From NCBI GenBank assembly GCA_016866215.1, contig VGNE01000022.1, positions 1 to 57,849 of the forward strand: a DNA stretch of 57,849 bases, given 5' to 3'. Under the pieces are notes generated by a model. It had not been told where the DNA came from. It worked only from the letters and a program-made list of their open reading frames with translations, and did no database searches. This document shows positions 1-57,849 of the stretch, piece by piece. The stretch comes from Chloroflexota bacterium. GTDB lineage: Bacteria > Chloroflexota > Anaerolineae > Anaerolineales > Villigracilaceae. The stretch's first letter is position 1. The number at the start of each line of letters is the position of its first letter. The position numbers and the translations under genes were made by a program.

Positions 1-123
1 CGGCGCGATAAAAGTCTCTTCCGTTTGGGACTCGATTGGCTAAAGTACGCATTGAAGCATTCGCTAGACTTTCAACCCGTCTTCCTTTTTAGCCTGCCAG
101 AGGTACCAACTCATGTACGGTAG
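1..123 (+). CDS. C-terminal end of a truncated protein, possibly a transposase
   Basis: An open frame runs from the window edge to a TAG at 121-123 and gives 40 residues containing LFRLGLDWLKYAL. This basic, aromatic, amphipathic tail resembles the extreme C-terminus of some IS4-type DDE transposases, but no catalytic residue is visible, so the assignment is only a suggestion. The 5' part lies outside the window. No inverted repeat marking an element end was recognised downstream. Confidence 0.4.
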   Translation, partial: RRDKSLFRLGLDWLKYALKHSLDFQPVFLFSLPEVPTHVR

Positions 124-203
124 AGAAAAAATACTAATTTTTTATGATTTACATAAAATGCCTATTATCAAAAGCAAAGGTCTAATTTTCAGGAGGTTAA
201 ATT

Positions 204-320
204 ATGGGTAGTGGATGGAAAGTAAGTGATGGTAAGATGGACGGTATGATCCAGCCAGAAAACAATTCGCATCACTACTTTGTGACCACTACCGAAATAG
301 GTTCTAGGTTCAAGTCCTAG
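204..320 (+). CDS. Small ORF of 38 codons with a strong ribosome binding site
   Basis: ATG at 204 is preceded by AGGAGG at 191-196, an ideal Shine-Dalgarno at 7 nt spacing. The product begins MGSGWKVSDGKMDG, is hydrophilic and has no signal peptide or membrane segment. A rho-independent terminator follows at 354-388, so the region looks like a complete small transcription unit. The last codons coincide with a hairpin that resembles a tRNA T-arm (see findings). The family is not recognised, and it could instead be a decayed gene or part of a non-coding RNA. Confidence 0.4.
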   Translation: MGSGWKVSDGKMDGMIQPENNSHHYFVTTTEIGSRFKS

Positions 321-353
321 AGGAGAACAATCAAGCATCACCATGCCAATAAA

Positions 354-388
354 GACCGCGAAACACACATTACGCTTCGCGGTCTTTT
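354..388 (+). terminator. Rho-independent terminator
   Basis: GACCGCGAA (354-362) pairs with TTCGCGGTC, followed by a T tract at 384-388. It ends transcription from the left and lies just past the 3' end of the oppositely oriented ssb. Confidence 0.8.
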
Positions 389-410
389 TACTTATTACTT
401 TTTACTATTC

Positions 411-794
411 TTACACTTCGTAATCGCCCGGGTTTTCTTCCACGGCCTGCATGGGTTCTTCGGCAGGCTTCTTATCGAGAAATTCCAGGGATTGGGCTAC
501 GATCTTCGTGAAATACTTCGTTTCGCCCTTATCTTCATACTTGTCAGTCTTCAAGCGCCCTTCAAGGTAGATGAGACTGCCTTTCTTGAGATATTCCTGG
601 CAAACTTCGCCGAGGCGTCCCCAGGCTTCAATATTGACCCATTCAGTAGATTCTTTCGTCTCGCCGCTCTTGTCCTTCCAACGGTTGCTGACGGCCAGGC
701 TGAAATGAGTCACTTTTTTGCCGGTGGGAGTGAACTTGCCTTCGGGCTCCTTGCCCAAACGGCCGATCAGTTGAACGCGGTTTAGGGTAGGCAT
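411..794 (-). CDS. ssb: Single-stranded DNA-binding protein
   Basis: This 127-residue protein has a complete N-terminal OB fold. It opens with LNRVQLIGRLGKEPE, followed by the SLAVSNRW strand, the TEWVNIEAWGRLGE segment and GSLIYLEGRLKTDKYEDKGE. Such proteins coat single-stranded DNA in replication, recombination and repair. The C-terminal linker is short (about 20 residues), and the tail ends GDYEV rather than the usual DDIPF tip, so its partner-binding peptide is atypical. AAAGGAG sits 7 nt before the ATG. A 20-codon leader ORF upstream overlaps the start, so translation may be coupled. At 127 residues it is shorter than most bacterial SSBs (about 150-180). Confidence 0.95.
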   Translation of the reverse strand: MPTLNRVQLIGRLGKEPEGKFTPTGKKVTHFSLAVSNRWKDKSGETKESTEWVNIEAWGRLGEVCQEYLKKGSLIYLEGRLKTDKYEDKGETKYFTKIVAQSLEFLDKKPAEEPMQAVEENPGDYEV

Positions 795-844
795 GGCTGA
801 TCTCCTTTCATTTCATAACTTTTAGATGCTTGTGTAAATGTCAT
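782..844 (-). CDS. Possible 20-codon leader peptide overlapping ssb
   Basis: On the minus strand an ATG at 844 follows AAAAGGAG at 6 nt spacing. It opens a frame MTFTQASKSYEMKGDQPCLP that stops at 782-784, 10 nt inside ssb in another frame. The ssb Shine-Dalgarno lies inside this ORF. The arrangement is typical of translational coupling, but so short a frame could be chance. Confidence 0.4.
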   Translation of the reverse strand: MTFTQASKSYEMKGDQPCLP

Positions 845-971
845 TTTGGTCTCCTTTTTATCTAAAAGAACAGTAGGGTTGTGTCTTGCAATTCTACTCA
901 CGCTGAGCAGAATTTGTGAACAGAGTTATACTTTACGGCGCGCCGCATAAATAACCAAAAGCGGTAATTAA

Positions 972-1253
972 TTAGCCCGCATTTTCTGCGGGAACTGCTT
1001 CTAGGGCAGGCGCTTCAGTGGCAGGAACGGCTTCCATAGCAGGCGCTGCTGTGGCAGGAACAGCTTCTGTTGCGGGCGCATCCACGGCGATCTTCTTGAG
1101 GACGGGCAGGCCGGTCTTCATTTCAACGACATTGTAACCTGCAGGTACTGCATCGAGAGCGCCTTCCTTGATCTCCTTTGAAAAGAAGAACATTCTGCCT
1201 TTGTTGTGCAGGTAGTAGGTATTTCCTTTTGAGTTGGTATGTCCGTAAGCCAT
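972..1253 (-). CDS. Small conserved protein with Ala/Pro/Glu-rich tail
   Basis: This is a 93-residue protein. The first half (KGNTYYLHNKGRMFFFSKE, then PAGYNVVEMKTGLPVLKK) resembles a compact family of small proteins of unknown function that I associate with Chloroflexi and some archaea. The second half is low complexity, built from imperfect repeats of the type PATEAV/PAMEAV/PALEAV. Start choice is supported by AAAGGAG 6 nt before the ATG. It has no signal peptide or membrane segment. It is transcribed in the same direction as ssb and divergently from panC. Function is unknown. Confidence 0.75.
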   Translation of the reverse strand: MAYGHTNSKGNTYYLHNKGRMFFFSKEIKEGALDAVPAGYNVVEMKTGLPVLKKIAVDAPATEAVPATAAPAMEAVPATEAPALEAVPAENAG

Positions 1254-1360
1254 TATGATCTCCTTTATGTCTAATTGATGACTAAAGTGTAGAACAAAAT
1301 TTCTAGTTTGTCAAGCCCTTAAACAAGATTTTGTATAGACATATTTACTGCGGAGCAGAC

Positions 1361-2194
1361 ATGAAAACCGTATTCAGCCTCTCTGACCTAAGAACCGCCC
1401 GCCTCTCTTTCAAAGGGACGGTTGGTCTTGTCGCGACGATGGGATATTTACACGAGGGGCATCTTTCTCTCATCCGCCAGGCAAAAATGGATTGCGAGCA
1501 CGTGATCGTGACCATCTTCGTCAACCCGACGCAGTTTGGACCGAATGAAGACCTCTCCAATTATCCCCGGGATATGGAACATGACTTAAGCCTCATCAGC
1601 CCGCTTGGTGTGGATATGGTCTGGAATCCCAGCCCTGAGATTATGTATCCGCCCGGCTACCAGACCTGGGTACAGGTCGAAGCGATAACTCGTCCACTGG
1701 AAGGCGCACTGAGACCTGGTCATTTCAAGGGTGTGGCGACTGTCGTGACGAAATTGTTCAACGCAACCCAGCCTGACAAAGCGTATTTCGGTCAAAAGGA
1801 CGCGCAACAAGCGGCGGTCATCCGCCAAATGACGCGGGATTTGAATTATCCAATTGAAATTGTGGTCTGCCCGACAGTGCGCGAATCGGACGGGCTGGCG
1901 ATGTCGAGCCGCAATAATTATTTGGAAGGCGCTGATCGCAAAGCTGCGACGATCTTGTTTCGCGCATTGAGTGCAGCGAAGGAGATATATGAGGCAGGTG
2001 AACGGAATGCAGAGAAGTTAAGGGGAAAGATGAAAGAAGTGCTTGAGAGTGAGCCGCGCGCACAACCGCAGTATGTTTCGTGTGCAGATTATGACACGCT
2101 CGAAGAGATGGCTGTGATTAAGGGTAAAGCCCTGCTATCAATGGCAGTATTTTTCGGCCAGACCAGATTGATTGATAATTTTGTGCTGGGGTGA
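1361..2194 (+). CDS. panC: Pantothenate synthetase
   Basis: PanC condenses pantoate and beta-alanine with ATP to give pantothenate, the precursor of coenzyme A. The 277-residue product has the adenylation-fold hallmarks: VATMGYLHEGHLSLI with the ATP-binding HxGH (positions about 26-40), FVNPTQFGPNEDL for pantoate binding, KAYFGQKDAQQAAVIRQM, and SDGLAMSSRNNYL with the KMSKS-like loop. An in-frame TTG 30 nt upstream exists, but the ATG at 1361 with GGAG 5 nt before it gives the expected length and N-terminus. No panB or panD is nearby, so it appears to be a single-gene unit. Confidence 0.95.
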   Translation: MKTVFSLSDLRTARLSFKGTVGLVATMGYLHEGHLSLIRQAKMDCEHVIVTIFVNPTQFGPNEDLSNYPRDMEHDLSLISPLGVDMVWNPSPEIMYPPGYQTWVQVEAITRPLEGALRPGHFKGVATVVTKLFNATQPDKAYFGQKDAQQAAVIRQMTRDLNYPIEIVVCPTVRESDGLAMSSRNNYLEGADRKAATILFRALSAAKEIYEAGERNAEKLRGKMKEVLESEPRAQPQYVSCADYDTLEEMAVIKGKALLSMAVFFGQTRLIDNFVLG

Positions 2195-2208
2195 AATCAT
2201 CAATTTGC

Positions 2209-2249
2209 GTGAAGCGCCCTCATCGCGGCTGTCGAAGATAAAGCGATGC
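2209..2249 (-). pseudogene. 41-bp remnant matching part of sdhB
   Basis: Bases 2209-2249 match 3580-3620 inside sdhB in the same orientation with only two mismatches. The fragment lies between panC and the lipoprotein gene, far too short to encode anything. It is best read as a scar of a duplication or rearrangement involving sdhB. Confidence 0.8.
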
Positions 2250-2293
2250 AAGTTTACAAGGACGCGGCGTATTTACATGCATACGTAGTTGCA

Positions 2294-3298
2294 TCATTTA
2301 CAGACCCCTGTAAATGTAGCCGTTCGTTCCGCTTTATTTCCTGGGCCCTCCCCGGTCCACTCGGGAATAAAAGTGATCGAGCCGGTTCCCGTTCCTTTCT
2401 GCAGGCAATGAATGGACAGCGTTCCCGCATTTCCGGGTCCTGGAACGAAACTACATGCAGCCAGGGTCACAGGGACTGTGCAGCTTGTGATCTCGTGAAT
2501 GGGCGCCTCTATCGGATCCATGTCGCCCAGATAAATCGGCATCGGTGTGCAGACTGGCAGTTCAATATCGTCCTCCACCACAATATCCGACATTACGGTA
2601 AACCATCCATTTGCTTCATGCCCGTAAGACTCACCAGTGATTTTTGTCTCATACAAACCCAACGGGCGCTCAGACGCAACACTGACAGTGCCTTGTAGCG
2701 CTCCATCAGCGTTTGCTTGAGATGGGTATTCAACCTCCGTTCCATCGGGCCTGGTGATCTTTACCTTCAAATACTCATTGGGATGATATCCGTATGCAAC
2801 GAAACCTACGCTCTGGCCGCGTATCACGACCGCTTGTTCAAACTGTATGGCTTTTTCTCCGGACTGACTTGGCACGACCGAAAAAGTTTTTTCCGCCGAC
2901 TGCCCGCTGGTTTCATCAAGGATGTACGCTTTCAATTCAGCGGGATAATCCCCGCCGGGAGGCGTGATGGATCCGCTAACGACGTTCCCGTATGCATCTG
3001 CCTTTAGTTCATAAGTGGACAACTGCTGGTCCTGCGCCTTTAGAATTAACGTCACGGCGCCGTTGGGTGTGAATCCGTCCCCGCTGATCGTTACCGATTT
3101 GTCCGGTTCCACTTGTAACGGCGTGATGTAAATTGACGGAGAGCCCTGGGGGACTATTGGCGGAAGGGTGGGGACCGCCTGGGGATGGATGGGGGTATCG
3201 GGATTACCCGTTGGATTAAACGGCCTTAATATCTGCTGGTTGCACCCCGTGATACCGAAGAAGGCTGACAGGATTAAAAGTCGTTGAATGCTTTTCAT
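2294..3298 (-). CDS. Secreted lipoprotein with Ig-like repeats
   Basis: The 334-residue product starts at ATG 3298 (AAAGGAAG just upstream). It has a lipoprotein signal ending in the lipobox FGITGC at about residues 14-19, so it is probably lipidated and surface-exposed. A Pro-rich stretch precedes two beta-sandwich-like segments. The first (about 55-140) has VEPDKSVTISGDGFTPNGAVTL, as in IPT/filamin-type domains. The second (about 155-240) has VVIRGQSVGFVAYGYHPNEYL. The C-terminal 90 residues hold six cysteines that may form disulfides. It lies downstream of sdhB in the same direction after a 135-bp gap. Role unknown, presumably envelope-related. Confidence 0.75.
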   Translation of the reverse strand: MKSIQRLLILSAFFGITGCNQQILRPFNPTGNPDTPIHPQAVPTLPPIVPQGSPSIYITPLQVEPDKSVTISGDGFTPNGAVTLILKAQDQQLSTYELKADAYGNVVSGSITPPGGDYPAELKAYILDETSGQSAEKTFSVVPSQSGEKAIQFEQAVVIRGQSVGFVAYGYHPNEYLKVKITRPDGTEVEYPSQANADGALQGTVSVASERPLGLYETKITGESYGHEANGWFTVMSDIVVEDDIELPVCTPMPIYLGDMDPIEAPIHEITSCTVPVTLAACSFVPGPGNAGTLSIHCLQKGTGTGSITFIPEWTGEGPGNKAERTATFTGVCK

Positions 3299-3433
3299 CT
3301 TTTGCTTCCTTTCAAGTTGCCGGATATACAACTCAATTCTATTAATATTATAGGGAAATTCATCCTTAAAAGCAACAGACCGCGCAATGTGCAGCCTGTT
3401 AATCGTCTACGGTCTATTGTCCACTGTCTGAAC

Positions 3434-4141
3434 TCAATCCAACTTGCCCGTCACCATGGCCATCTTCACTTCACCAATCGCCTTCGTGATCTTAATATCA
3501 CGCGGACAGGCTTCGGTGCAGTTATACGCTGTGTGACAGCGCGCCGTACCATCCGTCTCGCTCAGGATGTGCAGACGCTGTGAAGCGCCTTCATCGCGGC
3601 TGTCAAAGATAAAGCGATGCGCGGTCACGATCGCGGCGGGGCCGTAATAGTCACCATTCGCCCAATAGGATGGACAGGAGGTGGTGCAAGCCGCGCATAG
3701 AATACACTTCGTAGTCTCGTCGAAGCGGGCGCGCTGTTCGGGACTTTGCAAACGTTCCTTCCCGTCCGCGGGCGGCGGGTTTTCGTTGATCAAATATGGA
3801 AGCATCATTTTGTAGTTATCAAAGAACGGGCCCATATCCACGATCAGGTCTTTTTGAACCTTCAAGCCAAGCACGGGTTCAACGGTGATGTTCGTACCCA
3901 CATCGCGCACCAAAGTTTTGCACGCCAGATGATTGCGACCATTAATGCGCATCGCATCCGAGCCGCATATGCCATGCGCGCACGAACGGCGGAATGCCAG
4001 CGAGCCATCGGTTTTGCCTTTCACCAATTCAAGCACGTCCAACACGCGATCATTCGTGTCGCCTTCCACTACATAGGTTTCGTAATGACCGCGCGTGTCT
4101 TTCTCGGGATCATAACGGAAGATTTTGATTGTGATTTCCAT
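3434..4141 (-). CDS. sdhB: Succinate dehydrogenase/fumarate reductase iron-sulfur subunit
   Basis: This 235-residue subunit passes electrons from the flavoprotein to the membrane quinone site. It has the plant-type [2Fe-2S] motif CAHGICGSD with a later Cys (about residues 54-74). The ferredoxin motif CILCAACTTSCP (about 147-158) and the final CHTAYNCTEACP cluster (about 205-216) account for [4Fe-4S] and [3Fe-4S] centres. It is the last gene of sdhC-sdhD-sdhA-sdhB. A 41-bp piece of the gene is duplicated at 2209-2249. Confidence 0.95.
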   Translation of the reverse strand: MEITIKIFRYDPEKDTRGHYETYVVEGDTNDRVLDVLELVKGKTDGSLAFRRSCAHGICGSDAMRINGRNHLACKTLVRDVGTNITVEPVLGLKVQKDLIVDMGPFFDNYKMMLPYLINENPPPADGKERLQSPEQRARFDETTKCILCAACTTSCPSYWANGDYYGPAAIVTAHRFIFDSRDEGASQRLHILSETDGTARCHTAYNCTEACPRDIKITKAIGEVKMAMVTGKLD

Positions 4142-4154
4142 TAATTTATCTCCA

Positions 4155-4187
4155 AAACCCTAAAGGTCTTAAAGACCTTTAGGGTTT
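4155..4187. repeat. 16-bp-arm palindrome between sdhA and sdhB
   Basis: AAACCCTAAAGGTCTT (4155-4170) and its perfect reverse complement (4172-4187) are separated by one base. It fills most of the 51-bp gap between two cotranscribed genes. It has no long T tract, so it is more likely a dispersed palindromic repeat or mRNA-stabilising hairpin than a terminator. Confidence 0.9.
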
Positions 4188-4192
4188 GTATA

Positions 4193-5986
4193 TTAATAAA
4201 CTCTGGCCTTGGGTTGGTGTTTGGTAATGACCACTGGTTTGTAACCGATCTCCAATTTGCCGTTCCTGTTCCATACCAATGAATGTTTCAACCAGTTCTT
4301 GTCATCACGGTCGGGAAAATCTTCGCGTGAATGTCCGCCGCGACTCTCTTTGCGATTCAATGCGCTCAACGCAATCACCTCGGCAACATCGAGCAGGTTG
4401 CCAAACTCCCACGCGTTCAATAATTCCGTGTTGAAGATTTTTCCCGTGTCGCTCACGGTCACATCTTTGAAACGCACTTTCAACTCGCGTACTTTTTCCA
4501 AAGCGGTCTGCATGTCTTTTTCATTTCGATAAATGCCGACGTCCGCGAACATGACCTGCTTCATCTCGTTGGACAGGTCGTACACGTTCTCTTTACCCGA
4601 CCCTTTGCGAAGCGCATCAAACTCGGCCCGTGAAGCTGATTCAGCGTCCTCTGGCAGTTTCTCAAATTCAGCGGTCTTCGCATATTCCGCCGCGCGCAAG
4701 CCGGCATGTTTACCAAAGACAACAATATCCAGCAGTGAATTTGTGCCAAGTCGATTCGCGCCATGCACAGAGACACAGGCGCATTCACCCGCCGCGAACA
4801 AGCCAGGGAACACAGTGTTCTTATCGTCAATGACAACTTCGCCAAATTTATTTGTGGGAATGCCGCCCATCGCATAATGCGCGGTCGGCTGGGTCGGCAT
4901 CAATTGAGTCACAGGATCAACGCCCAGATACACTCGACAGAAATCCACAATGTCGGGAATCTTTTGCAGAACCGTGTCACCAGTTATCAGCAGGGGGGAA
5001 CCGTCCGGGTTTGTACGTCCATCCATTGCAGCAAATTTATTGACCGTCTCAGGACGAATATCCAAATAGACAAAGTTCTTGCCGCCAATGCCGCGTCCCT
5101 CTTTGATTTCGGTATAGATCGCGCGTGAGACAATATCACGCGAAGCCAAATCTTTTACAGTCGGCGCATACTTCGGCATGAAGCGTTCGCCATTACCATT
5201 GATCAACACCGCCCCTTCGCCGCGCGCGCCTTCCGTGATGAGAATACCAAGTTTATAAATGCCTGTCGGATGGAATTGGAAAAATTCCATATCCTCCAAC
5301 GGAATGCCGTGACGAAAAAGGATCGCAGGACCGTCTCCTGTGTAAGCATAGGCATTGGATGTGACTTCAAAAATGCGTCCATATCCGCCCGTGGCAAAGA
5401 TGACAGCTTTCGCGTGGATGGTATGCAGTTCGCCCGTGGAAAGTTCCACTGCCACCACGCCTGCGGCTTTGCCGTTGACCATGATGAAATCAAGCACCTG
5501 ATATTCATCGAAGAAATTAACTTTATTTTTCAAGCACTGCTGATACAACGTTTGCAGGATCATGTGACCTGTACGGTCTGCGGCATGCGCGGCTCTTCTA
5601 ACGGGTTTGCCAGTTTCATTGTTGGTGTGCCCGCCAAACGGTCGCTGTGAGATGCGACCTTCGGGAGTGCGGTCAAATGGAAGCCCCATGTGTTCCAGTT
5701 CCAGCACCGCATCAATCGCTTCATTACACATGAACTCGATGGCGTCCTGGTCGCCGAGATAATCCGAACCTTTGACGGTATCGTACATGTGCCATTCGGG
5801 TTTGTCTTCTTCGTAGTTACCCAGCGCGGCAGAGATACCGCCCTGCGCCGCGCCCGTATGGGAGCGTGTGGGATACATCTTGCTTATCACCGCAGTCTTC
5901 GCGGACTTGGATGCGTACAGTCCCGCCATGAGACCCGCACCGCCACCGCCGATAACGACTACATCAAATTGATGAACTTTTGCCAT
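4193..5986 (-). CDS. sdhA: Succinate dehydrogenase/fumarate reductase flavoprotein subunit
   Basis: The 597-residue FAD subunit oxidises succinate or reduces fumarate. Visible hallmarks are the dinucleotide fold [13 protein letters not shown] (about 13-25), the segment [10 protein letters not shown] carrying the His that binds FAD covalently in this family (about 42-51), [17 protein letters not shown], the catalytic loop [10 protein letters not shown], and [10 protein letters not shown] plus [12 protein letters not shown] near the substrate site. Length and motifs match SdhA/FrdA of the succinate:quinone oxidoreductase family. AGGAG precedes the ATG. The sdhC-D-A-B order is the usual SDH arrangement. 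Sequence alone does not fix the physiological direction. Confidence 0.96.
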
Positions 5987-6051
5987 GCATTACTCCTGAA
6001 AAATTGTCACCACAAAGGGTCACAAAGTTTTTTCCTTTTTGGTGAAACGAT

Positions 6052-6486
6052 TTACGAAGTCCAAATAAGATACAAACCTATGCCGATCATTGACAGGATC
6101 ATCACGCCGCTCAAGATGCGGACGATCTGGCGACCCCTTGCCGTGACGATATAGTCATCCGCGATGACGACCAGGCCGTGTACGCCATGTCCCACCGCAA
6201 TGACGAGAAGGGCGCTGGCGGTTAACTTCCATAAAGGCGATGCCCAAGGCGTGGTGTCGGGAAGATTTGTATTTTCCACATGGGTGACATTCGGCATGAA
6301 GGCCCACCGCATGACATCCGCAAAATTCATGTTGCGGCGCGCGCCCATGATCAACGCGCCGATGAGACCGAAGATGATCAACACATACATCCCCAGCGCG
6401 GAGAGACGCGTGAACGCCCACATGATGGTTTCAAAACTCATCAGTCCGCGTTTGGCAATCGAAAGATTTCTTGATTTTGCAGCCAT
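6052..6486 (-). CDS. sdhD: Succinate dehydrogenase membrane anchor subunit
   Basis: This is a 144-residue protein with three hydrophobic helices (about 26-48, 88-108, 122-142). The second contains VGHGVHGLVVIADDY, with His residues placed for haem b ligation and a DY pair of the kind found at the quinone site in SdhD. Its gene starts one base after the sdhC stop region, showing tight coupling. It anchors SdhAB on the cytoplasmic membrane together with SdhC. Confidence 0.88.
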   Translation of the reverse strand: MAAKSRNLSIAKRGLMSFETIMWAFTRLSALGMYVLIIFGLIGALIMGARRNMNFADVMRWAFMPNVTHVENTNLPDTTPWASPLWKLTASALLVIAVGHGVHGLVVIADDYIVTARGRQIVRILSGVMILSMIGIGLYLIWTS

Positions 6487-6487
6487 C

Positions 6488-6862
6488 CTAGCCTCCCAAC
6501 GCTGTGCGAATAATATTGAAGACCGCGAAACCGTAAATAGCCAGGAACGCCGCCCACTCGATGGTAATCGCCTGCCGGTGATACTCGATCAACTTTGGAA
6601 AGAGGTCGAGAATCGTGATCCGCAACCCGTTGATGGCGTGGAACAGCACGCAGAAGAAAATAAATATCTGGAAGGCCCAGTTCTGATAAATGTTGTTAAC
6701 AAATCGCCCGCCGCTCCCGCCGAGAAACGATGCCAGTAAATGTATTGAGATAAAGACCGCCATCCCCAACCCGCCGATGCGATGAAGGATGTAGGTCAGA
6801 AACGGACCTTGTCCTTTGTAGCGCAGAGCCGTCATCAGGCTTACATCTCTTTTCAAACCCAT
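6488..6862 (-). CDS. sdhC: Succinate dehydrogenase cytochrome b556 subunit
   Basis: The 124-residue protein has three membrane segments. HRIGGLGMAVFISIHLLASF (about 26-45) contains the His expected to bind haem b and the basic HR found at the quinone pocket. FHAINGLRITILDL (about 79-92) is a typical SdhC segment. First gene of the sdhCDAB operon, with AAGGAGG 5-6 nt upstream of the ATG. The 237-bp upstream region is shared with the divergent cupredoxin gene. No confident promoter could be assigned to this side. Confidence 0.9.
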   Translation of the reverse strand: MGLKRDVSLMTALRYKGQGPFLTYILHRIGGLGMAVFISIHLLASFLGGSGGRFVNNIYQNWAFQIFIFFCVLFHAINGLRITILDLFPKLIEYHRQAITIEWAAFLAIYGFAVFNIIRTALGG

Positions 6863-7028
6863 CTATGCCTCCTTAAAAAAATCACAACTGTATTTATTCC
6901 ACATTTTGTAGAAACCGTGTAATTCTAATCGAATTGCCGCATCATTGCGAAGAACGCAAACAACCGAAACGCCACATCATCAAACTTGAAAAATCACATT
7001 TTAGTAGTAATGACGTTCAGATAAGCAA

Positions 7029-7058
7029 TTGATTAGAGTAATCAATCCAGGGTATAAA
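7029..7058 (+). promoter_or_regulatory. Palindromic operator and promoter of the cupredoxin gene
   Basis: TTGATTA-GAG-TAATCAA (7029-7045) is a perfect 7-bp-arm palindrome whose left arm doubles as a -35 (TTGATT). It lies 18 bp before TATAAA (7053-7058). Such overlap suggests a repressor site. An alternative -10, TACAAT, lies at 7066-7071. Confidence 0.4.
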
Positions 7059-7099
7059 ATTAAACTACAATCCCGTCACATCGAAAGGAGAAGAATAAA

Positions 7100-7636
7100 A
7101 TGAAAAGAATTGCTTTACTGGTTACCGTTGTTGTCGCCATGCTTTTTGTAACTGCCTGCGGAGGTTCTGCGCCAGCCGCGACACAGGCTCCTGTATCACT
7201 GCCGTCTGTTCAGCCTGTTACCGCCGAGCCCTCTGTTCAGCCTGTTACCACCGAGCCGTCTGTTCAACCTGTTGCTACCGAACCAGCCACTACAGCGAAC
7301 AGCGCCGAAGTGGCTATCACATTGGATGACAACACCATTAACTCTTCATTGACCACTTTCCAAGTCGGCGTGCCGTACACTTTTGTGATCACCAACGCAG
7401 GAGCACGCGCTCATAACTTTAATATTACCCAGCCTGTTTCCGTTGTTGGCAGTCTGGACGCGGCTTTGCAAACTGCTTTGCTGGCTGTTCCAAAGAGTGA
7501 ATTAAATTCTGGCGCAAAGGTCACTGTTCAATTTACATTTCCTGATACTGCCGCCTCAATGCAATTGGAATTCTCCTGTCTTATCACAAGGCATTATAAC
7601 GATGGGATGAAGTTAGCCATTACGGTTACACAGTAA
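7100..7636 (+). CDS. Cupredoxin-like lipoprotein (type 1 copper protein)
   Basis: The 178-residue product has a lipoprotein signal ending LFVTAC (about residues 15-20). A linker with three copies of a PSVQPVT-type nonamer follows, then a C-terminal beta-barrel domain (about 70-178). Within it AHNF supplies a His and CLITRHYNDGM supplies Cys-x4-His-x4-Met. This is the type 1 copper ligand set seen in sulfocyanin/auracyanin-like cupredoxins. It is probably a membrane-tethered electron carrier outside the cytoplasmic membrane. It sits between the two succinate/fumarate complexes. AAAGGAG precedes the ATG, and a terminator follows. Confidence 0.82.
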   Translation: MKRIALLVTVVVAMLFVTACGGSAPAATQAPVSLPSVQPVTAEPSVQPVTTEPSVQPVATEPATTANSAEVAITLDDNTINSSLTTFQVGVPYTFVITNAGARAHNFNITQPVSVVGSLDAALQTALLAVPKSELNSGAKVTVQFTFPDTAASMQLEFSCLITRHYNDGMKLAITVTQ

Positions 7637-7663
7637 AATATTTTCTGCAACCAATTGAATGAA

Positions 7664-7693
7664 AAAACCGTGCCTTTGCAGGCGCGGTTTTTT
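7664..7693. terminator. Bidirectional rho-independent terminator
   Basis: ACCGTGCC (7667-7674) pairs with GGCGCGGT (7681-7688) around a six-base loop. It is flanked by an A run on the left and a T run on the right, serving the converging cupredoxin and frdB genes. Confidence 0.85.
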
Positions 7694-7696
7694 TGA

Positions 7697-8536
7697 TTAT
7701 TTTCCCACTGTTCGCGGCGGCGGAGCGAACTCTTCAATTGCCTTGACCACATCGGCTAATGGCACCACCTTTGCAACCGAAGATTTCTTTTTGCCAAAAC
7801 CCATGCTATCCAATACAAGCGCGCGTTTGAGCAGTTGGATGCCGAAGGCAGGGTCAACGCCTTTGGGGCAGGCTTGTGAACACGCGCCCGCCAGGTGACA
7901 TTGATACGGTCCATGAAAAATATCAATCGCTTCGATGCGTTCCTTCATTCCGCAGTCACGGTTGTCGGCGGTGTAGCGGTAGGCCTGGGCAAGCGCCTGA
8001 GGTCCAAGAAAGAGCGGATCCGTGGCAACGGTCGGGCAAGCCGCGAGGCATAATCCGCATTTGATGCAGAATGTAAACTGGCTGAAGGCTTCGCGTTCAT
8101 CAGGAGTTTGCAGGAATTCACCCGTTGGAGAATCAATTTCCATCTGATCGAGATAAATGATGTAGGGCTTGACCGCCGCGTGCTTCTCGATCAACGGTTC
8201 GAGATTCGGCACAAGGTCTTTGACGTTGTCATAATTGGGAAGCGGAGCAATCGTAACGACATCCGTTCCCAAATGAAGGACTTGAGTTTGGCAGGCAAGT
8301 TGTGGTAAGTCATTGATGAACATGCCGCACGAACCGCAGACTCCCATGCGGCAGGACGAACGCCACGACAAGGTCGGTTCCTGCTCCGCCTTGAGCTGGT
8401 GCAGCGCTTCGAGCACGGTCATCCCGTCGTGGACATCCAAACGGTACTCGCTCCAATGCGGCGCAGAATCCGCATCAGGGTCGAAGCGGCGGACGCGGAA
8501 GGTGATCTCTCGCGGGGTGGTTATCTTATCGCTCAT
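7697..8536 (-). CDS. frdB: Second succinate dehydrogenase/fumarate reductase iron-sulfur subunit
   Basis: This 279-residue subunit shares the family layout. The [2Fe-2S] motif CRMGVCGSCG with a later Cys is at about 62-83, CIKCGLCLAACP at about 156-167 and CHLAGACSQACPKGVDP at about 213-229. It differs clearly from the sdhB at 3434, so the window encodes two distinct complexes. It is the last gene of an operon frdA-C-D-B. A C-terminal basic/hydrophobic extension of about 45 residues is present. Whether the complex runs as fumarate reductase or succinate dehydrogenase cannot be decided from sequence; the frd naming is provisional. Confidence 0.9.
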   Translation of the reverse strand: MSDKITTPREITFRVRRFDPDADSAPHWSEYRLDVHDGMTVLEALHQLKAEQEPTLSWRSSCRMGVCGSCGMFINDLPQLACQTQVLHLGTDVVTIAPLPNYDNVKDLVPNLEPLIEKHAAVKPYIIYLDQMEIDSPTGEFLQTPDEREAFSQFTFCIKCGLCLAACPTVATDPLFLGPQALAQAYRYTADNRDCGMKERIEAIDIFHGPYQCHLAGACSQACPKGVDPAFGIQLLKRALVLDSMGFGKKKSSVAKVVPLADVVKAIEEFAPPPRTVGK

Positions 8537-8541
8537 GTAGA

Positions 8542-8910
8542 TTATCCTCCGATCTTATAACTAAACGTCCACCAGGTGACATAAGCGCCGAGTGCGAAGA
8601 TAAAGAGTCCAAACAAAAGAATGCCTCCATCCACAAACTTTGCAAGCGCAGGCGTGAGCGGCAGTTCACGGAGTATTCCGCGCAAGCCGTACAGCCCGTG
8701 GTACAAACCCGCCGCAAGCAATAAGATGTAAAGCACAAGTTGAGCCACGCTTCGTCCGCGCTCGATCATTGTTTCAAAGTTGCGCGCCTCTTCCACACTG
8801 ACGCCATAAAAAACGGGCGCATAGTGCATGACAGCGAAGTGCAATCCAAGCAATACCGCAATGATTGGGATGACAAGCAGATGTAAAGACCATAAACGTG
8901 TTTCGCGCAT
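8542..8910 (-). CDS. frdD: Second complex, small membrane anchor subunit
   Basis: The 122-residue protein has three hydrophobic helices (about 8-30, 55-75, 95-118). His residues in WSLHLL, HFAVMH and AAGLYHGLYGLRGIL are candidates for haem or quinone contacts. The start at 8910 is chosen because the reading frame upstream runs into a dispersed repeat, and GGAG lies just before this ATG. It lies between the cytochrome-like subunit and frdB, 5 bp from frdB. The subunit identity is inferred from position and helices. Confidence 0.78.
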   Translation of the reverse strand: MRETRLWSLHLLVIPIIAVLLGLHFAVMHYAPVFYGVSVEEARNFETMIERGRSVAQLVLYILLLAAGLYHGLYGLRGILRELPLTPALAKFVDGGILLFGLFIFALGAYVTWWTFSYKIGG

Positions 8911-8927
8911 AATGATTCTCCATTCCT

Positions 8928-9054
8928 CGTCATTGCGAGGGTTGGCGGTCGAGTAGGCGGCGTTCTTCCGCCGTATCGAGACCCCAACCCGAAGCAATCT
9001 CCTACATAGTAATAAGATTGCTTCGTCGGGAAGAACACCCTCCTCGCAATGACG
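8928..9054. repeat. 127-bp MITE-like palindromic element
   Basis: Perfect 13-bp terminal inverted repeats CGTCATTGCGAGG (8928-8940) and CCTCGCAATGACG (9042-9054) bound the element. An internal pair GAAGCAATCT (8991-9000) and AGATTGCTTC (9015-9024) gives a strong inner stem. It fills the gap between two genes of the frd operon, so it is transcribed. A related element lies at 45503-45583. Confidence 0.88.
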
Positions 9055-9064
9055 TCAATGATAT

Positions 9065-9508
9065 TTACGGAAAGAACAAACTCGAACCGCCGAGGATGAT
9101 GATCAACCCCGCCAGCGTCATGACAATATAAGTCAGCGGGCGGTGTCGTTTGATGGAAGATGAATACGGGTAGACAGGTTCTTTGGGACGCCCAAGGAAA
9201 AATCCCAATTCGGTGAGCAGCAAGCGCACGCCGTTCAGCGCGTGAAAGACGGCCGCGGCAAACAGCAGATATTCGATGATCTTGAACGGCCATGAAGCGA
9301 AGAGCGCCATCAATCCTTCCCATGCTTCCACGCCGCGCATACGATTTGCTGTTTCAATGATGTGCAGGACCATGTATGCGATCAAGCCCATGCCTGAGAG
9401 GCGATGTCCCAAATATAAATATCGTTCAAAGGTATATTTCCCTGCATATATCCAGCCTTTGAGTCCGAGGCGGTTGTTGTAAGCAGTTGGTTCTGAATTT
9501 GAATTCAT
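9065..9508 (-). CDS. frdC: Second complex, cytochrome b-like membrane subunit
   Basis: The 147-residue protein has three membrane helices (about 37-56, 76-97, 122-144). RYLYLGHRLSGMGLIAYMVLH (start of the first helix, abbreviated here to its key HR and H residues) and FHALNGVRLLLTELGF are typical of SdhC/FrdC subunits that bind haem b. It lies directly after frdA, separated by a palindromic repeat. It would anchor the second complex to the membrane and pass electrons to or from quinone. Confidence 0.85.
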   Translation of the reverse strand: MNSNSEPTAYNNRLGLKGWIYAGKYTFERYLYLGHRLSGMGLIAYMVLHIIETANRMRGVEAWEGLMALFASWPFKIIEYLLFAAAVFHALNGVRLLLTELGFFLGRPKEPVYPYSSSIKRHRPLTYIVMTLAGLIIILGGSSLFFP

Positions 9509-9520
9509 AAATACGCTCCT

Positions 9521-9574
9521 GCGTAGGGCGCATTCTCTAATGCGCCTTTCGGCGTTTGAGAACGCCTCCTACGC
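9521..9574. repeat. Imperfect palindromic repeat in the frd operon
   Basis: GCGTAGGGCGCATTCTC (9521-9537) pairs with GAGAACGCCTCCTACGC (9558-9574) with a few mismatches around an inner GCGCC/GGCGT stem. It occupies the frdA-frdC gap and resembles other palindromic repeats in the window. Confidence 0.75.
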
Positions 9575-9582
9575 TCAAGAAT

Positions 9583-11295
9583 TTAATACTTCCTCTCCAC
9601 AGGTTTCCACATGGAGATATCAACAGGGATGTAATCCAATTTCGGTCCATCACTCGTGAAATGCGCCATCGTGTGCTTCAACCAGTTCTCATCATCGCGC
9701 GTTTGATAATCGCGGCGCGCATGTCCGCCGCGTGACTCAGTGCGAGTCAAAGCGCCGAATGTCGCAACCTCAGCCACGTCGATCATGTATCCAGTTTCAA
9801 TTGCGCGCACCAGATCTGTGTTGTAACGCAGGCTCTTATCTTTCAACGAAATATATTTGTATCTTTCCTTCAACTCACGTATCTTGTTCAACCCCGCCTG
9901 CATTTCCTCGCCAGTGCGGAAGACGCCCATGTTTTTATCCAGCGTGCGGCGCAACTCAGCGCGGATTTGGTAATGGTCTTCGCTGCCTGTGGATGAAGTC
10001 AACGCTTCAATCTTCGACCACGCTTCGCGAGCCTGCGCAACAGGCGCTTCCGCCGCTGGCGCATTCGCGCAATAACGCGCCGCCTCCGCGCCAGCCACTC
10101 GTCCCCACACGAGACATTCCGCAGTGGAATTCGCGCCGAGTCGATTCGCGCCATGCAGCGATACGCAAGCGACTTCCCCCGCCGCCCAAACATTTTCGAT
10201 TTGAGTATGTCCCTTGATATCCGTATGCACGCCGCCCATGGAATAATGTGCCACCGCGCGGATCGGGATCGGCTTTTCGATGGGGTCAAGCCCGATATGT
10301 TTAATGGTCACTTCACGGATGAGCGGGAGTCGTTCAAGGATTTTCTCCCTGCCCAGGTGACGCAGATCCAAATGCAGATAATCCAAACCATCCGGCCCGG
10401 GGAAGCCGCGACCGGCTTCGATCTCGGTCATCTCTGAGCGCGAGACCATGTCACGCGGCGCAAGTTCCAATTTGCTGGGAGCATAATTATTCATGAAACG
10501 CTCGCCCTTGTTATTGAGCAAATATCCGCCCTCGCCGCGGCAAGCCTCCGTCATCAAAATGCCGCTGGGAATTAATCCAGTTGGGTGAAATTGTACGAAC
10601 TCCATATCCTTGAGTGCAAGTCCCGCGCGGTAGGCCATCGCGAGGCCGTCGCCTGTGACGGTTTCGGAATAAGTGGTAAAACCAAATATCTGACCCGCGC
10701 CGCCCGTGGCGATGATCAGCGCCTTGCCGCGGATCAAAATATAACGGCCATTGATCATGTCAATCATGGTCAAGCCTGCGAAACGTCCGTCCTCGATGAT
10801 GATCGAAGTGACAAAGCCTTCATCGTAACGGTTGATCTTCCTGGTGTGCTTCATCAACGTGTCGTACAAGGTTTGCATTTCGAGAAAGCCCGTTTTGTCA
10901 GAGGCGAAAACTGCCCGGGGATAGGTGTGCCCGCCAAACGGTCGCTGTGCGATGCGCCCGTCTTCCGTGCGCGACCAGGGAACGCCCCAGTGATCCAGAT
11001 GCAAAATTTCCTTCGGCATTTCATGGACAAAGAAATCAACTACATCCTGGTCAGCCAAAAAGTCAGAGCCTTTGACCGTGTCCCAGGCGTGGAGTTCGAA
11101 ACTGTCGCCTTTGTCCTGGCGCATGACGGCGGCTGTGCCGCCCTCTGCCGCCACAGAATGCGCGCGCATCAATTGAAGTTTGGAAACCAAAGCGATATCC
11201 AGTTCCCCTTTGCTTTGCTGTGCGGCCTCGAGTGCGGCGCGTAAACCTGCCAGTCCGGTGCCTAAAATGATCAGATCGTGGTTGTAAACTTCCAT
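9583..11295 (-). CDS. frdA: Second succinate dehydrogenase/fumarate reductase flavoprotein subunit
   Basis: This 570-residue FAD subunit starts with the dinucleotide fold ILGTGLAGLRAALEA (about 10-24). It carries the FAD-linking segment MRAHSVAAEGGTAAV (His at about 45), RPFGGHTYPR, FVQFHPTGL, TEACRGEGGYL, AVAHYSMGGVHTD and SLHGANRLGANS. It is shorter than the other flavoprotein here (597 residues) and clearly diverged, so it belongs to a different subgroup. It heads the frdA-C-D-B operon. Upstream lie a TACAAT -10 and a CRP/FNR-like palindrome, matching the promoter of icd in spacing. Confidence 0.93.
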   Translation of the reverse strand: MEVYNHDLIILGTGLAGLRAALEAAQQSKGELDIALVSKLQLMRAHSVAAEGGTAAVMRQDKGDSFELHAWDTVKGSDFLADQDVVDFFVHEMPKEILHLDHWGVPWSRTEDGRIAQRPFGGHTYPRAVFASDKTGFLEMQTLYDTLMKHTRKINRYDEGFVTSIIIEDGRFAGLTMIDMINGRYILIRGKALIIATGGAGQIFGFTTYSETVTGDGLAMAYRAGLALKDMEFVQFHPTGLIPSGILMTEACRGEGGYLLNNKGERFMNNYAPSKLELAPRDMVSRSEMTEIEAGRGFPGPDGLDYLHLDLRHLGREKILERLPLIREVTIKHIGLDPIEKPIPIRAVAHYSMGGVHTDIKGHTQIENVWAAGEVACVSLHGANRLGANSTAECLVWGRVAGAEAARYCANAPAAEAPVAQAREAWSKIEALTSSTGSEDHYQIRAELRRTLDKNMGVFRTGEEMQAGLNKIRELKERYKYISLKDKSLRYNTDLVRAIETGYMIDVAEVATFGALTRTESRGGHARRDYQTRDDENWLKHTMAHFTSDGPKLDYIPVDISMWKPVERKY

Positions 11296-11333
11296 TGGTT
11301 GTTATTCTCCTTGCATTCATCAATTCGAGATTT

Positions 11334-11377
11334 ATTGTAGCCTTTATCCCCTTTTTGCCTTAGTGATGATTGTCATG
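11334..11377 (-). promoter_or_regulatory. frdA promoter with CRP/FNR-like activator site
   Basis: On the minus strand TACAAT (11339-11334) is a -10. The palindrome AGTGA-TGATTG-TCATG (11362-11377, plus-strand reading) has its centre 30.5 bp upstream of the -10 edge, near -42 from the expected start. No good -35 is present, as expected for class II activation by a CRP/FNR-family regulator. Confidence 0.5.
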
Positions 11378-11413
11378 GATTGGGCGGAGTGTAGTCACGG
11401 CAATCAAAGAATC

Positions 11414-11446
11414 AAAAAGTCGAGACTTTCACATCCCGACTTTTCA
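11414..11446 (-). terminator. Terminator of icd
   Basis: On the minus strand AAAAGTCGGGA pairs with TCTCGACTTTT and runs into a T tract just after the icd stop, before the frdA promoter. Confidence 0.65.
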
Positions 11447-11449
11447 TAT

Positions 11450-12994
11450 CTACTTCTTGGCTTTCTTCTTTGCAGCGACTTTCTTTACAACTTTCTTCTT
11501 CGGTGCGGCTTTCTTTGCGACCGTTTTCTTTGCAACTGCTTTCTTCACCGCAGGCGCAACTTTCCCAACAGCCTTCACGACGGGTGGGGTCTTGTCCATC
11601 CAGTTGATGATCGCATCGCCGAACTCGGAGCATTTGATCTCTTTCGCGCCTTCCATCAAACGGGCGAAATCGTAGGTCACAGTCTTGGCGGCGACTGCGC
11701 CTTCCATGCCCTTCACGATCAAGTCCGCAGCTTCGCCCCAGCCCATGTAGCGCAGCATCATCTCACCTGAGAGGATTACAGAGCCAGGATTGACCTTATC
11801 CAGATCGGCATATTTTGGCGCGGTGCCGTGAGTGGCTTCAAAGATGGCGTGACCCGTCACATAGTTAATGTTCGCACCCGGAGCGATGCCAATACCGCCA
11901 ACCTGCGCTGCCAAAGCATCGGAGAGATAGTCGCCATTGAGATTCAAGGTGGCGATCACATCATAATCGCGCGGGCGGATGAGTGTGAATTGCAGGCTCA
12001 CATCGGCAATCGAGTCCTTGATCAGGAGCATGGACTTCCACTTGCCATTGCCGTGTGTGAACCATAACTTCAAGGCTTCCTCCACTTCTTCCTTGATGTC
12101 ATTCTGCTGGGCAGGGCTCATCATGTCGAAGCCGGGATCAATCATCTTGGCATTTTCTTCCACGCTCAGGTCAGGCCGGTATTCTTTGTTAGCCAAAATC
12201 CACGTCTCACGCTCGGTAACGATATCGTTGCGGAACTCGCGTTTGGCAAGCGCATAACCCCAATCCTTGAACGCGCCTTCAGTGAACTTCATGATGTTGC
12301 CCTTGTGTACAAAGTTCACACTCTTGCGGTTGTTATCCAACGCCCATTGAATGGCGGCGCGCACGAGTCGCTCAGTGCCTTCCACTGAAACAGGCTTGAG
12401 GCCAAGGCCTGCTGTTTCCGGAAAGCGCATCTTGGCATATTCCTTCGGGAAGGCTTCCTTGAACAATTCGTTAAATTTCCTGTTATCTTCCGTGCCAAAT
12501 GCGAACTCGATACCTGTGTAAATATCTTCGGTGTTCTCACGGAAGATGACCATGTCTACATATTCAGGATGCTTCACAGGCGAAGGCACGCCCTTGTAAT
12601 AACGCACAGGGCGCAGACAAACATACAAGTCCAATAATTTGCGTAGCGTCACATTCAATGAACGAATACCGCCGCCAATGGGAGTCGTCAACGGACCCTT
12701 GATACCCACCAGAAATTCCTTGAATGCATCAACTGTTTCATCGGGCAGCCAGCTCTGGAACATCTTGAATGATTTCTCGCCCGCGTACACTTCCATCCAG
12801 TGAATTTTGCGCGTGCCGCCGTAAGCCTTCTCCACCGCCGCATCAAACACGCGCACCGAAGCGCGCCAGATATCGCGTCCCGTGCCGTCGCCTTCAACAA
12901 ACGGGATGATCGGATTATTGGGAACATTCAATTTCCCGTTTTCAATTGAAATCTTCGCCCCACCTGCGGGGACCGTAACATTTGTGTAAGCCAT
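11450..12994 (-). CDS. icd: NADP-type isocitrate dehydrogenase with lysine-rich C-terminal tail
   Basis: Icd oxidatively decarboxylates isocitrate to 2-oxoglutarate in the TCA cycle. The first 465 or so residues match the homodimeric E. coli-type enzyme: [27 protein letters not shown] (substrate Ser, Asn and Arg), [25 protein letters not shown], the catalytic Lys segment [14 protein letters not shown], and [10 protein letters not shown] near the cofactor site. The last about 45 residues are unusual, an Ala/Lys/Val tail with repeats such as [18 protein letters not shown] that resembles histone H1-like tails and is absent from usual Icd (about 416 residues in E. coli). The tail is in frame and encoded by ordinary codons. 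The promoter carries a CRP/FNR-like site. Confidence 0.93.
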
Positions 12995-13024
12995 TTAACT
13001 TTCTCCTTTGAATTATATTGTTGA

Positions 13025-13068
13025 ATTATAACAGCGGACTTTTCCCGCCTTCAGTGACGATTGTCACT
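13025..13068 (-). promoter_or_regulatory. icd promoter with CRP/FNR-like activator site
   Basis: On the minus strand TATAAT (13030-13025) is a perfect -10. The palindrome AGTGA-CGATTG-TCACT (13053-13068) is centred 30.5 bp upstream of it. This is the same distance as at frdA, pointing to a shared activator. Confidence 0.6.
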
Positions 13069-13133
13069 ACATTTCGCTTCTCGCTTCCTTCAACGCCCCC
13101 GCCTGTTCCCGTTAAATTGATATTCGCTGTACC

Positions 13134-13281
13134 TTGACGCTCTTAAAAATCGGCGTAAAATTCGTCCCAATATGCCCAAAATGGATCGAAACAAAGGCCC
13201 GTTGCACCATCACTTCTGTGGAATTTCTGTGTTGTTATTGGTGTCGTAGAGAGTCGTTTTTTTAGCGGCTCTCTTTTTTTT
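13134..13281 (+). promoter_or_regulatory. Promoter, structured leader and terminator-like hairpin before the permease
   Basis: TTGACG (13134-13139) and TAAAAT (13156-13161), 16 bp apart, form a likely promoter. A leader of about 80 nt follows, with CACCAT/ATTGGTG and CAC/GTG pairings. Then comes a strong intrinsic terminator: AGAGAGTCG (13248-13256), a T-rich loop, CGGCTCTCT (13266-13274) and eight Ts. It ends 25 bp before the permease ATG. This suggests transcription attenuation; alternatively the unit is a small RNA. No known riboswitch core was recognised. The rest of 12995-13306 is the icd promoter. Confidence 0.5.
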
Positions 13282-13306
13282 ATCAATTCATCGAGAGGAG
13301 AATGTT

Positions 13307-14755
13307 ATGGCAACAAAGAGCAAGCCAAAAAAAGCCGCGCCCGCAAAGGCCAAGGCGACAAGGTCCCCGAAGGGGAAGAGTCAGCCCGTGGTTCAGAAGC
13401 AGGTAATGGGGTATCTGCCCAATGATAGGCCCCCGATGGGTCAATTAATTCTATTAGGCTTCCAGCATATTTTGACCATGTTCCCGGCTACGGTTTTCGT
13501 TGCACTGCTGACTGGTTTTCACGTCAGTACAGTCTTGCTGGGATCAGGCATTTCAACCATTGTTGCGTTGCTTTTGTCCAAGCGCGGCATTGGAAAGTTT
13601 ATTCCCTTGTACTATGGTTCCAGTTTCAGTTACATCGCATCCTATTTGGCAATTACGAATGCCCAGTTCGGCGTACCTGCCAGTGACGACTTAATTCGCC
13701 AAATGCAGGCAGGCATTATCGTAACGGGCGTTCTCAACATCCTGGTTGGATTGTTGATCCAATGGTTGGGAAAGGCTTCCATAGACAAAGTGCTTCCGCC
13801 TGTTGTGACTGGTTCAGTGGCCGCGATCATCGGTTTTGGGCTTGGCTTTGCAGCGCTTGGATTAGCCACAGGAACCGCGCGCGGCGGTGATTTTGCAAAC
13901 GCCGCGGACATGAATTTTGTCCTGGTTGCGGTCATCACACTGGTTTCGACTGTCGCATTTTCTGTTTACCTGAAAGGGCGGGGGTTTGTTGGAATGCTAC
14001 CCGTGCTTTTGGGCGCGATTCTAGGTTACCTCATCTCAGTACCCTTAGGCTTGGTAAACTTTGGTCCAGTGACTGAGGCAAAAATCCTGATACCTCCTCA
14101 TGTCACTTTCCCCAGTTTCAGCGGTGAACTGGTAGGCACAGCCATCTTCGGCATCGCGATCATGGCGATTGCCACCATACCAGAATCTACTGCTCACCTC
14201 TATCAGATCAGTCTGTATGTCGATCGGTTGGCAGAAGAACAGAAACGCGAAGCCTACGGACTCGATAAGCACATCGGCTTTAATCTGATTCTGGATGGCA
14301 TAGGCGATGTGCTACATGGGTTGGTAGGTGCGACCGCGGGCACAAACTACGGTGAGAACAACTCGCTCATGGCAATCACACGCAACTATTCCGGGCCAGC
14401 GCTTATCGGCGCAGGGGTTATCGCCATACTACTCTCGTTCGTCGGTACGCTTGCGGCCCTGGTTAGTTCGGTCCCGATGGCGGTCAGCGGCGGACTAGCC
14501 ATCTACTTGTTCGGTGTGATCGGCATGCAAGGCATCGCGCTGATGCAGGAACACAAGGTCAGCATGTTCGACCCGCGCAATCTGGCAGTCGGCGCAACAA
14601 TCATGGTAGTTGGAATCGGAGGCCATATCGGCTATGGCGGTTTTCTGCCAATAAAGGTCGGCATCTTCCCGAGCGGTTTACCTGCTATCGCGACCGCGGC
14701 CGTGCTTGGCATCTTGATCAACGCCATCTTCCTGATCTTCAAGCCGAGAGAATAG
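13307..14755 (+). CDS. Uracil/xanthine permease of the NCS2 family
   Basis: This is a 482-residue polytopic transporter with about 12-14 hydrophobic helices, importing a nucleobase by proton symport. Family motifs are PESTAHLYQ (the helix-8 Glu of UraA) and GTNYGENNSLMAITRNYS (the NCS2 signature with its key Glu). The QHILTMFPATVFVALL entry is UraA-like, so uracil is the most likely substrate. The adjacent pyrimidine genes support this. The N-terminus carries a 30-residue Lys/Ala-rich extension (KPKKAAPAKAKA) not expected in the family and reminiscent of the icd tail. GAGAGGAG precedes the ATG. A terminator-like attenuator lies upstream. Confidence 0.9.
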   Translation: MATKSKPKKAAPAKAKATRSPKGKSQPVVQKQVMGYLPNDRPPMGQLILLGFQHILTMFPATVFVALLTGFHVSTVLLGSGISTIVALLLSKRGIGKFIPLYYGSSFSYIASYLAITNAQFGVPASDDLIRQMQAGIIVTGVLNILVGLLIQWLGKASIDKVLPPVVTGSVAAIIGFGLGFAALGLATGTARGGDFANAADMNFVLVAVITLVSTVAFSVYLKGRGFVGMLPVLLGAILGYLISVPLGLVNFGPVTEAKILIPPHVTFPSFSGELVGTAIFGIAIMAIATIPESTAHLYQISLYVDRLAEEQKREAYGLDKHIGFNLILDGIGDVLHGLVGATAGTNYGENNSLMAITRNYSGPALIGAGVIAILLSFVGTLAALVSSVPMAVSGGLAIYLFGVIGMQGIALMQEHKVSMFDPRNLAVGATIMVVGIGGHIGYGGFLPIKVGIFPSGLPAIATAAVLGILINAIFLIFKPRE

Positions 14756-14778
14756 TAAGCGGGGTCTCGAGTAAATAA

Positions 14779-14872
14779 GTACACAAGTAAACAGGTAAAC
14801 AGGGATTGCGTAAACTGCAATCCCTGTTTTCTTGTCTACATGCTTACGTGTCTACCTGTCTACGTTTATACT
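14779..14872. repeat. Octamer-repeat inverted array before pyrC
   Basis: The left arm has octamers ACAAGTAA, ACAGGTAA. The right arm has TTGTCTAC, ATGCTTAC, GTGTCTAC, CTGTCTAC, GTTTATAC at 8-bp period. The arms are approximate reverse complements and enclose the terminator at 14799-14830. The last octamer contains TATACT (14867-14872), placed as a -10 exactly 7 nt before the pyrC ATG. Confidence 0.7.
14799..14830 (+). terminator. Terminator after the permease
   Basis: ACAGGGATTGC (14799-14809) and GCAATCCCTGT (14817-14827) form a perfect 11-bp stem followed by TTTT. Confidence 0.8.
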
Positions 14873-14878
14873 TGCCCC

Positions 14879-15946
14879 ATGCTCAAACTCCCCGGTTTAA
14901 TTGACCCGCACGTCCATTTGCGCGAACCTGGCGCGACGCATAAAGAAGATTTTGATTCAGGCACATCTGCCGCACTTGCCGGTGGATTCACCATCGTACT
15001 TGCAATGCCAAATACCAAACCTCCGATTTTTGATTCGGGTACTCTTGATCTCGCATTAAATGCCGCGAAACAAAAAGCGCGCTGTGACTACGGACAATAC
15101 CTGGGCGCGGGACCCGATAATGCGGATTGGAAATTACACAAGTCGCTGCCATCACGCGCGGCGGGACTTAAAATGTATCTCGATTCGACCTTCGGTGAAC
15201 TGCGCCTTGATGATATGACACTATGGCACCCGCATTTTGAAAATTGGCCGAAAGATATGCCCATCGTGGCACATGCTGAAAGCAGAAGTATGGCAGCGGC
15301 GATTCTATTTGCCTCCATTTACGACCGTTCCCTTCACATCGCGCATGTTTCATTAAAAGAAGAGATCCTGCTGATCAAAGCCGCAAAGGAAAAAGGGATC
15401 AAGGTGACTTGCGAGGTTTGTCCGCATCATTTGTTTATGACCTCTTCCTCTCCCGAGGGGAGAGAGTCGGGTGAGGGAAGAAAAGATGTCCGCCCGCGCT
15501 TGGCCTCCCAAAAAGATGTAGATGCTCTCTGGAACAATCTCGATGTTATTGATTGCTTCGCCACCGACCACGCGCCCCATACAAAAGAAGAAAAGGATTC
15601 AGATAATCCACCGCCCGGCTTTCCGGGCTTGGAAACAGCGCTGCCTCTTTTGCTAACGGCTGTTTCCGAATCCCGACTCACAATTCCCGATTTGATCGCG
15701 AAAATGTATACCAACCCTAAAAAAATCTTCAATCTTCCTGAACAAGCCGAGACCTGGGTCGAAGTGGACGAGAACGCAGCCTACGAGATCAAAGCCCCTG
15801 AGCAATTTACACGCTGCGGCTGGACTCCCTTTGAAGGCTGGAAGGTGAAAGGCAAAGTCTGCAAAGTAGTCTTGCGCGGCAAAACCGCCTTTGAAGACGG
15901 AAAAATCCATGTGGAAGCCGGCTACGGCAGGGATATTCGGGTATAA
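14879..15946 (+). CDS. pyrC: Dihydroorotase
   Basis: PyrC cyclises carbamoyl-aspartate to dihydroorotate in de novo pyrimidine synthesis. The 355-residue protein has the amidohydrolase metal motif DPHVHLREPG (about 8-17), the substrate segment HKEDFDSGT, metal-binding HAES and CEVCPHHLFM, and the catalytic Asp in FATDHAPHTKEEK. The start at 14879 gives the usual N-terminus LPGLIDPHVH. No Shine-Dalgarno precedes it, and a TATACT -10 lies 7 nt upstream, so the mRNA is probably leaderless. Residues SSPEGRESGEGRK after HHLFM come from a palindromic repeat within the gene (15441-15480) and replace the usual loop. Confidence 0.93.
   Translation: MLKLPGLIDPHVHLREPGATHKEDFDSGTSAALAGGFTIVLAMPNTKPPIFDSGTLDLALNAAKQKARCDYGQYLGAGPDNADWKLHKSLPSRAAGLKMYLDSTFGELRLDDMTLWHPHFENWPKDMPIVAHAESRSMAAAILFASIYDRSLHIAHVSLKEEILLIKAAKEKGIKVTCEVCPHHLFMTSSSPEGRESGEGRKDVRPRLASQKDVDALWNNLDVIDCFATDHAPHTKEEKDSDNPPPGFPGLETALPLLLTAVSESRLTIPDLIAKMYTNPKKIFNLPEQAETWVEVDENAAYEIKAPEQFTRCGWTPFEGWKVKGKVCKVVLRGKTAFEDGKIHVEAGYGRDIRV
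15441..15480. repeat. Dispersed palindromic repeat inside pyrC
   Basis: CTCTCCC-GA-GGGGAGAG followed by GTCGGGTGAGGG has the form of a repeat often found between bacterial genes. Here it is read in frame and encodes a Ser/Gly/Glu-rich loop of dihydroorotase. Confidence 0.6.
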
Positions 15947-16034
15947 AAAGCAGATTGCTATCCGAAATAACCCGATGAAAGCCCACATTTAGGTATCATT
16001 GTTTAGACAAGTTATTATTTTGGCCGTCCTTTTC

Positions 16035-16385
16035 TGTGGATAAGTGGCACTTAACTGTGGAAAACCTCCTCTGCCTGTGGACAATAAGCCTAATTCCCTA
16101 AATAATTGTCTAGCAACTTAAAAAGGCAAACCCCCATATATGGGGGTTTGCCTTTTGTATATACCAAAATATGGACGTCTCCAAAAAAGAAATAACCATT
16201 TGCTGATTTTGTGGATAAGTTGTCCAGAAACTCTCCACAGCAAGGGTCGTGTCTGAAAACAGAATCAGGCTCAGGCCTGGTGGGAAGCGGGGCAAGTCAT
16301 CCCGTCTGTAGTGGAGAATCTGTTTTGTCCACACTATCAACACCCCCTACTAATATTACTAAATCATATTAATATATAGATACTT
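16035..16385. other. Candidate chromosomal replication origin (oriC)
   Basis: Within the 517-bp gap between pyrC and spoVS there are five DnaA boxes fitting TTNTNCACA: TGTGGATAA (16035-16043), TGTGGAAAA (16056-16064), TGTGGACAA (16076-16084), TGTGGATAA (16210-16218), and TTGTCCACA on the plus strand (16325-16333). Near matches lie at 16220-16228 and 16231-16239. After the last box come a C-rich run (16341-16347) and triplets CTA-CTA-ATA-TTA-CTA (16347-16361). An AT-rich stretch follows to about 16400. This box/GC-cluster/DnaA-trio order matches the unwinding region described for B. subtilis-type origins. A 36-bp perfect palindrome lies in the middle. Confidence 0.78.
16121..16156. terminator. 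36-bp perfect palindrome, likely bidirectional terminator
   Basis: AAAAGGCAAACCCCCATA joined directly to its reverse complement gives an 18-bp-arm palindrome with A and T runs at the ends. It may terminate pyrC transcription before the second group of DnaA boxes. Confidence 0.7.
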
Positions 16386-16386
16386 C

Positions 16387-16415
16387 TTGAATCTATTAAG
16401 TGAATCCTGTACAAT
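16387..16415 (+). promoter_or_regulatory. spoVS promoter
   Basis: TTGAAT (16387-16392) and TACAAT (16410-16415) with a 17-bp spacer. It lies at the right edge of the AT-rich part of the candidate origin, so transcription of spoVS could affect origin opening. Confidence 0.65.
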
Positions 16416-16463
16416 CCATGTATAGAAGGTTTGTCCCCACTTTGCCAACCCTGGGAGGTTGCC

Positions 16464-16736
16464 ATGGATATAATCAAAGTTTCAGCCAACTCCCGTACCT
16501 CTGCAGTTGCCGGGGCTATCGCAGGAGTGATGCGCGAGCACAAACATGCAGAAGTGCAAGCCATCGGAGCCGGCGCAGTGAACCAGGCTGTAAAGGCCCT
16601 CGTGCTTGCCACCAGTTACCTCAAGAATGATGGGATGGATGTGGTCTGTGTCCCTGAGTTCGTGGACGTGGAAATCGAGGATAAGGTTCGCACGGCCATT
16701 AAACTGGTGATCGAACCTCGTAACCCGAATCCGTAA
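16464..16736 (+). CDS. spoVS: Stage V sporulation protein S-like protein
   Basis: This 90-residue protein is nearly a textbook SpoVS. It begins MDIIKVSANSRTSAVAGAIA, then has EVQAIGAGAVNQAVKALVLA and ends VEIEDKVRTAIKLVIEP. SpoVS proteins adopt an Alba-like fold, which suggests nucleic-acid binding, and occur in many non-sporulating bacteria. The start has GGGAGG at good spacing. The gene immediately follows the candidate origin; a chromosome-associated role would fit the position but is inference. A palindromic repeat follows the stop. Confidence 0.93.
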   Translation: MDIIKVSANSRTSAVAGAIAGVMREHKHAEVQAIGAGAVNQAVKALVLATSYLKNDGMDVVCVPEFVDVEIEDKVRTAIKLVIEPRNPNP

Positions 16737-16739
16737 AGC

Positions 16740-16772
16740 AGGTGACTGTCACTTCCAAAGTGACAGTCACCT
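16740..16772. repeat. 33-bp palindromic repeat (GTGACTGTCAC family)
   Basis: AGGTGACTGTCACTT and its perfect reverse complement are separated by CCA. A close copy is at 39334-39364. Confidence 0.9.
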
Positions 16773-16791
16773 TATAGCGAATAGGGTGGCG

Positions 16792-16797
16792 TATAAT
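16792..16797 (+). promoter_or_regulatory. -10 element before the lamin-tail protein gene
   Basis: A perfect TATAAT lies 83 bp upstream of the ATG at 16880. No convincing -35 is visible; the preceding palindromic repeat occupies that region. Confidence 0.4.
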
Positions 16798-16879
16798 CTT
16801 CGCAAGTGGATGTTTCGCTATGCGCTTAACTGTAAGTTGATTCTGCGCGCCGTGCAGTTTCCACGCCTTTTCATAGTCC

Positions 16880-19444
16880 ATGCAAAATTGGAAGAGTTTT
16901 CTGCGTGTAATGTTATTCCTAGCCCTGTTGATAGGTATGCTGGCAGGTGTTTCCGCACCTGCGTTTGTGAATGAGTCTGTTAGTGCGGCGCCGATGCAAG
17001 CAACTGCTTTGGATGTAATTATCAATGAAATTGGATGGGGAGGAACTGCGGCGTCCACAGCAGATGAATGGATTGAACTATATAATCCCACAGGGTCAAA
17101 TATTAATATTACGGGCTGGACTCTCATCACTACAGGCGGAACACCTAATATTCTTCTTTCTGGAACTATTCCTGCAAATGGTTATTTTCTTCTTGAACGT
17201 ACAGATGATACAGCAACTTCTGTACCAGCTGATCAATTTTTTACAGGTGCAATTGCTAACAATCCAGCAGGTGATGGTTTTACCTTAAGTGACGAGTTAA
17301 ACAACATAATTGATACTGCAAATATCAATGGTGGGTCATGGCCCGGTGGAAGTGCAGGATCAACTTTTTCAACCATGGAAAGAATAAGTATTGGTGTTGA
17401 TGCAGATTCCAATTGGGGTTCCAATAATGGGGTAACAAGAAATGGTACCGATGTTGGCGGTAATTCGATTAATGGTACACCCAAACAACAAAACTCAATC
17501 TATGCTCTTCCAACACCAACTCCAACAAATACAAACACGCCAACAAACACATCCACTCCCACAAACACCCTTACCCCTTCGCTTACCCCGATCTTCTCCC
17601 TCACTCCTTCTCTCACCCCCTTCCCCGGCGAAGTCATCCTCAGCGAAATTGCCTGGTCTGGAACACAAGCCACTTCCAATGATGAATGGATAGAACTTTA
17701 CAATACCCGTTCCACGCCAATTGATCTAACAGGCTGGCGTTTGGTCAGCAACAGCGGCGGTGTGGATATTGTCTTGAGCGGCACGATTTCCGGTAACGGC
17801 TATTTCCTGCTTGAACGCGCTCGTGAAAATACGGTAAATGATGTCAGTGCAAATCAAATCTATACAGGGTCGCTTTCAGATGCAGGCGATATATTAAGTT
17901 TAAGCAAGCCCAATGGAACAGTCGTGGATACTGCCAACAGCGATGGAGGTTCATGGCCTGCTGGAAGCGCTTCCCCCAATTTCTACAGCATGGAAAGAGT
18001 GTTAAGTGGTGGTGTCGCCGCGCCGGATAATTCCTACGGCTGGATAACCAATAATCAGCCAGCCACCTGGACAACGCATGATGCGGCAAATAATCTTATT
18101 CATGGAACACCCGGAAATCCCAATTGGGCATTTTCAGTAACGCCTACTTTTACGCCAACGATTACATTATCACCTACACTAACCCTCACCCCCACCCTTA
18201 CATTGACTCTCACACCCAGCATCACCCCCACACCAGCGGGATTAAGATCCGTGATCATCAATGAGGTGGCCTGGGCAGGCACAACCTCCGGGCTTAGTGA
18301 CGATGAATGGATCGAGTTATACAATCCTGGAAGCGCAGCCATAAGTATCATAGGCTGGAACCTAAAAGCCGCCGATGGCGCGCCAGACATCGTCCTGAGC
18401 GGATACATCCCTGCCGGCGGATATTTCCTGCTCGAACGCGGCGCCAACCTCTCGGATGACACCACCGTGTCCGACATCCCTGCAGATCAAATATACACTG
18501 GTAACGCGCTGTCCAATAGCGGAGAAGAGCTCACTCTGTATGACGTCTCCAACAAAATCATAGATACTGCTAATGGCAATGGCGGTAGCTGGCCCGCGGG
18601 AAGTTCATCCACTTACGGCACGATGGAAAGAATTTCAGGAACCGCCGACAGCGACAGCGCATGGATCACAAACACAGGCGTAAAGAAAAACGGAAAGAAT
18701 GCAAACGGCGGCGATATTTTAGGGACGCCAAAGAACAGCAATAATGTAGGTCCCACTCCCACACCCTCAAAGACAGCCACACCCGTAAGCACCTCAACCT
18801 CCGCAGCGTTCGAGATTGACCCCCGTCCCATCATCAACGAAATCCTCCCGCGCCCGGGCTTTGATTGGAACCAGGACGGCAAGGTGGATGTCTTCGACGA
18901 ATTCATCGAGATCAAAAATCTCAGCCCCATCGATATTAATTTAAGTGGCTGGATACTGGATGACGAAGCAGACACAGGCTCAAGCCCGTTCACATTGCCG
19001 GATGTCACCTTGAAACCCAGGCAACGCATTGTCTTCTACGGATCCCAAACCAACCTGTTGCTCAGTGACGGCGGCGATAGCGTGCGTCTCATCAACCCCA
19101 AAGGGAAAATATACGACAAATATACCTATCCCATCGCAAAGTGGGAGGATGAATCCATTTGCCGCCTGCCCGACGGGAATGTCTTTGGCGCATGGTTCGC
19201 AGATTGCACTCCCACACCAAACCTGACCAATACGCGCGAAGGAAATGTCCCAGCCATGCCGGACGTCAATTATGAATCTCCCGTCTGCGATTTACCCGAT
19301 ACCATCCCCGTCGATTTCTTCCTCGCCGAATGTCACGGTTACGGAGCGAATGTCTGGAATCCGTATTATTGGGACCAAAACGGCTGGCAGGGCGCGCTAA
19401 CCATTCCACAAAAAACGAGCAAATGGGAATCTTTTGTTGAATAA
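16880..19444 (+). CDS. Secreted protein with four lamin-tail domains
   Basis: The 854-residue product has an N-terminal signal peptide (hydrophobic core VMLFLALLIGMLAGVSA). Three similar lamin-tail (LTD) domains follow at about 45-200, 250-410 and 455-620. Each has a NEI/SEIAW entry, DEWIELYN, an LSGTI.NGYFLLER strand and TAN.(D/N)GGSWPAGS. Thr/Pro-rich linkers (repeated TPTNT, TPTLT) separate them. A fourth, more divergent LTD-like domain (about 645-760) includes NQDGKVDVFDEFIEIKN. The last 95 residues are unassigned. It has no LPxTG or membrane anchor at the end. Such proteins are taken to be cell-surface or matrix components. No clear Shine-Dalgarno precedes the ATG. Confidence 0.8.
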   Translation: MQNWKSFLRVMLFLALLIGMLAGVSAPAFVNESVSAAPMQATALDVIINEIGWGGTAASTADEWIELYNPTGSNINITGWTLITTGGTPNILLSGTIPANGYFLLERTDDTATSVPADQFFTGAIANNPAGDGFTLSDELNNIIDTANINGGSWPGGSAGSTFSTMERISIGVDADSNWGSNNGVTRNGTDVGGNSINGTPKQQNSIYALPTPTPTNTNTPTNTSTPTNTLTPSLTPIFSLTPSLTPFPGEVILSEIAWSGTQATSNDEWIELYNTRSTPIDLTGWRLVSNSGGVDIVLSGTISGNGYFLLERARENTVNDVSANQIYTGSLSDAGDILSLSKPNGTVVDTANSDGGSWPAGSASPNFYSMERVLSGGVAAPDNSYGWITNNQPATWTTHDAANNLIHGTPGNPNWAFSVTPTFTPTITLSPTLTLTPTLTLTLTPSITPTPAGLRSVIINEVAWAGTTSGLSDDEWIELYNPGSAAISIIGWNLKAADGAPDIVLSGYIPAGGYFLLERGANLSDDTTVSDIPADQIYTGNALSNSGEELTLYDVSNKIIDTANGNGGSWPAGSSSTYGTMERISGTADSDSAWITNTGVKKNGKNANGGDILGTPKNSNNVGPTPTPSKTATPVSTSTSAAFEIDPRPIINEILPRPGFDWNQDGKVDVFDEFIEIKNLSPIDINLSGWILDDEADTGSSPFTLPDVTLKPRQRIVFYGSQTNLLLSDGGDSVRLINPKGKIYDKYTYPIAKWEDESICRLPDGNVFGAWFADCTPTPNLTNTREGNVPAMPDVNYESPVCDLPDTIPVDFFLAECHGYGANVWNPYYWDQNGWQGALTIPQKTSKWESFVE

Positions 19445-19446
19445 GA

Positions 19447-19533
19447 CAGGTACACAGGTACGCAAGTAGACAAGTACACAAGTCGTGTCTACCTGTCTAC
19501 GTGTTTACCTGTTTACTTATTTCCCTGTATACT
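19447..19533. repeat. Octamer-repeat inverted array before pyrF
   Basis: Five octamers ACAGGTAC, ACAGGTAC, GCAAGTAG, ACAAGTAC, ACAAGTCG are followed by inverted octamers TGTCTACC, TGTCTACG, TGTTTACC, TGTTTACT and finally TGTATACT (to 19533). The last contains the TATACT -10 (19528-19533), 7 nt before the pyrF ATG. Confidence 0.75.
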
Positions 19534-19540
19534 ATTCCCC

Positions 19541-20386
19541 ATGGAAACCTTCTTCACCTTTCTGGAAAAAAGAGTCGCTGACTCAGCTTCCCTTTTATGC
19601 ATTGGACTCGACCCGCACATCCCTGATCTCAAAGAACCGAATGCCGCCTCCGCGCTGGACTATTGCCTGACTCTGATCAAGCAGACCACTCCCTACGCTG
19701 CGGCATTCAAACCCAACGCCGCCTTCTTTGAAGTCTTCGGCGCCGAAGGTTGGACCGCGCTCAAGCAGGTGATCGAAGCCATCCGCGAAGAATCAGATCG
19801 TTTGGGTTCACGCATCCCCATCGTCCTGGATGCGAAGCGCGGGGATATCGCATCCACAGCGGATGCTTATGCCCAATCCGCGTTTGAAACTCTCGGCGCA
19901 GATTGCATCACCCTGAATCCATATCTCGGCAAAGACTCAATCGAACCGTTCTTAAAGAATCCAGAAAAAGGCGTTTTCCTGCTTTGCAAAACATCGAACG
20001 CAGGTTCCATGGACTTGCAAAATTTGTTCGTCCTGCCTTCGGGTTCTGACAGTCCCATGCCCTTATATCTTTATGTGGCTTTTATGGCTCAGGAATGGAA
20101 TGTGAAGAAAAACATCGGACTCGTCGTTGGCGCAACACATCCGCAGATCATGGGCATGATCCGCAACGCAGCGCCTGATCTGTGGTTTCTCTCACCCGGG
20201 GTCGGCGCGCAAGGCGGCGAATTGGAACTGGCGCTCAAATCCGGATTGCGCGCCGACGGACAGGGACTTCTGCTGCCTGTCTCACGTGCCATTGCCCGCG
20301 CAGAAAGTCCCGCTAAGGCCGCGGCAGAATTACGCGACCAAATAATAAATATCAAAAGAGATTTAACCAGGGATAAACGGAGATAA
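19541..20386 (+). CDS. pyrF: Orotidine 5'-phosphate decarboxylase
   Basis: PyrF decarboxylates OMP to UMP, the last step of de novo UMP synthesis. The 281-residue length and the motifs CIGLDPHIPDL (about 20-30), FKPNAAFFE and the catalytic VLDAKRGDIASTADAYA (about 90-106) identify the longer, subfamily-2 type of OMP decarboxylase. LSPGVGAQGGEL near the C-terminus binds phosphate. There is no Shine-Dalgarno. TATACT lies 7 nt upstream of the ATG, with TTTACC 18 bp before that, so a leaderless mRNA is likely. pyrE follows 71 bp downstream. Confidence 0.94.
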   Translation: METFFTFLEKRVADSASLLCIGLDPHIPDLKEPNAASALDYCLTLIKQTTPYAAAFKPNAAFFEVFGAEGWTALKQVIEAIREESDRLGSRIPIVLDAKRGDIASTADAYAQSAFETLGADCITLNPYLGKDSIEPFLKNPEKGVFLLCKTSNAGSMDLQNLFVLPSGSDSPMPLYLYVAFMAQEWNVKKNIGLVVGATHPQIMGMIRNAAPDLWFLSPGVGAQGGELELALKSGLRADGQGLLLPVSRAIARAESPAKAAAELRDQIINIKRDLTRDKRR

Positions 20387-20424
20387 ACAAAGAGTTATTA
20401 ATTAAATGAATCTTTGTTTATCTC
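20380..20424. repeat. Hairpin between pyrF and pyrE
   Basis: GAGATAAACAAAG (20380-20392) and its perfect reverse complement (20412-20424) flank an AT-rich loop. The left arm contains the pyrF stop codon. It may stabilise or partly terminate the pyrF message. Confidence 0.7.
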
Positions 20425-20457
20425 TGTTCATCATAGTGAATTAAAAAGGAATCATCC

Positions 20458-21099
20458 ATGACCGATATATTACGTATCGCGAATCACGAATTATCCTCCC
20501 TCGCCGATGAACTGCTCGCTGCAGGCTGTATCAAATTCGGTGACTTCACCCTCAAGTCTGGTTTCAAATCCCCCATCTACATTGATCTGCGCCGTATTAT
20601 CTCATTTCCAAAATTACTTGAACAAATCGCGGCGGCATATTTGCCTATCATCCGTCCTCTTTCCTTCGACCGTCTCGCTGGATTGCCTTACGCCGCCATT
20701 CCCATCGCCACCGCCATCAGCCTGGCGGGAAACTATCCGATGATCTATCCGCGCAAGGAAGTAAAAGACTATGGAACGAAAGCAGAGATCGAAGGCGAAT
20801 TCCACGCCGGTGAAACGGCTCTGGTTATTGACGATCTCGCCACCACTGGTGGAAGCAAATTCGAAGCCATTGAAAAATTGACAGGCGCAGGGCTGATCGT
20901 GAAAGATGTTGTTGTGTTGGTGGATCGTCAATCTGGCGCAAAGGAATCCCTCGAACAGGCGGGATACTCCTTGTACTCGGTTTTCACCATCAATCAGCTG
21001 CTGGATCATTGGGAAGAGACAGGGAGAGTGTCCAAGGATAAGATCGAAGTCACGAGAGCGTTTCTGAAGCGCTCAAATGTTTTAACGCCAGGAGATTGA
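20458..21099 (+). CDS. pyrE: Orotate phosphoribosyltransferase
   Basis: PyrE joins orotate and PRPP to give OMP, which PyrF uses. The 213-residue protein has FTLKSGFKSPIYIDLR (about 29-44) near the orotate site, the flexible loop RKEVKDYGTKAEIEG (about 99-113) with catalytic Lys, and the PRPP signature ALVIDDLATTGGSK (about 121-134). AAAGGA lies before the ATG. The 3' end carries AGGAG, which would have served a downstream gene now reduced to a fragment (21107-21184). Confidence 0.94.
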   Translation: MTDILRIANHELSSLADELLAAGCIKFGDFTLKSGFKSPIYIDLRRIISFPKLLEQIAAAYLPIIRPLSFDRLAGLPYAAIPIATAISLAGNYPMIYPRKEVKDYGTKAEIEGEFHAGETALVIDDLATTGGSKFEAIEKLTGAGLIVKDVVVLVDRQSGAKESLEQAGYSLYSVFTINQLLDHWEETGRVSKDKIEVTRAFLKRSNVLTPGD

Positions 21100-21106
21100 A
21101 TTTCCT

Positions 21107-21184
21107 ATGCCCCAAAAACATACCTTCACAGCAACCATCCAAAACGCAGGCGGAGACGGGACGCCTAATTTTCTACTTCGCTAA
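21107..21184 (+). pseudogene. Truncated 5' fragment of a YdeI-like gene
   Basis: The frame MPQKHTFTATIQNAGGDGT matches the start of the complete gene at 22378 (PKKHTFTAVIQNAGGGG), with a high proportion of identical bases over about 55 bp. It then runs into unrelated sequence at the 3' end of the ATPase gene and stops after 25 codons. It is a broken copy left where the ATPase segment joins the pyrE side. Confidence 0.75.
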
Positions 21185-22312
21185 AAACCCATCAAAATTT
21201 GATTGGTTCACTACTTGAAAATGGCTGTTCGGATAAACGCTGGCGAACTCTTTTGCCGACTTCGTGTTTGCTTCCCCTTCCCTCCACTTGAATTCATAAG
21301 CGCTTAATTCACCCTGTTTTTCCTCGATCAGGTCAATTTCTTTTTGGTCATAAGTACGCCAGAAATAAAAGTTGGCATAGCGGCGCTGGTGATGGAAAGT
21401 TTTCATGCGTTCAATGATCGCATAGTTTTCAAAGAGCGCGCCGATGTCGGAACGGATCTTAAGCGGGTTAAAATTACGGATCAATGCGTTACGCAAGCCG
21501 AGGTCTACAAAATAATATTTGGAAGATTTCGAGATTTCCTTGCGAAGGTTTCTGCTAAAGCCGCGCAGGTTGACGAGCACAAACATTTTCTCCAGCAGGT
21601 CGAGATATTTTTCAACCGATAATTTGGAAATGGAAAGGCGCGAAGCCAGTTCTGAAGTGGAGACTTCCGACCCGATCTGTAACGCCAGCAGGGAAAGCAG
21701 GTCTATGACCTTTTTCGGCTTTTTCACCTGCTCAAATATGAGAATATCACGATAGAGATAATTGTTGATCAGGTCGTAGAGATAGTTTTCCTTGTCTTCA
21801 TATGAATCATAACTGGCTATTTTGGGATACATCCCGAATCTCAAAAATTCCTCCATGTGTTCGCTGTTTGACGTAACGGGCGGGTGGATTGGCAGTTCAT
21901 TATATGAAAACGGATATAAAGTAAATATGGATGAACGCCCTGTCAGCGGTTCATTAACCTTAGTTGCAAGGTCAAATGAAGCCGAACCAGATGCGAGGAT
22001 ATGTATCTTATAATGGTCGAAAATCAGTTTTAGCGTCAGCCCGATATTCTCGATGCGCTGGGCTTCATCAATCACCAGTAATTTATTTGCGCCCACAACT
22101 GTTTTAAGTTTGTCTAAATCTGCGCGGCTCAAAAGTTCCTGCGTGCGCAGGTCATCCCCGTTCAATTGGACATACGGCAAGTCTGTTTTTGCCAGCAATT
22201 GCCCGATCAGTGTGGTTTTTCCCGCCTGTCGCGGACCATATAAAATGATCGCTTTGGGCTCAGATTGTAGTTCTTTTTGAATATGGTAAAATAGACTTCG
22301 CTCAATTTCCAT
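21173..22312 (-). CDS. AAA-type ATPase of the DUF4143 family
   Basis: This 379-residue protein has Walker A GPRQAGKTTLIGQLL (about 25-39), Walker B KLLVIDEAQRIENIG (about 77-91), a sensor ASGSASFDL and the PFSYNELP segment. A C-terminal DUF4143 part (about 200-340) follows, with EVSTSELASRLSISKLSVEKY (winged-helix-like, quoted here only by its ends) and KYYFVDLGLRNAL. Members are common and mobile in bacteria and archaea; their targets are poorly known. It is oriented against pyrE and the YdeI-like gene and interrupts what looks like a former pyrE-YdeI operon, pointing to insertion. Confidence 0.88.
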   Translation of the reverse strand: MEIERSLFYHIQKELQSEPKAIILYGPRQAGKTTLIGQLLAKTDLPYVQLNGDDLRTQELLSRADLDKLKTVVGANKLLVIDEAQRIENIGLTLKLIFDHYKIHILASGSASFDLATKVNEPLTGRSSIFTLYPFSYNELPIHPPVTSNSEHMEEFLRFGMYPKIASYDSYEDKENYLYDLINNYLYRDILIFEQVKKPKKVIDLLSLLALQIGSEVSTSELASRLSISKLSVEKYLDLLEKMFVLVNLRGFSRNLRKEISKSSKYYFVDLGLRNALIRNFNPLKIRSDIGALFENYAIIERMKTFHHQRRYANFYFWRTYDQKEIDLIEEKQGELSAYEFKWREGEANTKSAKEFASVYPNSHFQVVNQSNFDGFLAK

Positions 22313-22377
22313 AAATTTAGTATATTACACTTTACTTAATTTGTCAAAATATGGCAGGAAACATTTTTTCGCAAAAA

Positions 22378-22854
22378 ATGGAAATTTTCATACCCAAAAA
22401 ACACACCTTTACCGCAGTCATCCAAAACGCGGGCGGAGGCGGCGCATTTGTGGAAGTCCCCTTCGATGTGGAAGCGGCTTTTGGCGCGAAAAAGCCCAAA
22501 GTCAAAGCCATGATCGAGGGTATCCTCTATCGCGGCATATTAACACGGATGGGCGGCGAACGTCATATCCTGATCATCCTCAAAGGCATCCGTGAGCAGA
22601 TCGGGAAAACGTTCGGCGATGAAATAAAAATCATCGTGGAGGAAGATACCGAGCCGCGCGTGATCGAAGTCCCTGCGGAGTTGAAGAAGGCGTTCAAGAC
22701 TGAAAAGGAAGCGAAGGCCTTTTTTGAAAAGTTGGCTTACACACATCAACACGAATATGTGATGTGGATCAACGAAGCCAAACGAGAAGAGACGCGCCAG
22801 ACGCGCGTTGCAAAAACAATAGAGATGTTGAAACAAGGCAAACGTGGAAAATAA
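22378..22854 (+). CDS. DUF1905/YdeI-OmdA family protein
   Basis: The 158-residue product has a DUF1905 beta-barrel domain (about 1-95: KKHTFTAVIQNAGGGGAFVEV, quoted by its ends, and KVKAMIEGILYRG). A C-terminal helical OmdA segment (about 105-158) follows, with LKKAFKTEKEAKAFFEKLAY and HEYVMWINEAKREETR. The OmdA domain is named after 'bacteriocin-protection' YdeI proteins; its biochemical role is unknown. The start at 22378 is chosen by comparison with the fragment at 21107, which begins at the equivalent residue. An in-frame ATG at 22351 is possible. No strong Shine-Dalgarno is present for either. Confidence 0.82.
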   Translation: MEIFIPKKHTFTAVIQNAGGGGAFVEVPFDVEAAFGAKKPKVKAMIEGILYRGILTRMGGERHILIILKGIREQIGKTFGDEIKIIVEEDTEPRVIEVPAELKKAFKTEKEAKAFFEKLAYTHQHEYVMWINEAKREETRQTRVAKTIEMLKQGKRGK

Positions 22855-22918
22855 GAAGTAAATGAAAATTATTCTTATGCTCCAGCAGCCGTCCCCGGCG
22901 GCAATAGCTGGATCAATC

Positions 22919-23224
22919 TTACGCCGCTGCCGACTTGACCTGCACAACATCCCAAATTAAATCCGGGTGTATTGCTGCAACTTGCAGCAATACACGCGCG
23001 GCTCCTTCGGGTTCGCGGCGTCCCTGCTCCCAATTTTGTAGTGTTTTAACGCTAATTCCCATCAATGCCGCGAATTCAGTTTGTGTAAGCTTATAATTTT
23101 TGCGTATCTTTTTGACATTCGGCGTCTTGATCACAAATGTGCGGGATGGTTTTTCCTTGCCGCGCAGGATTCTACCGCCTTCGCGGACGCTGGCAACCAA
23201 TTCATTGAACAATTCATCTTTCAT
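22919..23224 (-). CDS. Antitoxin, HigA/NadS-like helix-turn-helix protein
   Basis: This 101-residue protein has an XRE-type helix-turn-helix (about 45-75) with KLTQTEFAALMGISVKTLQN, followed by WEQGRREPEG. The typical C-terminal extension of HigA2/NadS antitoxins (LLQVAAIHPDLIWDVV) closes it. It overlaps the upstream toxin gene by 4 nt (ATGA-type), so the two are co-translated. It likely represses the promoter at 23549-23577, which contains a perfect palindrome. Confidence 0.85.
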   Translation of the reverse strand: MKDELFNELVASVREGGRILRGKEKPSRTFVIKTPNVKKIRKNYKLTQTEFAALMGISVKTLQNWEQGRREPEGAARVLLQVAAIHPDLIWDVVQVKSAAA

Positions 23225-23538
23225 TTGAACTCCTTTTCCACGATCTCACGCAACACCTTAAGTTGAAGAGGTGTCAGATCGTCCTTTTCATTTTTCGGAT
23301 ACATGAAGAGCATTAGGATTTGATCCTGCGCAACGACCCAGTAATAAACGGCTCTTACGCCGCCGCGTTTTCCTCTTCCGCTCATTGACCAGCGCATCTT
23401 TCTCAAACCACCGCCATGAGGAATGACAGCGCTTGTGCCTGGATGAGCTGATAACGCGACCTGTAATTGGCTGTATTCATCATCCGTGAGCAGGGATGTG
23501 ACCTGACGGGTAAAGATGCTGGTTTCAATGAACTGCAT
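23221..23538 (-). CDS. Toxin, RelE/HigB-like
   Basis: The 105-residue protein begins MQFIETSIFTRQVTSLLTDD. It contains GGGLRKMRWSMSGRGKRGGVR and YYWVVAQDQILMLFMYPKNEKDDLT, the core of RelE-superfamily mRNA interferases. These are usually encoded with NadS/HigA2 antitoxins in this toxin-first order. The start at 23538 gives the family N-terminus. The expected transcript start is only about 4 nt upstream, so the mRNA is almost leaderless. The pair is inserted between the YdeI-like gene and pyrD. Confidence 0.85.
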   Translation of the reverse strand: MQFIETSIFTRQVTSLLTDDEYSQLQVALSAHPGTSAVIPHGGGLRKMRWSMSGRGKRGGVRAVYYWVVAQDQILMLFMYPKNEKDDLTPLQLKVLREIVEKEFK

Positions 23539-23548
23539 AGATAAAGTA

Positions 23549-23577
23549 AATATACGCCATTGGCGTACTTTCGTCAA
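23549..23577 (-). promoter_or_regulatory. Toxin-antitoxin promoter with palindromic operator
   Basis: On the minus strand TTGACG (23577-23572) and TATATT (23554-23549) are 17 bp apart. TACGCCA-T-TGGCGTA (23553-23567), a perfect 7-bp-arm palindrome, lies between them. This is the expected place for antitoxin autorepression. Confidence 0.75.
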
Positions 23578-23647
23578 GGGATTGTGCTTTGCCCGTGATA
23601 GAATTCGACAAGAGGTATTTTGTGAAGAAGGGTAAAAAGGCGCGTTA

Positions 23648-24727
23648 GTGTATCCATTCCTTCGTTCGTTTCTCTTTCGTTTTGAACCTGAGCGCGCCCA
23701 TGCGCTTACGCTTCACGCATTACGTATTACGGGGAAATTCGCTCCTTTGCGCTGGCTCGTCGCGCAGCAATTCAAAGCCCCGTCCAAACCTGTCGAGGCG
23801 TTTGGATTGAAATTTAAAAATCCAGTTGGGCTCGCCGCGGGCTATGATAAGGATGGCATCGCCATTCGCGGACTCTCGGCTCTGGGTTTTGGTCACGTGG
23901 AAATTGGAACGGTCACACCCAAACCTCAGCCAGGGAATCCATCTCCGCGCGTTTTTCGCCTTTTGGAAGATGAAGCGCTCGTCAACCGCATGGGATTTCC
24001 CTCGCGCGGCGCTGAGTTTGCGCAAATGCAATTGAACCCAAACCTGCGCATGAATTGGATCGAACAGGCTGCAGGGTTTTCACCGCGAAAGAGGCAAGTC
24101 GGTCAACGGAAATGGAATACGATCCTCGGTGTAAACCTCGGCAAGAACAAAGATACGCCGAATGAAGAAGCCGCGCTTGATTATCTTGCCCTGTTGCAAA
24201 ACTTTGCAGGTTGCGCCGATTACTTGGCCATCAACGTCAGTTCGCCCAATACAGTCGGGCTTCGTAATTTGCAGGGACGTGAAGCGCTCGAAGGTTTGCT
24301 TGTACAATTGAATCAACAACGCTTGATTGGACAAATGGAATATAAAAAACATCTGCCGATCCTCGTTAAACTTGCGCCAGACCTGGGTGAATCAGAACTT
24401 GATGATGCCATTGAAGCCATCCTGCGCGCAGGCATGGATGGAATCATTGTTACGAATACAACTCTTGCGCGCGAGGGGTTGAGATCGAATCTAAAGGGAG
24501 AATCAGGCGGGTTGAGCGGCAGTCCGCTCAAGGTTAAGAGTGAGGCGGTTCTTCGTCAAACGGTGAGGCGCGTGAATGGAGAAATCCCGATTGTGAGCGT
24601 GGGCGGCATCATGAGTCCCGACGACGCAAAACGCCGCCTCGATTGCGGGGCGGCGCTGGTGCAGTTGTATACGGGCATGGTCTATCGCGGGCCGGGTTTG
24701 GTGAAAGAGATATTAAGTTTTATATAG
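23648..24727 (+). CDS. pyrD: Dihydroorotate dehydrogenase (quinone), class 2
   Basis: PyrD oxidises dihydroorotate to orotate and passes electrons to quinone. The 359-residue protein starts at GTG with MYPFLRSFLFRFEPERAHAL, the amphipathic membrane-binding N-terminus of class 2 enzymes. It has the FMN-site motifs KFKNPVGLAAGYDKDG, GFGHVEIGTVTPKPQPGNP, NVSSPNTVGLRNLQG with the catalytic Ser, IIVTNTT and VGGIMSPDDAKRRL. About 15 extra residues (around RKRQVGQRKWN) occur before GVNLGKNKDTP compared with typical members. A second copy of the last 27 codons is fused to another gene remnant at 36571-36717. Confidence 0.94.
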   Translation: MYPFLRSFLFRFEPERAHALTLHALRITGKFAPLRWLVAQQFKAPSKPVEAFGLKFKNPVGLAAGYDKDGIAIRGLSALGFGHVEIGTVTPKPQPGNPSPRVFRLLEDEALVNRMGFPSRGAEFAQMQLNPNLRMNWIEQAAGFSPRKRQVGQRKWNTILGVNLGKNKDTPNEEAALDYLALLQNFAGCADYLAINVSSPNTVGLRNLQGREALEGLLVQLNQQRLIGQMEYKKHLPILVKLAPDLGESELDDAIEAILRAGMDGIIVTNTTLAREGLRSNLKGESGGLSGSPLKVKSEAVLRQTVRRVNGEIPIVSVGGIMSPDDAKRRLDCGAALVQLYTGMVYRGPGLVKEILSFI

Positions 24728-24819
24728 CATGGTGAACAAGTTGTGCAAGAGGCTGAAATAGGAGGTGGCGGATAAAGTGATGGAGAAAAGGTGCTGACTA
24801 TCCTAAAGCGGAGGCGCAT

Positions 24820-26781
24820 TTACTCGTCAACCACTTCCACTAATACCGCTTGGACAACAGTTCGCCAGCGATAGAACCCAGTGGATTCGTTGTAATCCTT
24901 GCAGGTAATGAGCGTTATCCAGCTATAGTCTTTGTTGTCCAAAATGGAAGAATCATTCGGGTCAACCCTTTCGTTCTTGTAGCGTACACTATAGATATAT
25001 TGTTTTCCCCAGGCATGGATGATGATCTTATCATCCCATGACAGCTTACCCAGATCCACGAATGGCCCCGGGCTGCCATCCGCGAGATAAACGTGTCCAG
25101 TGATCGCCGTATTACCGGGTTGGGTGGGGAATGTCGTTCCCGACAAATACCCCACTTCGTTTGCGCCCAGCCAATCCAAATTCCAGCTGTTTCCGTCTTT
25201 TGGCACCCCAGTAATGGAGAGCAGCTTGCCAAGTTTTGGAATTTCCAAAGTCAACTGATCGTACGATTGATATTCAAGTCGAGCAGGCTGCTCCGGTACG
25301 TTGGTCTTGACGCGCGGGGCGAAACCGGTTGATGGTAACGCTCCCGTAGAAATTTGCCACAGCTCCGTACCTGTGCGTCCGTCATTCGCAGTGAAGTAGA
25401 TCGTCCAGCCACTGCGGATGGAATTCGAAATGGAACCAACGTAACCCCCGCTGGTGAACTCGGGGGTGGAGCCCCTACTTCCCGTGCGAATATCCTTGAG
25501 CAGGAAAGTCTTGTAATGGGGGAATTCGGAATACCACACTTCCTCGCCGTGTATGCCATCATTAGCCGTAAAGAAGAGGGTTGTACCCATCACACCCAGG
25601 GGTTTGGGATTGGCATTCCTTTTTCCTGGATTAATATCAGATACTTGATAGGCATATTCGTAGGGAGGTTCCGTCTTCCATAACTCAACGCCTGTTTTGC
25701 CATCGTCGGCACTGAAGAACATCTCCCAGCCGACGCTGCCAATGGCGGCCGGGTTAGAATCCTTTTTTTTGTCGTTGATGTCAGCAAGTAAATAAGCGCC
25801 GTGTTGCATATCGTAACGCCACAATTCATTTCCATATTTGTTTGTTTTGGCCGGGAAGAAAATCACGGAGTCTCCCAACCGGTTAGACCATCCCGGATCC
25901 GATCCGTCACTCCCCGGTTCGATGTCTTTGATCATCTTCGTGGTGGTTTTGCTTCCATAACTCTGCCAGAGTTCTTGTTCATGCACGCCGTCGTTTGCGC
26001 TGAATATTAACATGTCGCCAAGCATATTGAAACTGGAAGGTTCCGAGCTATTCACGCCATCATAGATGTCCTTGATCATGGTTGTGCCGTTGATTGTGCC
26101 GTCGCTGCGCCAGGGTTCTCGGCCGTGGCGTCCATCATCAGCGGTAAAATATAGAATATCGTAATACCCGTACAGGTATTCCGGGTTTGAGTCACCCAAT
26201 GGGTTGATATTCTTCACAAGTTGGGATTTTCCCGTTTCAGGAAAATAGGCATATAGCTCTCTGCCATCCAAAGAAACAGCGTTGAAATACAGCGTGGAAC
26301 CGACAATCTGTAGCCACCTTGGATCGGATCCAGATGGGTAATTCCCCAGGTCTACAACCATTCTGGCGGTACCGGCGACAGTATTATATTTCCAGAGTTG
26401 ACGTCCATGAGTCGCGTCAGTAGCGGCGAAGTAGATATCATTCCCGTAGACAGTCAGCCATTCCGGTTTTGAGCCTGCGCTGCCGGCATTGATATCGCGC
26501 ACCTGCATCGCTTCGCGCGTAAGGTGAGAGTATTTCCAAAGCTCGGCGCCACTCTCTTTTGTCTTGGCCTGGAAATAAAGCGCTTCGTTTTTGATGGTGA
26601 ACCAGGCAGGGTCTGAATCATCAGCCCCTGCGGCGATATCCGCGACCTGCTCAACGTAATACGGTGCCCCATAAGCGTTGGCTTTGGCCTGTGCAGAGGG
26701 GCTGCTGCCCATGTTCATAAGGAATAAAAGAGCGATCCCTGGTAGAGCCAGTATTTTCAATACGCGCGGTATATTTCTCAA
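24820..26781 (-). CDS. Beta-propeller (ELWxxDGT) repeat protein fused to a sortase
   Basis: This 653-residue secreted protein starts at TTG, preceded by AAGGAG at 8 nt. A signal peptide (about 1-31) is followed by some nine repeats of about 50 residues (about 40-500). These have the ELWK/ELWR...DI.(A/P)G..GS.P pattern of hyalin-like ELWxxDGT propellers. At about 503 comes LPSTGF, an LPxTG-type sorting motif. The C-terminal 130 residues form a sortase domain with TAITGHVY (catalytic His), TLITCKDY (catalytic Cys) and RWRTVVQAV (Arg). Sortases attach or process surface proteins; carrying its own sorting signal suggests self-anchoring or processing. It lies just downstream of the kinase receptor remnant. 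Confidence 0.85.
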   Translation of the reverse strand: MRNIPRVLKILALPGIALLFLMNMGSSPSAQAKANAYGAPYYVEQVADIAAGADDSDPAWFTIKNEALYFQAKTKESGAELWKYSHLTREAMQVRDINAGSAGSKPEWLTVYGNDIYFAATDATHGRQLWKYNTVAGTARMVVDLGNYPSGSDPRWLQIVGSTLYFNAVSLDGRELYAYFPETGKSQLVKNINPLGDSNPEYLYGYYDILYFTADDGRHGREPWRSDGTINGTTMIKDIYDGVNSSEPSSFNMLGDMLIFSANDGVHEQELWQSYGSKTTTKMIKDIEPGSDGSDPGWSNRLGDSVIFFPAKTNKYGNELWRYDMQHGAYLLADINDKKKDSNPAAIGSVGWEMFFSADDGKTGVELWKTEPPYEYAYQVSDINPGKRNANPKPLGVMGTTLFFTANDGIHGEEVWYSEFPHYKTFLLKDIRTGSRGSTPEFTSGGYVGSISNSIRSGWTIYFTANDGRTGTELWQISTGALPSTGFAPRVKTNVPEQPARLEYQSYDQLTLEIPKLGKLLSITGVPKDGNSWNLDWLGANEVGYLSGTTFPTQPGNTAITGHVYLADGSPGPFVDLGKLSWDDKIIIHAWGKQYIYSVRYKNERVDPNDSSILDNKDYSWITLITCKDYNESTGFYRWRTVVQAVLVEVVDE

Positions 26782-26793
26782 TGCTGAGACTCC

Positions 26794-27097
26794 TTATGGA
26801 ACAGAGCAGATGAGGAGATCATCATACCAGATCGTCCCCGCCAGATTTTCCAGCCCGATGTTGCCGGGGCGGAGCGGACTGGCATCTTCATAGGATACCA
26901 TCATCTTGCCGTCCAGCGCAACTTCGATAACCCCCTGCGCTCGGCGATCTGGTAGCGGATGTTGAAAACTTGGCCGATCATGGATACTCTATGTTGGGTG
27001 CGCTGTCTGTCACCGAATGGGGAAATCCGCTCCGCGTAAACGAATTTGCGCTGTCTGTGCCATTCGTTTATTCGTTGCCATACGTTGACAACAACTT
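26794..27097 (-). pseudogene. Out-of-frame C-terminal continuation of the receptor kinase gene
   Basis: Past the stop at 27098, a -1 shift restores VEVVVNVWQRINEW, the expected end of a periplasmic ligand-binding domain. A second single-base loss near 26931-26945, beside a run of five Cs on the plus strand, leads to GVIEVALDGKMMVSYEDASP and then NIGLENLAGTIWYDDLLIC, a LamG-like domain end. The stop is at 26794, just before the sortase gene's ribosome binding site. The segment is either recently decayed or carries assembly indels. Confidence 0.7.
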
Positions 27098-30000
27098 CTA
27101 CGGCGTCCGATCTCCATTCGCATCAAAAGTGATCTTTCCCGAAACGCCGTCATAGCCCGACGTGCTTCGCACGGCTTGCGCCAGTGCCTGACGCGGAATC
27201 ACCAACTGGCCTTTTTCGTCCACCACTGCAACCGATTCGATAGCCTTCAACAATATTGTTGCCGCGTCGTAGGCTTCGGCAGCGAATGGCTGGCAGCATT
27301 CGCGCCCGACTGCCGCTTTGAATTTCGCCGCAAACGATTGATACTCTGGTGACGACGGATCGGCAACGGGATTGTCGCTGGGGTTGACGTCAATCGTAAG
27401 TCCGAGCCGGTTGAATGTCTGCGAGCCTTGCTGCGAAAGTTCGCTACGGGTGGCCGAAGGCGAGATGAAGACGATGTGACCGACATCGAACAGCGGCATG
27501 GCCGCCGTGAGCGCCGAGGAGCAAGTTGTGCCGACGACTGCCGCCAGTGAGTCGGTCTTCAGCAATTCTTTCGCGGCGGCCTGCCCGCCCTCCGCAGTGC
27601 ATTTGTCATCCGCCGAAACCGGTTCGATTGGGAAACCGGCCACGTCACCAGTTTCGGAAATTGCCAACTGCGCCGCGTCCCGCTGATCCTGTCCCATCGA
27701 CGCCAGATCGCCCGTGAGCGAACTGGCAACGCCGATCAGAATCGAGTCGCCTGGCGCGATGACAACCGTTCCCCACGGATCGGCCAGTGCGGCAGCAAGC
27801 GCTTCCGGACTGCCCGGCGCGGCGGTGGGGGCTTGCGTCCCGCCCGCAATGATCTCATTCACGCGGAAGTTGTCTATCGCCAGTCCGACTTTGTTATCTA
27901 AGTCCAGTGTGACGCCGCCGTCGAGGTGCGGCGACTCGGAGTCGGTGTAGTCGAAGTATTGCTCACCGTCGATCAGCAGTCGCACGCGGTTACCAATGGC
28001 GATGACCTGAGCCGTGTGCCAACCCTCCGCGCTGATGTTGCGATCACTCTGCGCCACCTGCTCCTGCATTTGCGTTTCACAGCTTTCATCGCGGAGTTCG
28101 ACGATATCGGTCGTGATGAGAGCGACGTAATTGTCCATCGCCTGCACCGTCGGCGGGCAATCGGTGGCGCGGAATCGCAGATAGAAGTAGTAGGCGTTGT
28201 GCTCGTCGGGTTTGAGGAACTTGAAGTCGAACTGAACGGCATAGTCGGTCCAGCCATCGGCCTTCAGGCCGACGAATGCGGTTGACTCCGAGGTGTCGCT
28301 CAAAAGCACGGTGCGTCCGTCCATAGTTGTGGTCTCCCACCTTCGCGGCTGGAAATCCCAGCGCATGGAAGGCTCGCCATCGAAATCGTCCTGGAACAGG
28401 ATCGAGCCCAGCGTACCCTCGGTAATCATTGGTATGGGAACGCTCGTTGCCGACCCTCCGCCGAAAGTAGGCAGTTTATAAGGTGAGCCCGGACACCAGG
28501 GTGGCTGCGGCCACGGCCCCACAGGCGGGCAGATATCGAAGATGCCCATCACGACCACCCCAAGGAGACACACCCCAAGGAATCCGAGAATCACGTTTAG
28601 TGCCTTTTTTGCTATGGGCGGTTTCACGGGGGACAGGCGCTCAGGCTTGATTTTCTTCGGCCGGACCTCCTCGACAACTTCCTCTTCCTTGATTGCCATA
28701 GCCAGCCGATTCAATACGCGTTCCATGGCTGTGGCCATTTCCCCGGTCGTTTGGTAGCGGTCATCTGCATCCTTGGCGGTGGACTTGAGGATGATATTCT
28801 CCACTTCTGCCGGGATGTTCGGGTTCAACTGGCGCGGCATCGGCATTGGGGCAGTCATGTGCTTGATGACGATGGCCATCGGCGTGTCAGCGCGGAAAGG
28901 TACGTCCCCGGTCACCAATTCGTACAACATGATGCCCAGCGAGTAGATATCGGTGCGCGCATCCACCTGGTCGCCGCATCCCTGTTCGGGTGACATATAC
29001 ATCGGCGTCCCCAGTCCCACTCCCGTACCGGTCAGTCTCATAGAGGATTCAGCCATCTGCGCCAGTCCAAAATCAGCCAGCATTGGCCAGTTGCCCTCCG
29101 CCATCAGGACATTGCTCGGTTTGATATCCCGGTGGACAATCCCGCGTCCGTGTGCATATCCCAGGGCGCGGGCGATGGGCAGCAGCAAGCGCAGCGCTTC
29201 TTCGGGGCTGTGCGTTTGACCGCGTTCGTGCTTGAGCGTGCCACCCTCGACGAACTGCATTACCAGGTAGGTAATCCCGCTTTGCTCACCATAACTGTAG
29301 ATTGGAATGATGTTGGGGTGGTTCAACTGGGCGATAGCCTTAGCCTCGCGGCGGAAACGCTGGGTGAAGTTGGGATCGCTGGCGAAGAACTGCGGCAGCA
29401 CCTTGACCGCCACGTAGCGGTCGAGGGCAGCTTCGTAACCTTTGTAAACCGTTGCCATGCCTCCTTGGCCTAATCGCTCCACTAGGCGGTACGCGCCCAG
29501 CGTCTGCCCAACCAGCGAGTCCTCCATCCCGATCATTGTGGCCTGGGCGCCTTCCGCCATCCCGCGCTGAACCTCTGTAACCCGGTTCAGGAATTCGGCC
29601 GCGCTCTGGATGCGCTTGGCAGGAACGGGATGCAGGCACTTGGCGACCAGTTCATCCCATTCGGGCGGGATACCCAAGCGCTGTCGGCTGGGCAGCAAGT
29701 CTGTGATCAACGAGCGATCAGATGCAATGGCATTTGCATCCAGTTCCTTGCCGGTCAAGATCTGGAACAGCAAAGCGCCCAGCGAGTAGAAATCAGTCCT
29801 GGGGTCGGCTTTCTCGCCGCGCAGTAATTCGGGGGCGTGATAAGGCTGTGCCTTGGCTTTACCTTCGGCCAGCAGTTCGCCAATGTTCAAGCCCTGCGCC
29901 ATACCCAGATTGGTCACACGAACAACACTGTCGCTGGAAAGCAGAATCTCTCCCGGGTCGAAGACTACCTGGAAAACACCAGCTTGATGGATCGCCTCCA

Positions 30001-30361
30001 CATATTCCCCTAACTGCCGGGCGATATCGAAGGCAATATCCAATTGGAGACCGTTCCCTCCCGTCACCAGGTTAGCCAGTGACTGGCCCTCGATGCCTGC
30101 GCGGACGATGACAGCCTGCCCCTCCACCTCGCCATAATCAAGGATAGGAACAGTGTGGGGCGACTCGATCTTAGTGATTGCCTTTGCCAGCGATTCGAAT
30201 CGCTCCAGGAAATCCAGAGCAGCGACCATGTTTGGTTTGATGGCGGTGACGTTCACGGTCAGGCCGGTTTGGGTATCTTTGCCATTGTAGGTAAGGAAAA
30301 GATCATTTTCTCCGGCTTGTTCTGAAACAAGGAATTTTTCCAGGACGGTTTTATTTAGCAT
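27098..30361 (-). CDS. Pseudokinase-kinase receptor with extracellular ligand-binding region
   Basis: The 1087-residue protein has several parts. A degenerate kinase-like domain (about 1-270) lacks the glycine loop, the HRD motif (QVVFDPGEILL) and DFG (TNLGMA), but keeps YHAPE. An apparently active Ser/Thr kinase (about 285-560) has GQGGMATVYKG, VAVKVL, HRDIKPSNVL, DFGLA and TPMYMSPEQ. A membrane helix (about 590-612) is followed by an extracellular LamG-like domain (about 650-830) and a type 1 periplasmic-binding-protein domain (about 850-1085: ILIGVASSLTGDLASMGQDQ). It probably senses a small molecule outside the cell. The stop appears premature (see 26794-27097). Confidence 0.85.
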   Translation of the reverse strand: MLNKTVLEKFLVSEQAGENDLFLTYNGKDTQTGLTVNVTAIKPNMVAALDFLERFESLAKAITKIESPHTVPILDYGEVEGQAVIVRAGIEGQSLANLVTGGNGLQLDIAFDIARQLGEYVEAIHQAGVFQVVFDPGEILLSSDSVVRVTNLGMAQGLNIGELLAEGKAKAQPYHAPELLRGEKADPRTDFYSLGALLFQILTGKELDANAIASDRSLITDLLPSRQRLGIPPEWDELVAKCLHPVPAKRIQSAAEFLNRVTEVQRGMAEGAQATMIGMEDSLVGQTLGAYRLVERLGQGGMATVYKGYEAALDRYVAVKVLPQFFASDPNFTQRFRREAKAIAQLNHPNIIPIYSYGEQSGITYLVMQFVEGGTLKHERGQTHSPEEALRLLLPIARALGYAHGRGIVHRDIKPSNVLMAEGNWPMLADFGLAQMAESSMRLTGTGVGLGTPMYMSPEQGCGDQVDARTDIYSLGIMLYELVTGDVPFRADTPMAIVIKHMTAPMPMPRQLNPNIPAEVENIILKSTAKDADDRYQTTGEMATAMERVLNRLAMAIKEEEVVEEVRPKKIKPERLSPVKPPIAKKALNVILGFLGVCLLGVVVMGIFDICPPVGPWPQPPWCPGSPYKLPTFGGGSATSVPIPMITEGTLGSILFQDDFDGEPSMRWDFQPRRWETTTMDGRTVLLSDTSESTAFVGLKADGWTDYAVQFDFKFLKPDEHNAYYFYLRFRATDCPPTVQAMDNYVALITTDIVELRDESCETQMQEQVAQSDRNISAEGWHTAQVIAIGNRVRLLIDGEQYFDYTDSESPHLDGGVTLDLDNKVGLAIDNFRVNEIIAGGTQAPTAAPGSPEALAAALADPWGTVVIAPGDSILIGVASSLTGDLASMGQDQRDAAQLAISETGDVAGFPIEPVSADDKCTAEGGQAAAKELLKTDSLAAVVGTTCSSALTAAMPLFDVGHIVFISPSATRSELSQQGSQTFNRLGLTIDVNPSDNPVADPSSPEYQSFAAKFKAAVGRECCQPFAAEAYDAATILLKAIESVAVVDEKGQLVIPRQALAQAVRSTSGYDGVSGKITFDANGDRTP

Positions 30362-30432
30362 AATTATTCCTTTGTGAGTTCAATTACGATTATTTTATAA
30401 CTTTTTTCTAGCGCCCATTGATCTACCTCGGA

Positions 30433-32457
30433 TTATTGAGATATCCCGTGATGAATGGGATGATGCAATCTTAACTTCTGCCTTGTAGTTGTCCTTTTTT
30501 TGCGTAGAGTCAGGAATCCAACCAGGGCTGTAAACGCTATCAACAACAATCCGATCACAATCAAGAACACCAAGCCTTTCAAGGTTAATTCTAGATCCCG
30601 ACCACTTTGGAGAAAATCTGGTGTCTTTGTACCGTAGAATCCTATCAGACCAAGGAAAACAGCAATCATCCCTGGTAATCCGCATAGAAGGATTGTAATA
30701 ATGGTGGCAATTATTCCTCTGGTTCTTTTATTCTTTCTTTCCCCTTCCTCTTGAACTGTGTGTACAGGTCGAACGACTTCCGCCTTGGACACAGCAGACG
30801 GACTGCTCATTGCTTGTTCTATGCTTGTGGCCATCTCATCTGCAGATTGGTAACGGTTGTCCGGGCTTTTGGCTGTCGCCTTCAGGATAATCTCCTCGAC
30901 TTCCTTTGGAATATCCTTCTTTACTTGACGCGGCAGGGGCATCGGGGCACTCAAGTGCTTGATGACGATCGCCATCGGCGTATCGGCGTGGAATGGAACA
31001 TCGCCTGTCACCATCTCGTAGAGCATAATGCCCAGCGAATAGATGTCAGTGCGGGCGTCCACTTTGGCGCCCTGTCCCTGCTCGGGCGACATGTAAGCGG
31101 GCGTTCCCATGCCCACCCCGGTGCCGGTCAGTTTAGTGGAGGACTCGGCCATTTGCGCCAATCCGAAGTCTGCGAGCACAGGCCAGTTGCCATCTGCGAG
31201 CAGCACATTGCTGGGTTTGATATCGCGGTGGATAATGCCGCGCGCATGAGCATATCCCAGGGCGCGGGTGATCGGCAGCAGCAGGCGCAAGGCTTCTTCA
31301 GCGCTGAAGACTCTGTCCCGGCCATGCTTCAGTGTTCCACCCTCCACGAACTGCATGGCAATATAGATGACATTCCCCTCTTCCCCGTAGGAGTGAATCG
31401 GGACGATGTTGGGATGGCTGAGTTGAGCCACGGCTTTGGCTTCGCGGCGGAAGCGCTTCAGGAAGTTGGGGTCGCGGGCGAAGAATTGGGGCAGCACCTT
31501 GATGGCCACATAACGACCAAGTGCAGCCTCATAAGCTTTGTAGACGGTTGCCATGCCGCCCTGTCCCAACCGTTCCACCAGTCGGTAAGCACCCAGGGTC
31601 TGGCCGATGAGAGAATCTTCGATACCGAGAATCGTTTCCTCCGTCCCGACAGCCATCCCGCTATGTACTTGCTCCACCCTGTCCAGGAACTCGGCCGCGC
31701 TCTGGATGCGCCGGCTCGGGTCAGGGTGAAGGCACCTGGCGATCAATTCGTCCAGTTCGGGCGCCAGGCCGGGGCGTACATGGCTGGGATAGAAATCTGC
31801 TAATGTTGGCGTCTTCCCCACTGCAACTTGCGCATCCGGTTCCTTGCCCGTCAGTGCGGTGAAAAGCAGCGCGCCTAAAGAGTAGAAATCGGTGCGTGCG
31901 TCTGCCTTCTCACCACGCAGCAATTCGGGCACGTGGTATGGAGTGGTTTTGACCTTGCCGTTGGATAACAGTTCTTCGATGTTTAACCCTTGCGCGAGGC
32001 CCAAATCCAGGACGCGGATGACATTTCCAACTGTGAGAATGATATTGGCAGGATCGAAGACTCCCTGGGTCATAGCGTGCTTGTGGAGTGCATCCAGATA
32101 TTCCCCCAACTGAGAGGCGATGCTGAGGACAACATCCAGAGGGAGGTTGTCTCCTCCTGTCGTCAAGCTGGCAAGAGTCCGGCCCTGCACCCCCTCCGAA
32201 ACAATGACCACTTGCCCATCAACCTCTCCGAAATCGAGCAGCTTCACCAGGTGGGGAGATTCGATCCTGGAGATTTTCTGCGCAATCGGGGAGAAAAGGG
32301 AGAGAAAATTCGCTGGTTTGGTAACTTTAACGTTGATTACAAAGATGGTGATTGGTCTGTCTGTCTTTACCTCTTTTCCAGTATATAGGATGTAAATATC
32401 GGTTTCACGAATTTTCTCACCCAACGTGTATTTTTGGAGGAACAATGCTTCAACCAT
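30433..32457 (-). CDS. Membrane pseudokinase-kinase Ser/Thr protein kinase
   Basis: This 674-residue protein is closely similar over its first 560 residues to the receptor kinase at 27098. A kinase-like domain (about 1-265) lacks the active-site Lys and HRD (QGVFDPANIIL), though LDLGLA keeps a DFG-like Asp. A complete kinase follows (about 285-560: GQGGMATVYKA, VAIKVL, HRDIKPSNVLL, DFGLA, TPAYMSPEQ). Two membrane helices close it (about 580-610 and 625-650) with a basic tail and no extracellular sensor. Its ATG overlaps the stop of the FHA gene by one base. It may phosphorylate the neighbouring FHA proteins or the exporter. Confidence 0.9.
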   Translation of the reverse strand: MVEALFLQKYTLGEKIRETDIYILYTGKEVKTDRPITIFVINVKVTKPANFLSLFSPIAQKISRIESPHLVKLLDFGEVDGQVVIVSEGVQGRTLASLTTGGDNLPLDVVLSIASQLGEYLDALHKHAMTQGVFDPANIILTVGNVIRVLDLGLAQGLNIEELLSNGKVKTTPYHVPELLRGEKADARTDFYSLGALLFTALTGKEPDAQVAVGKTPTLADFYPSHVRPGLAPELDELIARCLHPDPSRRIQSAAEFLDRVEQVHSGMAVGTEETILGIEDSLIGQTLGAYRLVERLGQGGMATVYKAYEAALGRYVAIKVLPQFFARDPNFLKRFRREAKAVAQLSHPNIVPIHSYGEEGNVIYIAMQFVEGGTLKHGRDRVFSAEEALRLLLPITRALGYAHARGIIHRDIKPSNVLLADGNWPVLADFGLAQMAESSTKLTGTGVGMGTPAYMSPEQGQGAKVDARTDIYSLGIMLYEMVTGDVPFHADTPMAIVIKHLSAPMPLPRQVKKDIPKEVEEIILKATAKSPDNRYQSADEMATSIEQAMSSPSAVSKAEVVRPVHTVQEEGERKNKRTRGIIATIITILLCGLPGMIAVFLGLIGFYGTKTPDFLQSGRDLELTLKGLVFLIVIGLLLIAFTALVGFLTLRKKRTTTRQKLRLHHPIHHGISQ

Positions 32458-32912
32458 TATCTCTCCTTGATCATGAACTCGAATTCGGTGTTCCCCATCC
32501 TGATTTTGTCACCGTGCTTCATGATGGTTGGCTGCTGGATTATTTGGTTGTTGAGGTAAGTGTGGTTCCCTGAACTGAGATCACGCAGGAGATACTCAGT
32601 GCCAAAAACCTCGACGCTGGCGTGTGAACGGGACATGCGCGGGTCGCGGATGATGATCTCCGCGTTATCACGACCGAGGATCTGTTTCATGGCGAGTCTG
32701 TATTGCTGCCCGGCGCGCTCGCCTGACCTCAGGATCAGGAAGGCGGGTGGCGGTTCGACCGGCGTGGCCTTGAGTTCCACCTGAGTGGCGGCGAACACAT
32801 CCACATCCTGCGACGCCATTCTTTCGATAAGCGCACCACAGGCTTGGCAGTCCGCTAGTCCGGCCTGGATTTCCTTGCCGCAATGAACACAAACTATTTT
32901 CTTTTCCAACAA
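32457..32912 (-). CDS. Zinc-ribbon and FHA domain protein
   Basis: The 151-residue soluble protein starts with a zinc ribbon (CVHCGKEIQAGLADCQACG, two CxxC pairs at about 8-26). A linker follows, then an FHA domain (about 65-148): QILGRDNAEIIIRDPRMSRSH (quoted by its ends), RDLSSGNHTYLNN and GDKIRMGNTEFEF. The Arg, Ser and Asn expected for phosphothreonine binding are present (GRD, SRSH, NxxYLNN). It sits between the FHA-ABC exporter and the kinase and is translationally coupled to the latter. It is a likely adaptor reading kinase output. Confidence 0.9.
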   Translation of the reverse strand: MLEKKIVCVHCGKEIQAGLADCQACGALIERMASQDVDVFAATQVELKATPVEPPPAFLILRSGERAGQQYRLAMKQILGRDNAEIIIRDPRMSRSHASVEVFGTEYLLRDLSSGNHTYLNNQIIQQPTIMKHGDKIRMGNTEFEFMIKER

Positions 32913-32931
32913 ACCCCTCCCTCCCCAAAAA

Positions 32932-35900
32932 TTACAATGTGTCTTTCCGTTTCTGCAATCCCAGGATGGCGAAGAACATCACCGTGATCTGGATGCCCAG
33001 GATCAACCATCGTTCTCCAGGAGTGCCGTAAAACGCTCGTCCATAACGATTCATAATGGTGCCGAGGATGTTTTCCGCTGCGCCAATGGCTTTCTGGCGG
33101 TTGCGCTGCCAGTCGGCAAGGTCATTGCCGTATAAGTCAATCTGTTGCGAGTAATCTGTGAATTGCTGCTCGCTGGCGTCGCTGTAAGCCTCCAGGGCCG
33201 CCTTTTTGGAAGTCGAATATTCTTCAAACTGCTGTTGGGAAGCGTCATAGTATTCGCTTAACTGGTCTGACCGGCTTTGGAAATATGCCTCGTTCTGCGC
33301 AACACTGTCGTCCCGATATTGATTGAGTTCGTAAAGTAGAATAGGTGTCGGCAAGGGGGTAGGGGATGGATATGGCGTGGGCGTGGGCAAGCGAGTTGGC
33401 GTCGCCATCGGTGTGGGTGTCGGCAGGCGGTCGGGTTGGACCGGCTCTTGCGGTTCAACCTGGCTGAGGGCTAGTTTCGCAACGTCATCGTAGTATTCCT
33501 CAGAGAACAAGCCGGGTATGCCGGGACACTCCTGGAACAAATAGGTTCCCATGCAGGGGCATCCGGGTTGGTTCTTTTGCACTTCGGTTAAAGCACTGCG
33601 CTGATCTTTAGGCAAAGCCCAACATGCATCCTGCACAAGCGTGTCGCCCATGCCGGTTGAGACCACAAAGGCTTCGAATGTCCAGCGCGCCGGTGTGATG
33701 TAACTGACCAGTTCGCCCAGCGGCACCTCCTCGAGCGGGATCAGGACACCTGTGTAGAGGAATTGCGGCACGATCACTGCGATCAGGGCGATCAGGGCCG
33801 CGTTCTGATTTGGGACAGCGGAGGAGATTACCAGTCCCAGCAGATATCCGGAGAGAATGCCCAGGACGATGGTGATGAATAATGCGCCATAAATCCCCGC
33901 GCTCGAAGCCGGCGGGTTGATCAGCAGAATTACAGTGAGCAGGATAACACCGCCCTGGTAGAAAGACATCACAAAGCCCATCCACAATTTTTTTAACACA
34001 TAGGGGAGAATTTTCAACCCCACGGCGCGTTCGCGTTTGTAGATATCCGCTTCTTTGATGATCTCACGCACGCTGGTCATCGCTCCGACCAGAAGGGCAA
34101 CGATGGCTGTCATAAACCACATACCCATGACGTTGTTCATGCTGCCGTCGACTTCATCGAAGATGTTCCTGCCCCAGATGAAGTTCATCAGGCCCAGGAT
34201 CGGCGCCAGGGCCAGCATCATCGTCAGCGAAACCTTATCCTGGAACAGAATCTTCAGGTTGCGCGCGGAGAGTATCCGCAATTGCTCGAATGCGGATGTT
34301 TTTTGAGCTTGCTTCTGGGAGGGAGCGGCCGACTTGGCGTTGCGGGGTTTAGCGGACTGGAGCGGCCGTGCGGCTTCCAGTTCGCCTTTCACCGGCTTGC
34401 AATATTTGCTCGCCTGGAATCGTTCTCCCCATTCCTTCGGCGTTCCGCGTTCATGATCGGTCAGGAGGCGGTAGATCTCGTCGAATTCCATTTCCTTTTC
34501 CAGCCGTTCGCGCGGCGTGCGGTAGGAGTCGAAATGCGCCAGTGCAGCTTCAGGCGCGCCAAAAAAGACCAGAAAGCCGCCCGTGCCAAGAATGATTACC
34601 TTGTCGCACAACATGACGTTCTTGGTCGTATGGGTAACAATGATGATCGTGCGCCCCTGGTCGGCCAGGCGGCGCAAGAGGCGCATCATCTCGTACTCGG
34701 TGCCGGGGTCAAGACCGCTGGTGGGTTCATCCAGGAAGAACAGGCGCGGGCGGGTAAGCAGTTCGACTCCGATCGAGACACGTTTCAATTGACCACCTGA
34801 CAGGCGCCAGATGGGTACATCCTTGCGCTCCCACAGCCCCAGGTCTTTAAGCGTCTGTTCCACTACTCCTCGCCGTTCATCCGGTGAGGTATCGGCCGGC
34901 AGTCGTAGCTGGGCGGCGTAATCCAGCGCCATGGTCGGGGTGAGCTCCATATGGACAATATCCCGCTGAGGCACGTAGCCGATCTCATCGCGGAACATGT
35001 CGTAGTTGTCGTACAAACTGGTGCCGTTAACGAACACCTGTCCATCGGTGGCCGGGCGGAACCCATTCAGCGTATCCAGGAAGGTGGTCTTTCCCGAACC
35101 ACTCATCCCAACCAGGGCGACGAACTCATTCCCGCCGATGCTCAGATTGATATCCTTGAGAAGGTTGAGGCTCTTTGATACCCATTTGTGGATATGGATG
35201 GCATCAATGGAGTAACCGGTCTCCGCCTCCATCTGGATGCCCGCCCCTGAGAAGATGAAAGAGTAGGGTCCGATCTTGACCCGGTCACCCGGCTTGAGCC
35301 ACGATTCGCCTTTAATCAGGGCACCGTTGACGTAGACACCGTTGGCGCTCTGCAGGTCGAGAATGCGAAAACGCTTGCCCATGCGCTCGAGGACTGCGTG
35401 ATAGCGGCTGATTGCCGGGTGGTCGAATTGAACAGTATTCTTTTCGGAGCGTCCGATGGTGACTCGCTCCTTGCCGCTCAAGTCCAGGAATCGGACATCG
35501 GCCAGTATTGAAAGCCGGGTCGCGTCCTTCTGAACGGCAGAGAGAGCGGCAATATCCTCAGGCTGTGAGCTGACAAATTGCGTACCAAGGCCGGACAGCG
35601 CACCCTTATCTGATATCTCCGCAGCAACCTGCGCAGAGATCATGAAGGTTGTTTCATGGATGATGAAAGGATGGTCAAGCTCAATCGGATGAGGTTGTTC
35701 CGCATCGATCTTCTGACCGTTAACGATCACACCGTTGGTGGATTTCAGGTCGGTAATCCAGAAACTATCGCCTTCCACTTTCAGACGGGCATGCTGACGC
35801 GAGATCCCCAATGATTTGATCTGTACCTCGCAACCCGGTTCGCGCCCGATGACAAACTCGCCATCTGGCAGATGCATGCTCTTCTGATGTTGTTCCTTAT

Positions 35901-36378
35901 CACTGTAGATTAGGAAATAATTGCGGGCTGGGGGTCTTTCGGGTGCATTGAACGTGAAACTACCCAGCATGGTCTTATCGGAGCTGATGAGGGGAAGCGC
36001 ACCAGGCGCAGCATCCATCTCGTGGCGCAAGATGATCTTCCCGGACTCCACCGTTTCCCCCATTTGGCAGGTCCTGACTTCGAACTGGAAGCCTGCGATT
36101 TTAAAGGACTGTCCCGGCGCGATAGGGAAAGCCTTGCGTGGCGGCAGGGGAATGCCATCCAGGAACGTGCCCTTTGCTGAGCCAAGATCCATGAGCATGC
36201 AGTGCTCCCCGGTCAGCTGGATCTGGGCGTGTTTCCGGGAGACATCGTTTTCAGCTAGGACAATGTCACAATCTTCCATCCTGCCGATGATGGTCTTTTC
36301 GCTTGTGAGAAGGTATTTCTTCTTCTTGCCCCCTGAATACTTAATTTCCAACAACATTTCGGTAGCATTCTTCTTCAT
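32932..36378 (-). CDS. Triple-FHA ABC exporter (ABCG/Rv1747-like)
   Basis: This 1148-residue protein has three FHA domains (about 5-100, 150-250 and 285-375; each with GR...SR.HA and N/KGT or NGV.VNG). An ABC ATPase follows (about 395-610: VGMSGSGKTTFLDTLNG, RLSGGQLKRVSIG, LFFLDEPTSGLDPG). The ABC-2 membrane part has about six helices (about 705-900) and ends in a Pro/Thr linker (TPTPMATPTRLPTPTP), a Gln/Tyr-rich coiled coil (about 1020-1100) and a final helix. It resembles mycobacterial Rv1747, whose FHA domains are phospho-regulated by the neighbouring kinase PknF, but has an additional FHA domain and the coiled-coil insertion. The substrate is unknown. Confidence 0.9.
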   Translation of the reverse strand: MKKNATEMLLEIKYSGGKKKKYLLTSEKTIIGRMEDCDIVLAENDVSRKHAQIQLTGEHCMLMDLGSAKGTFLDGIPLPPRKAFPIAPGQSFKIAGFQFEVRTCQMGETVESGKIILRHEMDAAPGALPLISSDKTMLGSFTFNAPERPPARNYFLIYSDKEQHQKSMHLPDGEFVIGREPGCEVQIKSLGISRQHARLKVEGDSFWITDLKSTNGVIVNGQKIDAEQPHPIELDHPFIIHETTFMISAQVAAEISDKGALSGLGTQFVSSQPEDIAALSAVQKDATRLSILADVRFLDLSGKERVTIGRSEKNTVQFDHPAISRYHAVLERMGKRFRILDLQSANGVYVNGALIKGESWLKPGDRVKIGPYSFIFSGAGIQMEAETGYSIDAIHIHKWVSKSLNLLKDINLSIGGNEFVALVGMSGSGKTTFLDTLNGFRPATDGQVFVNGTSLYDNYDMFRDEIGYVPQRDIVHMELTPTMALDYAAQLRLPADTSPDERRGVVEQTLKDLGLWERKDVPIWRLSGGQLKRVSIGVELLTRPRLFFLDEPTSGLDPGTEYEMMRLLRRLADQGRTIIIVTHTTKNVMLCDKVIILGTGGFLVFFGAPEAALAHFDSYRTPRERLEKEMEFDEIYRLLTDHERGTPKEWGERFQASKYCKPVKGELEAARPLQSAKPRNAKSAAPSQKQAQKTSAFEQLRILSARNLKILFQDKVSLTMMLALAPILGLMNFIWGRNIFDEVDGSMNNVMGMWFMTAIVALLVGAMTSVREIIKEADIYKRERAVGLKILPYVLKKLWMGFVMSFYQGGVILLTVILLINPPASSAGIYGALFITIVLGILSGYLLGLVISSAVPNQNAALIALIAVIVPQFLYTGVLIPLEEVPLGELVSYITPARWTFEAFVVSTGMGDTLVQDACWALPKDQRSALTEVQKNQPGCPCMGTYLFQECPGIPGLFSEEYYDDVAKLALSQVEPQEPVQPDRLPTPTPMATPTRLPTPTPYPSPTPLPTPILLYELNQYRDDSVAQNEAYFQSRSDQLSEYYDASQQQFEEYSTSKKAALEAYSDASEQQFTDYSQQIDLYGNDLADWQRNRQKAIGAAENILGTIMNRYGRAFYGTPGERWLILGIQITVMFFAILGLQKRKDTL

Positions 36379-36570
36379 TATCTCTCTGCCTTAATATCAT
36401 CGTGGTTGATAGAGAATAATTGTTGTATTATAAATCATTATAAAACTGATGGAATTGAAAAACAAGGGGTTATAAAGTAGTATGGTGTTCCGTTTAGCAA
36501 GGTGTTAATAATATTCTAAAATAAATTCATACCAATTCGGTGGTATATACTTTGTAATACAGATAATCAT

Positions 36571-36717
36571 ATGGAAGATAAAAATCACGATCGTAGCAGG
36601 TCCCCCGCGAAATTTTCACGCCTGCGAACTTTCAACGGGGCAGCGCTGGTGCAGTTGTATTCAGGTATGATCTATCGCGGGCCTGGTTTGGTGAAAGAGA
36701 TTGTAAAAGCGATATAG
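36571..36717 (+). CDS. Chimeric 48-codon ORF: hypothetical-gene remnant fused to pyrD 3' end
   Basis: The ATG at 36571 and about 60 bp upstream resemble the promoter and start of the gene at 38958. LRTFNG then matches residues 37-42 of that protein, and from GAALVQLY to the stop the frame matches the last 27 residues of PyrD (YRGPGLVKEI). The junction falls in a segment that both parents share (G-A/P-ALVQ). A one-base shift near the start changes the first residues. The frame is open throughout and keeps a TATACT-like element upstream. It is most likely a recombination relic, though it could be expressed. The rest of the 339-bp gap 36379-36717 is AT-rich upstream sequence of the exporter gene. 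Confidence 0.7.
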   Translation: MEDKNHDRSRSPAKFSRLRTFNGAALVQLYSGMIYRGPGLVKEIVKAI

Positions 36718-38769
36718 TTATTTTTGCGCGGGACGCAGCGCAGGCATGGGAGCATCGTTGCGGCGGGTGAAAAATCCATCCGGCAAAGGAAGGGATTCAA
36801 GGGTGCGGCTGGTGGATAGTATGTCGGCGGGCAGGTAATATAAATTGATGGAGCTGTCGGTGCCGAGGCGGATATCCTGGAAGGCGAAGATGACGAAGGT
36901 TCCATCCGGGCTGAAAGTTGCATCGCGGTAACAGCAGTTACCTTCAATGGGGGCGAGTTTTTCAAATTTATGCGTGAAGGTGTTGTAAAGTCCCATGTCT
37001 CCAAAACCGCCGTTGCGCACATTGCTGTTCAGGAAGAAGAGCAGGTCTCCATCCCAATCGAAATTAATGATCTCGTTATTGAATCTGAAACGCGCGCCTG
37101 GGAATTCATCCAATCGTACGGGTTCAGAATCTTGGCAAAGTTTTATATCCAGGATGCGAATGGTGTCGGCAAACACACCGTTGGAGGGAGCAAGGAATTT
37201 AATGGCGAGATTTTTCCCATCTTCAGACCATAAAGCATCCTTCACGGCAATTTTATTGTAGAAAAGACAGCCATCCATGGCGAGCAACTCTCTCTTTTTG
37301 GTTGCGCTGCTTAATTTCTCAAGATCAAAAGGAACCACAAACAGTTCGCGCGCAAGGCTGAACGCGGCTTGTTTTCCGTCAGGGGAGACGTGGAAGGATT
37401 CAAAATATTCAGCAGAGATAAAACTGAAAATGATCTCCTCGCGCAGGCTATCAATATCCACTGTCTTTACGGTCTTGCCAGCCATGTAAAGGAGGGTCTG
37501 GCCGTCGGGCAGCCACTCAAGGTTGAACTTTTCCACGCCATCGTTGGTAACGGATCTCAAGTCACTGCCGTCCACGTTCATGATCCAGATGTCGTTGTTT
37601 CGTAAAAATGCGATCTTATCTCCGCCGCCAATGACAGGCAGTGAGGGTAAGGTAACTTCGGTGGGCGCTGTGGCGGCGGTCTCACCAATGGATGATGTTG
37701 CTTCGATCAATGGCCTGGAAGTTTCGATTGGCAGGGCGGCTGTGGAAGTTGGGAAAGGCGCTTCAAACCCAAGCGGGAGCATGTTCCTGAGCAAAAAGAA
37801 GACTCCACTTCCAAACAGCGCCGCGAGGAACAAGCCTCCAATCACAAGCGCAGGAATCGGATTGCGGCGTCTTTTCCTCGCTCTAATTGTTTTGTTATAC
37901 CGTGAGACTTTGAGCGTCGTGCTCGACTTCCTCTCAGGCGGCGCTTCGCCGCGTAGAAAGGATTTAATGGCCTCGATCATTTCAACGGCGGTGGAGAAGC
38001 GGTCGTCCCTGTTCTTTGCCATGGCTGTGGCAATTACCTTTTCCATCCACTCGGGCAAGTTGGGGTTTGCCTCCAGAATGCGCGGAACAGGCTCCGTAAT
38101 ATGCTTGATTGCCACCCCCAGCGGAGTATCCGCCTGATAGGGCTGTTTACCTGTCAACATTTCATACAGAATGACGCCCAGCGCGTAAATGTCGGCGCGT
38201 CCGTCAATGGCGATCTCCCCGCTTGCCTGCTCTGGGGACATGTAAGCCGGCGTTCCGATGATGGCGCTGCCTGTCACGTTACCGGCCTCGCCTTGTGTAA
38301 ATTTGGCGATCCCGAAATCGGAAATGAGAGGCACGCCTTTATTGGTGAAAAGGATATTTCCCGGTTTGAGGTCTCGGTGGACAATGCCTCTAGCATGGGC
38401 CTCGTCCATGCCCGGCGCGATCTGCTCGAGAATTTTTACCGCTTCCTCAATAGTGAACACAGCGCCGGTTTTAATCCGCTCGGAAAGTGAACCTCCGCTC
38501 ATGTAGCGCATGACGAAATAAGGCTGGTTATTTTCCTCGCCCACGTCGTACACCGGCACAATGGATGGATGCTCCAACTGGGCGATGATCTTAGCCTCGC
38601 GCTCAAATCGTACGCGGAATTGCGGGTCTGCGTGGACGAACTCAGGCGGCAGGAATTTGATCGCAACCTCGCGTTCAAAACGCGGATCATATCCATGATA
38701 GACGGTTGCCATGCCCCCGCGCCCCAATTCCGTTTTGATTTCGTAGCGGCCGATCTTTTCAGGTTGCAT
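36718..38769 (-). CDS. Membrane Ser/Thr kinase with extracellular beta-propeller
   Basis: The 683-residue protein has a complete N-terminal kinase (about 8-270: GRGGMATVYHG, VAIKFL, HRDLKPGNIL, DFGIA, TPAYMSPEQ). A basic juxtamembrane stretch and one helix (about 305-330, PALVIGGLFLAALFGSGVFF) follow. An extracellular TolB/PD40-type propeller fills about 385-675 (IAFLRNNDIWIMNVDGSDLR, DGQTLLYMAG, SPDGKQAAFS, SPDGTFVIFAF). It lacks the pseudokinase domain of the other two kinases. It has no Shine-Dalgarno. TTGCAC-17 bp-TATACT ends 7 nt before the ATG, suggesting a leaderless message. It is flanked by the chimeric ORF and the parent hypothetical gene. Confidence 0.9.
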   Translation of the reverse strand: MQPEKIGRYEIKTELGRGGMATVYHGYDPRFEREVAIKFLPPEFVHADPQFRVRFEREAKIIAQLEHPSIVPVYDVGEENNQPYFVMRYMSGGSLSERIKTGAVFTIEEAVKILEQIAPGMDEAHARGIVHRDLKPGNILFTNKGVPLISDFGIAKFTQGEAGNVTGSAIIGTPAYMSPEQASGEIAIDGRADIYALGVILYEMLTGKQPYQADTPLGVAIKHITEPVPRILEANPNLPEWMEKVIATAMAKNRDDRFSTAVEMIEAIKSFLRGEAPPERKSSTTLKVSRYNKTIRARKRRRNPIPALVIGGLFLAALFGSGVFFLLRNMLPLGFEAPFPTSTAALPIETSRPLIEATSSIGETAATAPTEVTLPSLPVIGGGDKIAFLRNNDIWIMNVDGSDLRSVTNDGVEKFNLEWLPDGQTLLYMAGKTVKTVDIDSLREEIIFSFISAEYFESFHVSPDGKQAAFSLARELFVVPFDLEKLSSATKKRELLAMDGCLFYNKIAVKDALWSEDGKNLAIKFLAPSNGVFADTIRILDIKLCQDSEPVRLDEFPGARFRFNNEIINFDWDGDLLFFLNSNVRNGGFGDMGLYNTFTHKFEKLAPIEGNCCYRDATFSPDGTFVIFAFQDIRLGTDSSINLYYLPADILSTSRTLESLPLPDGFFTRRNDAPMPALRPAQK

Positions 38770-38776
38770 AAGGCCA

Positions 38777-38805
38777 AGTATACCTATTCAAAAGAGTGCG
38801 TGCAA
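38777..38805 (-). promoter_or_regulatory. Promoter of the propeller kinase
   Basis: TTGCAC (38805-38800) and TATACT (38782-38777), spacer 17 bp. The predicted start is 38770, one base before the ATG at 38769. Confidence 0.55.
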
Positions 38806-38957
38806 GAAAGAAGCGTTGCAAATTCACGCCATTGTTCTTGATACAATCCGCAATTATATTCCCCAAGACAGCCCATTCGTACTGTTACGGAATTCTAATG
38901 AAATTCTGAAACGATTCAACCATGCGGGTGTGGTATATTCCGCATACAGGTAATCTT

Positions 38958-39323
38958 ATGGACGATAAAATCACGATCATTGAAGGACCTCCCCCAATCT
39001 TTGAGCATGTTAATGACGGTTGGGCAATGGGCTTGAACGAAAGTCCAACTCTCTCCGTTCCCGCGCTGACGCGTTTGCGAACCTTTAACGGACCCGCGCT
39101 CGTGCAAAGATGCTACACCGCTTGGCACAACAAGTCGTCCATCCACTTGCTATATCGCAACGACATGGGCCTTGAGCAAACGGCCCCCATCCTTGCGGCT
39201 CGCAATGTGGAAACTCTCGAAGGCCATGTTCTACTGTTGTGGGTCTATCTCGATGGCGAGAGCGTGGAATATGAAATGGATGCAGGCGACGACGACCAGA
39301 TTGAAGATAACCCGGACGAATAG
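38958..39323 (+). CDS. Conserved hypothetical protein
   Basis: This 121-residue acidic protein begins MDDKITIIEGPPPIFEHV and contains LNESPTLSVPALTRLRTFNG, HLLYRNDMGLEQTAPI and LLLWVYLDGE. I associate this pattern with a conserved Chloroflexi family of unknown function. It has no signal peptide or membrane helix, and the tail is Asp/Glu-rich. The start at 38958 is preferred over an upstream ATG because it gives the family N-terminus and has a TATATT -10 at 38934-38939. A degenerate partial copy lies at about 36541-36655. Confidence 0.75.
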   Translation: MDDKITIIEGPPPIFEHVNDGWAMGLNESPTLSVPALTRLRTFNGPALVQRCYTAWHNKSSIHLLYRNDMGLEQTAPILAARNVETLEGHVLLLWVYLDGESVEYEMDAGDDDQIEDNPDE

Positions 39324-39333
39324 AAAGGAATCG

Positions 39334-39364
39334 GGTGACAGTCACTTCCAAAGTGACTGTCACC
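39334..39364. repeat. 31-bp palindromic repeat (GTGACTGTCAC family)
   Basis: GGTGACAGTCACTT and its perfect reverse complement flank CCA. The same type is at 16740-16772, with the arms swapped in orientation. It lies between two plus-strand genes. Confidence 0.9.
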
Positions 39365-39377
39365 TGATTTAATTCAC

Positions 39378-40145
39378 ATGCCAATGCTTCTTTCTTCGGT
39401 GCAAGCTGGCTCTGTTATCCTGACACTTAACCGCCCCGCACGCGCCAACGCCTTCAACTTTGAAATGACCAATGAACTTCAACGCGCCCTCGCTGAAGCG
39501 GAGACGAATCCACAGGTGAGGTGTGTGGTTATCACAGGGGCGGGCAAAGTCTTCAGCGCAGGCCAGGATATCGGCGAAATGAAAAAGGGTGGATCCATTT
39601 CCTACCGCGAGCATTTGAACAAAACCTATAACCCATTGATCCTGCAAATTCGAAACATGGGCAAACCTGTCATCGCTGCAGTCAATGGACCATGCGCCGG
39701 CGCGGCCTTTGGCATTGCACTGGCGTGTGACTTGCGGATTGCCAAAGCCACTGCCTATTTTGTGGTGGGATTCAGCGGCATTGCCCTCGCGCCTGATTCT
39801 GGCGTCTCGTTGTTCCTGCCAAAATATATCGGACTCGGACGTGCACAGGAATATTTTTATACCAACAAAAAGATTCCAGCCCAGCTTGCTTATCAATGGG
39901 GCATGGTCAATCAGGTAGGTGGATTTAACTATCAGCGGCAGGTCAGGCAAACTGCGGCTGAGCTGGCTCGAGGTCCGCGTGAAGCGTTTGCGGCTGGGAA
40001 GAAGGCGTTCAACAGGGCGATCCTGCCCAATCTGGAGGAAGTCCTGAATTACGAAGGAGTCCTGCAAGAGAAAGCGGGAGAATCTGAAGACCATCAGGAG
40101 GGTGTGACGGCCTTCTTCGAGAAACGCGCTCCAAAATTCGGGTAG
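39378..40145 (+). CDS. Enoyl-CoA hydratase/isomerase family protein (PaaG-like)
   Basis: The 255-residue crotonase-fold protein has LNRPARANAF, the oxyanion-hole segments SAGQDIGEM (about 57-65) and NGPCAGAAFGIALACDLRIA (about 101-120), and SGIALAPDSGVSLFLPKYIG. The second catalytic Glu of true hydratases is replaced in the last segment. The Asp there is the pattern of PaaG-type isomerases, so isomerisation rather than simple hydration is likely. It probably works in beta-oxidation or aromatic/amino-acid breakdown. A GTP-free short leader with a palindromic repeat precedes it. No partner gene of phenylacetate degradation is present. Confidence 0.85.
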   Translation: MPMLLSSVQAGSVILTLNRPARANAFNFEMTNELQRALAEAETNPQVRCVVITGAGKVFSAGQDIGEMKKGGSISYREHLNKTYNPLILQIRNMGKPVIAAVNGPCAGAAFGIALACDLRIAKATAYFVVGFSGIALAPDSGVSLFLPKYIGLGRAQEYFYTNKKIPAQLAYQWGMVNQVGGFNYQRQVRQTAAELARGPREAFAAGKKAFNRAILPNLEEVLNYEGVLQEKAGESEDHQEGVTAFFEKRAPKFG

Positions 40146-40229
40146 CGTATCTTTTCAGCAATAAGGAGGGTTATTAAAAGGGAGCAAAAAATGTCATAAA
40201 TTATCAAAAATTATCGGAAATTTGTCATA

Positions 40230-40354
40230 TTGACGCAAAATAAATATTCGTGTAAAGTTACCTGGGTAATTGTGAATTATTGGATTAATCATATGACTCA
40301 GTGTGTTGATATACAGCGTGCTTAAAGCGGGCAACCCGTCCGGGGTGCCCGCTT
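40230..40354 (+). promoter_or_regulatory. gdhA promoter and leader hairpin
   Basis: TTGACG (40230-40235) and TAAAGT (40253-40258), spacer 17 bp, form a likely promoter. A roughly 120-nt leader ends in a strong GC hairpin, AAGCGGGC (40325-40332) with GCCCGCTT (40347-40354). It is followed by TATATTTT rather than a pure T tract. It may act as a partial terminator or protect the message. Confidence 0.5.
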
Positions 40355-40387
40355 ATATTTTCTCTAAAACCTGCTTAGGAGAACATT

Positions 40388-41686
40388 ATGTCAGGACCGA
40401 TTAATGCTTTTGAAATGGCACAGAAACAATTTGACGGCGTAGCCAGGCAGTTGAAATTGGATGCTGGTGTAGCCGAGGTTTTACGCTGGCCCATGCGCGA
40501 ATTTTCCTTTCGCATTCCAGTGCGTTTGGACGACGGCTCTCTCAAAGTCTTTCAAGGATTCCGCGTCCAGCACAACGATGCGCGGGGTCCCAACAAAGGC
40601 GGTATTCGCTTCGCCGCAAATGAAACGATGGATACGGTGCGTGCGCTGGCTACATGGATGACTTGGAAATGTGCTGTGGCTGATATCCCTCTCGGCGGCG
40701 GTAAAGGCGGCATCATTGTTGATCCGTCCACATTGTCTGTGAATGAAAAAGAAGAAATGTGCCGCGGATGGGTGCGCGCCATGTGGAAGAACATCGGTCC
40801 ACGCAACGATGTGCCCGCTCCGGATGTTGGCACCACTCCTCAAATGATGGGCTGGATGATGGACGAATACTCCCGCCTTGTGGGTCAGTATACGCCCGGC
40901 GTGTTCACCGGCAAGCCTGTTGGCGGCGGCGGCTCGCTCGGACGCACCGAGGCCACCGGCTACGGCGTAATCTATACCGTGCGCGAAGCGATGAAGCACC
41001 TCAACATTGATTCCAAGAATTCTGTTGCGGCAATTCAGGGCTTTGGCAACGTTTCACAATATGCCGCAGCCGCTTTTGTGGAGATGCTCGGTGGTACGGT
41101 GGCTTGTGTTTCCTGCTGGGATCGTCATGACAAGAAAGCCTATACCTACAACAAGAAGGACGGCGTTGATCCGCGCTTCCTGCTCTCGATCGTGGATGAG
41201 TACGGCACGATTGACAAGACAAAGGCGCAGGATGCGGGTTACGTTGTCGAAGACGGCGATGCGTGGATTTCCAAGGAAGCCAATGTGTTGATCCCTGCCG
41301 CGCTCGAAGGTCAGGTCAATAGTGATACGGTTGCCAAGATGTCCAGGAACATCAAGATCATCGCCGAAGGCGCAAATGGTCCGTGCACACCCGAAGCGGA
41401 TGAATACTTCAGGAAGAATAAGATCTTCAACATCCCCGACTTCCTGTGCAATGCGGGCGGCGTGACCACCTCCTACTTTGAACAGGTTCAAAACGATATG
41501 AACTTCTATTGGTCAAAAGGCGAAGTCCTTGAAAAACTTGACCAAAAGATGACATCCGCTTTTCACGGCGTGCTCGAACGCAGTGAGAAGGAAAAGGTCT
41601 ACATGCGTGATGCGGCCTACATGGTGGCGATTGACCGCGTGGTGAAAGCCATGGAAATGCGCGGCTGGTTGACGGGTAATGCGTAA
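40388..41686 (+). CDS. gdhA: Glutamate dehydrogenase
   Basis: This 432-residue enzyme of the Glu/Leu/Phe/Val dehydrogenase family interconverts glutamate and 2-oxoglutarate with ammonia. Hallmarks are FRVQHNDARGPNKGGIRF (about 57-74), the catalytic Lys in PLGGGKGGI (about 98-106), the Asp of DVPAPDVGTTPQMMGWMMDEY (quoted by its ends), TGKPVGGGGSLGRTEATGYG, and the nucleotide fold IQGFGNVSQYAA. A final EGANGPCTPEAD and NAGGVTTSYFE complete the match. TAGGAG precedes the ATG. Cofactor preference cannot be read with confidence. Confidence 0.94.
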   Translation: MSGPINAFEMAQKQFDGVARQLKLDAGVAEVLRWPMREFSFRIPVRLDDGSLKVFQGFRVQHNDARGPNKGGIRFAANETMDTVRALATWMTWKCAVADIPLGGGKGGIIVDPSTLSVNEKEEMCRGWVRAMWKNIGPRNDVPAPDVGTTPQMMGWMMDEYSRLVGQYTPGVFTGKPVGGGGSLGRTEATGYGVIYTVREAMKHLNIDSKNSVAAIQGFGNVSQYAAAAFVEMLGGTVACVSCWDRHDKKAYTYNKKDGVDPRFLLSIVDEYGTIDKTKAQDAGYVVEDGDAWISKEANVLIPAALEGQVNSDTVAKMSRNIKIIAEGANGPCTPEADEYFRKNKIFNIPDFLCNAGGVTTSYFEQVQNDMNFYWSKGEVLEKLDQKMTSAFHGVLERSEKEKVYMRDAAYMVAIDRVVKAMEMRGWLTGNA

Positions 41687-41747
41687 GTAAGAGATTAGAG
41701 AATTAGAGATTAGTGATCGGACATTCGTAGTTCGTAATCAGTAAAAG

Positions 41748-41777
41748 AGGATGTGCTGAAAGGCGCATCCTTTTTTT
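41748..41777 (+). terminator. gdhA terminator
   Basis: AGGATGTGC (41748-41756) pairs with GCGCATCCT (41763-41771), followed by seven Ts. The extended -10 TGATACAAT of the next gene starts immediately after (TACAAT at 41780-41785). Confidence 0.85.
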
Positions 41778-41833
41778 GATACAATCACGACAAATACTAT
41801 TCTCCATTTTCTATTCTCTAATATGAGGCACGC

Positions 41834-43069
41834 ATGTCAAAACAAACTTTCAAATGGGACGACCCCTTTATGCTCAGCGACCAACTCACCAACGAAGAGC
41901 GCATGATCCGCGACACGGCGCGTAAATATTGCCAGGATAAGTTAATGCCGCGCATCCTTGAGGCGAATCGAAATGCGACCTTTGATCGCGCGATCATGGA
42001 TGAGATGGGGGGTATGGGATTTTTAGGTTGTACTCTGCCCGAAGAATATGGCTGCGCGGATTTGAATTATGTTTCCTACGGATTGATCGCCCGCGAAGTG
42101 GAGCGCGTGGACAGCGGCTATCGCAGTGCGATGAGCGTGCAAAGTTCATTGGTTATGCATCCCATTTATGCCTATGGCTCTGAAGAACAAAAGAAAAAAT
42201 ATCTACCGCAACTCGCCAGTGGAAAACTTGTCGGCTGTTTTGGTCTGACCGAACCCGATCATGGCAGTGACCCCGGCAGCATGGAGACCCGCGCCAAAAA
42301 AGTGGATGGTGGTTGGATTTTGCATGGCAACAAAATGTGGATCACCAATTCACCCATCGCGGATGTGTTCATCGTGTGGGCAAAAACATATTACGCTCAA
42401 GGCGGCGTCCCCGCCGCTGACTCTTCCGCCGGGGACGGCGAAAGGAGCGGTGGTGAGATTCACGGTTTTATTTTGGAAAAAGGGATGAAGGGGTTAAGCG
42501 CCCCGAAGATCGAAGGTAAATTCAGTTTGCGCGCAAGCATAACAGGCGAGATCGTGATGGAAAAAGTCTTTGTGCCTGATGAGAATCTTTTACCGAATGT
42601 CTCTGGTTTGAAAGGTCCGTTTGGTTGTTTGAACAAGGCGCGATATGGAATAGCATGGGGCGCATTGGGCGCAGCGGAATTTTGCTGGCATGCGGCGCGT
42701 CAATATACTTTGGATCGTCCGCAGTTTGGCAGGCCGCTGGCGGCCAATCAGATCATTCAACTAAAACTGGCAAATATGATGACAGAGATCACCCTCGGTT
42801 TGCAGGGCGCATTGCGGGTGGGACGTTTAATGGATGAGGACAAGTCCACGCCTGAGATGGTTTCACTGATCAAACGCAATTCATGCGGCAAGTCACTTGA
42901 GATCGCGCGCACCTCCCGTGATATGCACGGTGGCAACGGTGTATCCGATGAATTCCATGTGATACGACACATGATGAATTTGGAAGCAGTTAATACTTAT
43001 GAAGGCACGCATGATATCCATGCGTTGATATTAGGCAGGGCGCAGACGGGAATCCAGGCGTTTTCATAA
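41834..43069 (+). CDS. gcdH: Acyl-CoA dehydrogenase, glutaryl-CoA dehydrogenase-like
   Basis: The 411-residue flavoprotein matches glutaryl-CoA dehydrogenases: [20 protein letters not shown] at the N-terminus, [50 protein letters not shown] and the catalytic Glu in [18 protein letters not shown] (about 385-402). It would oxidise glutaryl-CoA to crotonyl-CoA in lysine/tryptophan breakdown. The nearby enoyl-CoA hydratase family gene is compatible. An insertion of about 15 residues ([16 protein letters not shown]) after VWAKTY is encoded by a palindromic repeat at 42403-42440. Confidence 0.88.
42403..42440. repeat. Palindromic repeat inserted in the gcdH reading frame
   Basis: CGGCGTCCCCGCCG (42403-42416) and CGCCGGGGACGGCG (42427-42440) form an imperfect hairpin. 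It is translated in frame as a Ser/Gly/Ala/Asp-rich loop absent from typical family members. Confidence 0.6.
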
Positions 43070-43072
43070 ATA

Positions 43073-43104
43073 GTAGGGACACAGCCGCCGGACTGTGTCC
43101 CTAC
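43073..43104. repeat. Palindromic repeat (GTAGGGACACAG family)
   Basis: GTAGGGACACAG and CTGTGTCCCTAC form perfect 12-bp arms around CCGCCGGA, lying between the convergent gcdH and pepF genes. A sister copy is at 55544-55572. Confidence 0.92.
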
Positions 43105-43112
43105 GAAGTCTA

Positions 43113-44915
43113 TTAAATCTCGCAATAACGTTCTACGCGCTTGCCGATGATGGCGAGACTGTCTGCCCAGAATTTCTTTGTGCGGATATTGATGCCAAAG
43201 CGGTCGGCGAGTTCTGCCGCGCGGTTTTCGCCTGTTGAAGCAAGCAGATTTTTGTAATCAGGTACAAAGTCAGCGCCGCGTTTTTGGTAGATGGCATACA
43301 AGCCTGTTGCAAAGAGCAAGCCAAACGCGTAGGGATAGTTGTAGAAGGAGAAGCCGCTGGAATAGTAGTGAGGCTTCCAGGTCCACATGAATTTTTGCAG
43401 ATAGCGTTCATCCAGGCCTTCTCCGTAGGTGGCTTTCTGCGCGCGTTCCATGATGTCGTTCAGATCATCGGCGGAGAGTTCTGATTTTGTGCGGCGCTCG
43501 AAGACTTCCTTCTCGAAAAGATAACGTGAGTAAATGTCCACGATTACGCCGGTGGCATTATTCATCTGCGCTTCGAGTACAGCCAGTTCTTCCTGCGGAT
43601 CAGTTACCTGTTTCAATACGGCCTCGGTAACGACGGTCTCGCACATAATGGATGCGGTCTCGGCGAGGGTCATCGGTGTGGCTTGTTGTAACTCGGTTTT
43701 GCCAGCTTGATAGGCGCATTCATTATGGAAGGCGTGACCGAGTTCATGCGCCAGCGTGCTAACCTGATCGAACGAGCCGTCAAAATTGCTGAGGATGCGG
43801 CTTTCTTTTACGCCTGCAACACCCATGCAGAATGCCCCGCCGCGTTTGCCATCGCGTTGTTCGGCGTCTATCCAGTTATTGTCAAAAGCGCGTTGGGCGA
43901 ATGCGCCGAGTTCGGGGGAAAACTTGTTGAAGTTGCTGATGATAAAATCGCGCGCTTCCTCGAACGAATAAACCTTGTCGGTCTTTCCCATCGGAGCGGA
44001 AATATCCCACCAGGCGAGTTTTTCCTTGCCGATCAATTTGGCTTTGTGTTTGAAATATTTCTGGAACATCGGGAAGGAATCTTTCATCGCGTCGAGCATT
44101 GTATTTAATGTTTTGCGATCCATGCGACAAACATCTATGGATGCGTGGATGGCATCTTCGCGGCCGCGTTTTTTATCGAGTGTCAACGTTTCACCCTTGA
44201 CCCCGTTCATGCACGCGGCTAATGTTTCTTTGACAGCCTCCCACGCAATATTCTCCGCTTCGTACCCGCGGCGGCGTGTCCCCTCGTCGGGATGCGAGCG
44301 CAGGTTGATCAGCGCAGGCATGGGTATTTTCTCAGTTTTTCCACCCAGCTCAAAGTCGACGGAAAGCTGCGAGGTCAACGTCCCCTGCAGTTTGCCGAAG
44401 GCATTGCCTCCGCTCAAGGTTAGTTCAGCTGCGAGAACTTCCTCCGCTTCACTCATCATGTATTTGGATTGTTGGACGCTTTCGTTGAGGGCGAACTCAT
44501 GCGCTTTTGCAGAGACGTTTGTTTTTGCGGCTTTCTTCACTGCGGCTTTGCCCAGCTTGCCAGCCCACGCCTGGAATTTGGTATTGAGGATGCTCGCCTG
44601 CACAGACATCTGCTCAAATTCCGAGAGGGCGCGCATGGCATCTTTATTGCGCGAGTCGGTGGTGACGAAGGATTCGATAAAGGGGCTAATGGTGTGGGAG
44701 AGTTCAAAGAGGGCGTTGAAGCGGTCTACAGATTCGCCGAGCAATTTGCCGAGTTTCTTCGGCTCAGTCTTTGAATTTGCCTTGCTGGCTTTCTTGAAAA
44801 ATACTTCCATTTCATCCAGCATGGATTTGTACTTCTTAACGGCACTTTTGAATTCTTTGGATTCAAGCGAAGGATAGACGTTGGTCATATCCCAACGAGG
44901 TGCAAAAACGGTCAT
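43113..44915 (-). CDS. pepF: Oligoendopeptidase F (M3 metallopeptidase)
   Basis: This 600-residue cytoplasmic zinc peptidase cleaves short peptides. It has the M3 active site HELGHAFHNE (about residues 390-399, HExxH), with TLAETASIMCETVV downstream supplying the third zinc ligand (Glu). The C-terminal PHYYSSGFSFYNYPYAFGLL is the typical PepF substrate-binding segment. The start at 44915 has AAGGAG at 5-6 nt and gives APRWDMTNVYPSL, the family N-terminus. It has no signal peptide. It is transcribed against gcdH. Confidence 0.93.
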   Translation of the reverse strand: MTVFAPRWDMTNVYPSLESKEFKSAVKKYKSMLDEMEVFFKKASKANSKTEPKKLGKLLGESVDRFNALFELSHTISPFIESFVTTDSRNKDAMRALSEFEQMSVQASILNTKFQAWAGKLGKAAVKKAAKTNVSAKAHEFALNESVQQSKYMMSEAEEVLAAELTLSGGNAFGKLQGTLTSQLSVDFELGGKTEKIPMPALINLRSHPDEGTRRRGYEAENIAWEAVKETLAACMNGVKGETLTLDKKRGREDAIHASIDVCRMDRKTLNTMLDAMKDSFPMFQKYFKHKAKLIGKEKLAWWDISAPMGKTDKVYSFEEARDFIISNFNKFSPELGAFAQRAFDNNWIDAEQRDGKRGGAFCMGVAGVKESRILSNFDGSFDQVSTLAHELGHAFHNECAYQAGKTELQQATPMTLAETASIMCETVVTEAVLKQVTDPQEELAVLEAQMNNATGVIVDIYSRYLFEKEVFERRTKSELSADDLNDIMERAQKATYGEGLDERYLQKFMWTWKPHYYSSGFSFYNYPYAFGLLFATGLYAIYQKRGADFVPDYKNLLASTGENRAAELADRFGINIRTKKFWADSLAIIGKRVERYCEI

Positions 44916-45019
44916 TTTATTCTCCTTGAAAGTGAATTGAGGCAAGTATACCAAAGGCTTCCTTGCTTGCTATTTCATCTTTAACCTTATACAATCAATT
45001 CATATTCGGAGGTGTTCTC

Positions 45020-45493
45020 ATGAAACAGGATAAATTTCTCACAGGCATTCTGATCGGCATCGGCGTGCTCATTTTGCTCGCGCTTGGGCTGTTTTTCACG
45101 CGGCAGGATAAACGTGATTACGTTGCGGATACCAGCCCCGAGGGTGTTGTGCATAATTATGTGCTGGCTGTTTTGAACAAGGATTATCAAAAAGCCTACG
45201 GCTACCTCGCAGATCTTAAACATAAACCTACTTATGAAGAGTTCAGGCAATCCTACTTTAATGGCATGATCAATCCCGGCGATGTCGGCCTGGATATTGG
45301 CGCAGTGGAAACCAATAATGATGAGGCGGTTGTGTATCTTTCCATGTATTATTCCAATACAGACCCGTTCTCAAGCCGGTATGCCAGCGAAGACCGCGCT
45401 TTGTTGGTGGAACAGAATGGCGAGTGGAAATTGAGTTCCATGCCTTATAACTTCTGGGATTACAACTGGTATCAAGAGCCGTATAAGCCGTAA
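45020..45493 (+). CDS. Membrane-anchored hypothetical protein
   Basis: The 157-residue protein has one N-terminal membrane helix (about 8-27, GILIGIGVLILLALGLFF). An extracellular domain follows (about 40-150), with VVHNYVLAVLNKDYQKAYGYL, which resembles NTF2/DUF4878-type folds by pattern only. GGAGG precedes the ATG. It lies between pepF (divergent) and the DUF5671 gene (same strand, separated by a MITE-like repeat). Function unknown. Confidence 0.7.
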   Translation: MKQDKFLTGILIGIGVLILLALGLFFTRQDKRDYVADTSPEGVVHNYVLAVLNKDYQKAYGYLADLKHKPTYEEFRQSYFNGMINPGDVGLDIGAVETNNDEAVVYLSMYYSNTDPFSSRYASEDRALLVEQNGEWKLSSMPYNFWDYNWYQEPYKP

Positions 45494-45502
45494 CGACCAT
45501 GT

Positions 45503-45583
45503 CATTGCGAGCCGCGATCTTGTACTTGGCGGCGAAGCACTCCCCAGTGGAGATTGCTTCAATCGCTGCGCTCCTTCGCAATG
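45503..45583. repeat. MITE-like palindromic repeat before the DUF5671 gene
   Basis: CATTGCGA (45503-45510) and TCGCAATG (45576-45583) bound the element, and AGATTGCTTC occurs inside, as in the 127-bp element at 8928-9054. It is shorter and diverged. Confidence 0.75.
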
Positions 45584-45598
45584 GCGGAAGGTGAACCT

Positions 45599-47524
45599 AT
45601 GAAAACCATTCGACGACTTTACTTTTACGCAGTGGCCTTCATCAGCATCGAAGTGGTGATGTGGGGCATCATCAGCCTGCTCCGTTCGATCTTCAATGCA
45701 AATAAAATTGTGGATAGCGCCTCCACGCTGGCACAGGCCCTGTCGCTTATCCTCGTGGGTGTGCCGATCTTCCTGGTGCATTGGTTATGGGCACAGCGTG
45801 TATCTGCAAAAGATGACGAGGAAAAAACAGCAAGCGTCCGCGCAGTTTTTTTCTACGGAATTTTGCTCGCCACGCTTATTCCCGTTGTGCAAAACCTGCT
45901 CGCGTTGATTGACCGCACCTTCCTCGCCGCCGCAAATCTTTACACCTATCGCGCCATTGTCGGCGGTTCGCAAACGTGGATAGATAACCTGATCGCCATC
46001 GTTATCAATTTACTGCTCGCGGCCTATTTTTGGAACATCCTTAAAACTGAATGGCGCACACTTCCCGAAACTGAAAGCTTTGCAGAGATGCGCCGCCTCT
46101 ATCGTTTTATCTGGATGCTGTACGGTTTGCTGATGATTGTCTTCGGAGCACAGCAGGCACTCGCTTATGCCTTCACATTGTCCACCGAAAATGTGCTTGG
46201 AGCGATCGGACGTGAGACCGCCGTCAATGCGATCGCTTTGCTTGTGATCGGCGCGCCGATCTGGTTCTTCTCCTGGCGCGTCTTGCAGGACGTTTTGCCT
46301 GATCCCGCTGAAAAGGAATCTTATCTCCGCCTCGGCATTCTTTATCTGCTTTCACTTGGCGGCGTGATCGTTGTGTTGACGGCTGGCGGAAGCTTGATTT
46401 ACATGATTCTTATGCAGCTGTTTGGCGATGGTAAGGATTTCGCCGAGTTCATGCAGAATATTGGCGGTCCCATTTCCATTGGACTGCCGTTTGGGGTCAT
46501 CTGGGCATACTATGGAAAATGGCTCCACCATCAATTCGCATTTGACGAAGACTCTCCGCGTCGCGCAGGCAAGCAGAGACTGTATATTTATATTCTCTCA
46601 TTCCTCGGTCTTGCGGCAACATTCTTTGCAGTTGCATCCTTGTTTTCAATTGTCATTGACCTGGTAACTGCAAGGACCTACTTAAGCAGTGGCGGATTCA
46701 GTTCATCGCTTTCCAGGGCATTTGCCGCTCTTGCCGTGGGGCTTCCACTTTGGTTAATGTCGTGGCGTCCCGCGCAGGCAAATGCATTGGAAAATGGATC
46801 TGTTGGTGATCATGCGCGGCGTTCGGTGATTCGCAAAACTTATTTGTATCTGGTCTTGTTCGCTTCCGTCATCGGTGGGATGGTCTCGGCTGGCGGCTTG
46901 ATCTTTACTTTAATAAATGCCGCATTGGGCGGAGACACGGGTAATTTTGCAGAAACCATCCTCGACACCCAGCAGATATTGATTCTGTTCGTGGTGCTGT
47001 TGCTTTATCACCTGTCCGCTTTGCGAAAAGATGGCGCGGCGCGCGCCGATATGCTGGAAGCCAAACAGGAAAGCTTCAAACTTGTCGTGCTGGATAACAG
47101 CGATGGCAGGTTTGGAGAATCCGTTAAAGCCGCTTTTGTAAAATGCGCGCCTAAAGTGCCCTTGACAGTGGCAAATATCAAAGATGGTATCCCTGCTGAT
47201 ATAAAAGCGGATGCTGTCCTAATGCCAGGTTCGCTGGCGGTCAACATGACGGCTTCGCCAAATGCTGAGGCGTGGATGCGCTTGTTTAACGGGAGCAGGG
47301 TCATTATCCCGGATGATGCGACAGGCATTTATTGGATGAATGATTTAAGGCAGGCGGCTGAATCAGTGCGCGCATTGGCTGAAGGGCAGGAACTCCGCCC
47401 GCAATCTGCATCAAAAATAACGCCTGTCTGGACGTATGTCGCTTATGTATTTGCAGCATTGTTCGCGTTTCAGTTGTTGTTTATGTTATTGGCGTTTGGT
47501 GTTTCGATGGTGAGTGGGTTTTAA
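45599..47524 (+). CDS. Polytopic DUF5671 membrane protein
   Basis: This 641-residue protein is made of repeated membrane units, each opening with an aromatic segment (RRLYFYAVAFISIEVVMWGI, RRLYRFIWMLYGLLMIVFGA, RLGILYLLSLGGVIVVL, RLYIYILSFLGLAATFF, RKTYLYLVLFASVIGGM). They give about 16 helices in 4-helix modules, which fits DUF5671. A cytoplasmic segment (about 495-605) with LVVLDNSDGRFGESVKAAF, then a final helix, closes the protein. The start at 45599 lies just after a MITE-like repeat, with GGAAGGTG upstream. Role unknown. Confidence 0.75.
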   Translation: MKTIRRLYFYAVAFISIEVVMWGIISLLRSIFNANKIVDSASTLAQALSLILVGVPIFLVHWLWAQRVSAKDDEEKTASVRAVFFYGILLATLIPVVQNLLALIDRTFLAAANLYTYRAIVGGSQTWIDNLIAIVINLLLAAYFWNILKTEWRTLPETESFAEMRRLYRFIWMLYGLLMIVFGAQQALAYAFTLSTENVLGAIGRETAVNAIALLVIGAPIWFFSWRVLQDVLPDPAEKESYLRLGILYLLSLGGVIVVLTAGGSLIYMILMQLFGDGKDFAEFMQNIGGPISIGLPFGVIWAYYGKWLHHQFAFDEDSPRRAGKQRLYIYILSFLGLAATFFAVASLFSIVIDLVTARTYLSSGGFSSSLSRAFAALAVGLPLWLMSWRPAQANALENGSVGDHARRSVIRKTYLYLVLFASVIGGMVSAGGLIFTLINAALGGDTGNFAETILDTQQILILFVVLLLYHLSALRKDGAARADMLEAKQESFKLVVLDNSDGRFGESVKAAFVKCAPKVPLTVANIKDGIPADIKADAVLMPGSLAVNMTASPNAEAWMRLFNGSRVIIPDDATGIYWMNDLRQAAESVRALAEGQELRPQSASKITPVWTYVAYVFAALFAFQLLFMLLAFGVSMVSGF

Positions 47525-47527
47525 CCT

Positions 47528-47554
47528 GTAGGTCACGCTTCAAGCGTGACCTAC
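47528..47554. repeat. 27-bp perfect palindrome before dnaN
   Basis: GTAGGTCACGCTT and its reverse complement are separated by one base. It lies between the DUF5671 gene and dnaN, with TATACT a few bases downstream (47562-47567). Confidence 0.9.
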
Positions 47555-47604
47555 TTAATGATATACTTTTGAAAATTAATCAAAAGAAACCGAGGGCGAA
47601 CACC

Positions 47605-48738
47605 ATGAAAGTTACGGTCCTTCAAGAAAACCTGGCACGCGGTTTGGGCATTGTCTCACGCGCGGTGTCTCCGCGCAGTACGCTACCTGTGCTATCCAAT
47701 ATTTTAATTGCAACGGATGAAGGCCGCTTGCGGCTCTCTGCTACCAACCTTGAATTGGGCATAACTTGTTGGATCACGGCGCGTATAGACGAAGATGGTT
47801 CAACCACCGTGCCTGCGCGCACCTTTTCTGATTTGGTGAACGCCATGCCGACCGACCAGGTGCATCTGACCCTCGATGTGAAAACACAAAGCCTGCATGT
47901 GAAGGGCGGCTCTTCGAACAATGATATCAAGTGCATTGACGCGCAGGAATTCCCGCCATTGCCCACACCTGAAATGGAAGACGCGGTGCAATTAAATGTG
48001 GCTGATTTCAAAGAGATGATCCACCAGGTTGCTTTTGCGGCTTCAACCGATGAAGCCCGCCCGGTCTTGATGGGTGTGTTGATGAATGTTGAAAAAGACA
48101 AGGTCACAATGGCGGCGGCGGATGGTTTCCGCCTTTCGGTGCGCAAGGCAGAACTTCCACAAAGTGTTACACAACCCATCAATGTCATCATCCCTGCGCG
48201 CGCTTTGAATGAACTCGCGCGGGTTGCATCCGATGGCGAAGAACCGCTTTACATGATCGTGCCAAAAAATCGCGGACAGGTTCTGTTCCGCGTGAAGGAT
48301 GTAGAAGTGGTTTCGCAATTGATCGAGGGCACTTTCCCCGATTATCATCAAATCATTCCGCGCAATTACAAATCGCGCACGCTGGTTTCCACCGCCTCGC
48401 TTCTCAAAGCCTGCAAGCAAGCTGAGATCTTTGCGCGTGAAGGTTCAAACGTGGCACGTTTTGACATCAAACAAGCCAACGGCGAGATGCAGCCTAGTGA
48501 AGTTGAGATCTCTGCGGTCTCCGAAGAGACAGGTAAGAACGAAACCATCGTCGAAGCCACAGTGGATGGTGGCAGTGTGCTGATCGCGTTCAACGTCAAA
48601 TTTTTACGCGAGGCGCTGGAAGTCATCAAGACCCCGAACGTCGCGCTTGAAACCTCCGCGGCGAATGCTCCCGGTGTTGTCCGTCCGGTGGGCGATGATA
48701 ACTTCCTGCACGTCATCATGCCGATGCATTTGGGCTGA
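47605..48738 (+). CDS. dnaN: DNA polymerase III beta subunit (sliding clamp)
   Basis: The 377-residue clamp has the usual three-domain length. It starts MKVTVLQENLARGLGIVSRA and contains LPVLSNILI, the domain-2 segment VAFAASTDEARPVLMGVLM, and TFPDYHQIIPR. It ends DDNFLHVIMPMHL, close to the canonical YVVMPMRL. It tethers polymerase III to DNA. The ATG at 47605, with GAGGG upstream, is preferred over a longer N-terminus. dnaA, recF and gyrB are not adjacent, so the classical dnaA-dnaN arrangement is broken here. The candidate oriC lies 31 kb to the left. Confidence 0.95.
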   Translation: MKVTVLQENLARGLGIVSRAVSPRSTLPVLSNILIATDEGRLRLSATNLELGITCWITARIDEDGSTTVPARTFSDLVNAMPTDQVHLTLDVKTQSLHVKGGSSNNDIKCIDAQEFPPLPTPEMEDAVQLNVADFKEMIHQVAFAASTDEARPVLMGVLMNVEKDKVTMAAADGFRLSVRKAELPQSVTQPINVIIPARALNELARVASDGEEPLYMIVPKNRGQVLFRVKDVEVVSQLIEGTFPDYHQIIPRNYKSRTLVSTASLLKACKQAEIFAREGSNVARFDIKQANGEMQPSEVEISAVSEETGKNETIVEATVDGGSVLIAFNVKFLREALEVIKTPNVALETSAANAPGVVRPVGDDNFLHVIMPMHLG

Positions 48739-48750
48739 AACAGGTTATCG

Positions 48751-48786
48751 AAAACCGCCGGACGAAAACAGTCCGGCGGTTTTTTT
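48751..48786. terminator. dnaN terminator
   Basis: ACCGCCGGAC (48754-48763) and GTCCGGCGGT (48771-48780) form a perfect 10-bp stem flanked by an A run and a T run. It serves dnaN and possibly the convergent YhfC gene. Confidence 0.9.
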
Positions 48787-48840
48787 GATTTGGTTTACTG
48801 AACAAATATTCTATATTTATTTCCGCTTCGTTTTTGACTG

Positions 48841-49632
48841 TCAGCTGGTCACCCTTTCATTGAGCAGATTCTGCGCTTCGATCCCCTCCAGTTCCGAGAA
48901 CTTGGGTTTCATCCAGAAAACGATCCCCAGGCTGATGAGCGCGAATATGCCGACGATTCCCTCCAGCGCCAACATGCTGATCTGCTGTCCAAGATAAACG
49001 GCGGCGGCATCCACAATGGCATGCCACAGCAGCGCGGACCAGAACCATAACGGTTTTTTACCGATAATGCTGTATAGAACCATCACAGACAAGCTGACAT
49101 GCAGGCAGATGGCAAAGATGCGTTCGACCATTCCAAGCAATCCCAGATAAATTGGCATTGACCAGTACGCCGCGACTTGTTGCTTTGCCAGCGCAAGTTG
49201 ATCGGGTGGAATGCTTGGAACCGTGGACAGGTCCATGTTGCGGTAGATCAGCATGTTAACGAATGTGAGTGCTGTCAATACTCCCAAGATGATGGCTTCG
49301 GTCCCGCCGTGTCCGAGCCCGATGAAAACACCCTCGTCCCAGGTTTTACTGTCCTTACGGATGAACTTGAACAGGATGTAACGCGCGGTCTCTTCGAAGA
49401 TGCCAGCTAGCAATCCGAGCACAATGGCGTAGGCGACAATACCCCAGGATTTGAAAGTTGAGGTCAACGCCATCACCAGCGGAATATGCAGCACCTGCGA
49501 TGCAATGAATGTAATTCCGCCCGCCAGGAATAGTTTCCATGAAAGTTTGAATTTTCGGGAAACAATGACCGCAACAATGACCGGTATGACGATCATCCCC
49601 AAAAAATTAATCACGTATACAGTTTCAAGCAT
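48841..49632 (-). CDS. YhfC-type intramembrane metalloprotease homologue
   Basis: The 263-residue polytopic protein (about 7 helices) carries FEETARYILF, GLGHGGTEAIILG, CLHVSLSVMVL and WHAIVDAAAVYLGQ. These Glu and His residues in membrane helices match the YhfC (DUF2324) relatives of CAAX/PrsW proteases. It is the last gene of the GntR-led operon, with CGGAG before the ATG. The role, perhaps processing of a membrane peptide or regulator, is inference. Confidence 0.8.
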   Translation of the reverse strand: MLETVYVINFLGMIVIPVIVAVIVSRKFKLSWKLFLAGGITFIASQVLHIPLVMALTSTFKSWGIVAYAIVLGLLAGIFEETARYILFKFIRKDSKTWDEGVFIGLGHGGTEAIILGVLTALTFVNMLIYRNMDLSTVPSIPPDQLALAKQQVAAYWSMPIYLGLLGMVERIFAICLHVSLSVMVLYSIIGKKPLWFWSALLWHAIVDAAAVYLGQQISMLALEGIVGIFALISLGIVFWMKPKFSELEGIEAQNLLNERVTS

Positions 49633-49656
49633 GTTATTCTCCGTTGATCATGAATA

Positions 49657-49875
49657 TTATTGCGGCATCGAGCGGGACCGCCTGACTTCGCGTGTTAGCG
49701 GGCGCTTGGCGACGATGGTCACTTTCCCGCTGCCTTCGGGTGTGTAAACGTGCGTCACTTCCCAGCCTTCAATTCCCCATTCGTTCAGCACGGCTTCGAT
49801 GTTCTGGTCTTTTGTCCCGAACATACTGCCAATGGTCTGCACACGGTATTCCCATTGTTTAAATTCTTCGGTCAT
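49657..49875 (-). CDS. DUF4177-like small protein
   Basis: This 72-residue protein has WEYRVQTIG at the start and LNEWGIEGWEVTHVYTPEG in the middle, the pattern of DUF4177 proteins (short beta-strand, helix, GWE). AGGAGG precedes the ATG. It is located between the ABC permease and the YhfC gene in the same operon. The tail is basic. Function unknown. Confidence 0.8.
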   Translation of the reverse strand: MTEEFKQWEYRVQTIGSMFGTKDQNIEAVLNEWGIEGWEVTHVYTPEGSGKVTIVAKRPLTREVRRSRSMPQ

Positions 49876-49884
49876 TTCTGCCTC

Positions 49885-50709
49885 CTACAATTTTGCGACT
49901 AATGCGCTGCGCTTGAAATTTATCACACTGATATAGATCAACGCTGCATCCACCAGCCAGATGATCGTACCGATCACCAGCGTAGTGCCAACTCCCAGAA
50001 ACAGCACGCCGCTTACTTGTCCAGCCACGAGCGCGAGCACAAGCACCACCAATGATGCACTCATCTGGTAGGCTTCCATGAATGTGCGTACACGGGATGA
50101 GATCAGCACGGTTGCGGAAATTCCCAAGACCGCCAGCGCTGGAGTCAGCCACAATATCAGAGGCCACCACGTGGGCAGTGGAAACCAGATGCGCTCAAAG
50201 AGCGGGTAACTGGCAGTGTTCACAATAATAATGTACACCACATATGTGATCCACGATAAGCCTATGGCTGGAATGACCGCCGCTAGCACCTTACCGAGGA
50301 ACAATTCCATGTCGCTGGTCGGTGTATAAAGCAGGGCCTCCATTGTCTTGCGTTCGCGTTCGCCCACGAATGAGTCCGAACCGATCACCGTTGAAAATAT
50401 CAAGGGCATGATGAGGAACAATGGCGCCAGCATAAATCCTGTCATATATAACACGAATATTTGTTCTAAATCCTTCCCTTCAAACAACACTTGCAGCGCG
50501 GGCGGCATGGCGCGCAGCATTCCGTCCAGATCGCCCAGCTCCTTTTGCACATCCTCAACAGGAATCACCTGCGGCAAAATGATGAACAGGAGCGGCATGA
50601 AGACCGCGAAGACCAGCGGTACCACAATAGCGGGACCCCAGGCCATCTTGTTCTGACGGACTTCCTTTAAATCTTTTTTTGCAATTGTCCAGATCGAACG
50701 CCAGTTCAT
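49885..50709 (-). CDS. ABC-2 type transporter permease (NatB-like)
   Basis: The 274-residue permease has six helices with a large extracellular loop after the first (about 45-95). The conserved GERERKTMEALLYTPTSDME segment (about 124-143) is typical of ABC-2/NatB permeases. The gene overlaps the ATPase stop by 4 nt, so the two form one transporter. The substrate may be sodium, a peptide or a lipid; the neighbouring SdpI and slipin genes suggest a role in membrane-active peptide defence, but this is inference. Confidence 0.88.
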   Translation of the reverse strand: MNWRSIWTIAKKDLKEVRQNKMAWGPAIVVPLVFAVFMPLLFIILPQVIPVEDVQKELGDLDGMLRAMPPALQVLFEGKDLEQIFVLYMTGFMLAPLFLIMPLIFSTVIGSDSFVGERERKTMEALLYTPTSDMELFLGKVLAAVIPAIGLSWITYVVYIIIVNTASYPLFERIWFPLPTWWPLILWLTPALAVLGISATVLISSRVRTFMEAYQMSASLVVLVLALVAGQVSGVLFLGVGTTLVIGTIIWLVDAALIYISVINFKRSALVAKL

Positions 50710-51641
50710 TTCTCACCTGCCTGCAAAGCAAAATAAATATCTTCCAATGTGTAATCGCGCGGATTGACTTTGAGAATGGAGACCCCGCGCCCTGCCAAAT
50801 GTTGGACGACCTGCGGAATCACATCCTTGCTCTCGACCTGCACTTGCAACACCTCCCCCTGACCCGTGATCTGCATCACGCCCCGTTGGGCTTTGAGACT
50901 CCCTGTAACAGTTTCCGCGGGTGTCTCCCAGAATGTGATGTCTACCCAGGTGACCGGCCACAACTTGCGCGTCAATTCGTTGAGGCTGCCCATTGCAAGG
51001 ATACGCCCCTTGTTCATGACCGCCACGCGGTCACACAGGCGCTGCGCTTCGAGCAGGTTGTGAGTCGCCAATACGATCGTCTGCCCGCTGCGCTGACTGA
51101 GTCCCGCGATCAACTCGTTGACGTGTTGCGCCGCTTCGGGGTCCAGCCCTGAAGTTGGTTCATCCAGGAACAAGAGCGGCGGCTCGTGAATCAGGGCACG
51201 CGCCAATGCGAGCCGCTGCTTCATTCCTTTGCTGTAGGTTTCAACCTTGTCGTTCAAACGATCTTGCAGACCGAAAAAACTCAAAATATCCAGTACGCGC
51301 TGTGGGAGTTTCTTAACAGGGATCCCTGCCAGTGCGCCAAAAAACTCTAGATTCTCACGCGCCGAAAGCCGTTCATAGAGGGCGGGCGTTTCCGTCAGCA
51401 CTCCCGTATGTTCACGGATGCGCTGTCCATTTATCGAGGGATCCAGCCCGAAGACTCGCGCCGTTCCACCCGACGGCGGCAGGATGCCGTTCAACAAGCG
51501 GACCGTGGTGGTCTTGCCCGCGCCGTTGGGCCCAAGCAATCCGAATACCTCGCCTTGTTTCACGTGAAACGTCATTCCGTCCACGGCGCGGTTCTGTCCG
51601 AAGATGCGTTCCAATCTGTTGACTTCGATGGTGTTTTCCAT
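50706..51641 (-). CDS. ABC transporter ATP-binding protein (NatA-like)
   Basis: This 311-residue ATPase has Walker A GPNGAGKTTTVRLL (about 34-47), the Q-loop region LTETPALYERLSA, the signature YSKGMKQRLALARAL (about 134-148), Walker B LLFLDEPTSGLDP and the H-loop LATHN. A C-terminal regulatory part of about 90 residues follows. It pairs with the permease immediately downstream. Its early codons contain a perfect parS core (51557-51570), read as FHVKQ. Confidence 0.92.
   Translation of the reverse strand: MENTIEVNRLERIFGQNRAVDGMTFHVKQGEVFGLLGPNGAGKTTTVRLLNGILPPSGGTARVFGLDPSINGQRIREHTGVLTETPALYERLSARENLEFFGALAGIPVKKLPQRVLDILSFFGLQDRLNDKVETYSKGMKQRLALARALIHEPPLLFLDEPTSGLDPEAAQHVNELIAGLSQRSGQTIVLATHNLLEAQRLCDRVAVMNKGRILAMGSLNELTRKLWPVTWVDITFWETPAETVTGSLKAQRGVMQITGQGEVLQVQVESKDVIPQVVQHLAGRGVSILKVNPRDYTLEDIYFALQAGEK
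51557..51570. other. parS site 1
   Basis: GTTTCACGTGAAAC, an exact match to the 14-bp core of the ParB/Spo0J binding consensus (TGTTTCACGTGAAACA), here with TT on the left and GT on the right. It lies within the ABC ATPase gene. Confidence 0.85.
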
Positions 51642-51649
51642 TTGCTTTA

Positions 51650-52300
51650 TTAACCTTTTGTCTCGCTCCGATACAGTACATACGAATAGACCATGAGAAA
51701 TACAGAGGACCCGATTAATGGGACGAACATCAGCCAGAAGGCCGCCATGCCGCCGAATAATCCGCCGAATACGGCAAACGCGCCTGATACCATGAACAGG
51801 ATCGAGCCAAGTTGATGTGTCTTGTCCCAGACCGAATCGCTGGAAAGAGTCCAGGGAGTCCGAATCCCAATAAACCAGTTGCGTTTTGCCTGTCTTAACA
51901 TGTAGCCGATAAAGATGAACAGGATGCCAAGGAACGGCAGCATGGCGGCGCTCATCTTGAAGTTTTGAAAACCGAGGTTCCAGACAAAGGTCAGTCCGTG
52001 CATGTAGAGCATAAAGGCAACGATCAGGGCGATGAATAGATTGAAAGTTGGACGGAACTTTGCGATGTTCGCTTTGAGCGGGTCAATATTTGGGATGAGG
52101 AGGAATAACCCGAACATCCCCAGCGTGACCAGCGGCATCATCCACACGCCCCAGAATTTGGACATGCTTCCGTCCACCTGATTGTTTTCGTTCCAGTGCG
52201 AAGCCATTTGTTCGGGGAGTTGATTCCACAGGAGCGCGCCTGCGATCAGGGCGATGGCAATCAAAGCTAGTACAATAATGGATGTAAGTCTTGTTGTCAC
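51650..52300 (-). CDS. SdpI-like membrane protein (DUF1648 plus SdpI domain)
   Basis: The 216-residue protein has six helices. The DUF1648 part (about 5-55: NQLPEQMASHWNENNQVDGS) is followed by an SdpI part (about 110-210: NWFIGIRTPWTLSSDSVWDKT). B. subtilis SdpI gives immunity to the SdpC toxin and signals to a repressor. This homologue lies between a slipin and an ABC transporter. The start is GTG at 52300. Confidence 0.9.
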   Translation of the reverse strand: MTTRLTSIIVLALIAIALIAGALLWNQLPEQMASHWNENNQVDGSMSKFWGVWMMPLVTLGMFGLFLLIPNIDPLKANIAKFRPTFNLFIALIVAFMLYMHGLTFVWNLGFQNFKMSAAMLPFLGILFIFIGYMLRQAKRNWFIGIRTPWTLSSDSVWDKTHQLGSILFMVSGAFAVFGGLFGGMAAFWLMFVPLIGSSVFLMVYSYVLYRSETKG

Positions 52301-52321
52301 TTTGTTTTCCTTTCTAAAAAC

Positions 52322-52335
52322 GTTTCACGTGAAAC
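52322..52335. other. parS site 2
   Basis: A second exact GTTTCACGTGAAAC core, in the 61-bp gap between the slipin and SdpI genes, 765 bp from the first site. The pair strongly suggests a ParB-binding locus. Confidence 0.85.
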
Positions 52336-52361
52336 TGATTACTGGGTCATTGACCACTGAA

Positions 52362-53300
52362 TTACTTTTCTTCCTTGGGCAGATTATTCTGCGCCATTGC
52401 GACCATGCCGCTCAATCCGCCGAGATTCATTGAATCCACAGCAGACGATGGGACGATTACCAGCGCACCTTTTTCTTTCAAGCCTTCAAACAGCATATTC
52501 ATCGCGCGCAAATGTAACGCGGTGGGATTGTTGATATATGCCTGTGAAGCTTCCGCGAACGAAGCCGCGATCTGCTGTTCAGATTCGCCGAGGATTACAC
52601 GTGCTTGTCGCTCACGCTCAGCCTGTGCCTGACGGGACATGGCATCCTCCAAATCCTGTGGGATGACAATGTCGCGAATTTCCACGGATTGCACGGTGAC
52701 CCCCCAGGGTGTTGTGCGCTCATCGATCACAGCCTGAAGCTCTTTATCAATGGCGCTGCGGCCAACCAGAATATCTGCCAGCATCTTTTTCCCGATGATG
52801 TCACGCAGGGCGGTTTGAGCGGCCCAGTCCACGGCGGCGCGGTAGTCTTCCACTTCCAGCGCGGCTTTCTCCGCATCCCACACGACCCAGAACAACACGG
52901 CGTCCACGTCCACGGGCACGGTATCTTTCGTCAGTGTTTTCTGCGCGGCAAACGGCGTCACCATCACGCGATGATCGATCCATGATGGTATGGCATCTAC
53001 GATTGGTATGATCCAGAACAAACCCGGGCCTTTCAGCCCCACGAACTTGCCCAAGCGCAGCACGATTGCTTTTTCCCATTGTGAAGCGACCTTGATCGCG
53101 AACAAAAAGTATGTGGCGATGCCCGTCAGCGCAAGCACAGTTGCGCCGATTACCAGGTCAGAAACATTCATGACGTCCAGTAACAGCGCCACTTTTATGG
53201 CTCCGATCAAGATGATGCCAAATACAAAGCCTGCAATTGGCGGGATGCGCTGGTTGTCTTTCCTTACTTTGATTACTGATTTAAGAAGTCTTGTGTTCAT
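52362..53300 (-). CDS. Slipin/stomatin-like SPFH protein
   Basis: This 312-residue protein has two N-terminal hydrophobic segments (about 20-40, 48-68). The SPFH domain (about 75-245) contains WEKAIVLRLGKFVGLKGPGL, FWIIPIVDAIPSWIDHRV, and TPWGVTVQSVEIRDIVIPQD. A C-terminal helical, Ala/Glu/Gln-rich region follows. Slipins organise membrane microdomains and often associate with NfeD-type proteases; no NfeD gene is adjacent here. It is coupled to the GntR regulator upstream (22-bp gap) with CAGGAG before the ATG. Confidence 0.93.
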   Translation of the reverse strand: MNTRLLKSVIKVRKDNQRIPPIAGFVFGIILIGAIKVALLLDVMNVSDLVIGATVLALTGIATYFLFAIKVASQWEKAIVLRLGKFVGLKGPGLFWIIPIVDAIPSWIDHRVMVTPFAAQKTLTKDTVPVDVDAVLFWVVWDAEKAALEVEDYRAAVDWAAQTALRDIIGKKMLADILVGRSAIDKELQAVIDERTTPWGVTVQSVEIRDIVIPQDLEDAMSRQAQAERERQARVILGESEQQIAASFAEASQAYINNPTALHLRAMNMLFEGLKEKGALVIVPSSAVDSMNLGGLSGMVAMAQNNLPKEEK

Positions 53301-53322
53301 TTTTCATTCTCCTGATTAATAA

Positions 53323-53742
53323 CTATTCGTTATCTTCTTCATTCGCTTCTTTCCACGACTTGAGGCTGTCTCTCACCATCTGGACGACTTCTCGCTCTGA
53401 GAAGCCCAACCGAAACGCCTCGCTGATGAATCGATGTGTGAGTGCTGTGAGTGATTCATATCTTAACTTCTCGCTGATTTCCGGCGGTGGTACCTCTATG
53501 ATGTAAGTCCCACGTCCCTGCTGAGTGGAGATGATCCGCGCCTCATCCAATATGCGATATGCGCGCGCCACCGTATTGAAGTTGACCCTTAACTCCTGGG
53601 CCAGCGCACGGACTGTTGGTAACTGGTCTCCAGGTTTGAGCATCTTGTTTACTAATTGACTTTGTATCTGATTTACGATCTGGGTGTAGATAGGTAAGCC
53701 GGAGTGGAAATCAAGATGCAGGGAAAGTTTTTTATCTGCCAT
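53323..53742 (-). CDS. GntR-family regulator, YtrA subfamily
   Basis: The 139-residue regulator has a winged helix-turn-helix (about 10-75: LPIYTQIVNQIQSQLVNKML, LPTVRALAQELRVNFNTVARAYRIL) and only a short C-terminal helical dimerisation part. This size and layout are typical of YtrA-type regulators, which usually repress an ABC-transporter operon that they head. It is the first gene of the slipin-SdpI-ABC operon. The promoter is overlapped by repeated TACAAT/TTGTA half-sites. Confidence 0.92.
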   Translation of the reverse strand: MADKKLSLHLDFHSGLPIYTQIVNQIQSQLVNKMLKPGDQLPTVRALAQELRVNFNTVARAYRILDEARIISTQQGRGTYIIEVPPPEISEKLRYESLTALTHRFISEAFRLGFSEREVVQMVRDSLKSWKEANEEDNE

Positions 53743-53760
53743 AGGTTATCCCGAATATTG

Positions 53761-53810
53761 TACTAATTGTATCATTGTAACAATTGTATTCAGAAAAGGG
53801 ATTTTGTCAA
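53761..53810 (-). promoter_or_regulatory. GntR operon promoter and probable operator
   Basis: On the minus strand TTGACA (53810-53805) and TACAAT (53788-53783), spacer 16 bp. Downstream, ACAATTGTTACAATGATACA and AGTACAAT provide repeated half-sites, consistent with autorepression. The rest of 53743-53993 holds a GC-rich stretch and the pdxS promoter region (TAAAAT near 53957). Confidence 0.6.
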
Positions 53811-53993
53811 GTGGTTCCCGGCAGTTTATTCGAAGGGTACCCGACGGGCAGGCAGAATCTAGAGCCACGATTCTGTTCCCGTTGTCGCATCAATTATCGG
53901 TTAAGAATGAAGCGGCGCCTGTTTACAGTCCTCTTATGATTTAAATATATCTGCATGGTAAAATCCTTCTGCATTTGATAAAGGAGTATTAAT

Positions 53994-54881
53994 ATGGAAA
54001 TAAAGATTGCTACATGGACTGAGAAAAAAGGCTTGGCCCAAATGTTAAAAGGTGGTGTCATCATGGATGTGGTGAATGCCGAGCAGGCCAAAATTGCGGA
54101 GGACGCCGGCGCATGCGCAGTGATGGCGCTGGAACGGGTGCCGGCGGATATTCGCGCAGATGGCGGTGTGGCGCGCATGTCTGACCCGGATATGATCTTG
54201 AAGATCATGGATGCGGTCAGTATCCCAGTGATGGCGAAATGCCGTATTGGTCATTTTGTGGAAGCGCAGATTTTGGAAGCCATCGGCGTGGATTACATTG
54301 ACGAATCTGAAGTGCTCACCCCCGCGGATGAAGAACATCATATTTTGAAGCATGCCTTCAAAGTGCCGTTCGTTTGTGGATGTCGCAATATTGGCGAGGC
54401 TTTGCGCCGCATCGGTGAAGGCGCAGCCATGATCCGCACAAAAGGTGAAGCTGGTACAGGGGACGTAGTGGAAGCGGTGCGCCATGCCCGCAGTGTCATC
54501 GGTTCGATCCGTCAGTTGCAGGGAATGAATGCTGAAGAATTAATGACTTTTGCCAAGAACAACGGCGCTCCGTATGAATTGGTAAAGGAAGTGAAGACTC
54601 ATGGGCGAATGCCTGTTGTGAATTTTGCGGCGGGCGGAGTTGCGACTCCCGCTGACGCGGCTTTGATGATGCAATTGGGTGTGGACGGTGTCTTCGTTGG
54701 CTCCGGAATTTTCAAATCTGGCGACCCTGCTAGGCGTGCCGCAGCCATTGTAAAATCTGTAACACATTATCAGGACGCCTCCATTCTTGCGGAAGTGAGC
54801 AGGAACCTCGGCGAAGCCATGGTGGGGCGCAACGTTTCACAGATGCCCGAGGCGGAACGACTCGCGGGACGAGGCTGGTAG
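53994..54881 (+). CDS. pdxS: Pyridoxal 5'-phosphate synthase, synthase subunit
   Basis: PdxS makes PLP from ribose 5-phosphate, glyceraldehyde 3-phosphate and ammonia supplied by PdxT. The 295-residue (beta/alpha)8 protein has [20 protein letters not shown] (about 17-36), [20 protein letters not shown], the [17 protein letters not shown] segment with a catalytic Lys, DEADVLTP-like [15 protein letters not shown], and the phosphate site [23 protein letters not shown] precedes the ATG. pdxT follows after 87 bp holding an octamer-repeat array. Confidence 0.96.
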
Positions 54882-54890
54882 TTTGATGTA

Positions 54891-54958
54891 AATACGTAAA
54901 CAGGTGTAAAGCCTTGTGTGCTTGTTTACCTGTCTACTTGTATACTTGTTTACCTGTG
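54891..54958. repeat. Octamer-repeat array before pdxT
   Basis: A run of octamers CTTGTTTA, CCTGTCTA, CTTGTATA, CTTGTTTA, CCTGTGTG, preceded by inverted partners (GTAAACAGG). It has the same style as the arrays at 14779 and 19447. TATACT is at 54941-54946. Confidence 0.65.
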
Positions 54959-54968
54959 TGCATAAACC

Positions 54969-55547
54969 ATGAAGATTGGCATATTAGCCTTGCAAGGCGA
55001 TTTTGCAGAACATATTTCCATGCTCAAACAGATCGGGGTGGATACGGTTGAAGTGCGTTTGCCAAAACATCTCGATGGGCTGGATGGGCTGATCATGCCT
55101 GGCGGTGAATCCACAACGATTGGAAAACTTGCTGTTGCGTATGATTTGATGGAGCCGTTAAAGCAATTCGGTAAGAGCCATGCTGTTTGGGGAACGTGCG
55201 CGGGTGCGATCTTTCTTTCAAAAGATGCAAGTTCCGACCAGCCCTTGCTTGGATTAATGAATATCAAAGTCCAGCGGAATGCTTTTGGCAGGCAGGTTGA
55301 ATCGTTTGAAACCGACCTCGAAATCGACGAGTTGATGAAAGCCACTGGCACGGAGCATCCTTATCATGCTGTCTTTATCCGTGCGCCGATCATTGAGTCA
55401 GTTAGTGGAAATGTGAAGGTGCTGGCTGCATTGGATGATGGCCGCATTGTTGCGGCACAGGAAGGTCGTTGGCTGGCGACTTCCTTTCACCCTGAGTTGA
55501 CAAGCGATGCACGCTTTCACGAATTTTTTATTTCGTTGGTATCGTAG
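54969..55547 (+). CDS. pdxT: Pyridoxal 5'-phosphate synthase, glutaminase subunit
   Basis: PdxT hydrolyses glutamine and channels ammonia to PdxS. The 192-residue protein has IGILALQGDFAEHI (about 2-15), GLIMPGGESTTIGKL (about 41-55), the nucleophile Cys in VWGTCAGAI (about 75-83), and the catalytic HPEL near the end (about 175-178). The stop codon TAG lies within a palindromic repeat (55544-55572). No clear Shine-Dalgarno precedes the ATG. Confidence 0.95.
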   Translation: MKIGILALQGDFAEHISMLKQIGVDTVEVRLPKHLDGLDGLIMPGGESTTIGKLAVAYDLMEPLKQFGKSHAVWGTCAGAIFLSKDASSDQPLLGLMNIKVQRNAFGRQVESFETDLEIDELMKATGTEHPYHAVFIRAPIIESVSGNVKVLAALDDGRIVAAQEGRWLATSFHPELTSDARFHEFFISLVS

Positions 55548-55572
55548 GGACACAGCGTCGCTGTGTCCCTAC
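55544..55572. repeat. 29-bp perfect palindrome (GTAGGGACACAG family)
   Basis: GTAGGGACACAGCG, a T, and the exact reverse complement. The repeat supplies the pdxT stop codon and ends 8 bp before the next ATG. A related copy lies at 43073-43104. Confidence 0.93.
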
Positions 55573-55580
55573 AAAAAATA

Positions 55581-56498
55581 ATGACCATTCGCTCCCTTGA
55601 CCTGCTCGACATCCCCACCCTTGCGCGTTATCGAAATGATGTGCTAACCCTCGATAGCGCACGTACCCTCACGCGTGGCCATCCTTTGGGGACGATGGGA
55701 CTGCTGGCATACATCAACCCTGCGCGTCATTTATATGCAGCCATTGAAAATGGCGGCGAGTCCGCTTTGCTTGGCGGGATCATTCACACGCGCGGAGAGT
55801 TGTTTGCCAGGTTGTTGTATCTCGCGCCTTTGTCAAATTTGCATGACCCGCAATTGCCGGCCTTGATCGAGCATCTTGCGATTCAAGCCGGAGAGTGGCA
55901 GGCTGTTCACGTCCTTGCTGAAGTAGATGAGACCAGTGATGTCTTCCCGGCGTTGCGGATGACCGGGTTCTCCGTCTATGCCTGGCAGAGGATGTGGGAT
56001 GTGAGTCTGCTTGAGCAAACAGGAGCAAATTCGAATTTAAATTGGAGGCGGATGCAATCGTTGGACTTGCCTGCGGTGCAAAATCTGCATTATCAAATTG
56101 TGCCGCAATTATTGCATCCCGTTGAGCCTGCCCCGAATCGTGTAATGGGATTTGTGCATCAGGGCCTCAAATGCTATGCGAGCATTACATCTGGAATGTT
56201 TGGTGTGGTCTTGACGCCGCTCATTCATCCCGATGAAAACGATGTCAGTGAAAAAATCGCATATCTCATGGCGAGCCTGCCAGACCGCCGCGGACGCCCC
56301 GTTTATTTAAATGTACGTTCCTATCAAGCCTGGCTTGAACCGGTCTTGGAGGACCTCGGCGCAAAAGCTTCGGCGCGGCAGGCGGTGATGGTGAAGCACC
56401 TTGCACGTTTGGTGAAGAATGGTCAGCCTGCGCGCGCGCTGCCGGCAAATGCCGGGGTGCAGCCTTCGCGTATGAGTAGAATGGATGTGGATGATTAA
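55581..56498 (+). CDS. Hypothetical protein, possibly GNAT-like
   Basis: This 305-residue soluble protein begins MTIRSLDLLDIPTLARYRND, a pattern common to GNAT acetyltransferase N-termini. Two similar halves seem possible, the second starting near NWRRMQSLDLPAVQNLHYQI. No acetyl-CoA loop could be identified with certainty. The start at 55581 is chosen because the upstream frame lies in the palindromic repeat. The following HAD gene overlaps it by 8 bp, so the two are probably cotranscribed. Function unknown. Confidence 0.65.
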   Translation: MTIRSLDLLDIPTLARYRNDVLTLDSARTLTRGHPLGTMGLLAYINPARHLYAAIENGGESALLGGIIHTRGELFARLLYLAPLSNLHDPQLPALIEHLAIQAGEWQAVHVLAEVDETSDVFPALRMTGFSVYAWQRMWDVSLLEQTGANSNLNWRRMQSLDLPAVQNLHYQIVPQLLHPVEPAPNRVMGFVHQGLKCYASITSGMFGVVLTPLIHPDENDVSEKIAYLMASLPDRRGRPVYLNVRSYQAWLEPVLEDLGAKASARQAVMVKHLARLVKNGQPARALPANAGVQPSRMSRMDVDD

Positions 56499-57165
56499 GG
56501 CGCTGTTATTTGATTTCGATGGGTTGATTCTCGATACTGAGACGCCCGAAGTTTTGGTTTGGCAGTCCATTTATCACGAACACGGATTTGAGCTTCCCGT
56601 CGATGAATGGGAAAAGACGATTGGCGGATACGGCCTCTCGAACTTTGATGCGGCGGAACATCTCTCGCTTCTTTCTCAGGGACGGCTGGATCCTGTTTCG
56701 ATGCGCACTCGCTACCGAAGAGAATCTGATTTGCTCATCCAGTCCAGTTCCATCATGTCGGGTGTGATTAGTATGATCGAGCAGGCGCGGGAACAAGGCA
56801 TACAGACTGCCATTGGATCCAGTTCGCCGCATTCATGGGTGGATACGCACGCGAAACGGCTTGGCATTTTTCATTACTTCAAACATATCATCTGCCAGGA
56901 GGATGTCTCCCCAGGCCGGACAAAGCCCAACCCGGATATCTACTTGAAGGCGTTGGAACAGCTCAAGGTCCCAAATACGGAGGCGGTCGTCTTTGAGGAT
57001 TCGGTCAACGGTGTGGAGTCGGCCCGTCGTGCAGGTATCTTTGTAGTGGCTGTCCCCAATCCATTAACTGCGAAGATGGGCGTTCGCGGTGATCTCACTA
57101 TTTCATCGCTGGCTGATTTGTCCTTGCAGGATCTGCTGGCGAAAATTCCTTGGGCTTGGGAATAA
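56491..57165 (+). CDS. HAD-superfamily phosphatase (beta-phosphoglucomutase-like)
   Basis: The 224-residue subfamily IA hydrolase has the nucleophile motif LFDFDGLILDTE (about 6-17), motif II IGSSSPHSW, motif III Lys in KPNPDIYLKAL and motif IV VFEDSVNGVESA. The helical cap lies at about 18-90. This is the pattern of beta-phosphoglucomutases and related sugar-phosphate phosphatases; the substrate is not clear. The start overlaps the preceding gene's stop, and ATG 56485 is an alternative two codons upstream. Confidence 0.88.
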   Translation: MIKALLFDFDGLILDTETPEVLVWQSIYHEHGFELPVDEWEKTIGGYGLSNFDAAEHLSLLSQGRLDPVSMRTRYRRESDLLIQSSSIMSGVISMIEQAREQGIQTAIGSSSPHSWVDTHAKRLGIFHYFKHIICQEDVSPGRTKPNPDIYLKALEQLKVPNTEAVVFEDSVNGVESARRAGIFVVAVPNPLTAKMGVRGDLTISSLADLSLQDLLAKIPWAWE

Positions 57166-57446
57166 TGATGAAACACTTCGACACGGTGAACCGCAAAGCG
57201 AGTCGAACCGTCAGCGCGCCGCCTGTTAGGTCTTTACTCTCACCCGCCCCGCCCATGTGACATGGACAACTCCTCCGCAATCTCTTTCCCAATCATATCT
57301 TGTCCCAATGTGTCATGCGGGTGCGTTGATATTCAACGCCTGCTTCATCAAAAGGTGGGTTTATATTCATGGCGGGCTGATTTTACCTGAATATTTTCTT
57401 GAAATTGAGTTTTGTGAATTGCATGTTTTAATTTCATATTTGTAAT

Positions 57447-57476
57447 TTGACAAAAGAAAATGGGGGGGGGTAGTAT
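57447..57476 (+). promoter_or_regulatory. Promoter with G9 tract in its spacer
   Basis: TTGACA (57447-57452) and TAGTAT (57471-57476) are separated by 18 bp. Nine of these are a G run (57462-57470) directly before the -10. Changes in tract length would alter spacer length. The rest of the 359-bp gap 57166-57524 shows no convincing gene; short minus-strand frames there (MIGKEIAEEL near 57240-57320) could be a gene remnant. Confidence 0.55.
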
Positions 57477-57524
57477 TCAGGTTGTCATTACAAAATTCAA
57501 TATTCCCAAACAGGAGGGATGTTC

Positions 57525-57849
57525 ATGCGAAATAAAGTAAACCTGACCCAAAAGACCATCAGTTATACATTTGTAGGATTATTAATCGTTGTTTTCCTCA
57601 GTAGTATTGCATTGCCTTCACAGTCAGGGGAAAGCGTAGCTGCCATGAATGCATTGGATGCAGGAGATACAGACACTCCTACAGTCACCCTGGAAAATAC
57701 GCCAACGCCTACTACCACATTTACTCCCACTGTTACGCCCACATTTATTGGCGGGGTCTTGACGTGCAATACGGTTGCTGCAGGTGTAACCTGCACCAAT
57801 TATGGAACCTATCTGGATTACAATATCAATATAATAGTTACAGGTCTGA
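57525..57849 (+). CDS. Start of a secreted protein with Thr/Pro linker (partial)
   Basis: The ATG at 57525 follows CAGGAGGG at 7 nt. The product starts MRNKVNLTQKTISYTFVG and has a signal-anchor or signal peptide (about 14-34, FVGLLIVVFLSSIALP). A Thr/Pro linker (NTPTPTTTFTPTVTPTF, about 59-75) follows, and then the start of a domain with GGVLTCNTVAAGVTCTNYG. The frame runs off the window end after 108 codons. The linker style matches the lamin-tail protein at 16880, so it is likely a surface protein. Confidence 0.75.
   Translation, partial: MRNKVNLTQKTISYTFVGLLIVVFLSSIALPSQSGESVAAMNALDAGDTDTPTVTLENTPTPTTTFTPTVTPTFIGGVLTCNTVAAGVTCTNYGTYLDYNINIIVTGL

Follow-up and report, generated by a model that had tools for sequence, protein, structure and literature searches.

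The closest described counterpart of the element reported here is the basal unwinding system (BUS) of Bacillus subtilis. The two share, in the same order and with the same spacing, tandem DnaA boxes, a distance of 13 nt from the first box to the first DnaA-trio, five NAN trios and AT-rich DNA. Clusters of DnaA boxes are also known under the names datA and DARS. In the part of PMC8287927 available to us, a BUS is defined by a DnaA box with at most two mismatches, often with a second one in tandem, and by at least three NAN trios, which lie within 16 bp of the box with a commonest spacer of 13 bp. The candidate Anaerolineales element differs from the B. subtilis BUS in its location between pyrC and spoVS, away from dnaA, and in carrying an NrdR-like pair between its DnaA boxes.

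How bacteria couple the initiation of replication to the supply of dNTPs is, to our knowledge, still open. In Caulobacter, high dNTP levels delay S phase (excerpt of PMC12186491). NrdR is treated solely through ribonucleotide reductase (RNR) and dNTP supply in the available portions of PMC11853086 and PMC12075136. Its E. coli pattern consists of 16-bp boxes with a 15-bp spacer (excerpt of PMC12176259). According to the accessible text of PMC12051234, NrdR requires a pair of boxes spaced by 14–17 or 24–27 bp, and a lone box is not bound; a single NrdR box described at topA (excerpt of PMC4409342) is questioned there. Genes for NrdR occur near replication genes such as dnaA (excerpt of PMC4898720). 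The pair in the Anaerolineales candidate origin shares with the NrdR boxes of RNR promoters the paired 16-bp palindromes and a spacer, here 14 or 15 bp, within the 14–17 bp given in the same text of PMC12051234. It differs from them in that it sits in an origin and one of its boxes is weak, and the copy at dnaA is single. Among the titles and abstract openings listed by searches of the open-licence literature, no description of NrdR sites in an origin was found, and such searches yielded nothing on Anaerolineae origins or on a link between spoVS and origins.

Architecture of the candidate origin

The DNA under study (the window) is contig C22, 57,849 nt long, of the draft genome G000, which comprises 3.74 Mb in 128 contigs. 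The candidate oriC lies between a pyrC-like amidohydrolase gene (14840–15946, plus strand; an open reading frame with PF01979, the name pyrC coming from an earlier sequence-only reading of this DNA) and spoVS (16464–16736, plus strand; SpoVS family, PF04232). The nearest named matches of spoVS are from Anaerolineales and other Chloroflexi metagenome assemblies. A sigma-70-like promoter, TTGAAT-17-TACAAT, is found by a consensus scan at 16387–16415 on the plus strand and is probably that of spoVS; three such promoters are found in the region against 1.3 expected, and hexamers resembling those of the spoVS promoter are also present in relatives. Downstream of spoVS, an 854-aa protein (16880–19444) shows four lamin tail domain matches. 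The gene dnaN for the DNA polymerase III beta clamp is found at 47569–48738 (plus strand; PF00712, PF02767, PF02768). In the one-contig relative G020, dnaN lies about 18 kb and dnaA about 930 kb from the spoVS site.

Three phased DnaA boxes on the minus strand open the cluster: TTATCCACA at 16035–16043, TTTTCCACA at 16056–16064, 21 bp from the first, and TTGTCCACA at 16076–16084, 20 bp from the second. The first two are present in 21/21 spoVS loci of the same genus. The third is kept in 18/21, and the remaining three loci have a variant that breaks the pattern. A fourth box, again TTATCCACA, is found at 16210–16218 on the minus strand (17/21 loci), and the fifth, TTGTCCACA with one mismatch, at 16325–16333 on the plus strand, where it forms the upstream box of the BUS. 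Two of the five are thus exact copies of TTATCCACA. The whole window holds 14 matches to TTNTNCACA against 8.2 expected, a number reached by 4 of 100 shuffles, and five of the 14 fall within the 299 bp of the cluster. At the sampled background rate (276 boxes in 1.997 Mb from four relatives and 17 kb of G000, the origins' own boxes counted), the Poisson chance of at least five boxes per 299 bp is about 1e-9, and chance clustering is rejected on this ground.

In the BUS, a degenerate DnaA box with two mismatches, CTATCAACA, abuts the fifth box at 16334–16342 on the plus strand; in most relatives this second tandem box reads TATCCACA. It is followed on the same strand by the GC spacer CCCC at 16343–16346, a gap of 4 in 21/21 same-genus loci, and by five DnaA-trios, CTA CTA ATA TTA CTA, at 16347–16361 (a run of 5 by the rule), for which the bound strand reads 3'-GAT GAT TAT AAT GAT-5'. 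An AT-rich candidate unwinding region, read from the sequence, extends over 16362–16386. The site therefore shows tandem boxes with one and two mismatches and five trios starting 13 nt from the first box. On its own, the published trio rule is loose and satisfied fairly often: at least three trios are found near 49 of 298 boxes in sampled DNA, and the fourth oriC box also carries a nearby run of 4 trios.

The sequence-only reading had anticipated much of this anatomy. Its five TTNTNCACA boxes in about 300 bp, four on one strand and the last on the other, are all present. Its order of DnaA box, GC cluster, DnaA-trio and AT-rich DNA is borne out as a complete BUS, kept in 21/21 same-genus spoVS loci. 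Two details had to be revised. The C-rich run and triplets that it placed after the last box are there, but the extra Cs amount to the 4-base spacer; the last box is abutted by the degenerate one, and the BUS is therefore of the tandem-box form. The site was also said to be adjacent to neither dnaA nor dnaN. This is correct, with dnaA on another contig of G000 and dnaN 31 kb off, though dnaN is still in the neighbourhood, within the same window.

Conservation and distribution of the BUS

For the same-genus comparison, 25 genomes were searched for spoVS; four gave no match and 21 loci were used, which are relatives and not independent samples. We defined a strict BUS rule of our own, with tandem boxes, a gap of 1–6, CTA as the first trio and at least three trios. 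It matches 21/21 same-genus spoVS loci, with a box offset of 9 in 20/21 and a spacer of 4 in 21/21. None of 8 spoVS loci from other families matches it, and these 8 have no DnaA box within 900 bp upstream. Among the named spoVS loci with enough upstream DNA, 29/76 match (4 of 80 were left out for having fewer than 349 bases upstream). In a control of 7128 windows of 600 bp, three strict matches are found, and all three are the origins contained in it; no further match is present in 1.98 Mb of relatives beyond the origins.

Over 301 genomes of the order, the strict pattern gives 93 matches in 92 genomes, 91 of which have exactly one, against 18 for the reversed control pattern (controls counted by eye). 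No match is found in 209 of the 301 genomes. G000 is among these because its second box reads TATCAACA, and the uniqueness of the BUS in G000 therefore rests on its relatives.

The neighbours of the BUS change across the order. Among 30 BUS loci, spoVS is found within the locus in 10, all belonging to one sister family (10 of its 14), and the other 20 loci, which span at most about 1.5 kb on either side, lack spoVS. In one locus (L265) the BUS adjoins dnaA, and other loci of the order have different neighbour genes. As the BUS moves among neighbour genes, it belongs with the origin rather than with spoVS. We reject the idea that a promoter element of pyrC or spoVS is the sole cause of the conservation, since the BUS and the palindrome described below also occur without spoVS nearby.

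Strand skew and a second DnaA-box cluster

GC skew was sampled in G020 as 60 stretches of 20 kb. Its sign changes over a wide zone in which the site, at 0.556 Mb, lies; the best fit is at 0.69–0.70 Mb, about 0.14 Mb away. Between 2.46 Mb and 0.31 Mb, passing through 0, 19/21 stretches are negative. Between 0.82 and 2.40 Mb, 15/17 are positive, and the two negative stretches in this arm lie around dnaA. In the intermediate zone, the mean is -0.007 left of the site (6/9 negative) and +0.010 from the site on (8/13 positive). In the orientation of the site, the skew is negative in 5/5 bins beyond -150 kb on the left and positive in 6/6 bins beyond +80 kb on the right; nearer the site it is weak, and both signs occur. 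Among other relatives, the skew of G017 fits this picture close to the site, that of G016 is irregular to either side, and that of G008 is positive immediately to the left of the site. The cumulative skew of the window itself has its minimum at 20722.

Fits of the G020 skew give an R2 of 0.386 at the site, a value reached by 0/300 shuffles, compared with 0.395 near 0.70 Mb, 0.371 at 0.35 Mb, 0.294 at a second box cluster and 0.027 at dnaA. With GC minus AT skew, the fit is 0.416 at the site and clearly better, 0.480, at 0.70 Mb. The bootstrap 5–95% range for the origin is 0.34–0.84 Mb with GC minus AT and 0.34–3.88 Mb with GC alone. The skew thus favours this region and tells against dnaA without pinning the exact site; the switch zone is broad and the bootstrap ranges are wide. 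No DnaA-box cluster is found near dnaA in G000 or G020, and with the poor skew fit there, an origin beside dnaA is rejected.

The second cluster has its DnaA boxes in one direction and is found in G000 at C57:14104–14298 (L371), at the 3' end of an rmlD-like gene and upstream of a neuB-like gene, both named from reading translations. A cluster of the same type is present in G020 (L103, C1:792641–792854). In the G000 cluster, seven boxes match TTATCCACA with at most one mismatch and four of these match it perfectly, compared with five and two at oriC; the core pattern of the cluster is present in 43/57 same-genus genomes. Beside its boxes no run of three trios is found in G000, G020 and G016; in G008 there is one run of 3, beside a TTATCAACA. 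The cluster resembles those of the datA and DARS type in grouping DnaA boxes, conserved among relatives, with no unwinding element; it differs from them in lying in and after an rmlD-like gene. It is possibly a DnaA reservoir.

NrdR-like boxes at the candidate origin, dnaA and nrdR

An NrdR-like palindrome, CCCCCATATATGGGGG, is found at 16131–16146. It is the window's best match (score 21.3) to a matrix made from 60 boxes of 30 nrdR promoters (30 loci of 38), with no oriC sequences included. In these 30 promoters, two boxes lie 31 bp apart, in keeping with the NrdR pattern of other bacteria, and their second boxes score 8.8 to 21.8. When 1.98 Mb is ranked with the matrix, the oriC box of G020 takes second place and that of G008 third; G020 also supplies the top hit, its nrdR promoter, and the fifth, its dnaA box. 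A score of at least 9 near the BUS is found in 38/39 spoVS-linked loci and 21/29 other loci of the order, against 74/2178 background windows; these counts omit L261, which has 65 bases before its BUS, and named loci with no loose BUS match or fewer than 300 bases before it. Upstream of dnaA (700 bp), 30/30 loci, taken from 53 genomes with a dnaA match, reach at least 15, the lowest value being 15.2, compared with 5/1162 upstream regions of 400 bp before ORFs of at least 200 aa.

Palindromes within two mismatches of CCCATATATGGG occur at 3.57/kb in the 600 bp upstream of spoVS (21 same-genus loci) and at 0.025/kb in 1.98 Mb of background. The exact 12-mer has only two copies in G000, one at oriC and one upstream of dnaA, and the same holds for G015 and G022. 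G008 has three (oriC, dnaA and one other). G017 has two (dnaA and one other), its oriC copies having one mismatch, and G020 has at least 12, many of them paired, its dnaA copy having one mismatch. One-mismatch copies are found upstream of nrdR in G000, G015, G017 and G022. In G020, palindrome pairs, exact or with one mismatch and 112–145 bp apart, are present at six places on C1 (near 1429725, 2057897, 2139410, 2296998, 2593886 and 3090245) and perhaps represent a dispersed repeat element.

A weaker partner box, with the core CAAAATATGG (8/10 matches), is found at 16162–16177, its centre 31 bp from that of the main box and the spacer being 15 bp. Its full-matrix score is only 3.2 and is negative in most relatives. 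A partner core of at least 7/10 at a permitted phase is present in 19/21 same-genus loci, compared with 107/3000 random anchors (3.6%). The offset profile peaks at 30 bp (7.6/10 against a mean of 2.6), and the best partner is 30 bp away (14-bp spacer) in 20/21 loci and 31 bp away in G000. At a permitted phase, a partner is found in 30/30 nrdR promoters and in 0/30 dnaA upstream regions. With 19/21 at oriC and 0/30 at dnaA, oriC therefore conforms to the two-box rule, with a weak second box, and dnaA does not. Binding of NrdR at dnaA is doubtful because the copy there is single, and dnaA is rejected as a canonical NrdR target.

The NrdR protein of G000 has a zinc ribbon and an ATP cone (PF22811, PF03477), and its gene is found in 38/41 same-genus genomes searched. 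The gene after nrdR encodes ribonucleotide reductase; in G000 (L289, C7:52002–54374) this gene carries an intein-like insert (LAGLIDADG_3, Intein_splicing). Most upstream regions of dnaA (L331–L360) and nrdR (L301–L330) contain a half-palindrome with GTTCT, e.g. GAAACGCCTGTTCT and AACATTTGTTCT, which we take to resemble the Bacillus-type LexA box, hinting at a possible SOS control of dnaA and nrdR. Further ORFs, mostly of about 500–750 aa, contain a stretch 41–63% identical to the N-terminal part of DnaA (e.g. G041:C1:44806–45126 and G020:C1:176395–176703), and the genus possibly holds extra DnaA-domain proteins.

Discussion

The intergenic region between pyrC and spoVS is, in our estimate with a probability of about 0.85, the chromosomal oriC of this Anaerolineales bacterium. 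Its anatomy is that of an origin, it is conserved and nearly unique per genome, and the skew is compatible with an origin in this zone. We infer that DnaA binds and opens the DNA here and that the forks start at the site. DnaA would bind the four minus-strand boxes, three of them phased, as well as the tandem box at 16325–16342. From the tandem box it would load onto the trios at 16347–16361 and open the AT-rich DNA beside the spoVS promoter, the opened stretch being 16347–16386. The proposal of an origin made by the sequence-only reading thus gains support from the BUS kept in 21/21 loci, from the single match in 91 of 92 genomes and from the skew switch zone that includes the site. It had named a lack of conservation in close relatives as evidence that would speak against it; the tandem box, the spacer and the trios are instead kept in 21/21 same-genus spoVS loci. 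It had also named a skew minimum elsewhere; in G020 the sign change spans a broad zone around the site, its best fit lying about 0.14 Mb off. A denser box cluster elsewhere had been named likewise. Taken literally, the C57 cluster is one, though it is without a trio run in G000. The suggestion that the location could be specific to this lineage is roughly right: it holds in the genus and in 10/14 BUS loci of the sister family, and other families have the BUS beside other genes, once beside dnaA.

Could the C57-type cluster be the true origin, with the spoVS region as a minor DnaA-binding site? It has more DnaA boxes than the spoVS site, its core pattern is kept in 43/57 same-genus genomes and its G020 copy also falls within the broad skew zone. 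Yet the trio run is missing in G000, G020 and G016, with the single run of 3 in G008, the cluster extends into coding sequence, and its distance to the spoVS site varies (about -237 kb, -400 kb and +55 kb in the orientation of the site). Its skew fit is 0.294 compared with 0.386 at the spoVS site. We reject it as the origin for want of an unwinding element in G000, G020 and G016 and keep it as an improbable rival. Still less probable is that the boxes form a DnaA-controlled spoVS promoter and no origin. Such a promoter would need neither trios nor spacer, and it would leave unexplained the 20/30 BUS loci of the order without spoVS, the element beside dnaA in L265 and the 8 spoVS loci of other families without a box within 900 bp upstream, even though a sigma-70-like promoter and spoVS lie directly downstream and the arrangement follows spoVS in the genus and in 10/14 BUS loci of the sister family.

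What is new here, beyond the origin itself, is a strong NrdR-like box with a weaker partner within the candidate origin. We consider it an even chance that the Anaerolineales NrdR binds oriC via this tandem box among the DnaA boxes and that dATP gates initiation, with the site travelling with the origin. NrdR loaded with dATP would then repress initiation at oriC, the direction being a guess; alternatively, its role could be architectural and helping. The effect may be reinforced by the lone NrdR-like box in front of dnaA. It is possible, if somewhat doubtful, that the palindrome is instead a pyrC terminator or hairpin, or the site of another regulator, and that the origin is not contacted by NrdR at all. 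The partner box has a low matrix score, NrdR is deduced only from the match to nrdR promoters, and the stem runs 12 pairs past the core in G000 and 11 and 15 in two relatives. In 18/21 loci, however, the extension is at most 7 pairs while the core letters stay, and a terminator scan made no call (a stem that takes in the T run could escape its rule); a conserved terminator hairpin is rejected on these grounds. Against this alternative as a whole also stand the same core upstream of dnaA (30/30 loci) and nrdR, its presence beside BUS elements without spoVS nearby and the partner phase of 30 or 31 bp.

The assignment of the pyrC–spoVS region, at the probability given above, locates where a large uncultured group starts replication, at a distance from dnaA. 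The BUS motif is sharp enough for origin finding in fragmented genomes. If NrdR indeed binds oriC, it would connect the DNA precursor pool directly, at the molecular level, with replication initiation.
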